A stretch of 29,225 bases of DNA from a virus: positions 1 through 29,225 of the IMG/VR virus record IMGVR_UViG_3300050821_005892; one strand, 5' to 3'. The notes beneath the pieces were generated by a model, which was not told the DNA's origin, did not search any database, and was given only the letters and a program-made list of their open reading frames with translations. This document shows, in pieces, positions 1 through 29,225 of the stretch; positions within the stretch are counted from its first letter, which is position 1; every line of letters begins with the position of its first letter. Made by a program: the position numbers and the translations under genes.

Positions 1-11
1 ATAATTCATGA

Positions 12-494
12 TCAGAACGGGGCTTCGTCCGAGTACCCGCCGCTCGCACCCCAGTTGGTCTGCAGATGAGCCTGAACCGGCGGACGCTGCCCCTGCTGCG
101 GACGGCCGTTGCCCCCGCCGGAGTTGCCGCCGCGTTCGGCCTTGACGATCTTCGCGGTCGCGTACTTGAGCGACGGGCCGATCTCCTCGACGTCCAGCTC
201 GACGACGGTGCGCTTCTGGCCGTCCTTCTCGTAGGAGCGCTGCTTGAGCACGCCGGTCGCGATCACCCGCATGCCGCGCGTCAGCGACTCGGCCGCGTTC
301 TCAGCGGCCTGACGCCAGATCGAGCAGCGCAGGAACAGCGGGTCGCCGTCCTTGAACTCGTTCGCGGCCTTGTCGAACGCCCGCGGCGTCGAGGCGATCG
401 TGAAGCTCGCGACAGCCGCGCCGGACTGGGTGAAGCGCAACTCGGGATCGCCGGTCAGGTTGCCGACGATCGTGATCAGGGTCTCTCCGGCCAT
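12..494 (-). CDS. ssb: Single-stranded DNA-binding protein (SSB)
   Basis: A 160-aa OB-fold SSB that coats single-stranded DNA during phage replication and recombination. The N-terminal domain (about 1-110) has the family pattern of an opening [15 protein letters not shown] stretch, a central [17 protein letters not shown] helix and a later [13 protein letters not shown] strand. A Gly/Gln/Pro-rich linker follows, then the acidic tip ending DEAPF, which in SSBs recruits partner proteins. The length is normal. It starts with ATG at 494, overlapping the TGA of the upstream gene (ATGA), so translation is probably coupled. It is the last complete gene of the left-hand replication operon. An ATG at 9-7 just after its stop could open a further gene beyond the window, but only three codons are visible. 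Identification is secure. Confidence 0.96.
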
Positions 495-685
495 CAGGTG
501 GTCTCCTTCGGGTTGAGTGCGGCGAGCAGCTCGGCGCGGTGCCGGGCCTGCTCGGCGGGGGTGACGGGCTGGGTGGCGGCGATGCGGGCCATGACCTCGG
601 CGGCGTCCGGCGGGACGGTCGGCGGCGGGCGCAGTCGCGCGACACGGCGTTCGAGGCGACGAACCCGGCCTTCGATGGTGATCAC
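494..685 (-). CDS. Small hypothetical protein, 63 aa
   Basis: A small basic N-terminus ([19 protein letters not shown]) is followed by a Pro-rich stretch and a helix ([31 protein letters not shown]). The Arg/Leu spacing of the first 20 residues could form an amphipathic or coiled helix. The start is GTG at 685, overlapping the stop of a possible 14-codon frame, and the stop overlaps the ssb start (ATGA). This places it firmly in the replication operon between the helicase and ssb. I recognise no family. It could be a small replication accessory protein, but that is inferred from position only. Confidence 0.7.
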
Positions 686-726
686 GGGTTCGACCTGTCG
701 GGGTTGATGAGCATGGCGCGGGTCAT
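682..726 (-). CDS. Possible 14-codon leader or coupling peptide
   Basis: An ATG at 726 opens [14 protein letters not shown] and stops at TGA (684-682), which overlaps the GTG start of the 63-aa gene as GTGA. A good Shine-Dalgarno sequence (GAAGGA) lies about 9 nt upstream. The 63-aa gene has no good ribosome site of its own, so this short frame may serve to bring ribosomes to it by coupled translation. It could equally be chance, as 14 codons are easily found open in GC-rich DNA. Confidence 0.35.
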
Positions 727-760
727 GATCGGGATCCTTCGGTGGGTTCGGGCGGTGCGG

Positions 761-2104
761 TCAGTCGCAGACGTTCGCCATCGAGCGGAAGCGGGAGTAA
801 TGACCTTGAAAGGCCAGCGGGATGTCAATGTCATGCATGCCGCTGCGCTGCTTGGCTACGACAATGTCCGCTTCGCCGAGCCGCTTGACGCCTTCGCTGA
901 TCTCGGGCTCGAGGTACGGGAACAGGATGATGTCGGCGTTGTTCTCCAGCGATCCGGACTCGCGCAGGTCCGACATGATCGGACGCTTGCTGGTGCGCTT
1001 CTCCGAGTCGCGGTTCAGCTGGGCCAGCGCGATCACGCACAGGTCCAGCTCGATCGCCAGCAGCTTCAGGCCGCGGGTGAATTCGTCGACCTCCAGCGTC
1101 CGGCTCTCGGCCTTGCGGGTGGACTTCATGAGCTGCACGTAGTCCACGACCAGCACCCGGGCCGGCCTGGTGCGGGCCATCCACTTCAAGCGGGCACGCA
1201 GGTGCCCGAGGGTGACGGTGGGCTGGTCGTCGATGACCAGGGGGCTGTCGCGAATGCGTTCGGTGGCAGCCCAGATGCGGTCCCACTCGCCGGCATCGAG
1301 GGTGCGCTTCTCGAGGTTGTCGAGCTTGATGCGGGCCTCCGCGGCGTACAGCCGGCACTCGACCTCGGGCCGGGGCATCTCCATCGACGCGACCATCGCG
1401 GACATCTGGTGGTTGATGGCCGCGTGGCTGGCTATGTTCAACCCGAAGATCGACTTGCCGCCGCCGGGCCTGGCTCCGACGACCACGAGCTGTCCGGCCC
1501 GCAGTGTGACCTTTTCGTCGAGGTCGGGCCACGGGGTTGGGATGCGCCGCAGGTCGACGGGCTGCGTCAGCGACTCGAGGAACTCGTCCAGGTCGTCGCT
1601 GATCCACAGTGGCCGGTCGTCGCGCTGGTCCGGCAGCGCGGCGTGGATGTCGTCGAGGATCCGGTCGATCTGCTCGATCTCGAAGTCGGGGCGCCCGGCC
1701 TGGGCCGCGCCGCGGCCGCAGGCGATCTGGATCCGCCGGCGGACGGCGTCGGCGCGGACGGTGTCGGCGTCGTGCCGGACGCCTTCGGGGCCGCCGACGG
1801 ATGCGCGGCCGATCAGGTCGAACAGCCTGCTGGTGTCGCTGCCGAAGGCTTTGATCGCGCCGGTTTTGACCAGGTGGCTGCGTACCGAGAGCTCGTTGAC
1901 CGGCTTGCCGGAGCCGGACAGTTCGCAGGCTGCGGCGAAGACGGTCGCGCAGCCGATGTCGTAGAAGTCGGACTCCTTGAGGATCTCGGCGGCGGCGTCG
2001 GCGTTCTCGGCGTTGGCCATGGCGGCGCCGGCGACGGCGGTCTCGGCCTCGAGGATCGTCGGGTGCGGCTGGTATCCGGTTTCGGCAATGGTCTCGGCGG
2101 TCAT
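761..2104 (-). CDS. DnaB-like replicative helicase
   Basis: A 447-aa RecA-fold helicase that would unwind the fork during phage replication. The N-terminal helical domain (about 12-100) matches the DnaB primase-interacting domain, with ILEAETAVAGAAMANAENADAAAEIL resembling the usual 'E.avLG.ll' opening. The C-terminal ATPase has Walker A GARPGGGKS (210-218), a Walker B strand VLVVDYVQLM (317-326), the AQLNR motif (361-365) and a DLRESGSLENNADIILF segment near 379-395 typical of DnaB. The ATG at 2104 was chosen because the conserved domain starts there, GAAAGG lies about 10 nt upstream, and it overlaps the previous stop as ATGA. An open stretch of 35 codons upstream is not DnaB-like. The length is close to the family norm of 440-480. 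Confidence 0.93.
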   Translation of the reverse strand: MTAETIAETGYQPHPTILEAETAVAGAAMANAENADAAAEILKESDFYDIGCATVFAAACELSGSGKPVNELSVRSHLVKTGAIKAFGSDTSRLFDLIGRASVGGPEGVRHDADTVRADAVRRRIQIACGRGAAQAGRPDFEIEQIDRILDDIHAALPDQRDDRPLWISDDLDEFLESLTQPVDLRRIPTPWPDLDEKVTLRAGQLVVVGARPGGGKSIFGLNIASHAAINHQMSAMVASMEMPRPEVECRLYAAEARIKLDNLEKRTLDAGEWDRIWAATERIRDSPLVIDDQPTVTLGHLRARLKWMARTRPARVLVVDYVQLMKSTRKAESRTLEVDEFTRGLKLLAIELDLCVIALAQLNRDSEKRTSKRPIMSDLRESGSLENNADIILFPYLEPEISEGVKRLGEADIVVAKQRSGMHDIDIPLAFQGHYSRFRSMANVCD

Positions 2105-3252
2105 GGCTTGGCGGCCTTTCCGGCGGTCGCGGGGTGGCAGTCGGGGCAGCGGTAGGAGTCGCCGTCGTCGGTTTCGAGCTGGCGGCTGGCCTGATCGCAG
2201 GTGCCGCACCAGGGCGGCGTGCCGCTGGCTACGCGCTCGGTGCGGTCGGCGACGGCCAGGTAGGAGGCTGCGGATTTCAGGCGGCCGTCCAGGTAGGCGG
2301 GGACCGACTTGATTTCTTCCCTGGGCAGCGGATTGACCTGAAGGTCGAGTCGGATCACGTCCGGGCTTACGCCTGCGGCAAGGAGGCCGGCGACGGCTTC
2401 GCGAAGTTTCGTGGCGCGATGGTTGTCGGGCGGGCGCAGGTATTCGGGTTCGAGGGTGGCCAGAAGTGCCGTTGCTTCGTCAAAATCCCCGCCGCCCCCA
2501 CCGCCACCGGATTTTGGCCCGAGGGGGTTGGGGGTGGGGGTGGGGATGATCTCAGGGGTAGGGGATAAGGGCAGGGGCAGGGGATACGCGCGGGCACGCG
2601 GGGACGCGCCCACGCGCGTAGAGGCCTGGGGATCCCCCTGCGGATCCTCTTCGGAATCCCCCTCGTCAAGGTCTTCGCGAGGGTCTTCGTCAGGGGGTTC
2701 CGGAAGGTCTTCGGCAGGGAGTTCGTCAAGGGGGTCCCAATGGGGTTGACCAACGGGCTTCGGGGCGCCGAAAGCGGCCCGAAGATCGGCGACATGAGCG
2801 GTGACTTGAGCCCGGATCGAGGGGGTCTTCTTCGGTCCCGGCGTGTCCAACAGCTCGTCCAGCGGCAACCGGTCGATTTCGGACAGCAGCGCGTTCCGCA
2901 GCTTCCTCGACGCGATCTCCTTGGCGTCGGCGACCATGGCGCCCATGACGCGCGGCTGCTTGTAGACCGCGTCGTTGCGGACGAGCGTGCGGACCAGGAG
3001 TTCCTCGGTGTCGTAGTCCAGGACGACGAAGCGTGCGGCCTCCAGCGCCTCGAGCTGCTCTTCGAGCTGCGTCGAGGTGAGCTTCTTGGCCTTGCGCGAC
3101 CACCGCTTGAGGGTGAGCGGGAGCAGGCCGGCGTGGTTCAGGTTCGACTGGGACAGCAGGAACATGTAGAGGCGCTGTTCCTCGACGGTGAGGTCGAGGA
3201 AGTCCTCGTCGTCCCAGATGCTGGCCAGGATCCGGCCGAATGCTCGTGCCAT
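2101..3252 (-). CDS. Phage replication initiator-like protein with C-terminal zinc ribbon
   Basis: A 383-aa protein directly upstream of the DnaB-like helicase, the usual place of a helicase loader or initiator. The N-terminus (MARAFGRILASIWDDEDFLDLTVEEQRLYMFLLSQ, read in parts) has the winged-helix form common in actinophage replication proteins. The middle (about 175-280) is low complexity: an acidic Glu/Asp/Pro stretch, then Pro-rich and poly-Gly linkers. The C-terminal part has a helical domain (about 285-345) and a CGTC...CPDC zinc ribbon. The start at 3252 was chosen from the typical MARAFG opening and AAGGAG 12 nt upstream; an in-frame ATG at 3288 would add 12 residues that span the ribosome site. 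It overlaps the helicase by ATGA. The role is inferred from context. Confidence 0.75.
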   Translation of the reverse strand: MARAFGRILASIWDDEDFLDLTVEEQRLYMFLLSQSNLNHAGLLPLTLKRWSRKAKKLTSTQLEEQLEALEAARFVVLDYDTEELLVRTLVRNDAVYKQPRVMGAMVADAKEIASRKLRNALLSEIDRLPLDELLDTPGPKKTPSIRAQVTAHVADLRAAFGAPKPVGQPHWDPLDELPAEDLPEPPDEDPREDLDEGDSEEDPQGDPQASTRVGASPRARAYPLPLPLSPTPEIIPTPTPNPLGPKSGGGGGGGDFDEATALLATLEPEYLRPPDNHRATKLREAVAGLLAAGVSPDVIRLDLQVNPLPREEIKSVPAYLDGRLKSAASYLAVADRTERVASGTPPWCGTCDQASRQLETDDGDSYRCPDCHPATAGKAAKP

Positions 3253-3296
3253 GTGCTTGCTGCTCTCCTTCGGTGGTGCGGGGGTCAAGGACTGCG

Positions 3297-3331
3297 GGCC
3301 GCCGGCGCGGCCGAGGCGTTCATCGGCGGCC
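3297..3331 (-). other. Hairpin after methyltransferase gene
   Basis: A perfect 8-bp stem (GGCCGCCG / CGGCGGCC) with a 19-nt loop begins 1 nt after the methyltransferase stop and precedes the ribosome site of the replication gene. There is no T-run, so it is more likely an attenuator or mRNA 3'-end protector than a classic terminator. Confidence 0.4.
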
Positions 3332-3332
3332 G

Positions 3333-4328
3333 TCAGGCGGCTCCGGCGCGCTCTATGGCGTCGATCTCGTCGAACAGTCCCGGCTCGTCGGGCACGTTCT
3401 GCTGGTCGGCGAGCGCAGCCATGTTCCGGACGGCCTGGCGGAAGTAGCTCGCCTTAAGCTCGACGCCGATTCCGTTGCGCCCGCCGCGCACGGCCTCGTA
3501 CACCTCGGACCCGACGCCCATGAAGGGGGTGAGCACCCGTTCTCCGGGGTTGCTCCACAGGGTCAGGCAGCGCTGGATGACGTCCAGCTGAAGCGGGTGG
3601 ACGTGCTTCTCGTCGTCCTGGTCCCGCGCCTCCCGGAACGGCAGCACGTTGTCGAGGCGGATGTCGTCCCAGAACGCCGAGGCGTACTGCCGCCAGATCC
3701 AGTGGGAGTAGCGGTTCTCGGTTTGCTTGCCGGTCCACCCGCGATAGGGCAGCAACTCGGCGGGCGGGACACGCTCGCCGGCGTACTCGGTCAGACCTGC
3801 GGGGTGTGCGATCGGGACCGGGTTGTCGCCGCGGCGCCGGAACGCCAGCAGGTAGTCCGCAGAGGCCACCGAACAGCGGGACGAGTCGTCGACGATCGTC
3901 CGGTGGGCCAGCCCCTTGGTCAGGGTCCGGTTGCGGACGGTCAGCGGTTCCTTCCAGATGTGGTAGCGGGCGATGTAGTCGAACCCGGCCTCCTGGTGGA
4001 GGCGGATGATGTCGCCGGGGAAGTCCCGAAGGCAGTCGCGGCCGGTGTTGCCGCTGGGTACGTCCATGCAGTGCACGGCGGTGATACGCCCCGGCATCGT
4101 CAGCCGGCGCAACTCCCGCACCACGAACGCGTAGTGCTCGAAGAACTCCTCATAGCTGCGGGCATTCGACAGGTCCCGCTCGCTGGACGAGTAGTGGTAC
4201 AGGCCGGCGAACGGGGGCGAGTACAGCGACAGGTGGATCGACTCGTCCGGGAGGTCGGGCATGACCTCCATGCAGTCGCCGTTGTAGAGCGCGTACTGGT
4301 CGGTGATGGCCTGGTTCAGGACAGCCAT
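3333..4328 (-). CDS. DNA methyltransferase (amino-group type, SPPF motif)
   Basis: A 331-aa AdoMet-dependent DNA methyltransferase. The catalytic motif IV is SPPF (37-40) in the LYSPPFAGLYHYS context. The AdoMet-binding motif TPFMGVGSE (267-275, FxGxG) comes after it, preceded by HPLQLDVIQRCL and followed by GIGVELKASYF. This order (IV before I) is that of the beta class. SPP[FYW] is commoner among N4-cytosine enzymes, DPPY among N6-adenine enzymes, so m4C is the first guess. The ATG at 4328 lies inside the end of the helicase gene (13-nt overlap). The middle (about 100-230) would be the target-recognition part. Together with the helicase it may form a two-gene modification unit. No endonuclease gene is seen beside it. 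Confidence 0.88.
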   Translation of the reverse strand: MAVLNQAITDQYALYNGDCMEVMPDLPDESIHLSLYSPPFAGLYHYSSSERDLSNARSYEEFFEHYAFVVRELRRLTMPGRITAVHCMDVPSGNTGRDCLRDFPGDIIRLHQEAGFDYIARYHIWKEPLTVRNRTLTKGLAHRTIVDDSSRCSVASADYLLAFRRRGDNPVPIAHPAGLTEYAGERVPPAELLPYRGWTGKQTENRYSHWIWRQYASAFWDDIRLDNVLPFREARDQDDEKHVHPLQLDVIQRCLTLWSNPGERVLTPFMGVGSEVYEAVRGGRNGIGVELKASYFRQAVRNMAALADQQNVPDEPGLFDEIDAIERAGAA

Positions 4329-5692
4329 GTCGGGACCTCCGTAGGCTGGTTGAAGGATGTGCCGGGCGGCACTGCCATTCCGGCGCGCATGTGAGTCACG
4401 AGGGCCTCGAACATGCGGTCGGCCTGGACGGACTTGCGTTCCAGGTTCGCCAGGACGTCGGCACCCCCCTCGGTGGTGATGACGTCGATGGTGACCGGGT
4501 GCAGCTGGCCGAAGCGCCAGCTGCGGCGCACGGCCTGGTAGAACTGCTCGTGGCTGTGGCTGGGGAAGTACGTCATGCGGTGGCAGTGCTGCCAGTTCAG
4601 GCCCCATGCGCCGATCGACGGCTTGGTGACGAGCACTCGGTACTTCCCGGCACTGAAGCCGATGAGTTTCTCTTCCTTCTCGTCGGGCGAGTCGGATCCG
4701 GTGAGTTCGACGGCTCCGTCAATGAGTCGGCCGAGGAGTTGGCTCTCGTCGTTGAGCTGGCACCAGGCGACGCCGGCTTCCGCGCCGGCGAGGACCTCGG
4801 CGGCCTTCTCGCAGCGTTCGGTGATGCTGTTGCGGGATTCCGTCTGCTGCTCGCGCAGCCCGTGGGCCGGGAGGTCGAACAGCGCGTCATGGTCGCGCTG
4901 GGTCTGCGCTTCGACGATGTGGAGGTTCTGGTATAGCGGCGGTAGTCGGAAGCCGGTGTCGTCGAATCCGAGGTCGGACGGCTTGCGCATGGCGCGGGCC
5001 CACGAGGCGACCCACCGCCAGAACGGATCCTCGGCGTGGCCCTTGAATCGCCACTCCGCCTTCTGTCCGAGGTATCCGCGGCCGGTGGCGCTGCTGCGCT
5101 GCTTGTTGGTGAAGAACCGGTTGAGCATGTCCATGTACCCGAGTTGGCCGATGGCCTCGCTGGACGTGCCGAGTTCGATGTAGTCGTTCGGCGCGGCCGT
5201 GGCGGTGGCCAGCAGCCGGTAGGGGAGGGTGCGCAGGAACTCGGTGACGATGGCGCGGCGTTTGCCGTCGAACGCCTTGATCGCGCTGGACTCGTCGCAG
5301 ACGATGCCGCCGAAGTCGCCGGGGTCGAAGTGCTCCAGCCGCTCGTAGTTGGTGATCGTGATGCCTGCGGCAGCGCGGCCGGTGCGGGAGATCTCGGCGT
5401 CGATCCCGAACTTCTCGGCTTCCTGCTCGGTCTGGAACGACACGGCGAGGGGGGTGACGATCAGCACCGGGCGGCCGGTCCGGCGGCGCACGTTCTCGGC
5501 CCAGACCAGCTGCATCGGCGTTTTTCCCAGTCCGCAGTCGGCGAACAGCGCGCAGCGGCCCATGCTGGCGGACCACTCGACCAGTTCCCGCTGGAAGGGG
5601 AAGAGGAAGTCAGGGAGCCACTCGGGCGTGAATCCGCCACGGTCGCCCAGTTGGGTTCGGGTCGCGAGGAAGTCTGTATAGGTGGTGGTCAC
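4316..5692 (-). CDS. SNF2/DEAD-like helicase
   Basis: A 458-aa superfamily 2 ATPase. Visible motifs are I (ADCGLGKT, 51-58), II (CDES, 132-135, a DExx variant), III-like ATATAAPND (162-170) and, in the C-terminal lobe, QAVRRSWRFGQ as motif VI with the arginine fingers. The Q[AV]xRRxxRxGQ form is typical of SNF2-type enzymes. It is the first gene of the left operon. The start is GTG at 5692 with CGGAG about 9 nt upstream, and the gene is transcribed away from the antitoxin gene across a shared regulatory region. It overlaps the methyltransferase, so the two are probably made together. It may translocate on DNA to help modification or remodelling. Enzyme class is clear, exact role inferred. Confidence 0.9.
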   Translation of the reverse strand: MTTTYTDFLATRTQLGDRGGFTPEWLPDFLFPFQRELVEWSASMGRCALFADCGLGKTPMQLVWAENVRRRTGRPVLIVTPLAVSFQTEQEAEKFGIDAEISRTGRAAAGITITNYERLEHFDPGDFGGIVCDESSAIKAFDGKRRAIVTEFLRTLPYRLLATATAAPNDYIELGTSSEAIGQLGYMDMLNRFFTNKQRSSATGRGYLGQKAEWRFKGHAEDPFWRWVASWARAMRKPSDLGFDDTGFRLPPLYQNLHIVEAQTQRDHDALFDLPAHGLREQQTESRNSITERCEKAAEVLAGAEAGVAWCQLNDESQLLGRLIDGAVELTGSDSPDEKEEKLIGFSAGKYRVLVTKPSIGAWGLNWQHCHRMTYFPSHSHEQFYQAVRRSWRFGQLHPVTIDVITTEGGADVLANLERKSVQADRMFEALVTHMRAGMAVPPGTSFNQPTEVPTWLS

Positions 5693-5743
5693 TGGTCGTT
5701 GCTCCGGTTCCCTTGCAGGCGATGCGCCGATTCACTGAAGCTA

Positions 5744-5749
5744 ACCCTA
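5744..5749 (-). promoter_or_regulatory. Possible -10 box for the leftward helicase operon
   Basis: On the minus strand TAGGGT (actinobacterial TANNNT form) lies about 50 nt before the helicase GTG. No clear -35 is seen, but the palindrome at 5753-5770 sits exactly in the spacer and -35 zone, as expected for a repressed promoter. Confidence 0.4.
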
Positions 5750-5752
5750 CAC

Positions 5753-5820
5753 GTGAACCTACAGGTTCACCTATCGTTGCACCTTGCCGGATCCTGTACG
5801 ATGTCAGGTGGACCTACAGG
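5753..5820. promoter_or_regulatory. Palindromic operator and second half-copy between divergent operons
   Basis: GTGAACCTACAGGTTCAC (5753-5770) is a perfect inverted repeat of 8-bp arms around AC. At 5808-5820 GTGGACCTACAGG repeats its first 13 bases with one change, 55 bp further on (about five helical turns). The first site would cover the leftward promoter core. The second lies near the start point expected from a weak rightward -10 (TACGAT, 5797-5802). The likely binder is the Phd/YefM protein encoded just downstream, since that family autoregulates through palindromes. This is inference. Confidence 0.6.
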
Positions 5821-6670
5821 AGGTCTGTAAGCTGCCGATATGGAAGAGGGCGCACACGTGGTCACCACCGGAATTCAGGACGCGCGAGCAAAGCTCAAGG
5901 CATTCGTGGACGCGGCGGCCGACGCGAAGCAGCACACGGTGATCGAGCGGCGAGGCAAGCCCGTTGCCGTGCTCGTTCCCGTGGCCTGGTACATCAGCAA
6001 GGGCGGCGATCCGCGCGAGCCGCTGTCGCAGCTCACCGACGGGTCCTGAGCCGTGGCTGAGCGCACCGCGGTTTACCGCCCCTTCAACGCGGACGGCGCA
6101 CTCTTGTATGTCGGAATCACTGACGACATAGCCACGCGGTGGCGGGACCATGCCAAGGTCAAGCCGTGGTGGCCTCAGGTCGTCGAACAGCGTGCGATGT
6201 GGTATCCGACGCGCGAGGACGCGCTGGCCGTCGAGGGACGCGCGATCGAGACGGAGTCCCCGCTCTACAACATCAACGCGTCGCCGGGGCCGACGCCCAT
6301 GCCCAACAGGGCGATCCGGATGAGCGATGAGATGTGGATGGCCTTCGGGGTCGCGTGTAAGAGCTTGGGTGTGACTCGATCGCACAAGCTCCGCGAGCAC
6401 ATGCGGAACCGCATCGGCGAGTGGCAAGCCGAGAAGGAGCTCATCGCCCGCGAGTCCGCCGAGTCCTGACCAGCGCCCCACCTCAAGATCCGCGTACCCC
6501 TCAAGGCGCGCGGCGTTGAACCCTGCCCACCAGCTGCTCCGGCATCTCGGGCACCGGTAGACGCACCTGATCTCGCCGGCCATGGCGAAGCGGACGACCG
6601 GCGCGACGAACGGCGAGGTGTTGCAGCGGGGGCAACGGTCTGTGAAAGGTGGGGCACAGATGGTCGTCAC
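5804..6670 (-). CDS. Zinc-ribbon protein; 3' part runs antisense through the Phd/GIY-YIG pair
   Basis: GTG at 6670 (GTGA overlap with the upstream gene) opens a protein whose first 65 residues are convincing: CPRC near residues 13-16, then RCVYRCPRC near 36-44 and SSWWAGFNAARLEGYADLEVGRW. This is a four-cysteine zinc ribbon of a kind common as small actinophage proteins. The frame then has no stop until 5804, so the formal product is 288 aa, and everything left of about 6470 is antisense to two well-supported plus-strand genes. Probably the original 3' end was lost when the plus-strand module arrived, or a stop has been mutated. The recognisable coding part is 6470-6670. Treat the left boundary as formal only. 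Confidence 0.45.
   Translation of the reverse strand: MTTICAPPFTDRCPRCNTSPFVAPVVRFAMAGEIRCVYRCPRCRSSWWAGFNAARLEGYADLEVGRWSGLGGLAGDELLLGLPLADAVPHVLAELVRSSHTQALTRDPEGHPHLIAHPDRPVGHGRRPRRRVDVVERGLRLDRASLDGQRVLARRIPHRTLFDDLRPPRLDLGMVPPPRGYVVSDSDIQECAVRVEGAVNRGALSHGSGPVGELRQRLARIAALADVPGHGNEHGNGLASPLDHRVLLRVGRRVHECLELCSRVLNSGGDHVCALFHIGSLQTSCRST
5858..6049 (+). CDS. Phd/YefM-family antitoxin or repressor
   Basis: A 63-aa protein with the Phd/YefM pattern: TTGIQDARAKLKAFVDAA, then HTVIERRGKPVAVLVPVAWY, the strand-turn-strand hallmark (xRxGKPVAVLV). Such proteins bind operator DNA with their N-terminal half and neutralise a toxin with the C-terminal half. The GTG at 5858 was chosen because GGAAGAGG lies 8 nt upstream and the family usually begins one or two residues before TTGIQDAR; an ATG at 5840 would add six residues and relies on AGGAGG 16 nt away. 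It is one of few plus-strand genes here and is followed after 3 nt by the GIY-YIG gene, the position of a toxin. It could also be an orphan regulator. Confidence 0.85.
   Translation: MVTTGIQDARAKLKAFVDAAADAKQHTVIERRGKPVAVLVPVAWYISKGGDPREPLSQLTDGS
6053..6469 (+). CDS. GIY-YIG nuclease domain with C-terminal ribbon-helix-helix, candidate toxin
   Basis: A 138-aa protein. Residues 5-75 form a GIY-YIG-type domain: TAVYR strand, LLYVGITDDIATRW (Tyr19, Arg29), KPWWP, then Glu61 and PLYN (Asn73), so the catalytic Tyr, Arg, Glu and Asn of the fold appear present. Residues 88-121 (AIRMSDEMWMAFGVACK, SLGVTRSHKLREHMRNRI) look like a ribbon-helix-helix DNA-binding unit. It starts with GTG at 6053, 3 nt after the Phd/YefM stop, so the two are one transcription unit. 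The fold and neighbour suggest a nuclease held in check by the antitoxin, but a homing-type or regulatory role is possible. A related GIY-YIG protein is encoded at 21451-21936 without the RHH tail or an antitoxin. Confidence 0.8.
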   Translation: MAERTAVYRPFNADGALLYVGITDDIATRWRDHAKVKPWWPQVVEQRAMWYPTREDALAVEGRAIETESPLYNINASPGPTPMPNRAIRMSDEMWMAFGVACKSLGVTRSHKLREHMRNRIGEWQAEKELIARESAES

Positions 6671-6861
6671 GTCGCCCCACCTCTGGCCACCTTCTCCGCG
6701 ATCGCCGCGATGATCTCCTCGGCATGCGCGTCCAGCCACACCGTGAACGCGTTCCCGATGGCGAGTTCCAGGACGTCGGGCACGGTGACGTCGTGCAGCG
6801 ACAGCCACTCGCCGAACGCGAGGGCCACGCCTTCCGTGGTGGCGTCGGGCTTCGGGGTCAT
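6667..6861 (-). CDS. Small hypothetical protein, 64 aa
   Basis: A 64-aa acidic, mostly helical protein (GVALAFGEWLSLHDVTVPDVLELAIGNAFTVWLDAHAEEIIAAIAEKVARG, read in parts). ATG at 6861 overlaps the upstream stop (ATGA) and its own stop overlaps the next GTG. The overlaps at both ends and the codon pattern support a real gene. No family is recognised, and no metal-binding or membrane motif is visible. Confidence 0.72.
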   Translation of the reverse strand: MTPKPDATTEGVALAFGEWLSLHDVTVPDVLELAIGNAFTVWLDAHAEEIIAAIAEKVARGGAT

Positions 6862-7082
6862 GATTCGGCTCCTGCCGTCGATTCGAGCGGGTCGGTCGCG
6901 ACCTGCGGCCCGTGCTTCCCGCACCGCCACCCGACCAGGTAGAACCTGGCCTCCTCGGTCCCGCACCCTTCGCGTGGCGCATACGCGCAGACCCCGGGGG
7001 TGACTGTCGGGCCGAGTTGGAGCTGCGACAGCGGGGGAGGGAACGCTTGGCGGGCGTCCGCGGCCGGGCTAGTGGTGTGCAT
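6858..7082 (-). CDS. Small hypothetical protein with four cysteines, 74 aa
   Basis: A 74-aa protein starting at ATG 7082, one base after the upstream stop. It has a Pro-rich N-terminus (AFPPPLSQLQLGPTVTPG) and a segment with spaced cysteines: VCAYAPREGCGTEEARFYLVGWRCGKHGP. The Cys/His set could bind a zinc ion. Similar short 'GWRCGKHGP' proteins occur in actinophage early regions, to my recollection, but no function is known to me. It sits in the run of small unknown genes at the end of the early operon. Confidence 0.7.
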   Translation of the reverse strand: MHTTSPAADARQAFPPPLSQLQLGPTVTPGVCAYAPREGCGTEEARFYLVGWRCGKHGPQVATDPLESTAGAES

Positions 7083-7083
7083 G

Positions 7084-7479
7084 TCAGAACCCCTCGACGT
7101 TTTCCACGTGCCGGGCTGGTCGGCCAGCGTCGTCCGTCGCCCTGGACTCCACTGCCGCCCGCACCCGTTCGGCACGTTCGTCGGACGCCGCCCTGCGCTT
7201 GTCGGCCGTCGCCTTGGCCACGGATAGCCGCCGCACCTTGAGGTGCGACTTGTGAATGCCCTGCGAGATCATGTGTTCGCGCAGCCACTCGGCGTGTTCC
7301 TCGGATTCGCAGAGCACGTGGTGGTGGCCGCCCGCGATCGACTCGGCGAGGGTGGTGATCCGTCCGGTGGTGGCCTGGCGTCCGTGATAGGTGAGCCACC
7401 AGTCGGCGCCGCCGCGGTGAGCGAAGATCCCGCACTCGTTGACGAAGGCGCCCCAGTCGTCCGGCTCGGCGCCCGTCAT
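7084..7479 (-). CDS. Hypothetical protein, 131 aa
   Basis: A soluble 131-aa protein with two parts: an aromatic N-terminal half (DDWGAFVNECGIFAHRGG, ADWWLTYHGRQATTGRITTLAES) and a C-terminal basic helix rich in Arg, Lys and Ala (about 85-131). Residues around 55-80 (GGHHHVLCESEEHAEWLREHM) carry a His cluster. ATG at 7479 overlaps the upstream stop as ATGA. I do not recognise the family. The charged tail suggests nucleic-acid or protein contact, which is inference only. Confidence 0.72.
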   Translation of the reverse strand: MTGAEPDDWGAFVNECGIFAHRGGADWWLTYHGRQATTGRITTLAESIAGGHHHVLCESEEHAEWLREHMISQGIHKSHLKVRRLSVAKATADKRRAASDERAERVRAAVESRATDDAGRPARHVENVEGF

Positions 7480-8042
7480 GCCGCACCGCCCGTCAGCACC
7501 GGCCGTGAGGCCACCAGCCGGTACGCGTCTTCCAGGAATCCCCATCCCGCCGGCGTCCACCGGCGCCTGACGAACGGCCGCGGCTCGACGGCCACGACGA
7601 TCCCGCCGTCGTCGCCGGTGGTGTACACGCCGATGCCGTAGAACCCGGCCTCGAGCAGCGCCATCGGGTCGTCCGGGCCGGTCGGCAGGTGCACGGCGCG
7701 GGCGCAGTACGGGGCGAACATCCCGGCCCGCTTCAGGCCGGAACGCCAGCGGGTGGCGCGGACCATCGCCAGGTTCACGGCCAGGGGCGGCCGGGTGTGA
7801 CGGATGACGTTGCCGTCTCCGTCCGACTCGAGGAGTCCCCGGTCGGCGAGTCGGCGTTCGTCGCGGGTCAGGCTGAGGATCGGGACGGGCAGGCCGTGCG
7901 GGAGGTTCATGAGGACGTTGAGCTCGCCCGTGTCGAGGCGGGGCGAACCTTCGGCCTGGCGTCGGGCGTGCTCGTGTTCGTCGAGACGGTAAGTCAGGTG
8001 CGTGAGGGTGCCGAGGATCTTGACGGTCTGGGTGGTGGTCAC
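7476..8042 (-). CDS. Hypothetical protein, 188 aa
   Basis: A 188-aa soluble protein starting at GTG 8042 in a GTGA overlap with the DUF4326 gene. An earlier in-frame GTG at 8114 lies inside that gene and is less likely. The N-terminal part is helical (VKILGTLTHLTYRLDEHEHARRQAEG); residues about 50-90 (LPVPILSLTRDERRLADRGLLESDGDGNVI) resemble a winged-helix 'L(t)..e..La..GLl....dg' pattern. The rest contains strands ending WTPAGWGFLEDAYRLVASRP. A winged helix-like regulator is possible, but I do not claim a family. Confidence 0.72.
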   Translation of the reverse strand: MTTTQTVKILGTLTHLTYRLDEHEHARRQAEGSPRLDTGELNVLMNLPHGLPVPILSLTRDERRLADRGLLESDGDGNVIRHTRPPLAVNLAMVRATRWRSGLKRAGMFAPYCARAVHLPTGPDDPMALLEAGFYGIGVYTTGDDGGIVVAVEPRPFVRRRWTPAGWGFLEDAYRLVASRPVLTGGAA

Positions 8043-8368
8043 GACTCGCCCCAGCGTTCGGCCAGGAGTTCGGCCACGAGGTGGCAGTGGCACGGCGCGG
8101 GATGGCACCAGCACGCAAGCGTCTTCCCGCGCAGCAGCGCGAGTTGCTCGTCCAGGTCCGGACGGGCGAGCAGTCCTATCCGGTAGAGCCGCAGCGCGAG
8201 GTCGAGCCCGTACTTCTTGACGGGGTAGTTGTTCGCCAGCGGATGCGCGCGCAGCAGCCGGCCGGGGCCCCAGAACTGGTTGCGGCCGAGGTAGATGACA
8301 CCGGCGTTGAGGTCGGGGTCGTATTGCGGGTCGCCGCGGCGGCCGTGGAGGTTGACGACGACGTTCAC
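8039..8368 (-). CDS. DUF4326 family protein
   Basis: A 109-aa protein matching the DUF4326 pattern: VVNLHGRRGDPQYDPD, YLGR near 26-29, WGPG near 33-36, then the diagnostic Cys/His block LRGKTLACWCHPAPCHCHLVAELL (79-102), usually written 'L.Gk.L.CwC.p.pCHg..L'. The Cys/His cluster suggests metal binding. The function of the family is unknown, though it is frequent in phages. GTG at 8368 overlaps the preceding stop (GTGA), so it is co-translated with the alpha-CTD-like gene. Confidence 0.9.
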   Translation of the reverse strand: MNVVVNLHGRRGDPQYDPDLNAGVIYLGRNQFWGPGRLLRAHPLANNYPVKKYGLDLALRLYRIGLLARPDLDEQLALLRGKTLACWCHPAPCHCHLVAELLAERWGES

Positions 8369-8601
8369 TGCGCGCCGCCGGCGAGCTTCAGCCCGTGCCG
8401 GTCGAGCGCGGCCACGATGTTGTCGATCGTGCCGATGCCGACGTTGCGGATCCCGCAGATCTGCGCCTCGGTCATCGCGAGCAGCTGGCCGATGGTGGTG
8501 ACGCCTTCGCGGGTCAGGGCGTTGTACGCGCGCATGTTGAGTTCGAGGTCGGCGATCGGCCAGGCGGGGTCGATCGCTGGACGGCTGGTTCGGGTAGTCA
8601 C
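8365..8601 (-). CDS. Stand-alone RNA polymerase alpha-subunit C-terminal domain-like protein
   Basis: The 78-aa protein is almost wholly one domain resembling the C-terminal domain of bacterial RpoA: IADLELNMRAYNALTREG, VTTIGQLLAMTEAQICGIRNVG, IGTIDNIVAALDRHGLKL. In E. coli alpha, Arg265 and Asn268 of 'VRSANCL' contact UP-element DNA and the Gly of 'NLGKKS' supports the helix-hairpin-helix; here Arg24, Asn27 and Gly55 occupy these places, while Lys298 is replaced by Gly. No alpha N-terminal domain is present. The start is GTG at 8601 with AGGAG 7 nt upstream. It could dock on host regulators or promoters and divert transcription, or be a generic HhH DNA binder. Confidence 0.88.
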   Translation of the reverse strand: MTTRTSRPAIDPAWPIADLELNMRAYNALTREGVTTIGQLLAMTEAQICGIRNVGIGTIDNIVAALDRHGLKLAGGAQ

Positions 8602-8643
8602 CGAGACTCCTGGTGTCGTGTCGAGGCGAAGGGTCGGGGTAGG

Positions 8644-8671
8644 GCGGCGCCGGACGTGGGTCCGGCGCCGC
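8644..8671 (-). other. Strong 12-bp GC hairpin downstream of the ParB-like gene
   Basis: A perfect 12-bp stem (GCGGCGCCGGAC / GTCCGGCGCCGC) with a 4-nt loop lies 6 nt after the stop of the DGQHR/ParB-like gene and before the alpha-CTD-like gene. There is no U-tract. It may reduce read-through, block 3' exonucleases or mark an RNA processing point. Confidence 0.6.
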
Positions 8672-8677
8672 GGGTGT

Positions 8678-9754
8678 TCAGCGCGGCTTGGGCATGGGCT
8701 CGGGGTTCCGGCCGCCGGACGTCCACTTCAGGTACGTGACCTCGTTGCCGTCCCGGAAGTGGTTCCATGCCTTGATGACCAGCGCGAGGATCTCCGGCTT
8801 GCGCAGCCGCTGCTTCGCCCCGACATCGGCCAGGAGTCGTTTGCGCAACAGCAAGATCGGACTGGTCTCCGCCAGGTCGGCCCCGGATGCAAGCCTGTCG
8901 AAGAAGTGGTCGTGGTCGGCCTGGTCGATGTTCCGGAACAGCCACGACGCCAGCCCCATGACAGAGGCCTGCACGGCGACGTGCGAACGCAGGGCGCGTG
9001 CGACACGCACCGCGTCGCGGATATCGGGGTTGTCCCGCAGCACCCGCTGCAGCACCCTCACCGACAGGTTCGTCTTGCCGTTGCCGCGGATCTGCCCGGT
9101 CTTCCACCGGCACACTGCCGCCGTGACCGAGGCGAGGTTGTTGACGTCGGACTCCCCGGCCAGCTTCAGCGCATCCGCGAACGCCCGGCGCATCCCGGTG
9201 TCGGTGGTGTCCTGTGCCTGCGGGTCCAGCCCGGTGACCAGGATGATCGGGACCGGGTCGCCCTCCTCGGCGATCGCCGCGCACCGGTGCTGCCCGTCGA
9301 ACAAGACGCCGTCGGTATCGAACCTGAAAGTGTCGCCGTTGAAATCGAACCCGCCGACGTGGATGTCGATCGCCAGCGCGCCGGCCCCGGCGGCACGGAA
9401 GCTCCGGTTGTGGATGTTGAAGCTGTGCAGCCAGAACGCGGCGGTCTTGGGGCGCAGGATGTAGAACCCGACGGTCAGGTCGGTTCCGGGGCGCAGCGGT
9501 GCGTCCGGCCAGCCGGCGGCGATGCCGTTGATGCGCGGCGAGGAGGACTTGGGCTTGCGTCTGCTCGGGGTGTTGGTGGTGTTGTGCCATTTCCCGCAGT
9601 TGCAGGTCCCGTAGGGGGTGTTGTCGGTGCCGTTGCGGACGTCGTCCTCGGCGACGAACGCGAGGGCTTCGATCTTGGAGTCGAAGGCGCGTTTGCCGGG
9701 GTCCGGGCACATGCCGGTTTCGGTGCGGGGGGGGGTGTCGAGAACGGCGGTCAT
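8678..9754 (-). CDS. DGQHR/ParB-like domain protein with N-terminal CxCGKWH motif
   Basis: A 358-aa protein. Near the N-terminus CNCGKWHNTT (51-60) with Cys16 upstream looks like a small zinc-binding motif. The central domain (about 90-175) contains LFDGQHRCAAIAEEGDPVPIILVTGL, the DGQHR motif of ParB-like nuclease or NTPase-fold proteins such as DndB-type regulators. The C-terminal half is helical. The ATG at 9754 has GAAAGG 8 nt upstream; an alternative ATG at 9883, in ATGA overlap with the upstream stop, would add 43 low-complexity residues. A strong hairpin follows its stop. Possible roles are DNA segregation, transcription control or DNA-modification control; none can be chosen from sequence. 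Confidence 0.8.
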   Translation of the reverse strand: MTAVLDTPPRTETGMCPDPGKRAFDSKIEALAFVAEDDVRNGTDNTPYGTCNCGKWHNTTNTPSRRKPKSSSPRINGIAAGWPDAPLRPGTDLTVGFYILRPKTAAFWLHSFNIHNRSFRAAGAGALAIDIHVGGFDFNGDTFRFDTDGVLFDGQHRCAAIAEEGDPVPIILVTGLDPQAQDTTDTGMRRAFADALKLAGESDVNNLASVTAAVCRWKTGQIRGNGKTNLSVRVLQRVLRDNPDIRDAVRVARALRSHVAVQASVMGLASWLFRNIDQADHDHFFDRLASGADLAETSPILLLRKRLLADVGAKQRLRKPEILALVIKAWNHFRDGNEVTYLKWTSGGRNPEPMPKPR

Positions 9755-9879
9755 GTCGGTGCCTTTCGTGGTGGATGATGTGGTGGTCGGCCGCCGCCGG
9801 GCCCGTTCGCTGGGTCCGGGGCGGCTGGTTTGCGGTTGGCCGAGGAGCCGTGACGGCTTCGTGGGCGTGTCGTAGATGT

Positions 9880-10365
9880 TCATCTCGGACCGCGGCGCCA
9901 CCATCTGGCCTTGCGCAGCCCGTCGTTCTCCCGGACCGCGTCGGCGAGCGCCCGGACGGCGTCCTCGGCCGCCGCAGTGGTGTGCCGCAGTTCGGTCCGC
10001 AGCGCCTGGTTGTCGGCATGCAACACGGCCAGGTCCCGATCGGACCGTCGGAGGTGCGCCAGGAGCCGGCCTGCGGTGTCGACGGCGTCCTGTCGGTCTC
10101 GCCGCGCCTGGTCGCGTTCGGCCCGGTACCGGTCGCGCTGCCGCTGCAACAGCAGGCCGGCCTCCAGTGCGTCGGCGGTCTCGGCGCGCGCCAGGTCCCG
10201 CTCCTCGGCGAGGCGGACTGCGGTGACCTCCAGTGCGTGGAGTTGGGCTGCGACTGTGTCCATGTCGCGATGGAGCACGCCGACGTCGACCGGGCGCGAC
10301 GCGACGGTGTAGGGCGGCGGGAACGCCGGCGGGTGCTGGGGGAGGGGCTGGTGCGTGATGCTCAC
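9880..10365 (-). CDS. Coiled-coil protein, 161 aa
   Basis: A Pro-rich N-terminus (about 1-22) is followed by one long heptad-rich helix to about residue 150, full of Arg, Glu, Ala and Leu (VTAVRLAEERDLARAE, RDRYRAERDQARRDRQ), and a basic tail ending RWWRRGPR. It is a predicted coiled coil without enzymatic motif, possibly a dimeric scaffold. GTG at 10365 has GGAAG about 10 nt upstream. It lies between the HTH gene and the DGQHR gene. The function is unknown. Confidence 0.78.
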   Translation of the reverse strand: MSITHQPLPQHPPAFPPPYTVASRPVDVGVLHRDMDTVAAQLHALEVTAVRLAEERDLARAETADALEAGLLLQRQRDRYRAERDQARRDRQDAVDTAGRLLAHLRRSDRDLAVLHADNQALRTELRHTTAAAEDAVRALADAVRENDGLRKARWWRRGPR

Positions 10366-10399
10366 TGCGTGCTGCTTCCGTACTGGTTTCGGGCGGGGG

Positions 10400-10912
10400 T
10401 CAGGTGACGGCCGACGCCGTGGCGCGTTCTCGGGCCCGAGCCCTGGTCCGTTCGCGGGCCCGCTGCAGCGTCGCCACCTTCACTCCGAGCTGCGCTGCGG
10501 CCACATCGATCGGCACCCCGGCGGCCAGCAGCGGCTCGGCTTCGGCATGGAGGTCTTCGGCGCGCCATGTGGTGCGCCAGGAAGCCGGGACGGCCTGCGG
10601 GTCGGTGATCTCGTCGCCGTCCCATGCGGATGCGGGCGCCCACCGGCGCTGCCGGGCGACGATGCGCGTCTGTTCGGCGTCGCCGGATGCGGACCCGTTG
10701 GTCTCGGCCGGGATGCCGGCCCAGCGCGTGTAGAGGTCTGCGACGGCCTGGGCGACGTGCGGCTCGATCCGGTGGTGCCGGTGCCAGTTGTGGACGGTCC
10801 GTGCCGGCTGGCCGAGTTCGGTGGCGATTCGGGCGGTGCTGTAGCCGTCGCAGCCCAGGGCGCGGAGCATGCGGCGGGTACCGGTAGCGTCGGTGAGGGG
10901 CGCGGCGTTCAT
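10400..10912 (-). CDS. Helix-turn-helix DNA-binding protein, 170 aa
   Basis: The N-terminal part contains an HTH (YSTARIATELGQPARTVHNWHRHHRIEPHVA, about 22-52) resembling bacteriophage HTH proteins that regulate early genes. A second HTH-like segment (IDVAAAQLGVKVATLQRARERTR) lies near the C-terminus, followed by an Arg-rich tail. The middle has WAPASAWDGDEITDPQAVPASW, a signature I associate with actinobacterial 'helix-turn-helix' accessory proteins. ATG at 10912 overlaps the methyltransferase stop (ATGA), so it is co-translated with it. The target is unknown. Confidence 0.8.
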   Translation of the reverse strand: MNAAPLTDATGTRRMLRALGCDGYSTARIATELGQPARTVHNWHRHHRIEPHVAQAVADLYTRWAGIPAETNGSASGDAEQTRIVARQRRWAPASAWDGDEITDPQAVPASWRTTWRAEDLHAEAEPLLAAGVPIDVAAAQLGVKVATLQRARERTRARARERATASAVT

Positions 10913-11958
10913 GCGGCCACCTGCTCGGCGTCGGACAGGTTGATGCCGGTCGCGGCGGACAGGACGTGCAGGGCCAGCAGCGGCGGGACGGCGTTGCCGA
11001 TCTGCAACGCCACCCGCCCCTTGTTGCCCTGGAACGGATAGCCGTCCGGGAACCCCTGGAGCTTTGCGGCATCGCCGGGGTCGAGATTGAGATGCCCACG
11101 GGCATGCTTTCCGCCGACGTGCCCGACGGTGCCGCTCAGCGTGGGCGCGGGACGTGCCCACGCCCAGTGCTGCGGGTCGCCCATCGCGGCGAGCATGGCC
11201 CTGCGGCTGGCGTTGCCGAACGGCTCGGCGCCGCCGGTGGCCGTACCGCCGCCCGTCACCGTCGGCGCCGGGCGGCGGATGTAGCCCCAGCCGAGGGTTT
11301 CGGCCATGGTGCGCCACGGGGGCGTGTAGCCGCCGAACAGGTCGTGGGCGCCGATCTCGCTGTGCGTCGGCGCCGGGGGCGCGGCTTCGCGGACGCGGGA
11401 CGCGATGAGTACGGCCCGCCGCCGCACCTGCCCGAGTCCGTAGTCTGCGGCGTTGAGGATCCCGGTCCACGTCGAGTAGCCGCGCGTTCGCAGGATCCGG
11501 GCGATGTGACGCCACAGCGGCAGTACCGACGGAACCTGCTCCAGCGCGACCCACTCCGGGTGCAGGTCCAGCGCGTACCGCAGTGGTTCCACGACCAGCG
11601 GCGTGCGCGGGTCCGAGCACGCCGACGCGAGCTGTGCGCGGGTGTCGCGGCCGGCGGCGAGATCGTCCAACGCCTGGTGCAGCAGCGGAAGGTCGCCCAC
11701 GCCTTCGCCCTTGCCGGCCGCGGAGAACGTCCCGCACGGCGGGGAGAAGATCAGGCCGCGGGTCTTCCCTGCCATACGGTGCAGCGGCAGCTGTGCGACA
11801 TCGGCCCGGACGGTCAGGTGTCCTGCTGCGGTACGGGTGGCGCACGCCCACGGGTCGAGTTCGATCCCGACCTCGCGCAGGCCGAGTGCGGCCATGGCGA
11901 CGCTCCATCCGCCGGGGCCTGCGCAGCCGTCTACGGCGTCGAACACGGGGGCGGTCAC
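10909..11958 (-). CDS. DNA (cytosine-5) methyltransferase
   Basis: A 349-aa C5-cytosine methyltransferase with motifs in order: I (FDAVDGCAGPGGWSVAMAALG, AdoMet site, 6-26), IV (SPPCGTFSAAGKG, catalytic Cys75), VI (EQV, 140-142, in place of the usual ENV), VIII (QVRRRAVLIA, 177-186), the target-recognition region, then X (LQGFPDGYPFQGNKGR with QIGNAVPPLLA). It flips and methylates cytosine. EQV and PPCG are mild departures from consensus seen in phage enzymes. GTG at 11958 overlaps the RusA stop. There is no companion restriction endonuclease, so it likely protects phage DNA. Sequence specificity cannot be read. Confidence 0.93.
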   Translation of the reverse strand: MTAPVFDAVDGCAGPGGWSVAMAALGLREVGIELDPWACATRTAAGHLTVRADVAQLPLHRMAGKTRGLIFSPPCGTFSAAGKGEGVGDLPLLHQALDDLAAGRDTRAQLASACSDPRTPLVVEPLRYALDLHPEWVALEQVPSVLPLWRHIARILRTRGYSTWTGILNAADYGLGQVRRRAVLIASRVREAAPPAPTHSEIGAHDLFGGYTPPWRTMAETLGWGYIRRPAPTVTGGGTATGGAEPFGNASRRAMLAAMGDPQHWAWARPAPTLSGTVGHVGGKHARGHLNLDPGDAAKLQGFPDGYPFQGNKGRVALQIGNAVPPLLALHVLSAATGINLSDAEQVAA

Positions 11959-12473
11959 GAGTCGCCGCCGGCGGGCGTGATGTGCAGGACGAGTTGCCCG
12001 AGCGGGACGCGGTCCCCGACGACGTAGGACACCTTGGTCACGTACTTGGGGGAGTCGTTGACCAGGACTTTCGCATCCCGCAGGCCGTCGATCGCGGCTT
12101 TCACCAGCGGTGCCACGTTCTCGGGGTCGAGGGCGCGCCTGCCTTTCGCGGGGTGCTGCACGGCGAGGATCGTGACCGGGACGTCGAACGCGGGTATCCG
12201 CTGGAGTGTGGCGATGTTCTTCATGTCGCCGCGGATCTGCTTGGTGATCCGGGCCCGGACCATGTAGTGGAGCCCGGCGTTCGCGCCGCACTGGAACAGG
12301 GTGCGCCGGGCGTCGGGGGTGTAGCCGGGCGGGAACGCGATGGTGCACGGCTTGGCTCCGGCCGGGGTAGTCGTGCGGGCGTCCGGCCCGCTTCCGGCCG
12401 GGGGCGTGGTGCCCTCGGGTGCGACGGCCTGGTCGGTCGTCGTCGCGCCCGAGGGGAACAGGGGGGCGGTCAT
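11955..12473 (-). CDS. rusA: RusA-like Holliday junction resolvase
   Basis: A 172-aa protein whose C-terminal 120 residues match RusA endonucleases, which cut Holliday junctions as dimers. The acidic residues needed for Mg2+ binding are seen in RALDPENVAPLVKAAIDGL (Asp116, Asp129) and VLVNDSPKYV (Asp140). The family motif 'D.DN..K...D.L......ddD' is preserved with Pro-Glu replacing one position. The first 40 residues are a low-complexity Thr/Pro/Ala extension. ATG at 12473 overlaps the DpdA-like stop (ATGA). It would resolve recombination intermediates made by the RecT/YqaJ pair. Confidence 0.86.
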   Translation of the reverse strand: MTAPLFPSGATTTDQAVAPEGTTPPAGSGPDARTTTPAGAKPCTIAFPPGYTPDARRTLFQCGANAGLHYMVRARITKQIRGDMKNIATLQRIPAFDVPVTILAVQHPAKGRRALDPENVAPLVKAAIDGLRDAKVLVNDSPKYVTKVSYVVGDRVPLGQLVLHITPAGGDS

Positions 12474-13105
12474 GCGGCACCGCCGAACAGGGAAGGCTGC
12501 CGGTCCAACTCGGCCGTCCAGCCGAGCGCGCGCGCCAGGTTCTTCGATGGCCCGAACGCCACATACGTGCCGTCCGCGGAGTCGCACCCGAACCACTCGG
12601 CGATCCGCAGCCGCTTCAGCGAGTTGACGCGACCCATGTGCACGCCCTTGCCACGGGCGTTGGCTTCCCGCGACAGCCGTTCGGCGACCGGGCCCGTCTT
12701 CCACGCGGTGTCGCCGGCGAGGAACAGGACGTCCAGGTCGTCCCACGGGATCAGGTCGCCGTGTTCGCAGCCGTTCTGCGCTGCGAACGCCGCCGGGATG
12801 CCGAGGTCGCGGATGAACGGCAGCCACGGCGCGGACTCGGCGAAAGTGCCGGCGGCATCGAACGGCACGTCGGGGGCGACAGCGAACCGGCACCGTTCGG
12901 GCCCGTACTCGCGGACACGGTCGGCCAGCCACAGGTACCAGGCCTCGGGGCCAGGCCAGCCTTTGCCGAACTTGCCGTTGTCGGCGCCCCATTCGGCGCC
13001 GTCGGGGATGCGGTTTCCCTGGGCGGGCGTGGTCATGCAGCCGAGGCGCCCGGCGGTCATGGCGGCGCGCACGTCAGGTCCCGATGGCGTGGCCAGGTAC
13101 AGCAC
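12470..13105 (-). CDS. dpdA: DpdA-like 7-deazaguanine DNA transglycosylase (queuine tRNA-ribosyltransferase-like)
   Basis: A 211-aa TIM-barrel-type protein of the queuine tRNA-ribosyltransferase-like superfamily found in phages. Such enzymes exchange guanine in DNA for a 7-deazaguanine base. Recognisable blocks are [14 protein letters not shown] (26-31), ADNGKFGKG (41-49), RCRFAVAPDV (71-80, candidate catalytic Asp), VHMGRVNS (155-162) and GCDSADGTYVAFG (173-185). It is shorter than tRNA enzymes (about 380) but fits short phage forms. The GTG at 13105 was chosen because the conserved first strand begins there, with GGAAA upstream; this makes a 32-nt overlap with the QueF-like gene. Specificity for DNA rather than tRNA is inferred from the phage setting. 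Confidence 0.85.
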   Translation of the reverse strand: MLYLATPSGPDVRAAMTAGRLGCMTTPAQGNRIPDGAEWGADNGKFGKGWPGPEAWYLWLADRVREYGPERCRFAVAPDVPFDAAGTFAESAPWLPFIRDLGIPAAFAAQNGCEHGDLIPWDDLDVLFLAGDTAWKTGPVAERLSREANARGKGVHMGRVNSLKRLRIAEWFGCDSADGTYVAFGPSKNLARALGWTAELDRQPSLFGGAA

Positions 13106-13415
13106 GGCTGATTTCCACGGTGATGCCGGCGGTGGTGAACCGGGCGGTGACGGAGGCCACGGTGATGTCCGGGGCGGCTTCGCCCAGCCGCTCGAAGACT
13201 TCGTCGACGAGGTCTTCGTGGCTGATGCTTCGCTCCGTGAAACCGTCGAGGTAGGCGGCCAGGGAGTGCAGTTCGACGGTCGAGCCGTTGCAGGTCCAGA
13301 CGGCGGTGACCCTGCCGTGGTCGGCTTCGTTGACGAACGGGCACAGGTGGTGGACGGGTGCGGTCGCGACGATGGTGACCGGGGCGTCCGTGGGGACGAG
13401 TTCGATGGGTTTCAT
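13074..13415 (-). CDS. QueF-like 7-cyano-7-deazaguanine (preQ0) reductase family protein
   Basis: A 113-aa single T-fold protein. QueF reduces the nitrile of preQ0 to preQ1 with NADPH. The catalytic pair Cys-(7)-Asp of the 'LCPxTxxPD' motif is present as [10 protein letters not shown] (Cys25, Asp32). The QueF substrate motif E-x-K-S-L is ELHSL (48-52), and the later HE pair is His66-Glu67 in SISHEDL. All spacings fit the unimodular Bacillus type (about 165 aa), though this copy is shorter. A QueF-like amidinotransferase (archaeosine type) is the main alternative. ATG at 13415 overlaps the transporter stop (ATGA); the 3' end overlaps the DpdA-like gene. Confidence 0.8.
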
Positions 13416-13927
13416 GCGGTCTCTCCAATGGCGACTCGCCGCCGTCGGGCGGCGATCAGGACAGTGGCGATCGCGATGCCGTAGACCTTGCCGAGGACCT
13501 GGCCCGGCATGAACGCCAGCGACCCGAATGCGATCTGCAGGAACACCGCGGAGTCCAGGACAGCGCCGGCGATTCCGCCGACGGCCACGGCCCGAGCCCA
13601 GCGCGGCGCGATCCAGGTGAACAGCGCGAAGTCGGTCAACTCGGAGATCGCGAACGCGACGGCCGAGGCGGTGGCGATGTGCGGATCTGCGACCGCGTAG
13701 GACAGGACGACACCGGCGGCGAGCGCCAGCAGGCTGACGGTCTTGCCGAGGGCCCATTGGACGTAGTCGCGCAGGACGAGCGCCGGGCCGATGAGGAACA
13801 CGCCGGCGGGTCCGCTGAGGCCGAGGCCGACGGGGACGATGCCGTAACGCTGGACGAGCGCGTTGGCGCCGATGATGCACGCCAGGTAGGCGGCGATCGC
13901 GAGCGCGGCGGGGATGCGGCGGTTCAC
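13412..13927 (-). CDS. VUT/YhhQ-family queuosine-precursor transporter
   Basis: A 171-aa integral membrane protein with five to six hydrophobic segments. The VUT (YhhQ, QPTR) family imports queuosine precursors such as preQ0 and preQ1 in bacteria. Family marks are the N-terminal ANALV segment, [14 protein letters not shown] (conserved Arg53-Asp54), [14 protein letters not shown] (94-106) and [14 protein letters not shown] (121-134). GTG at 13927 overlaps the upstream stop (GTGA), and the stop overlaps the QueF-like start, so transporter, reductase-like enzyme and transglycosylase form one translationally linked trio. It would supply the deazaguanine base from the medium or host pool to the phage enzymes. 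Confidence 0.9.
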
Positions 13928-14661
13928 CGCGACCACCGCCACGTGATGCTCGTGATGCACCCGCGACAGTCGGCCGTGTAGACCGTGGACCGGTGGACCG
14001 TCAGCCCGGGGAGGTGCCCGAGCCACCGGAGCGCCCTGTCGGTCGCCGGCCAGCGACGCCACGCACGATGGCCGGCGTGCTCACGCTCGGACTCCCACGC
14101 GTCCCGAGCGCTACCGGTGCAGTAGAAACAGGATGGGCTGCCGTACCCGTCGAGGTTGTCGGCGTACATGAACAGCGCCGGATGCGTCGGTTCGGCGACG
14201 CACTCCAGGCGTTGCAGGCCGGGGAAGCTGGCCGGCGCGCACGTCGGGCAGTGCGTCGCGTCGTCGCCCAGGACCCGGAAGCACAGGTTGCAGAACCACT
14301 CGCAGGCACCGAAGTCGAAGAACTCGCAATACGCGCCGTCCGGCCCGCCGTGGACCGCGTCCGGCGTCCACGGCTCGCCGCAGTGCAGGACGACGGCGTG
14401 GACGGTCGGATCGTCCGGGGTGAAGTTCCCGGCAACGAAGGCGTTGGTATCGGCGGCGAACTTCAGCGCGGTGCGCTGCGTGAACTCCGGGTTGGCCGGA
14501 TCGTCGTCGTCCAGGTCGGGGTTGGCGCGGGTGTGGACGTCGTCGGGTCCGATGATGTGGACGGCCCACTCGGCGTGGCCGTAGTGGTCAGTCCACCACT
14601 GGCTGTCGTCGTAGTGTGCGGCGATCTGCTCGGGCGTGAGCGTGCTGGTCTCGGTGCTCAC
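13924..14661 (-). CDS. Hypothetical zinc-ribbon protein, 245 aa
   Basis: A 245-aa soluble protein with an acidic N-terminal half ([40 protein letters not shown]) and a Cys-rich middle: [22 protein letters not shown] (about 133-154), then CFYC near 188. These give at least one CxxC/CxxC zinc ribbon. The C-terminal part is Arg/Trp-rich ([22 protein letters not shown]). GTG at 14661 overlaps the small upstream gene, and the stop overlaps the transporter start. No family is recognised. Being translationally coupled to the deazaguanine trio, it could be a partner, but the whole operon is coupled, so this is weak evidence. Confidence 0.78.
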
Positions 14662-14825
14662 AGCGCGCCCCCGGCCCGGAGCTCGCGCTCGATGCTCTCC
14701 AGCGCGGCGACCCTGTCGGCCAGCGACGGGCAGCGTTCCCGGTCGAGCGCGGCGCCCGGGATCCGCTTGGGCAGCGGCCAGGGCCTGACGGGGCCTGCGG
14801 ACGGTTCGTTGCTGTTGTTGCTCAT
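14658..14825 (-). CDS. Small hypothetical protein, 55 aa
   Basis: ATG at 14825 with a strong ribosome site (AAGGGGGAA) opens a 55-codon frame beginning MSNNSNEPSAGPVRPWPLPK and ending in a short helix ([22 protein letters not shown]). Its TGA overlaps the GTG of the following gene. The Ser/Asn/Pro-rich start followed by a helix is typical of small actinophage accessory proteins. No function can be assigned. Confidence 0.7.
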   Translation of the reverse strand: MSNNSNEPSAGPVRPWPLPKRIPGAALDRERCPSLADRVAALESIERELRAGGAL

Positions 14826-14845
14826 GGTGGTTCCCCCTTGCGTGG

Positions 14846-15208
14846 TTAGTGGTCGGCGGTGTCGTGGTCTGCGAACAGGCCGCAGATGGCCGTGAAGCGG
14901 TGGTCCGGGTCCGCGGCGAGTTCGCCGTCGAGCCGGAGCAGTTCGGTGGTGACGCGCCGGTCGGTGATGCGGCGCGGCAGGTTGGGTCGCTGCGGGACGT
15001 CCTTGTCCCGGCTGTCGATCGGCGGCAGCGGTTCAGGTGCGGCAGCCCTCGGCGGCATCGGGCCGGCGAGCACCCTGTAGCCGCGACGCCGGTCACGCCA
15101 CGTCCGGAGCGCCGCATGCGCCGACGTCAGGAGTTCCACGGCGGCCGGGACCACGTACACGGCGAACACGGCCAGCAGGAACGCGCAGACGATGACCTTG
15201 AAGCTCAC
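14846..15208 (-). CDS. Small single-pass membrane protein, 120 aa
   Basis: The N-terminus (VIVCAFLLAVFAVYVVPAAVELL, about 5-27) is a membrane helix, followed by an Arg-rich stretch (LRTWRDRRRGYR) that should stay in the cytoplasm. A Pro-rich linker leads to RITDRRVTTELLRLDGELAADPDHRF, a short helical end. GTG at 15208 overlaps the upstream stop (GTGA). It is an unrecognised membrane-anchored early protein. Confidence 0.75.
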   Translation of the reverse strand: MSFKVIVCAFLLAVFAVYVVPAAVELLTSAHAALRTWRDRRRGYRVLAGPMPPRAAAPEPLPPIDSRDKDVPQRPNLPRRITDRRVTTELLRLDGELAADPDHRFTAICGLFADHDTADH

Positions 15209-15561
15209 GACGGGTCACCGCCGACGCGCTGCCACTGCCGGACCCCGGAGCGCCCGGAGGACGGCCGGTGCGACTGGTCCCAGCCGACCGGTTCGACCCG
15301 CAGTTCGCGGTGCAGCCTGGCGAACAGCAGCCCCCACCAGTTGCAGTGCGCCGGCTCCGGGATCTCCTTGGCTCTCTTCGCGTCGAAGGACGTCCACGGT
15401 CCGGGTGCCTCGTCGGCGTAGTCGAGGATCTTGGGCTCGGCGATGTTCTCCCAGTCGACGCGGCCACGGGCGACAGCGATCTGTTCGGGTGTCGAGGCGC
15501 AGGCGGCACGGGCTATGAGCGCGGCCTGTCCCGGAATGTGGGTGGTGCGGAGTCTCGTCAT
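15205..15561 (-). CDS. Hypothetical protein, 118 aa
   Basis: A 118-aa soluble protein. It has an Ala-rich N-terminal helix (QAALIARAACASTPEQIAVARG), then DWENIAEPKILDYADEAPGPW and a Trp-rich part (HCNWWGLLFARLHRELRVEPVGWDQSH). ATG at 15561 has GGAAG 8 nt upstream and follows a strong hairpin at 15645-15677, so it may be read from a newly initiated or attenuated transcript. I do not recognise it. Confidence 0.72.
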   Translation of the reverse strand: MTRLRTTHIPGQAALIARAACASTPEQIAVARGRVDWENIAEPKILDYADEAPGPWTSFDAKRAKEIPEPAHCNWWGLLFARLHRELRVEPVGWDQSHRPSSGRSGVRQWQRVGGDPS

Positions 15562-15644
15562 GCCAGCGGCTTCCTGGGCGGATGCGGGTGTTGCGGTGTG
15601 GACCGGCGGGCGCCTCTTGGCAGGTGAGGCGGCCGCCGGCCGGT

Positions 15645-15677
15645 GTCCGTCCCGCGTAGGGGGGTACGCGGGCGGAC
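15645..15677 (-). other. Strong 13-bp hairpin after the 69-aa membrane protein gene
   Basis: GTCCG-T-CCCGCGTA (15645-15658) pairs with TACGCGGG-CGGAC (15665-15677), leaving one bulged T and a 6-nt loop. It starts 2 nt past the stop of the upstream gene. There is no T-run. The gap 15562-15679 holds no other gene that I can support. Confidence 0.6.
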
Positions 15678-15679
15678 GA

Positions 15680-15889
15680 TCAGGGGGCCGGTTTGTCGGC
15701 CGGGGGTTCCTCGGGGTGCTGCTCGCGCCAGACCGCGCTGGGCCTCGCCGAGTTCAGTGACCGCCACTCCTCGATCTCGGTCCGGTCGGCGGCCTTGCGT
15801 CGTTTGCGCCACTCCAGGAACAGCACCGTTGGCCACCAGATCGCGACGACGACCGCGACGAAGATGCCAGCGTGTTCGAAGAACTTCAC
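15680..15889 (-). CDS. Small single-pass membrane protein, 69 aa
   Basis: A 69-aa protein beginning with KFFEHAGIFVAVVVAIWWPTVLFL, one membrane helix, followed by a basic stretch EWRKRRKAADR and a charged soluble tail with SARPSAVWREQHPEEPP. The 'positive-inside' pattern places the tail in the cytoplasm. GTG at 15889 overlaps the exonuclease stop (GTGA). The function is unknown. Confidence 0.75.
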   Translation of the reverse strand: MKFFEHAGIFVAVVVAIWWPTVLFLEWRKRRKAADRTEIEEWRSLNSARPSAVWREQHPEEPPADKPAP

Positions 15890-16620
15890 GAGGCCACCGC
15901 CATCGCCTTGTCCAGCAGCGGCCAGCCGGTCTCGACGACCTCACGCGGCTCGCCGTCCTGCCGCTTGCGGTCGAAGTGACCCTGAAGGCTGGCGTTCTGT
16001 TCGGACCGCCAGCCGACCTGCGCGGCGTGCAGTTCGTCCACGCCCATCCGGGTCAGTTGCGGGTACCTGGCGCCGAGCTTGTACATCAGCCGAGCCGTCG
16101 CCAGGGCGTCAGCATCCGAGGCGTGGGCGTCCGCGCCGAGCGGAACCTCGTAGTGCTCGCACACGGCCGTCAGGGTGCGCTTCCCCTTGCGGTACTTGTC
16201 GACGGCCTTGTCAATGACGTGTGGGTCGAGAACCGGGGCGATCGGCCGGCCGAGACGTTCCGCAACGGTCGGCAATCCGTACCGCCTGCACTCGCAGTGC
16301 AGCATCGACAGGTCGAACGCGCCGTTGAACGCAACCAGCACTTCCGCGCGATCCAGGGCGGCGGCGAGGGAGCCTGCGATCTCGTCGATCGCGGTCGACG
16401 CCGGGGTCCCGGACTTCGTCACCATCTCATCGGTGATCTTGTGGACTTCGGTGGCGCCGGCCGGGATCGGCACGCCCGGGTTGACGATCCACGTCTTCGG
16501 ATCCTTCGGCTCCACTGCCCCGACATGGATGACGGCCGCCGACACGAACCGGCAGGTCGTCACGTCCACGCCCGTCGACTCCACGTCGAAGGCGCACCAT
16601 CGGGCATCCATCCAACTCAT
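15886..16620 (-). CDS. DnaQ-like DEDDh 3'-5' exonuclease
   Basis: A 244-aa exonuclease of the DnaQ (epsilon) superfamily, removing nucleotides from 3' ends for proofreading or repair. The acidic residues are visible: FDVESTG (Asp12, Glu14), FNGAFDLSML (Asp103) and HASDADALATA (His166, Asp171), i.e. Exo I, II and III of the DEDDh type. VHKITDEMV (59-67) is the usual 'HGIt.emv'-like segment. A C-terminal tail of about 50 residues (WRSEQNASLQGHFDRKRQDG) is extra. ATG at 16620 overlaps the SWIM gene stop (ATGA). No DNA polymerase gene is seen in this window. Confidence 0.92.
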   Translation of the reverse strand: MSWMDARWCAFDVESTGVDVTTCRFVSAAVIHVGAVEPKDPKTWIVNPGVPIPAGATEVHKITDEMVTKSGTPASTAIDEIAGSLAAALDRAEVLVAFNGAFDLSMLHCECRRYGLPTVAERLGRPIAPVLDPHVIDKAVDKYRKGKRTLTAVCEHYEVPLGADAHASDADALATARLMYKLGARYPQLTRMGVDELHAAQVGWRSEQNASLQGHFDRKRQDGEPREVVETGWPLLDKAMAVAS

Positions 16621-16982
16621 GCCGCGTCCTCCGCCCGCTCCGGGCAGTCGTCCTCGTGATGGCCCGGCTCGCGGCACCAGGCACACGAAGCCGACGGCGA
16701 CGCCTCGACCGGAGCGCTCACCGGATGCCCGACGACCAGCGCCACCGCAGTCCGGTGCCCGCACGGCTGCTCGGTACCACACGAGCACGACCACGTCCCG
16801 GACCGGTAGCCGACGCTGTAGACGCCGTTGTGCCCGACGACGCGCCCCAGCACCTCATGGGGGACCGCGTCGCGGCTCGGGACCGACCGAGCGTGCACGA
16901 CGCACACCCGGCCTTCCCGCAGCGCTTTCAACGCGTAGGCCCGCGGCTTGTTCACGGCCGGCGCCGTCACGGTCTCAGCCAT
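16617..16982 (-). CDS. SWIM-type zinc finger protein with zinc knuckle
   Basis: A 121-aa protein. Residues 64-80 (WSCSCGTEQPCGHRTAV) fit the SWIM pattern CxC...CxH (Cys66, Cys68, Cys74, His76). A second motif, CAWCREPGHHEDDC (100-113), resembles a CCHC zinc knuckle. The N-terminal part has ALKALREGRVCVVH and VYSVGYRSGTW strands. SWIM proteins often assist recombinases, and this gene lies directly downstream of RecT with an 8-nt overlap. ATG at 16982 is the best start; longer frames run into RecT antisense-like composition. A recombination-accessory role is inferred. Confidence 0.82.
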   Translation of the reverse strand: MAETVTAPAVNKPRAYALKALREGRVCVVHARSVPSRDAVPHEVLGRVVGHNGVYSVGYRSGTWSCSCGTEQPCGHRTAVALVVGHPVSAPVEASPSASCAWCREPGHHEDDCPERAEDAA

Positions 16983-17862
16983 CGGAACCGCCACCCATCG
17001 CCGCCTGCATGGCCTCGAACTCCCCGGCCATCGGCGCCTGGCCGGACTCCGGCAGCACCTCGCCGGCGATGGCGTCACGCTCGACGCGGACGGTGGCGTC
17101 CTCCGGCGCGTGACCCGGTTCCAGGTCGACCCTCAGGCCGCCGTCGACCGCCATTGCCGAGGCGAATTCGGCGGACTTCGGCATGTACTTGGAGACCATC
17201 CGCACGGTCGTCTTCAGCGCCATGCCCTCGAAGTTGTCCTTCCACGGACCGAAGATCACACCTTCCTTGGTCTTGGTCGTGGCGTACTGGTCCCGGTGCT
17301 CCTCGACTTCGGACTTGGACATGTTGTAGAACACGTATCCGCCGTTGGTGTACTTGACGACGGTGTAGAAGGCTCGGGCCTCGCCGCGCGGGCCGTCGAG
17401 GAACGGCTTGTGGACCAGGTTGTCGTTGACGCCGTAGTCGACGTCGTACACGTCGTTGGCGTGCACCGTGCGCGCCATCAGCGACGCGACGCGGCCGTGC
17501 CGGTAGCCCAGTTCGATGTAGCCCTTGTAGCCGAGGATGAGCTGCGCCTTGAAGCCGCGGGACTTGTAGTCCCAGAACGGCAGCACCCAGGCGTGATCCA
17601 GGACGCCGGGCCGCAGTCCGAGTTGCGCGCAGTTCATCAGCGCCCCCAGCACGGACGTCGGTTCGCACTGGTCGAGCTTCGGGGTGTTGCGCACTGCCGT
17701 GATCGCGTCCCGGATCAGCTGTGCGGCCTCCATGCCCTTGGGCATGGCCAGCTGGTATTGGGACTGCATGGAGCGGATCTGCTCGCCCAGGGTGCGGGCG
17801 CCGTCGTTTTCCGCGACGCCGTTGCGCTGCGCGGAGACTCGCTGTGCGAGGTCGTTGCCCAT
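16975..17862 (-). CDS. recT: RecT-family single-strand annealing protein
   Basis: A 295-aa RecT/Redbeta-type protein that anneals complementary single strands during phage recombination. Diagnostic segments are AAQLIRDAITAVRNTPKLDQCEPTSVLGALMNCAQLGL, the LDHAWVLPFWDYKSRG, AQLILGYKGYIELGYR core, ARTVHANDVYDVDYG and EGMALKTTVRMVSKYMPKS, all typical for RecT. (Each is given in pieces.) The C-terminal tail is acidic and Gly-rich. ATG at 17862 has AAGGAG 7 nt upstream and forms a TGATG junction with the YqaJ exonuclease, its functional partner. Confidence 0.95.
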   Translation of the reverse strand: MGNDLAQRVSAQRNGVAENDGARTLGEQIRSMQSQYQLAMPKGMEAAQLIRDAITAVRNTPKLDQCEPTSVLGALMNCAQLGLRPGVLDHAWVLPFWDYKSRGFKAQLILGYKGYIELGYRHGRVASLMARTVHANDVYDVDYGVNDNLVHKPFLDGPRGEARAFYTVVKYTNGGYVFYNMSKSEVEEHRDQYATTKTKEGVIFGPWKDNFEGMALKTTVRMVSKYMPKSAEFASAMAVDGGLRVDLEPGHAPEDATVRVERDAIAGEVLPESGQAPMAGEFEAMQAAMGGGSDG

Positions 17863-18875
17863 CAGGACTCCTTGGTCACGAGGAAGCGGCGCGAGCGGTA
17901 GCGCCGGTGAAGGTCTGGGTGGTCGGCCTTGAGCGCCTTGGCGTCCAGGGATTCGATCGGCCGCATGTAGGTCGCTGCCAGGTCCGGGTTCTCGGCGGCG
18001 AACGCCTCGGCGTTGAACTGGCCGGTGTTGCGCCAGGACACGACCGGCTTGTCGCCGGACAGGCCTGCCTGCGCCGCGCCCAGCTCGGCCTCGAGGGTGT
18101 TGCGGCACAGCTGCTGGTCGGCTTCCATGCGCTTGATCTCCGCGCCGATCGCCCGGTAGGTGGCCGCGGCGGCGAGAGCCTCGAGAGAGAGGCCGACCGC
18201 GTCCTCGTCGGCGTGCGGGTGCATGCGTGCGAGCAGTTCGGCGGTGGCGACGCTGCCGTCGATGGCCGGCGGGGTGCGGTCGCACACCATCTGCCAGAAC
18301 TCGGCCTCGATGGCGGTCATGTCGGCGATCAGGGCTTCGTCCCGCTCGACGCGGCGGATGACCGGCGGATGACCGGCGACCGCCGCCACGGCCCAGCCGT
18401 GGCCGAGTCCGGTGACCGCGAGCCCGTGCTGCAACTGGGCTTCGGCGCCGTCGGCGACCTGGTCGTCGTCCCATTCGGACGCCCGGTACATGCTCGTGTT
18501 CTTGATCTCCAGCAGCCCGCGGTCGGCGGTGATGCGGTCCGGGGTCAGCAGCTGCCAGGGGCGCTCGTTGTTCGACAGCAGTCCGCAGCGGTACACGGCG
18601 ATGCCGGTCTTCTTTGCGAACCAGTCGGCGATGACCGGCTCGACGTCCCGACCCCACTCCATGGCGTCGTTGTCCTCGCGTTCGGGAGCGTCGCCGAGTT
18701 TGTCGAAGTACACGCCGAGGCGGGACTTCCACCGGTCCATGCCGAGGACGGCCAGGGCGTCGGAACCGCCGATGCCTGATTGGCGCAGTGCCAGCCACTT
18801 GTCGCGGTCGGCGTCGGCTGGCGCGAGCTCGGTGACGCAGTCGATGGCGAAGGGCAGTGCTGCGAGGGTGGTCAA
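17862..18875 (-). CDS. YqaJ-like viral recombinase (lambda-exonuclease family nuclease)
   Basis: A 337-aa PD-(D/E)xK exonuclease that resects double-strand ends to feed RecT. Family motifs: WLALRQSGIGGSDALAVLG (27-45), MEWGRDVEPVIADWF (72-86), LTPDRI (110-115, catalytic Asp113) and LLEIKNT (121-127, Glu123-x-Lys125). The C-terminal part includes a helical region (LEALAAAATYRAIGAEIKRMEADQQ) as in YqaJ. The likely start is TTG at 18875 in a TTGA overlap with the upstream stop, preceded by GAGG 8 nt away; no ATG lies near. It is paired with recT by TGATG. Confidence 0.9.
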   Translation of the reverse strand: MTTLAALPFAIDCVTELAPADADRDKWLALRQSGIGGSDALAVLGMDRWKSRLGVYFDKLGDAPEREDNDAMEWGRDVEPVIADWFAKKTGIAVYRCGLLSNNERPWQLLTPDRITADRGLLEIKNTSMYRASEWDDDQVADGAEAQLQHGLAVTGLGHGWAVAAVAGHPPVIRRVERDEALIADMTAIEAEFWQMVCDRTPPAIDGSVATAELLARMHPHADEDAVGLSLEALAAAATYRAIGAEIKRMEADQQLCRNTLEAELGAAQAGLSGDKPVVSWRNTGQFNAEAFAAENPDLAATYMRPIESLDAKALKADHPDLHRRYRSRRFLVTKES

Positions 18876-19138
18876 AACGGCACCTCTTCCGTTTCCGGCG
18901 CGTTGAACGGCGATACGTCCAAGAGGGGGGTGAGGCCGAGGCGTATGGCGTCGTGGATGGCTTCCCAGCGACGTGCCAACTCCGTGGATCTGGCCGCTTC
19001 GGCAAGATGTTCGGCAACGGTCCGCTGGCACGCGTCCGCCCGGCGCTGGCATTCGGCGGCGTCCTCGCGCCACTCGCGGATATGCCGACGGACCTCGGCG
19101 AGCTGGTGCTCGCGCAGTTTGCCTTCGTCAGCGGTCAC
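18872..19138 (-). CDS. Coiled-coil protein, 88 aa
   Basis: An 88-aa protein, mostly one charged helix (GKLREHQLAEVRRHIREWREDAAEC, RTVAEHLAEAARSTELARRW), ending with a short tail LDVSPFNAPETEEVPF. The acidic tip EEVPF recalls the DDxPF end by which SSB proteins recruit partners, though this is only a resemblance. GTG at 19138 overlaps the upstream stop (GTGA). It sits just upstream of the YqaJ/RecT pair. The function is unknown. Confidence 0.75.
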   Translation of the reverse strand: MTADEGKLREHQLAEVRRHIREWREDAAECQRRADACQRTVAEHLAEAARSTELARRWEAIHDAIRLGLTPLLDVSPFNAPETEEVPF

Positions 19139-19521
19139 AGCTCGCCCCCGATGGCCCACGGCAGTCCGGCGGCTTCCCGTTCCTTACCGACCGCGGTGAG
19201 GGACCGCAGGTTGACATCGGCGGCCCGCACGATCTGGCAGCCCGTGCACCGGCACTCGGCGAACGTGTCACGGCCGGTCTCGGTCATCGCCCACGTCTGG
19301 TGGCCGGCGAGGATCTCGTTGACCGCCTTCTCGGTGTCCCGCAGCATGGCCCGCAGCTCGCTGATGGTCTCGGCGAACTCGGCCTCACGGCAGTCGCAGG
19401 CAACGCGGTGCGCCTTGCACGCGGCATGTCGCGGGTCGCAGGTGTCGCGCGGGACGGTGTAGACGACGCGGGTGCCGTCGCCGAACGTGACGGTCGGCAG
19501 CGGGCCGACGAGCGCGGTCAT
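19135..19521 (-). CDS. Hypothetical Cys-rich protein, 128 aa
   Basis: A 128-aa protein containing CDPRHAACKAHRVACDCREAEFAETI (about 28-53) and CRCTGCQIVRAADVNLRSL (about 90-108), so about eight cysteines in two clusters able to bind metal. The stretch between them is helical. ATG at 19521 overlaps the upstream stop (ATGA), and the stop overlaps the next GTG. No known family is recognised; a zinc-binding structural protein is likely. Confidence 0.75.
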   Translation of the reverse strand: MTALVGPLPTVTFGDGTRVVYTVPRDTCDPRHAACKAHRVACDCREAEFAETISELRAMLRDTEKAVNEILAGHQTWAMTETGRDTFAECRCTGCQIVRAADVNLRSLTAVGKEREAAGLPWAIGGEL

Positions 19522-19844
19522 GCCGCACCCCGAGACCAGTCGACGCGCCCGACCGACTCGCGCCAGTCGCCCGCGAGCGGCTCCGTCTTGTTCACGACCC
19601 GGCGGCGACGGCCCATGTACTCCGACGCCACGCCCTCGCCGACGACCTGCTCGACGACGTCCAGCGACGCCAGTCTCAGCAACGCGTCCCAGCGGGCGTC
19701 AGCCTCGCCGATCCAGTACTCGGACCCGGGCGGCGGTTCGGCGTTCCCGGCCCGCTGCTCGCGGGTGTGGCCGCGAGCCTGCTTCGCGGCCTCGTGGGCG
19801 GCTCCGAACGCCGCCAGCACGTCGGTCCACGTCGCGGCGGCCAT
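19518..19844 (-). CDS. Hypothetical protein, 108 aa
   Basis: A 108-aa soluble protein with an Ala-rich helical start (AAATWTDVLAAFGAAHEAAKQARG), then a SEYWIGEADARWDALLRLASLDVVEQVVGEG core and a basic end (EYMGRRRRVVNKTEPLAGDWRES). ATG at 19844 was chosen because it makes a TGATG junction with the upstream gene; an earlier start at 19856 would lie inside it. No family is recognised. Confidence 0.74.
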   Translation of the reverse strand: MAAATWTDVLAAFGAAHEAAKQARGHTREQRAGNAEPPPGSEYWIGEADARWDALLRLASLDVVEQVVGEGVASEYMGRRRRVVNKTEPLAGDWRESVGRVDWSRGAA

Positions 19845-20287
19845 CAGAGCCCCCACTTCTCGCGGGCCTCGGCGATCGCGCCGAGCGTCCGGTCCAGGTC
19901 ACCGATCGGGCACGAGGCCAGCGACTCCAGCGCATACCGCGCGCCGCACGTCGTGTGGTCGCCCATCGCGCGCACGATCAGGCCGTTGAAGTCCAGGTCC
20001 GCCCACAGGTAGGAGCCCTCGAAATCCACCGCCACCGGGATGCCGAGACGGCGGGCCGCCACGATGATGTCGGTCAAGGTCTCATCCCCGTCGCACGGCG
20101 GCATGACCACCGTCAGGCGCGGCGGGCCGACCATCAGCAGCGCCGACGGGTCGTCGACCCTGCGCATGATCACGTCGCAGAACGTGGGACGCTCCGCACC
20201 GAACTGGGCGAAGTCCGCGACGGCGACCAGGCACTGACGCAGGCCGCGGGTGGGACGGAAGGCCGGGGTGGTGATCGCGGCGCTCAT
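19844..20287 (-). CDS. Hypothetical protein, 147 aa
   Basis: A mixed alpha/beta protein. Hydrophobic strands LLMVGPPRLTVVMPPCDGDETLTDIIVAARRLGIPVAVDFEG alternate with helices, as in a small Rossmann-like or nuclease-like fold, and HTTCGARYALESLASCPIGD carries two cysteines. No catalytic motif can be named. ATG at 20287 overlaps the upstream stop (ATGA), and the gene ends in TGATG with the next. It is translated with the run of small genes upstream of the recombination set. Confidence 0.75.
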   Translation of the reverse strand: MSAAITTPAFRPTRGLRQCLVAVADFAQFGAERPTFCDVIMRRVDDPSALLMVGPPRLTVVMPPCDGDETLTDIIVAARRLGIPVAVDFEGSYLWADLDFNGLIVRAMGDHTTCGARYALESLASCPIGDLDRTLGAIAEAREKWGL

Positions 20288-20685
20288 GCGGACACCTCCG
20301 GCGCCGACTCGGCCGCAGCCTCGCTGTTGTCAGCCGAAGGCTCGGGGTCCGCCTTGACCGGGTCCTCGTCCGCAGCCTCGTCGCGCGGCATGAAGAACCA
20401 CAGCGACACCCGGCCGCCGGGGAACGTCGCCGACACCCCCTCCATGTCCGGCGTGTCCGCCCGCTCCAGAGCCGCCCCGTTGCCGCCGAACGCGTCCAGC
20501 AGCAGACTCAGTGCGGAACCCGGATCCTTCACCGCGCCCAGCGGCACGACCATGTTCCGGAACATCCCCTCCAGCAGCTGCGCGACCTCCGGCCGGTTCG
20601 TGATCGTCCGGATGAGGCCGTTCAGCCCGGCGATCTGGTGGACGGCCGTCGTGTTGAGCAGCGGTGAGACCGTGGTCGTGGTCAT
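20284..20685 (-). CDS. Hypothetical protein with acidic tail, 133 aa
   Basis: A 133-aa protein with a helical N-terminal part (TAVHQIAGLNGLIRTITNRPEVAQLLEGMFRNM), a strand region (GVSATFPGGRVSLWFFMPRD) and a C-terminal tail of about 30 residues very rich in Glu, Asp, Ala and Ser (AADEDPVKADPEPSADNSEA). The acidic tail could mimic DNA or mediate partner contact. ATG at 20685 overlaps the upstream stop (ATGA). No family is recognised. Confidence 0.75.
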   Translation of the reverse strand: MTTTTVSPLLNTTAVHQIAGLNGLIRTITNRPEVAQLLEGMFRNMVVPLGAVKDPGSALSLLLDAFGGNGAALERADTPDMEGVSATFPGGRVSLWFFMPRDEAADEDPVKADPEPSADNSEAAAESAPEVSA

Positions 20686-21344
20686 CGGGAGGCCTGCCTT
20701 CCGGTAGTGGCGCCGCCCGCGAACTCGCCGAGGCTGACGGCGGTGAACGTGGCCGTGTCGAGGGAACCCGCCGGGCGCCCGGGACCGCCGGCATGGCCGG
20801 GGATCATCGCGACGCGGTTCAGGAACGACCGCAGAGTCCGGTCGGCCGCCGTGTCGCCGTGGAACCAGTCGCCATCGACGCGGGTGGTGCGCACCGGGTT
20901 GGCGGCGGTGAGGCCGAAGTAGTCGCCGAGGTTCGCGTAGGAGTCCTCGGACCCGCCGTGCGGGGGTGGCGTGGCGGTGGGGTTCGCGTAGACGGCGGAC
21001 AGGACGCGCGCCACGACCGACAGGTCCCCGGTGTCGCGGTCGTCGCAGGGCGTGGAGTGCCGGGGCGCCTTCGGGGCTTCGGCGACGCGGGGGAACATCA
21101 CGGTGAGTCCGTCGCTGGCCAGGCCCGAGATCTGGGTGAGGCCGCTGGGACTGGTGTAGTCGACCTGCGGGCGGTGCCTCATCCCCGGGACCTGCGGGGA
21201 GTAGGGCAACGGCGCGGGCGCCTTGGTGGCCGGCGGCGCGGTAACGGCCTGGGGTGTTACGGCGACCCGGGGTGGCGAACCCGCACTGTGACGGGCTGGC
21301 TTGCGGGTGCGTCGTCGTGCAAACTGGAACACGGGTGCCCACAT
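20682..21344 (-). CDS. Hypothetical protein, 220 aa
   Basis: The first 70 residues are Pro/Arg/Ala-rich and probably disordered. The C-terminal 140 residues look folded, with DLSVVARVLSAVYANPTATPPP, YANLGDYFGLTAANPVRTTRVDGDWFHGDTAADRTL and SLDTATFTAVSLGEFAGGATTG. ATG at 21344 is assumed; an in-frame GTG at 21332 has a better-spaced AAGGA. The 106-bp gap before it (21345-21450) holds only a weak 5-bp hairpin at 21436-21449 and no obvious promoter. I do not recognise the family. Confidence 0.68.
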   Translation of the reverse strand: MWAPVFQFARRRTRKPARHSAGSPPRVAVTPQAVTAPPATKAPAPLPYSPQVPGMRHRPQVDYTSPSGLTQISGLASDGLTVMFPRVAEAPKAPRHSTPCDDRDTGDLSVVARVLSAVYANPTATPPPHGGSEDSYANLGDYFGLTAANPVRTTRVDGDWFHGDTAADRTLRSFLNRVAMIPGHAGGPGRPAGSLDTATFTAVSLGEFAGGATTGRQASR

Positions 21345-21450
21345 CCTTACGTTGACGGTTAATCGGTGGTTTTCTGGTGGGCGTTCAGTAGCGACGCGGC
21401 AAGGCGGTTGACTGGATGGCCCCGGTCGGCCGCCGCCGCTGTTTAGCGGG

Positions 21451-21936
21451 CTAGGCGGCAGTTGGCCTGCGGGGGTGCGTCGGGTGCGTGGTGGGGTCCG
21501 CATGCCACGAGGTCCACATGGCACGGGTTTCGGCGAACTCGTCGGGCTCGACGGGCCTCGCCCACCCCCGCACGGCAAGGCCTGCAAGCGAAGTCGGCTC
21601 AGACTCGTCCCCGCCGAACCGGTCGCGGAACGTTCCGGGATGCTCGCGGATTGGGAGCGGGCGCCGGGGGTACGGCCTCGTGATGTTGTAGCGGGGGTTC
21701 TCGCCCGGGATCGCGCACGCCTCCTGGTGCAAGGCGATCCGCCGGTCGGCGCACCACTCGATGGCTGCGCTACGAGCATCAGGCCACCAGGGCTTACAGG
21801 CGTGGTGATTGGACAGGCGCGCCTTCAGGTTGCAGGTGATGCCGACGTACAGCAGCCGTTCGTCTGCATCGAAGATCCGGTAGACAGCGGTCGGCCGGCC
21901 GAAGATCCTGGATCTGAGGGTGGACGGGGCGTTCAT
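21451..21936 (-). CDS. GIY-YIG nuclease-domain protein, 161 aa
   Basis: Residues 16-86 form a GIY-YIG domain: TAVYRIFDADERLLYVGITCNLKARL (Tyr30, Arg40), HHACKPWWPDARSAAIEWC, then Glu72 in HQEACAI and PRYN (Asn84). The four catalytic positions seem present. Its closest relative in this window is the antitoxin-linked protein at 6053-6469, with shared TAVYR, LLYVGIT and KPWWP blocks. The tail (about 90-161) is Pro/Arg-rich and unlike the other. It starts at ATG 21936 (ATGA overlap) and ends with TAG, followed by a gap. It may cut DNA or RNA in early infection; substrate unknown. Confidence 0.82.
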   Translation of the reverse strand: MNAPSTLRSRIFGRPTAVYRIFDADERLLYVGITCNLKARLSNHHACKPWWPDARSAAIEWCADRRIALHQEACAIPGENPRYNITRPYPRRPLPIREHPGTFRDRFGGDESEPTSLAGLAVRGWARPVEPDEFAETRAMWTSWHADPTTHPTHPRRPTAA

Positions 21937-22133
21937 GCCGCACCCGCCATATCCGAAGCGGCATTCTGCTCGGCGGTCAGCTTGGCGACTGCAGGGGCGA
22001 AGATTCGGCGCAGCCGTTCGACGGTCACCGGGCTCGGTTCGGGGGCTGCTGCGACGAGGCGGCCGATATCGGTCATGACCTGCTCGCCGAGCCGGGCGGC
22101 CATCGCCTCGCGGGAGAACTCGCCCGTGGTCAT
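21933..22133 (-). CDS. Small hypothetical protein, 66 aa
   Basis: A 66-aa helical protein (FSREAMAARLGEQVMTDIGRLV, then SPVTVERLRRIFAPAVAKLTAEQN). ATG at 22133 overlaps the upstream stop (ATGA), and its stop overlaps the GIY-YIG start, so it is the second gene of the early operon. The second half reads like a short helical DNA- or protein-contact module, but no family is recognised. Excisionases and anti-repressors often occupy this place; there is no sequence proof. Confidence 0.74.
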   Translation of the reverse strand: MTTGEFSREAMAARLGEQVMTDIGRLVAAAPEPSPVTVERLRRIFAPAVAKLTAEQNAASDMAGAA

Positions 22134-22468
22134 GCCGCAACCGGCTCGGCGTCGTCGATGTCGATGACGCGCAGCACGGCCGCGAGCGCCTCCTTCTCGG
22201 TGACTCCGTGGATCCGCTCGTAGCAGCGGACGACGGCTCCGAGGGTGAAGATGCTCGGGTACTCGGCGCCGTTGTCGCTGCCGATGTCGGCGAAGCGCTG
22301 CCGGTGCAGCCCTGCGGCCCTGGCGATGCGGGCGAGGTTGGGCTTTCCGTCCTTGGAGTGCCGTAGCTCGTCGTGGCCTGCGGCGATCAACTCGAAGACG
22401 TTGTGTTCCAGGCCTAGCGGGAGTCCGCGTCGGGGTGGTCTGAGTCCTATCGAAGTGACGTCCGTCAT
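22130..22468 (-). CDS. HTH protein, first gene of the early operon (Cro-like position)
   Basis: A 112-aa protein with a helix-turn-helix at about 44-63 (NLARIARAAGLHRQRFADIG) and a second helical part (FTLGAVVRCYERIHGVTEKEALAAVLRVIDID). It is divergent from the repressor at 22732 and opens the leftward early operon, the place of a Cro-like or early regulator. No Shine-Dalgarno is seen. A -10-like TAGTCT lies 7 nt before ATG 22468, so the message may be leaderless. A 16-bp operator-like sequence covers the start codon. An upstream frame to 22582 would run through the operators and is rejected. Confidence 0.78.
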   Translation of the reverse strand: MTDVTSIGLRPPRRGLPLGLEHNVFELIAAGHDELRHSKDGKPNLARIARAAGLHRQRFADIGSDNGAEYPSIFTLGAVVRCYERIHGVTEKEALAAVLRVIDIDDAEPVAA

Positions 22469-22505
22469 GTAGGACAGACTAGCCCATGGGTCCTGCGTAT
22501 AGGAC
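22444..22505. promoter_or_regulatory. Operator array at the early leftward promoter
   Basis: Three 16-bp sites share GTCCTA-N4-TAGGAC. The best is GTCCTGCGTATAGGAC (22490-22505, 11 of 12 arm bases). GTCCGTCATGTAGGAC (22460-22475, 10 of 12) covers the start codon of the early gene. The poorest, GTCCTATCGAAGTGAC (22444-22459, 9 of 12), abuts it directly. They overlap the -35 region, start point and 5' end of the early gene, so a bound repressor would shut the operon. Confidence 0.75.
22476..22504 (-). promoter_or_regulatory. Leftward early promoter
   Basis: On the minus strand, TCCTAT (22504-22499), a 17-bp spacer and TAGTCT (22481-22476) lie immediately before ATG 22468. The predicted start point is at or next to the A of the ATG. 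The -35 is not canonical, but the same TCCTAT-N17-TAGNNT layout recurs at the opposing promoter. Confidence 0.5.
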
Positions 22506-22659
22506 TGATTTTGATAACGGAAAGGTAAAGCTTGGGGTGCGCGCTGCGGTGCACGCGCCCCGAAATCTCCCCAGTGGGCCATGGCGGTCTAGGCCACTGG
22601 CGTTTATGTTCTCGATGTCGGGAACGTCTCGGAGTGCGCGCCACCGGAGCGCGCCGAAT
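22506..22659. other. Divergent leader with two hairpins
   Basis: This 154-bp spacer between the two operators holds no convincing gene; a 66-codon plus-strand frame there (22486-22686) looks spurious. A 9-bp stem with one bulge, CCAGTGG-G-CC (22571-22580) against GGCCACTGG (22592-22600), encloses an 11-nt loop. A weaker GC hairpin lies at 22534-22561. They may be DNA sites for a protein or parts of upstream antisense RNA. Confidence 0.45.
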
Positions 22660-22689
22660 GTCCTATGCCTAGGACAGAGCGGGTAGGGT
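22660..22689 (+). promoter_or_regulatory. Repressor promoter with perfect operator
   Basis: GTCCTATGCCTAGGAC (22660-22675) is a perfect inverted repeat with 6-bp arms. It covers a TCCTAT -35-like box (22661-22666); 17 bp further is TAGGGT (22684-22689), the -10. The repressor ATG at 22732 follows after about 35 nt with its own ribosome site. Autoregulation is likely. Confidence 0.65.
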
Positions 22690-22731
22690 TCCATGCAGTC
22701 GGCACCGGCAACCCATCAAGGCGGGCACCTC

Positions 22732-23211
22732 ATGACGCACACCAACCCTGTGGCCGAAGCGTGGGGCAAATGGCTCAGCGCACGCCTGGCCGCCCTCGAC
22801 ATGTCGCAAGCGGACCTACGCCAGCAACTCGACGCGGCGGGTACCCCGACGAAAAAACAGACCGTATCGCAATGGGTCAACGGCCAGAACAGCACAGACC
22901 CCAACACCGCCGCAGCGATCGCCGCCGTCCTCAATGCCGACCCGCTCGAAGCCCTCCGCGCCGCCGGCCACGAGCCCATCGCGGACCTCATCGCCACCCT
23001 CATGGACGGACGCCCCCCACGACCGGCCGGCGCCACACCCGACCCCATCGCCGCAGCCATCCAGGACATCCTCGACGACAAACGCCTGACGCCAGTGGAG
23101 CAGCGTGACGCCCTCGCACATCTCAATCGGCGCGTGAAGAGCGTCCTCGCCGAAGTCAACGGAATCATCGACGCGATCATCGCATCCAGGGGTGATGTCG
23201 AGTCCGCATAG
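22732..23211 (+). CDS. HTH-type phage repressor (immunity repressor candidate)
   Basis: A 159-aa protein with an XRE-like DNA-binding domain at about 10-70: LSARLAALDMSQADLRQQLDAAG, TVSQWVNGQNSTDPNTAAAIAAVLNAD. The C-terminal part (DDKRLTPVEQRDALAHLNRRVKSVLAEVNGIIDAII) is helical and may dimerise. No peptidase (LexA-like) domain is present. The ATG at 22732 has AAGGCGGG 7-8 nt upstream; an ATG at 22693 would lie at the -10 and is less likely. It faces away from the early operon across the operator array and is the natural candidate to bind GTCCTA-N4-TAGGAC. Lysogeny control is inferred from layout. Confidence 0.83.
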   Translation: MTHTNPVAEAWGKWLSARLAALDMSQADLRQQLDAAGTPTKKQTVSQWVNGQNSTDPNTAAAIAAVLNADPLEALRAAGHEPIADLIATLMDGRPPRPAGATPDPIAAAIQDILDDKRLTPVEQRDALAHLNRRVKSVLAEVNGIIDAIIASRGDVESA

Positions 23212-23217
23212 AAGAGG

Positions 23218-23235
23218 TAGGACATCGAACGTCCT
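23218..23235. promoter_or_regulatory. Outward-facing copy of the operator half-sites
   Basis: TAGGAC (23218-23223) and GTCCT (23231-23235) lie 7 bp apart, in reverse order to the operators at the switch. They sit 6 bp after the repressor stop and before the membrane-protein gene. They could be a further repressor site, but with only 11 matching bases chance is possible. Confidence 0.35.
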
Positions 23236-23329
23236 GACGCCAAGGTTGTTGAGGCTTCACAGGCCTTTGATCGGGCCCTAGCTTGGACATATTCACATGG
23301 TGGTCACTTGGGGAGAGCTGGGGAAGACA

Positions 23330-23788
23330 ATGATTCGTCAGATCAAGCACTTGCGGCCACGAGCCGCATACGGGCCCGCGCCAACCGCTGCGCTATGGGT
23401 CGCCTGCGCCGTCAGCGGGACACTCCTGCGCGACACCGACCTCGACAACCCGACGAACGGCACAGGGCGGCTCTACCTCCTGATCGCCCTGCTGGCCGGA
23501 ATGGGCGCCATGGCCCGCACCATCGTCCGCGGCTCACGCAAACGCACCGCAACCATCGTCGCCACACTGAAGCTGCACGAGCGCCGGGAGGAAGCCGCGA
23601 TCGACGCCGGTATCGATGTCGCCGTCGAACGGCTCGCGGACATCGCAGGAGGCGGACACAGTCCGCGACACCGGCACGGCGCCGGCAACCCGTGGCTCCC
23701 CGCCACCCGCCTCGCCACAGCGAACACGGCCGGACCGGGCGCCACCATCCACCCGATCACACAGGCCGCAGCAAACCGCGCATCCTGA
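23330..23788 (+). CDS. Two-pass membrane protein, 152 aa
   Basis: Two hydrophobic segments, AALWVACAVSGTLL (about 20-34) and LYLLIALLAGMGAMARTIV (about 49-67), precede a basic, helical cytoplasmic part (RKRTATIVATLKLHERREEAAIDAG) and a Gly/His/Pro-rich tail. ATG at 23330 has GGGGAAG just upstream; ATG 23297 would add 11 residues without a ribosome site. It lies downstream of the repressor on the same strand, so it may be expressed in lysogens, the usual place for superinfection-exclusion or other lysogenic-conversion proteins. No family is recognised, so this role is a guess from position. Confidence 0.68.
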   Translation: MIRQIKHLRPRAAYGPAPTAALWVACAVSGTLLRDTDLDNPTNGTGRLYLLIALLAGMGAMARTIVRGSRKRTATIVATLKLHERREEAAIDAGIDVAVERLADIAGGGHSPRHRHGAGNPWLPATRLATANTAGPGATIHPITQAAANRAS

Positions 23789-23812
23789 ACCGCCCGACAC
23801 AGCCACCCCCCA

Positions 23813-23842
23813 AGCGGCGTCCCCAGACCACGGACGGCCGCT
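23813..23842. terminator. Likely bidirectional terminator between convergent genes
   Basis: AGCGGCGTCC (23813-23822) pairs with GGAC-G-GCCGCT (23832-23842), a 10-bp stem with one bulge and a 9-nt loop, followed by TTT. It lies in the 70-bp gap between the plus-strand membrane-protein gene and the end of the integrase gene. Confidence 0.6.
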
Positions 23843-23858
23843 TTCGGCATTCCCGGAC

Positions 23859-25289
23859 CTAATACGTGAAAGCGATCGCATACCGGTCCGGCGTGATCTT
23901 CCTCGCGCCGAGCGAATACGCCTTGTTCAACTGCACCGTCATCACCGCACGGATCGCCTCCCTGCGCTGCGGGAGATCAAGCTCCTCCCACACGGCCCGC
24001 GCTTCGGCACACGCCAGCCGCCGGAGCACCGGGGAGACATCCGTCTCCCGCACCTGCGTGTAAGCGGCATCGATCAGCGGCTGCAGGTTCGCCTCCAACT
24101 CGGACATCGCAGCCAGCGACAGTCGCCGCAACCCGAACGCCGTCCTCGCGTCATCCAACTCGATCTGCATCCGGGCGGCCTCGGCCATTGCGGCTTTCGC
24201 CTGCTCCTCGATACCAGTGCGCACGAGGGAAGCGGCGAAACCCGGCTTCTCCGCATACTCCAGGAGCGCTTCCTGCACAATGTCGTCGAGTTTGTAGACC
24301 ATCATCGAGCAGCAGAAGTCGGTCACGCACGTGTACGCCTTGTGGCCACGGTTGTTCCGCACCCGGATCAGGCCGCCGCACTGGGGTGTCGCGATCCCCG
24401 ACAGCAGCCAGTGGACTGCGTTGTCCTTCATCGTCTTGCGTCCCGGATTGGTCAGAGTGCGCTCGATCGCGGCATATACGGCCTCATCCTCGATGATCGC
24501 CTTCCATTCCGCCTTCGCGACGACCCCCTTCTTGCCGTGCTGCCGCTTGCCGATGTACGTCGGCTTCAGCAGCGTCCGCTTCACCATCTCGGCCGTCCAC
24601 GGCCCGGCCCCCGTCGGCGACCGCAGCCCGCGTTCGTTGAAGTCCTTCGCGATCCTGTAGGTCGTCTCACCGCCATACACACGGGCCGCCATCTCGCGGA
24701 CCACCACAGCCTCCGGCTCGTACACCACCTGCTCGATCAAATCGCCCGACGCGGGGTCGTACTCCCGCCGGTACCCGAACGGTATGCGCCCGTGCGGATG
24801 GCCCTGCGCTGCGAAACGACGTGTGGTTCGCAAAACCCTGTCCCTGATCTGATCGCTCTCGGTCTCAGCCTGCACGGCATCCCGCGCCGAGTTCGCCCGG
24901 TCGGACGTCTTGCTCATGTCGTAGATCGTGTCGTTGTAGCACAGCAGCACACCGGTCTCCAGGCACAGCCTGCGCAGCTTGACGTACACCTCGAGATCCC
25001 GGTAGGCGCGTGAGGCCTCCCAGTACACGATGACGTCGGCCTCGCCGCGCTGCAGAGCCTCGACCATGGCCTCGTAGTCCGGTCGCGACTTGCGGGCGTG
25101 CCGCGAGGCACTCCGGTCCGGATCCTCATACCGGCCCACGATCACCCAGTCGCGCTCATCGCAGATGCGTTCGTTCTCTTCGTTCTGCGCCGCGACGGAT
25201 GTTCCGCGGCCCTTCGGGTCCCTGGAGACGCGCCCATAGGTGAAGGCGCGCAGCTGGTTCTGTGTCGCCGGCAGAGTGCTGAGTCTCAT
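23859..25289 (-). CDS. int: Large serine recombinase (phage integrase)
   Basis: A 476-aa serine integrase that joins attP and attB. The resolvase domain (about 14-160) starts with FTYGRVSRDPKGRG, where Ser22 is the nucleophile, and contains DWVIVGRYEDPDRSASRHARKSRPDYEAM and ADVIVYWEASRAYRD. The recombinase domain (about 165-290) has IPFGYRR and GLRSPTGAGPWTAEMVKRTLLKPTYIG. A zinc ribbon (CGGLIRVRNNRG...C, with DFCC) and a coiled-coil stretch follow, as in phiC31-type enzymes, although the protein is shorter than phiC31 Int (about 600). It starts at ATG 25289 and ends with TAG. It shows this phage is temperate. Confidence 0.95.
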   Translation of the reverse strand: MRLSTLPATQNQLRAFTYGRVSRDPKGRGTSVAAQNEENERICDERDWVIVGRYEDPDRSASRHARKSRPDYEAMVEALQRGEADVIVYWEASRAYRDLEVYVKLRRLCLETGVLLCYNDTIYDMSKTSDRANSARDAVQAETESDQIRDRVLRTTRRFAAQGHPHGRIPFGYRREYDPASGDLIEQVVYEPEAVVVREMAARVYGGETTYRIAKDFNERGLRSPTGAGPWTAEMVKRTLLKPTYIGKRQHGKKGVVAKAEWKAIIEDEAVYAAIERTLTNPGRKTMKDNAVHWLLSGIATPQCGGLIRVRNNRGHKAYTCVTDFCCSMMVYKLDDIVQEALLEYAEKPGFAASLVRTGIEEQAKAAMAEAARMQIELDDARTAFGLRRLSLAAMSELEANLQPLIDAAYTQVRETDVSPVLRRLACAEARAVWEELDLPQRREAIRAVMTVQLNKAYSLGARKITPDRYAIAFTY

Positions 25290-25412
25290 GGGGTGATGGT
25301 CTCACTAGACACACCCTTCTGTCTCCGGAATACCGGCGTGCCAAGGAGATAGGCAGGTGCGTGCAGCCTGTAAAGCGGACGCGCGGCGTGTCGTCCACCT
25401 GGCCCGGAACGC
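25290..25412. other. Candidate attP region upstream of the integrase
   Basis: In phages with serine integrases attP often lies beside int. This 123-bp gap holds no gene. It contains short inverted repeats such as GTCT-CACT-AGAC (25309-25320) and CCGG-AATA-CCGG (25326-25337). The crossover dinucleotide cannot be read from sequence. It may also carry the integrase promoter. Confidence 0.3.
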
Positions 25413-25440
25413 AAAAAAGACCCCCCGCCGAAGCGGGGGG
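25413..25440 (-). terminator. Intrinsic terminator of the lysis operon
   Basis: On the minus strand CCCCCCGC-TTCG-GCGGGGGG forms a perfect 8-bp stem closed by a stable C(UUCG)G tetraloop, followed by TC and six T. It lies just downstream of the 218-aa coiled-coil gene and stops the lysis transcript before the integrase gene. Confidence 0.95.
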
Positions 25441-25456
25441 CCCAAATCACGATCAG

Positions 25457-26113
25457 CTAATGGTGCAGCGCGATGGCCGTCACGATCGCCGCGACCGACA
25501 CCAGCACCGCCAGCAGGGCCAGCAGCGAACCGCGGTCCAGGCGGTCCTCGGTCCGGGAGTGCTGCGCGCCGGCGGACTGGCCCTCGCCGCGGTCGATGCG
25601 CTCCTTGATCTCGGTGAGTCGGGCGTCCATCGACTTTTCCAGCGTCTGGATGATCGTCCCGATCTGGTCGATTTGCTTCGTGAAGGACGTCTCCGACTTC
25701 ACCGCCGCGGCGGCCGACGCCTCACCCTGCGCGGTCACCAACTCCTTCGCGGCCTGCAGGGCGGCGTTCAGCGCCTGCCCGTTCGCGGTCGAGGCCTGCG
25801 CGGTGCGCACGTCCCGCTCGACGAACTGCAGCGCCACGGACTGGAACTTCTCCTCATTCAGCTCCCGTAGGTGCTTGATCTGCTTTTCGATCTCCGTGGG
25901 CGTGCGGTTGACGCCCTCGGACAGGAGTTCGGTGGCGCGGTCCATCCCGTCGAGGCGTGCTTCGACGACCTCCCGCAGGGACGCCAGTTCGCGGCGCAGT
26001 TGCGCCGTGGTCAGCGCGGTCGGGTCGGGGATGGGGCGCCGGTCGCCGTCGGCCCGCTGCCCGGGTTCGTCCGCCTGCTGGTCGCGGAAGGGGCGCCGGG
26101 TCACCGGCTTCAC
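25457..26113 (-). CDS. Coiled-coil protein with C-terminal membrane anchor
   Basis: A 218-aa protein. After a charged, disordered start, residues about 50-185 are heptad-rich helices (TAQLRRELASLREVVEARLDGMD, EKQIKHLRELNEEKFQSVAL, IGTIIQTLEKSMDARLTEIKERID). The last 22 residues (LLALLAVLVSVAAIVTAIALHH) are a membrane helix, so it is anchored by its tail. It is the final gene of the lysis operon, immediately before the terminator. Similar tail-anchored coiled-coil proteins follow actinophage lysins, and a holin or spanin-like job is possible but unproved. GTG at 26113 overlaps the upstream stop (GTGA). Confidence 0.78.
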   Translation of the reverse strand: MKPVTRRPFRDQQADEPGQRADGDRRPIPDPTALTTAQLRRELASLREVVEARLDGMDRATELLSEGVNRTPTEIEKQIKHLRELNEEKFQSVALQFVERDVRTAQASTANGQALNAALQAAKELVTAQGEASAAAAVKSETSFTKQIDQIGTIIQTLEKSMDARLTEIKERIDRGEGQSAGAQHSRTEDRLDRGSLLALLAVLVSVAAIVTAIALHH

Positions 26114-26637
26114 CGCTTGCCCTGGCCGGCGACCGCCGGCTGGCACCCGAGCGTCTCGTACCCCTTCTCCACGACCGCCACCGCGTTGTCCGACCGCAGC
26201 TTCTGCGCCGGCGTCAGCCCCACGGTCCGGGCCGGGTCGTCGGTGAACGCCACCAGCACCCCGTACAGCGGGCACAGCACCTGCGTGCGGATCTGCGCCT
26301 GCTGCTGGGTGGTGGCGTAGCTACGCCTCAGCGATTCCTGGATCTGCGCGGTGGCCGCCTTGAGCTGGGCATTGGTGTGCGCCTGCCCGGACAGGACCGT
26401 AGCCAGGGTGATCGTGAACGCCACGTCGACCGCGACGGCGGCCAGCAGCCACCGCTGGGACCTGCGGCGCTTGGACTTCTCGGCCTTCAGGGCCACCGCG
26501 GACCGCCTCTCGGACGCCTGCATGTCCGTGCGCAGCCCGACGATCGTCTCCCGCAGCTCGGCGGCCTCCGTGACGAGTGTGGCGACGGTCGCGGCGTCCG
26601 GCTCCGGAGCGCCGGGCGTCTCAGGTGTCATGCTCAT
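26110..26637 (-). CDS. Membrane protein with coiled coil, 175 aa
   Basis: A short acidic start and a helix (LVTEAAELRETIVGLRTDMQASERR) lead through a basic stretch (KAEKSKRRRSQRW) into one membrane helix (LLAAVAVDVAFTITLATVL, about 64-82). The outer part has another helix (LKAATAQIQESLRRSYATTQQQAQ) and two cysteines (VLCPLYG and LGCQPA) that could pair outside the membrane. The start ATG 26637 has GGAGGAG 6 nt upstream. It lies within the lysis operon; a role in envelope lysis is inferred from place only. Confidence 0.75.
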   Translation of the reverse strand: MSMTPETPGAPEPDAATVATLVTEAAELRETIVGLRTDMQASERRSAVALKAEKSKRRRSQRWLLAAVAVDVAFTITLATVLSGQAHTNAQLKAATAQIQESLRRSYATTQQQAQIRTQVLCPLYGVLVAFTDDPARTVGLTPAQKLRSDNAVAVVEKGYETLGCQPAVAGQGKR

Positions 26638-26830
26638 CGGACTCCTCCGCCTGTCTCGCCGCGTCGTCGGCGATCTCCCACATCCGGTCGGCGGCGCCGG
26701 CCAGGCGTGTCGAGAATGCCTCCAGCCGCTGCCCGATCTCCTGCCAGCGTTCTTCCATGCCGGTGGTGGCGCGGCGCACCGCGGGCAGCGGGTCGGGTTC
26801 GGGTCGTGGTCGCCGGTGCGGCAGTCTCAC
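26621..26830 (-). CDS. Small charged helical protein, 69 aa
   Basis: A 69-aa protein with an Arg/Pro-rich start (RLPHRRPRPEPDPLPAVRR) and an amphipathic acidic helix (ERWQEIGQRLEAFSTRLAGAADRMWEIADDAARQAEESDEHD). It starts at GTG 26830 with AGGAG 9 nt upstream, and its 3' end overlaps the next gene by 17 nt. It is soluble with no recognisable domain, and is probably a coiled-coil partner of its neighbours. Confidence 0.7.
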   Translation of the reverse strand: MRLPHRRPRPEPDPLPAVRRATTGMEERWQEIGQRLEAFSTRLAGAADRMWEIADDAARQAEESDEHDT

Positions 26831-26843
26831 GTCGATGTGCTCC

Positions 26844-27275
26844 TCACGGCGCGGTCGACCCCGCCTGCCGTAGCGCCTCCAGCTCGTCCCGAAGGAGTTT
26901 CAGTGACGCGGCGACGGCGTCGCGTTCGGTGGTGACGGCGGCGATCTGCCGTTGCAGTTCCTCGCGTTCGGCCTGGAATCGTGTCGTCAGCGTCGCGAGG
27001 GATTCGGTGAGCGATTGCATCGCGGATTCGAGGTTGTGGACCTGTGTTTCGAGCTCGGCGGCGCGGGTCTCGGCTTTCGTGGCGGCCCGCTCCAGGGGGG
27101 TGAGCAACGCCAGGGACATCTCGGCCACGGCCTTGGAGTTGTCGACCATCGTCTTGGTCTCCGCCCCCTGGACTTCCCTGATCCTCAGGCGGTAGGTGAG
27201 GACCGCCGCGACGCCGGTCAGGGTGCCGCCGCTGAGGACCAGCAGGCCGTCTTGTATCAGGTTGTGGTCGGTCAT
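26844..27275 (-). CDS. Membrane-anchored coiled-coil protein, 143 aa (holin-like candidate)
   Basis: The N-terminus has one hydrophobic segment (GLLVLSGGTLTGVAAVLTY, about 10-28). The rest is a long coiled coil (TKAETRAAELETQVHNLESAMQSLTESLATL, then ERDAVAASLKLLRDELEALR). It directly follows the GH25 lysozyme gene. An anchored short protein here is a holin candidate, but single-segment N-terminal anchors with long coiled coils also occur in other roles. No strong ribosome site is seen before ATG 27275. Confidence 0.68.
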   Translation of the reverse strand: MTDHNLIQDGLLVLSGGTLTGVAAVLTYRLRIREVQGAETKTMVDNSKAVAEMSLALLTPLERAATKAETRAAELETQVHNLESAMQSLTESLATLTTRFQAEREELQRQIAAVTTERDAVAASLKLLRDELEALRQAGSTAP

Positions 27276-27318
27276 CGCGGTCGTCGCAGGCCGGGGTCTG
27301 GGGCCATGACGGTCGCGG

Positions 27319-28353
27319 TCAGCCGTTCGCAGTTGCGGTGGACAGGTGGTGCAGGACGGCCGCTGCGATGACGTCGGCGGTGGCGCCTGCGGCGAGGTGC
27401 GGGGCGATCGCGGCGGCCAGGGCGTTGACGTCGATGGTCGGCGGCTGGCTCACGGCTGCGGCCAGGGCGTCGAGCTTGGCGCTCAGCGAGTTGGCGGCGT
27501 CGCGGGCCTGCCCGGCCGCCTGGTTCGCCCAGTTCGCGGCGTCGCGGGCCTCGGCCGCGTGCAGCGCGGCGGCGCGGGATCCGGCGTCCGACCAGATGAG
27601 GGCGGTGTCGCTGTCGAACGTCGCGTTCGCCGGGAACTCCCCGGCGATCTCAGGCCACTTGGCGGCGATACTGGCCGGGATGGTGCCCACGGTGTCTCCC
27701 TGTGTTGTCGTGGCCGGGATGGGGGGCGGTGCGGGGGAGCCGAGGAACGCCGCGAGCTGGGCGAGGCTTCCGCGGTAGGCGTTCATGTCACCGACGGCCT
27801 GGCCGCCCTCGACGGCGGCGTCCGTGTACTGGTAGAGCGTCGGGGTGACGCCGCCGTAGGGCAGCCAGCCGGCCGCGTTGTCGCCGGGGTAGCCGGAGCC
27901 GCCCGGGTAGGCCGACGAGATGAGGCCGACGCCGCGGGCCGACAGCGGCGTCAGGTTCGGCGAGCCGATCTGCGACCAGAACCAGCGGGGGACGTAAGCC
28001 AGCTTGACCCGGACGCCGATCGCGGCGCACGCGTCCACGTAGTCGACGACGTCGGCCAGTCTCGGCATCGACGGGCCCTCGGTCTCCACGTCGACCATCA
28101 CCGGCAGGGTGGGGTCGCCGAGGTGGGCCTTGGTCCAGGCGGCCTGCGCTGCGGCCGTCGACTCGGTTTTGAGGAAGTGATACGCCGCGAACAGTTTCCC
28201 GACGGAGCGGGTCTGTGACCGCCATCCGTTGTAGTCGGCGTCCGCGTAGTACACGCCCTCGGTGCATTTGGCCAGGACGAATGCGGCGCCGGCCAGGGCT
28301 GCGACGTTCACGCCGTGCTGGTAGGAGCTGAGGTCCGGGCCGAAGATCGCCAT
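27319..28353 (-). CDS. GH25 lysozyme endolysin
   Basis: A 344-aa endolysin. Residues 1-200 are a glycosyl hydrolase family 25 domain, cleaving the glycan strands of peptidoglycan: FGPDLSSYQHGVN (catalytic-domain Asp of DxSxxQ), VLAKCTEGVYYADADY, VMVDVETEG (DxE catalytic pair) and TPTLYQYTD. A Pro/Thr linker follows, then an Ala-rich helical C-terminal region with AAAIAPHLAAGATADVIAAAVLHHL, likely for wall binding or oligomerisation. No signal peptide is visible, so a holin is needed. ATG at 28353 forms a TGATG junction with the 38-aa gene upstream. Confidence 0.93.
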   Translation of the reverse strand: MAIFGPDLSSYQHGVNVAALAGAAFVLAKCTEGVYYADADYNGWRSQTRSVGKLFAAYHFLKTESTAAAQAAWTKAHLGDPTLPVMVDVETEGPSMPRLADVVDYVDACAAIGVRVKLAYVPRWFWSQIGSPNLTPLSARGVGLISSAYPGGSGYPGDNAAGWLPYGGVTPTLYQYTDAAVEGGQAVGDMNAYRGSLAQLAAFLGSPAPPPIPATTTQGDTVGTIPASIAAKWPEIAGEFPANATFDSDTALIWSDAGSRAAALHAAEARDAANWANQAAGQARDAANSLSAKLDALAAAVSQPPTIDVNALAAAIAPHLAAGATADVIAAAVLHHLSTATANG

Positions 28354-28469
28354 CAGCCGTCTCCGTCCGTGTCGGATGCGCGGTCCCGGGCCAGATCGCG
28401 GATCCGGCCAGCCAGCCGGTGCAGCGCGCGGCGTGCCCGCCGTGCGGCGTTGCGCAGCGTGGCGAGCAT
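28353..28469 (-). CDS. Tiny Arg-rich peptide, 38 aa
   Basis: ATG at 28469 opens MLATLRNAARRARRALHRLA, continuing to an acidic end (RASDTDGDG). The frame is joined by TGATG at both ends, to the membrane-protein gene before it and the lysozyme after it. It would form a strongly cationic amphipathic helix with about ten Arg. Such peptides can perturb membranes, so a lysis helper is conceivable, but it may serve mainly for coupled translation. It is short, and evidence is limited to the two junctions. Confidence 0.6.
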   Translation of the reverse strand: MLATLRNAARRARRALHRLAGRIRDLARDRASDTDGDG

Positions 28470-28960
28470 CAGGGGCCTGGCGCGGTGAGGCGGGCGACGA
28501 TCGCCTGGAGGGTGGCGGTCTGCTCGGACAGGGCGCGGTCTTGGGCTTCGAGCCGGTCGTCCTGGAGTTGCAGGTGGGCCTGGATCTGGGCTGCCTCGTG
28601 CAGCACGCTTTCGGCGTCAAGGTAAGTGGCCTCGGCCCGCTTGTCGGCAGCCTGCGACTGCACATTCTGTCCCACCATGATTACACTCAGTAGCACCAGC
28701 TGAAGAAGCGTCTGGGCGACCCACGACACGATCACGATGACGCTGCCCGACGCGATCGCCGCAGGCAGAGAGATCAGGGCGATCGCCGCGAACAGCCACG
28801 CGCAGTTCATTGATCCGACGAACCCCGTGGTGGCCAGCGCGACCCGGGTGTTGAACCGGGCGTAGGCACTGTCGGCCGCGTGCTGGTCGGCTACCTTCAC
28901 CGGACCTTGACGCCTGCGTGCCTCGACGTGCGGGTGGCGCACGTACTCAAACAGGCTCAT
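28469..28960 (-). CDS. DUF1003-like two-pass membrane protein, 163 aa
   Basis: A 163-aa protein with two membrane helices (CAWLFAAIALISLPAAIASG and IVIVSWVAQTLLQLVLLSVIMVG, about 53-100), then VGQNVQSQAADKRAEATYLDAESVLHEAAQIQ and a C-terminal coiled coil. The layout and the 'QN.Q...adkRae...Da..ilh' stretch after the second helix fit DUF1003 or the related actinobacterial family. It is the first complete gene of the lysis operon here. The function of the family is not established. ATG at 28960 overlaps the preceding stop. Confidence 0.75.
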   Translation of the reverse strand: MSLFEYVRHPHVEARRRQGPVKVADQHAADSAYARFNTRVALATTGFVGSMNCAWLFAAIALISLPAAIASGSVIVIVSWVAQTLLQLVLLSVIMVGQNVQSQAADKRAEATYLDAESVLHEAAQIQAHLQLQDDRLEAQDRALSEQTATLQAIVARLTAPGP

Positions 28961-29225
28961 GGTGCGATCAGCCCCCGCACATATTTCTCGGCCTCGAAGT
29001 CCGCCGCTGCGGCGACATGCACGCCGCCGTGGCCCCGATGGTGGAAGACGCAGTAGACGGCGAGGTTCGCGGCCGATTCGACCCAGGCCCCGACCTCGTC
29101 GAGATTTGAGATGCCCGGATAGTCCTTCTCCAGCCACGCCAGGTCCACGCCGTTCTGAAGGCTGAACTCGACGTGCGAATGGTGCAGCTCGAGCGGCTTG
29201 GCCAGGTCGCACTCGGAGAAGTCGC
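28957..29225 (-). CDS. HNH-like endonuclease, 3' part only
   Basis: The frame is open to the right edge, so the start is outside the window. The visible 88 residues include LELHHSHVEFSLQNGVDLAW and VYCVFHHRGHGGVHVAAAADFEAEKYVRGLI. The HH...H and CVFHHRGHGGVH clusters match a His-Me finger (HNH-type) group common in actinophages. These nick or cut DNA, and some assist terminase. A GTG at 29148 gives a 63-aa frame but would cut off the first histidine cluster. Its stop overlaps the DUF1003-like start (ATGA). Confidence 0.75.
   Translation of the reverse strand, partial: DFSECDLAKPLELHHSHVEFSLQNGVDLAWLEKDYPGISNLDEVGAWVESAANLAVYCVFHHRGHGGVHVAAAADFEAEKYVRGLIAP

Follow-up and report, generated by a model that had tools for sequence, protein, structure and literature searches.

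Results

Gene layout of the locus

The window, which is the whole stretch of DNA analysed here, is a 29,225-base virus fragment (IMG/VR record IMGVR_UViG_3300050821_005892). PHROG matches on the record comprise SSB, a DnaB-like helicase, a replication initiator, a DNA methyltransferase and a RecE-like exonuclease, together with a DNA polymerase exonuclease subunit and an integrase. These replication and recombination genes and the integrase identify it as a temperate phage's early region. The closest dpdA relatives of the window gene lie on Streptomyces prophage-like contigs, and the carrier is a temperate actinobacterial phage (actinophage). The features of interest are as follows.

13412..13927, minus strand: VUT/QPTR (COG1738, YhhQ-type) membrane protein, 171 aa, assigned by PF02592, PHROG 4899 and hhalign to YhhQ
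13074..13415, minus strand: QueF-family T-fold protein, 113 aa, assigned by PF14489, its AlphaFold2 fold and invariant residues
13074..13105, minus strand: 32-nt overlap of the QueF and dpdA genes, the stop of the upstream gene lying inside the dpdA start region
12470..13105, minus strand: small DpdA-like protein, 211 aa, GTG start, compact TIM barrel, assigned by PHROG 15826 and its AlphaFold2 fold
11955..12473, minus strand: downstream gene (MTAPLFPSGATTTD...), its start overlapping the dpdA stop

The ATGA at 13412-13415 is common to the VUT stop and the QueF start, and another at 12470 is common to the dpdA stop and the start of the downstream gene. An earlier note on this DNA had described three coupled genes; all three are where it placed them on the minus strand, and because their order recurs in many records, it is not due to chance. 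The residues it singled out are also present, namely Cys-7-Asp, ELHSL and HE in the QueF-like protein and RD, SELTD and DS in VUT. We infer translational coupling across the 32-nt overlap. The gene at 11955..12473 is probably in the same transcription unit as dpdA but outside the modification module. Two genes downstream of dpdA lies a DNA methyltransferase (PHROG 116, window 10909-11956), and its proximity suggests that the DNA-modification region is wider than the trio. Elsewhere in the window, the open reading frames 6053-6469 (plus strand) and 21451-22140 (minus strand) share similar motifs, YRPFNADGALLYVGITDD and YRIFDADERLLYVG, and are possibly GIY-YIG-type proteins.

A recurrent VUT-dpdA pair

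At least 246 stretches in IMG/VR encode relatives of small DpdA. Roughly 80 IMG/VR loci were read, and in most of them the gene immediately before dpdA encodes VUT; where the overlap was measured, it is mostly the same 32 nt. The arrangement is also found in phages of Mycobacterium, Arthrobacter and Rhodococcus. Mycobacterium Fishburnevirus (Pclasvirinae) phages and Rhodococcus phage ReqiPine5, for example, carry VUT and small DpdA with overlapping ends and no QueF. The basic unit is thus not the trio, as had been proposed, but VUT-dpdA, to which QueF is an uncommon addition seen in about ten records. QueF sits between VUT and dpdA in the window, Aoka, L022, L023, L063, L067, L075, L087 and the Nocardia genome locus L132, and adjoins dpdA upstream, with VUT undetected, in L066 and L071. 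Arthrobacter phage Aoka has VUT, QueF and DpdA in identical order as genes 38-40; these are annotated as membrane protein, hypothetical protein and DpdA-like, with no function described. On the DpdA tree, QueF requires at least five changes, three of them forced by well-supported branches, and the window trio is placed among pair-only relatives. From this scattered distribution it follows that QueF moves in and out of the slot.

The VUT protein itself barely passes the Pfam Vut_1 cut-off (PF02592, 27.7 bits against 27.2), where its relatives score 44-47 bits. It matches PHROG 4899 at 2.9e-31, and an alignment of the phage VUT proteins matches E. coli YhhQ by hhalign with E = 2.1e-7. It falls below the NCBIfam equivalog cut-off for the queuosine precursor transporter TIGR00697 (26.1 versus 50.95 bits). 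We predict that VUT is an importer of a 7-deazaguanine precursor.

The small DpdA-like protein

The 211-aa protein matches PHROG 15826 (7.8e-86), which is listed as "unknown function", and has zero Pfam matches. Its GenBank relatives carry the label 'DpdA-like tRNA-guanine transglycosylase'. No profile match to PF01702, NF041059 or PHROG 887 was found, phmmer and hmmsearch against PDB sequences returned nothing, and NCBIfam gave no significant match. DpdA1 of 9g and Sonali likewise miss PF01702, so the Pfam test is weak for small DpdA. AlphaFold2 predicts a TIM barrel with good confidence (pLDDT 89.8). The closest solved folds in a Foldseek search of the PDB are generic TIM barrels, not TGTs, while a search of viral folds (BFVD) matched several queuine tRNA-ribosyltransferases, including DpdA1 of phage Sonali.

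Residues D42, D79, Q110, G131, H156 and D178 are invariant in the family, and even very diverged relatives keep D42-N43, P78-D79, Q110, G131, H156-x-G-R-V-N and D178-G-T. Mapped by eye, the order D42-D79-Q110-G131-D178 parallels the active site of TGT and DpdA1 (DSGAF, D, GG, VHGFG, CDSSSW). Comparison with DpdA1 by hhalign was no more than suggestive, with P = 2e-4 and a probability of 21%, in a test by which the accepted pair DpdA1-TGT went undetected. Against the single E. coli Tgt and a TGT alignment, hhalign found nothing; because the positive control of DpdA1 against TGT failed too, this null result is not evidence against membership. DpdA2 of nt-1 belongs to PHROG 10773 (~460 aa) and gave no hhalign match to small DpdA, which by PHROG is distinct from both DpdA1 and DpdA2. 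DpdA1 (PHROG 887) was detected in 2 of 46 records tested, Sonali and L073. The other 44, the synthesis-bearing L060, L076 and L090 among them, have no recognised transglycosylase candidate besides small DpdA. Taken together with the gene neighbourhoods described below, small DpdA likely belongs to the DpdA/TGT superfamily and is predicted to be a DNA guanine transglycosylase.

Arthrobacter phage Sonali (L002/L102) and L073 each combine DpdA1, small DpdA and preQ0-synthesis genes in one phage, and their two predicted transglycosylases possibly have differing targets. In L090 (672-1388 and 2633-3352), small dpdA and QueC each occur twice on a single phage contig. Homologues with 38-48% identity occur outside Actinobacteria, in Paenibacillus (L141, L143, L145), Planctomycetes (L142, L144) and Chloroflexia (L138), the last with VUT upstream too.

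Probable import in place of synthesis

The window gene set had been described as lacking FolE, QueD, QueE and QueC, and this holds for the 29-kb fragment. Profile searches detected neither QueC nor QueD in it, and tblastn, whose positive controls worked on other loci, detected no FolE, QueE or DpdA1. Among 85 distinct virus records encoding small DpdA, 63 have Vut_1, six have QueC and QueD, and none has both (Fisher p = 1.7e-4, with kinship only partly corrected). In about 16 virus records, some of them short fragments, small DpdA is accompanied by neither VUT nor QueC/QueD. In four of the six synthesis-bearing records, the position just before dpdA that VUT otherwise holds is taken by a preQ0-synthesis gene (QueE in L060, QueC in L073, QueD in L076 and L089), and these neighbours also link small DpdA to the superfamily. 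On the best DpdA tree the synthesis label is scattered and needs at least four changes, of which strongly supported branches force only one. The mutual exclusion and the shared slot support the view, already put forward for this locus, that import replaces synthesis.

That modification would depend on the host or the environment for its precursor is not a new idea. Hutinet et al. (2019) proposed precursor uptake by DpdA-only phages and noted phage YhhQ homologues, which were uncorrelated with any phage group (PMC6884629). Mycobacterium phage Orion, which is DpdA-only, is unmodified in a host without preQ0 (PMC6884629). What is new here is the coupling of VUT to dpdA and the exclusion of synthesis genes.

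The QueF-family protein

Both profile and predicted fold uphold the placement of the 113-aa protein in the QueF family, for which the earlier note had asked for a structure comparison. It scores 34.1 bits against Pfam QueF (PF14489, cut-off 27.3). The top match of its AlphaFold2 model (pLDDT 94.5) is archaeal QueF-Like 5JYX (TM 0.82/0.89), followed by B. subtilis QueF (4F8B, TM 0.75/0.60). QueF and QueF-Like proteins are defined by a T-fold with a catalytic Cys, an Asp and a substrate Glu (Cys55, Asp62 and Glu97 in B. subtilis); the counterparts C25, D32 and E67 are invariant among the phage homologues, as is the whole of Ser65-His66-Glu67. This invariance makes preQ0 binding and thioimide chemistry plausible.

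The NADPH-binding motif of QueF is E(S/L)K(S/A)hK(L/Y)(Y/F/W) (PMC5372742). In the phage homologues the corresponding stretch reads E-L-H-(S/A)-(L/F)-(R/A/G), and in the window, from E48, E-L-H-S-L-A-A-Y. The first lysine is replaced by histidine in 10 of 10 phage sequences and the second by alanine in the window, so that the window protein has lost both lysines of the reductase motif. The best NCBIfam match, QueF-II, reaches 32.5 bits and is far under its cut-off of 86.9. Reduction of preQ0 to preQ1 had been assumed for this protein; as stated this is unsupported, and with a degenerate NADPH motif and QueF-Like, an archaeosine synthase, as nearest fold, preQ1 is not the default expected product. 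QueF-Like adds ammonia to preQ0 within tRNA, and by that report no T-fold enzyme had previously been shown to act on nucleic acid (PMC5485725). From sequence and model, the 113-aa protein is probably not an ordinary preQ0 reductase; its predicted target is the nitrile of preQ0, either as the free base or within DNA. Sequence alone is insufficient to decide its product, since phage Dp-1, whose QueF was once predicted to be QueF-L, nevertheless contains dPreQ1 in its DNA (PMC6884629).

A single-sequence QueF search of IMG/VR returned zero relatives and an alignment-based search two; the remaining homologues were found via dpdA loci. The C-terminal tail of QueF was considered as a relic of the VUT tail, and this was ruled out, the likeness being that of the conserved dpdA start in another frame.

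Host genomes and Dpd

QueC content was read in 31 carrier genomes, 14 with the VUT-dpdA pair and 17 without VUT. A cluster with bacterial DpdA and QueC lies elsewhere in the genome in 7 of the 14 but in only 1 of the 17 (p = 0.011), in a comparison with small numbers, draft genomes and only partial control of relatedness and sampling. Host genomes with a VUT-dpdA prophage and a Dpd cluster include those of L121, L123, L127, L128, L129, L139 and L140 (loci L168-L171 and L173-L175), and the clusters contain QueC, QueE, QueD, FolE2, DpdA, DpdB and in places DpdC; NCBIfam and PADLOC confirm DpdA, DpdB and DpdC in example host genomes. In an eighth VUT-positive genome, L132, a short contig carries QueC together with a FolE2-like gene, and six of the 14 have no genuine QueC. 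Bacterial DpdA has a background of 22/393 (5.6%) in the Streptomyces sampled, divided into 4/6 VUT-positive and 18/389 other genomes (p about 1e-4, to be read with possible sampling bias in mind). This co-occurrence was absent from the earlier reading of the locus.

A tRNA TGT scoring over the Pfam cut-off is absent from 18 of 19 actinobacterial carrier genomes tested, and the precursor is therefore unlikely to be wanted for queuosine in tRNA. Streptomyces genomes within L108-L120 (except L119) form a closely related small dpdA group without VUT; L111, the most closely read of them, has a ParB-like gene nearby.

Discussion

We consider it likely, from sequence comparison, that the locus equips its temperate actinophage with a salvage-type module for 7-deazaguanine DNA modification. 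VUT would bring preQ0 (or preQ1) into the cell during infection or lysogeny, and the small DpdA-like TIM barrel would swap guanine in DNA for the 7-deazaguanine base. Where present, the QueF-family protein would attack the nitrile of preQ0, whether as the free base or once inserted in DNA, to give a thioimide and from it a further derivative; given the altered NADPH motif and the QueF-Like fold, an amine is no more likely than an amidine (archaeosine-type) or other addition product. Points against the module are the generic solved folds and missing database matches of small DpdA, the unmodified DNA of Orion and the roughly 16 records in which small DpdA has no VUT, QueC or QueD beside it. DNA modified in this way may resist restriction, including that of the resident Dpd system, itself 7-deazaguanine-using, in many hosts.

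Several other readings concern the individual proteins. The QueF-like protein could be an ordinary NADPH-dependent reductase that yields preQ1, so that the phage DNA carries dPreQ1. Pfam family, the sub-threshold resemblance to QueF-II and the precedent of Dp-1 speak for it, and the replaced lysines and the preference of the fold for QueF-Like over QueF speak against it; on balance we find it somewhat unlikely. We give little credence to the module modifying host or phage tRNA instead of DNA, with the small barrel acting as a pared-down tRNA-guanine transglycosylase that the transporter supplies. VUT-TGT fusions do exist in bacterial queuosine salvage (PMC11130926), and since most actinobacterial carriers have no TGT of their own, a phage could supply one. 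However, small DpdA ends shortly past its putative nucleophile, with no room for the C-terminal zinc-binding part of tRNA TGTs, dpdA lies in the phage replication region and is associated with host Dpd DNA modification, and the queuosine genes QueA, QueG and QueH were not found in viruses (PMC6884629). It is about as improbable that the barrel is an enzyme that handles preQ0 in some other way and accompanies transport and synthesis genes. The generic TIM barrels retrieved from the PDB and the additional DpdA1 of Sonali and L073 would fit such an enzyme, but the residue order, TGT-like as mapped by eye, and the viral fold matches argue for a transglycosylase, and DpdA1 was not found in L076 and L060 despite their QueC and QueD.

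A further reading puts the overlap with Dpd at the centre: the phage would draw on host preQ0 and label its DNA as self, thereby escaping Dpd restriction, with the transporter topping up the supply or serving Dpd-negative hosts. The enrichment of bacterial DpdA in VUT-positive hosts over the Streptomyces background favours it, as does the association of ADG-type Dpd with restriction of transformation (PMC12707154). The host counts carry the limits given above, though, 6 of the 14 VUT-positive genomes have no genuine QueC, and an importer seems needless if the host makes preQ0. We regard this reading as less likely than not. Dpd hosts may also be merely preQ0-rich, which would explain the host overlap and remains an alternative to the phage copying the host mark. 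A bolder version, in which a possibly undescribed small DpdA subfamily and a phage importer form a portable salvage system that evades Dpd by copying the host mark, and the QueF variant is a third QueF type acting on preQ0 in DNA, strikes us as rather unlikely.

The salvage module we favour resembles the DpdA pathways of phages 9g, CAjan and Rosebush (DpdA1, PHROG 887) in its predicted exchange of a DNA base with a preQ0-type precursor, and DpdA1 and small DpdA have similar D(S/N)G.F, VH.G and terminal Asp motifs. Those phages have their own preQ0-synthesis genes and a DpdA of ~300 aa, whereas the window has a transporter, no synthesis genes and a member of a 211-aa family with marginal sequence similarity. 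DpdA-only phages (group 3 of Hutinet 2019, such as Orion and 7-11) and YhhQ-bearing phages also have no synthesis genes; here, in contrast, the transporter gene and dpdA overlap as a unit from which synthesis genes are excluded. Archaeal QueF-Like (5JYX, 5K0P), the closest predicted fold to the window QueF, shares with it the nitrile-attacking Cys and the Asp, and the NADPH motif is not intact. Its substrate is preQ0-tRNA, while for the window protein, adjoining DpdA, preQ0-DNA or free preQ0 would be expected. The bacterial Dpd system (DpdA-C with QueC/D/E and FolE2) also places 7-deazaguanine in DNA and frequently shares a host genome with the phage pair, but it is a separate locus with a 400-aa DpdA, its own synthesis genes and restriction genes.

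The question lends itself to direct testing, since phages have been isolated both with the pair (Fishburnevirus mycobacteriophages) and with the trio (Aoka). If the salvage reading is true, PHROG 15826 would gain a function, as would a transporter earlier unlinked to any phage group. Phage DNA modification could then hinge on a scavenged micronutrient, and resistance to restriction would vary with the medium, the neighbours and the host. It would also hint at phage countermeasures to bacterial Dpd systems, whose role in restriction has had little study.

Follow-up and report, generated by a model that had tools for sequence, protein, structure and literature searches.

Known immunity regions and the present locus

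In phage lambda the CI repressor carries a C-terminal peptidase domain of the S24/LexA-like type, and the order of operator strengths is not one in which the strongest consensus sits at the repressor's own promoter. Around this classical example a variety of arrangements has been described. Operators of lambda-type regions are tripartite, according to a study devoted to mycobacteriophages (PMC4557955). In the same study, the operator of mycobacteriophage BPs is placed between the -10 and -35 boxes, with 12-bp palindromic half sites of variable spacing; its rep/cro region supports integration-dependent immunity, and phages phiC31 and L5 display 18-30 dispersed sites (PMC4557955). Phage PY54, a telomere (linear-plasmid) phage, has an immB region where both the cI and cro mRNAs were found to be leaderless by RACE and where the one site bound by Cro, a 16-bp palindrome, lies upstream of cI (PMC4488713).

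The DNA considered here, which we call the window, is an entire virus record, a contig of 29,225 bases corresponding to a 29-kb phage fragment. Family searches place a GIY-YIG protein, a RecE/YqaJ exonuclease, a DnaQ-like exonuclease, a serine integrase (23859-25289) and a GH25 endolysin near the locus. Annotated proteins related to the exonuclease and the integrase come mostly from phages of Gordonia, Mycobacterium, Arthrobacter and Streptomyces, all at less than 60% identity; together with base composition, they indicate that the host is probably an actinobacterium. Next to the integrase and to an early operon lie the gene of a helix-turn-helix (HTH) repressor and its divergent partner, and one operator motif is shared by their two promoters. 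We are quite confident that this locus would serve a temperate phage, probably an actinophage, as its immunity region, organized as a divergent CI/Cro-type switch with a leaderless lead lytic gene. The earlier note had proposed a lysis-lysogeny switch, a reading supported by the divergent pair and by shared dyad operators that are conserved together with it in a relative, the viral contig L024.

The general plan is that of lambda, with a divergent HTH repressor and lead lytic gene and shared operators over both promoters. It differs in the distribution of its operators, which is not tripartite, with a single one for the repressor promoter and two, perhaps three, for the lytic side, in a repressor devoid of a peptidase domain match, in a lytic-side mRNA predicted to be leaderless, and in a best consensus located at the repressor promoter, in both phages. 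With PY54 it shares a 16-bp palindromic operator and a leaderless cro mRNA (predicted here, mapped by RACE there); there, however, Cro binds its single site upstream of cI, cI and cro are both leaderless, while here this is predicted for the lead gene alone, and the phage is of the telomere type. Finally, the locus resembles BPs in its small actinophage repressor and in its divergent promoters, both with operators, but the BPs operator stands between -10 and -35, whereas ours cover the -35 boxes and a start codon. In integration-dependent immunity of the BPs kind, attP lies within the gene of the repressor.

Operators and promoters

Four sites match the dyad GTCCTA-N4-TAGGAC with 0, 1, 2 and 3 mismatches, respectively, exactly the set of one perfect, two good and one poorer abutting 16-bp operator that had been claimed. 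O1 (22660-22675, GTCCTATGCCTAGGAC) is perfect and covers the -35 of the repressor promoter; O2 (22490-22505, GTCCTGCGTATAGGAC) covers that of the leftward early promoter; O3 (22460-22475, GTCCGTCATGTAGGAC) covers the start codon of the leftward gene; the candidate O4 (22444-22459, GTCCTATCGAAGTGAC) abuts O3 within the leftward coding region. Conservation in L024 sustains O1 to O3; the fourth site, with its three mismatches, cannot by itself be told apart from chance.

The cluster exceeds chance. Across the record 12 sites have at most three mismatches, when shuffled sequences contain 4.9 on average and never more than 11. For an unbiased score, every 6-N4-6 dyad word was allowed, the mismatches at three of its sites within 360 bp, none overlapping another, were added up, and the lowest total was retained. 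The switch region scores 3, a value reached in none of 400 dinucleotide shuffles; when the record is divided into 241 overlapping 360-bp windows, the two that cover the switch obtain this score and no other does, the next score being 4. The earlier note had also proposed to scan the whole phage genome for the 16-mer. This yields no excess within the 29-kb fragment: the remaining 8 of the 12 sites are scattered, poor and at chance level. Dispersed sites of the phiC31/L5 type are thus not in excess outside the switch in this record, itself a fragment, and the 134-kb record of L024 has five sites with at most two mismatches, against six in a reversed control. Genome-wide stoperator-like sites were rejected on these counts, which are at chance level in both records. 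Just past the repressor stop codon (23219-23236) we observed TAGGAC...GTCCT in outward orientation, for which inspection by eye revealed no counterpart behind the repressor gene of L024. In both phages O1 is preceded, at a distance of 5-6 bp, by another dyad, rich in G+C and differing in sequence, GCGCGC-N7-GCGCGC in the window (22636-22654) and GCGCAC-N4-GTGCGC in L024 (8723-8738).

The two promoters read TCCTAT-N17-TAGNNT exactly, with the operator over the -35, as had been proposed. The putative repressor promoter (22661-22689, forward strand) is TCCTAT-N17-TAGGGT, and the leftward early promoter (22476-22504, reverse strand) TCCTAT-N17-TAGTCT; they are the two matches to the pattern in the whole record when at most one mismatch is allowed, for 0.08 expected. 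In L024 the repressor promoter keeps its -35 and five of six bases of its -10 (TAGGAT), while the early promoter keeps its -10 intact (6/6) and has TCCTGC as its -35. The mirror-image layout that had been put forward consequently holds for operator placement, kept in both phages, and does not hold for the -35 sequence of the left promoter. O1 and O2 each end 8 bp before their own -10, at both promoters and in both phages. Since TCCTAT is not conserved on the left side in L024, the constraint would bear on operator placement: as far as the sequences go, the mirrored TCCTAT follows from operators set 8 bp upstream of each -10. A sigma-70 consensus scan listed no promoter, an Rfam search no RNA element, and the search for a strong terminator returned one terminator-like site, O2 itself, for 0.8 expected.

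A homologous switch in a distant relative

L024, a contig of 133.8 kb, was found by scanning viral contigs with the operator-plus-minus-10 pattern. This retrieved 20 stretches. Protein profiles confirm one of them, L024, as a true homologue; for the remaining 19, neither a repressor nor a lead-protein homologue is present in the surrounding DNA examined. Protein profiles independently gave the same viral contig and no other. A scan for the start-codon operator pattern gave L024 and L041, the latter lacking a good consensus site. The two phages are well diverged, with repressors 37% identical and lead proteins 55% identical.

The operators stand out against this divergence. O1 is identical at 14 of its 16 positions (arms 12/12, centre 2/4), O2 in 11 of 12 arm positions and none of the four central ones, and O3 at 15 of 16 (arms 11/12, centre 4/4), its centre holding the start codon. 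Taken together, the arms of O1 to O3 are 34/36 identical, against 50/120 for unconstrained intergenic bases (28/73 and 22/47 in the two stretches outside named elements); for whole sites, 40/48 identical positions differ from the intergenic background with a Fisher p of 5e-7, the comparison being with one independent relative that shares the operators. The candidate O4, which overlaps coding sequence, is identical at 11 of 16 positions and keeps GTCC-N8-TGAC. Also maintained are the operator-to-minus-10 spacing, the start codon inside O3, the absence of a ribosome site, the 30 bp separating O2 from O3, and the rank of O1 as best consensus match. The centres of O1 and O2 are 170 bp apart in the window and 157 bp in L024, so that DNA looping between O1 and O2/O3 finds no support in a conserved phasing.

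The switches of the two phages adjoin different integrases, serine-type in the window and tyrosine-type in L024 (9336-10763), the latter judged from its translation and not from a family search. That homologous switches have such different neighbours suggests exchange of modules.

The candidate repressor and the lead early protein

The candidate immunity repressor (22732-23211, forward strand) has 159 residues. It has an N-terminal HTH_3 domain, which passes Pfam's cut-off, and matches several PHROG families of transcriptional repressors, the best being phrog_3949 at 1.2e-8. In an AlphaFold model the N-terminal helix-turn-helix domain is predicted with confidence, and a long helix forms the C-terminal part; among the fold matches, for all of which the Foldseek E exceeds 0.001, are HTH regulators, for example the N-terminal domain of TP901-1 CI. 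No family match to a peptidase domain was found and the C-terminus is predicted to be helical, which separates this protein from lambda CI proper. A putative recognition helix, KQT(V/A)SQW, is kept between the window and L024. We rejected a leaderless repressor starting at ATG 22693, because no more than 3 nt separate this codon from the -10; the start at 22732, in contrast, is preceded at 10 nt by an AAGG that is also kept in L024.

The lead early gene (22130-22468, reverse strand) encodes 112 residues matching nothing in Pfam, PHROGs or NCBIfam, without an HTH family match, and its structure model is poor (mean pLDDT 47); a Cro role is therefore proposed from its position.

As single sequences neither protein matched viral contigs, and sequence searches of the PDB gave nothing useful. 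Blastn and tblastn for the window switch returned no match in 50,697 phage records, where the L024 lead protein had none either and the L024 repressor nine weak records. In 72,556 plasmid records tblastn gave no match to the lead protein and two weak ones, at 31% in Apilactobacillus, to the repressor. The repressor profile run against genome contigs gave 59 stretches and no relative, and that of the lead protein one weak match (E 3.3e-4) within a 392-residue open frame among 396 genomes of one phylum.

A predicted leaderless lead gene with a putative operator over its start codon

The leftward ATG (22468-22466, reverse strand) lies inside O3, 7 nt after TAGTCT, and none of the words AGGA, GGAG, GAGG or AAGG is found 4-12 nt upstream of it. 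In L024, likewise, TAGTCT ends 7 nt before the ATG, without a ribosome site. The proposal that the early gene lacks a ribosome site and has its start codon covered by an operator is thereby borne out; the mRNA is predicted to be leaderless, beginning at or next to the ATG.

Is this feature more widespread? We surveyed ten lead genes (window, L024, pMLP1, L005, MoxS-R1, TinyDot, Fairfaxidum, Paola, Brujita and Dori), a convenience sample and not a random one. The leaderless signature, TANNNT at 6-7 nt and no ribosome site, is present in five (window, L024, pMLP1, L005 and TinyDot); three have a ribosome site (MoxS-R1, Fairfaxidum and Dori), and Paola and Brujita have neither. The start of the MoxS-R1 lead gene was taken one base off, its ribosome site remaining evident, and the L005 repressor was left out. 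The background is 6 of 137 other annotated genes from five of these phages, ribosome sites being defined by six words there and by four for lead genes. Without the window and its homologue L024, the proportion (3/8) differs from the background rate with p = 0.004 in this non-random sample.

In several cases the start codon is itself under a repeat or dyad: O3 in the window and L024, a 20-nt repeat (2741-2760) in pMLP1, a 19-nt inverted-repeat arm (4282-4300) in L005, and a dyad with perfect 7-bp arms in Brujita. The tally depends on strictness, because weaker dyads also cover the starts of other genes, including the lead genes of Paola (5-bp arms), MoxS-R1 and Dori. The repeats of TinyDot are direct and upstream of the start. 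These cases suggest a recurrent theme in the switches of actinophages, namely a lead lytic gene that is leaderless and whose start codon lies under a repeat or dyad.

The Micromonospora phage pMLP1 (L029) is an instructive parallel. Its lead HTH gene has TAGGCT 6 nt before the ATG and no ribosome site, with 20-nt repeats 27 bp apart (2741-2787), one of them over the start codon of this predicted leaderless gene; in contrast, the operator-like sequence is unrelated and the repressor similarity distant. Homology between the two lead proteins was considered and is not demonstrated (hhalign probability 0.9%). The pMLP1 record (AY150027) labels the repressor-like region beside the HTH gene 'excisionase'. 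At the level of titles and abstracts, in a literature that includes few subscription papers, we found no description of a leaderless actinophage switch of the present arrangement, and novelty is not claimed.

How the switch might work

We propose that the 159-residue HTH_3 repressor (rightward) and the 112-residue lead early protein (leftward) are divergently transcribed, and that repressor dimers on O2 and O3, 30 bp or about three helical turns apart, would cover the early -35 and start point, shutting off the leftward early operon. O1, over the repressor's own -35, would mediate negative autoregulation. With an early mRNA starting at or next to its AUG, O3 would lie over both the transcription start and the start codon. 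The lead protein, in the Cro position, may compete for the same sites. We infer repressor binding, its dimers and their cooperativity, the start points and the Cro role.

In both phages O1 is the site closest to consensus, which points to tight autoregulation or else to use by the lead protein. The latter leads to another view, on the whole improbable, where the operators would primarily serve the 112-residue protein, Cro- or excisionase-like, with O1 as its site for shutting off the repressor. Cro of PY54 does bind just one 16-bp palindrome, located upstream of cI (PMC4488713); yet it is the 159-residue protein that has an HTH family match, not the lead protein, and two of the three good sites are on the lead protein's own promoter.

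It is distinctly less probable that the leftward gene is transcribed from another promoter, with an untranslated leader, the overlap of its ATG with O3 being incidental. Coding constraint on the residues MTDV could explain part of the identity of O3, but the GTCCT of O3 is also kept upstream of the ATG, free of such constraint, and TAGTCT 7 nt before the ATG, together with the lack of a ribosome site, is maintained in L024.

The operator motif is not particular to phages. Ten stretches of genome contigs match the operator plus minus-10 pattern, and five of these (L031, L032, L035, L036, L039) are one Corynebacterium locus, where a regulator gene is preceded by two GTCCTA-N4-TAGGAC sites separated by 20 bp (one site with one mismatch in L039). 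This gene has TATAGT 6 nt before its ATG and is predicted to be leaderless; a family check, which covered L036 only of the five, gives HTH_3 for the regulator and Fic for the adjacent gene. Because this HTH_3 locus carries the same motif, the 16-mer is not diagnostic of the present phage switch, and one may imagine an autoregulated pair of the plasmid or toxin-antitoxin type instead of a lysis-lysogeny switch. We find this very unlikely, with integrase, recombination and lysis genes around the switch, no toxin family match for the lead protein, and next to nothing similar to either protein in the plasmid records. Dyads due to chance are scarcely conceivable: the eight further poor sites do sit at chance level, but none of 400 shuffles matched the cluster, and conservation in L024 already refutes this explanation.

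A conserved block between the promoters

Comparison with L024 added to the phage immunity switch an element absent from the earlier note. Between the divergent promoters, amid a diverged stretch, lies a bipartite block (22580-22610, forward strand), CATGGCGGT-N9-TGGCGTTTATGTT, its halves at 22580-22588 and 22598-22610, with 22 of 22 bases identical in L024 at the same spacing. It can be read as TGGCGG-N17-TATGTT (22582-22610), a promoter-like N17 spacing directed at the repressor; the scan for consensus promoters did not return it. Scanning for the pattern gave 90 stretches. Among loci searched with profiles, where the element was listed for those above 60% G+C, the switch was present in the L024 contig only. 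The block is a candidate for a third promoter, or else may bind another protein.

A further step, which we take tentatively and with more doubt than conviction, would make it a third promoter, of the establishment type, or another regulator's site, reading through O1 into the repressor. Associated with the start-codon operator of a leaderless lead gene, this would amount to a distinct design of actinophage switch, where the start-codon part is reused with different operator sequences (window and L024, pMLP1, L005).

What the locus tells us

Known views of such switches are not overturned by this locus, which looks otherwise like an ordinary CI/Cro-type control switch. What it provides is a precise, testable candidate operator in a lineage of uncultured phages, the switch proteins of which are without a match among the named phages of the collection, while a diverged relative, L024, shows which bases of the switch matter. 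Should the block between the promoters prove to be a promoter or a regulator's site, it would, in combination with the start-codon operator, define a distinct actinophage switch design.
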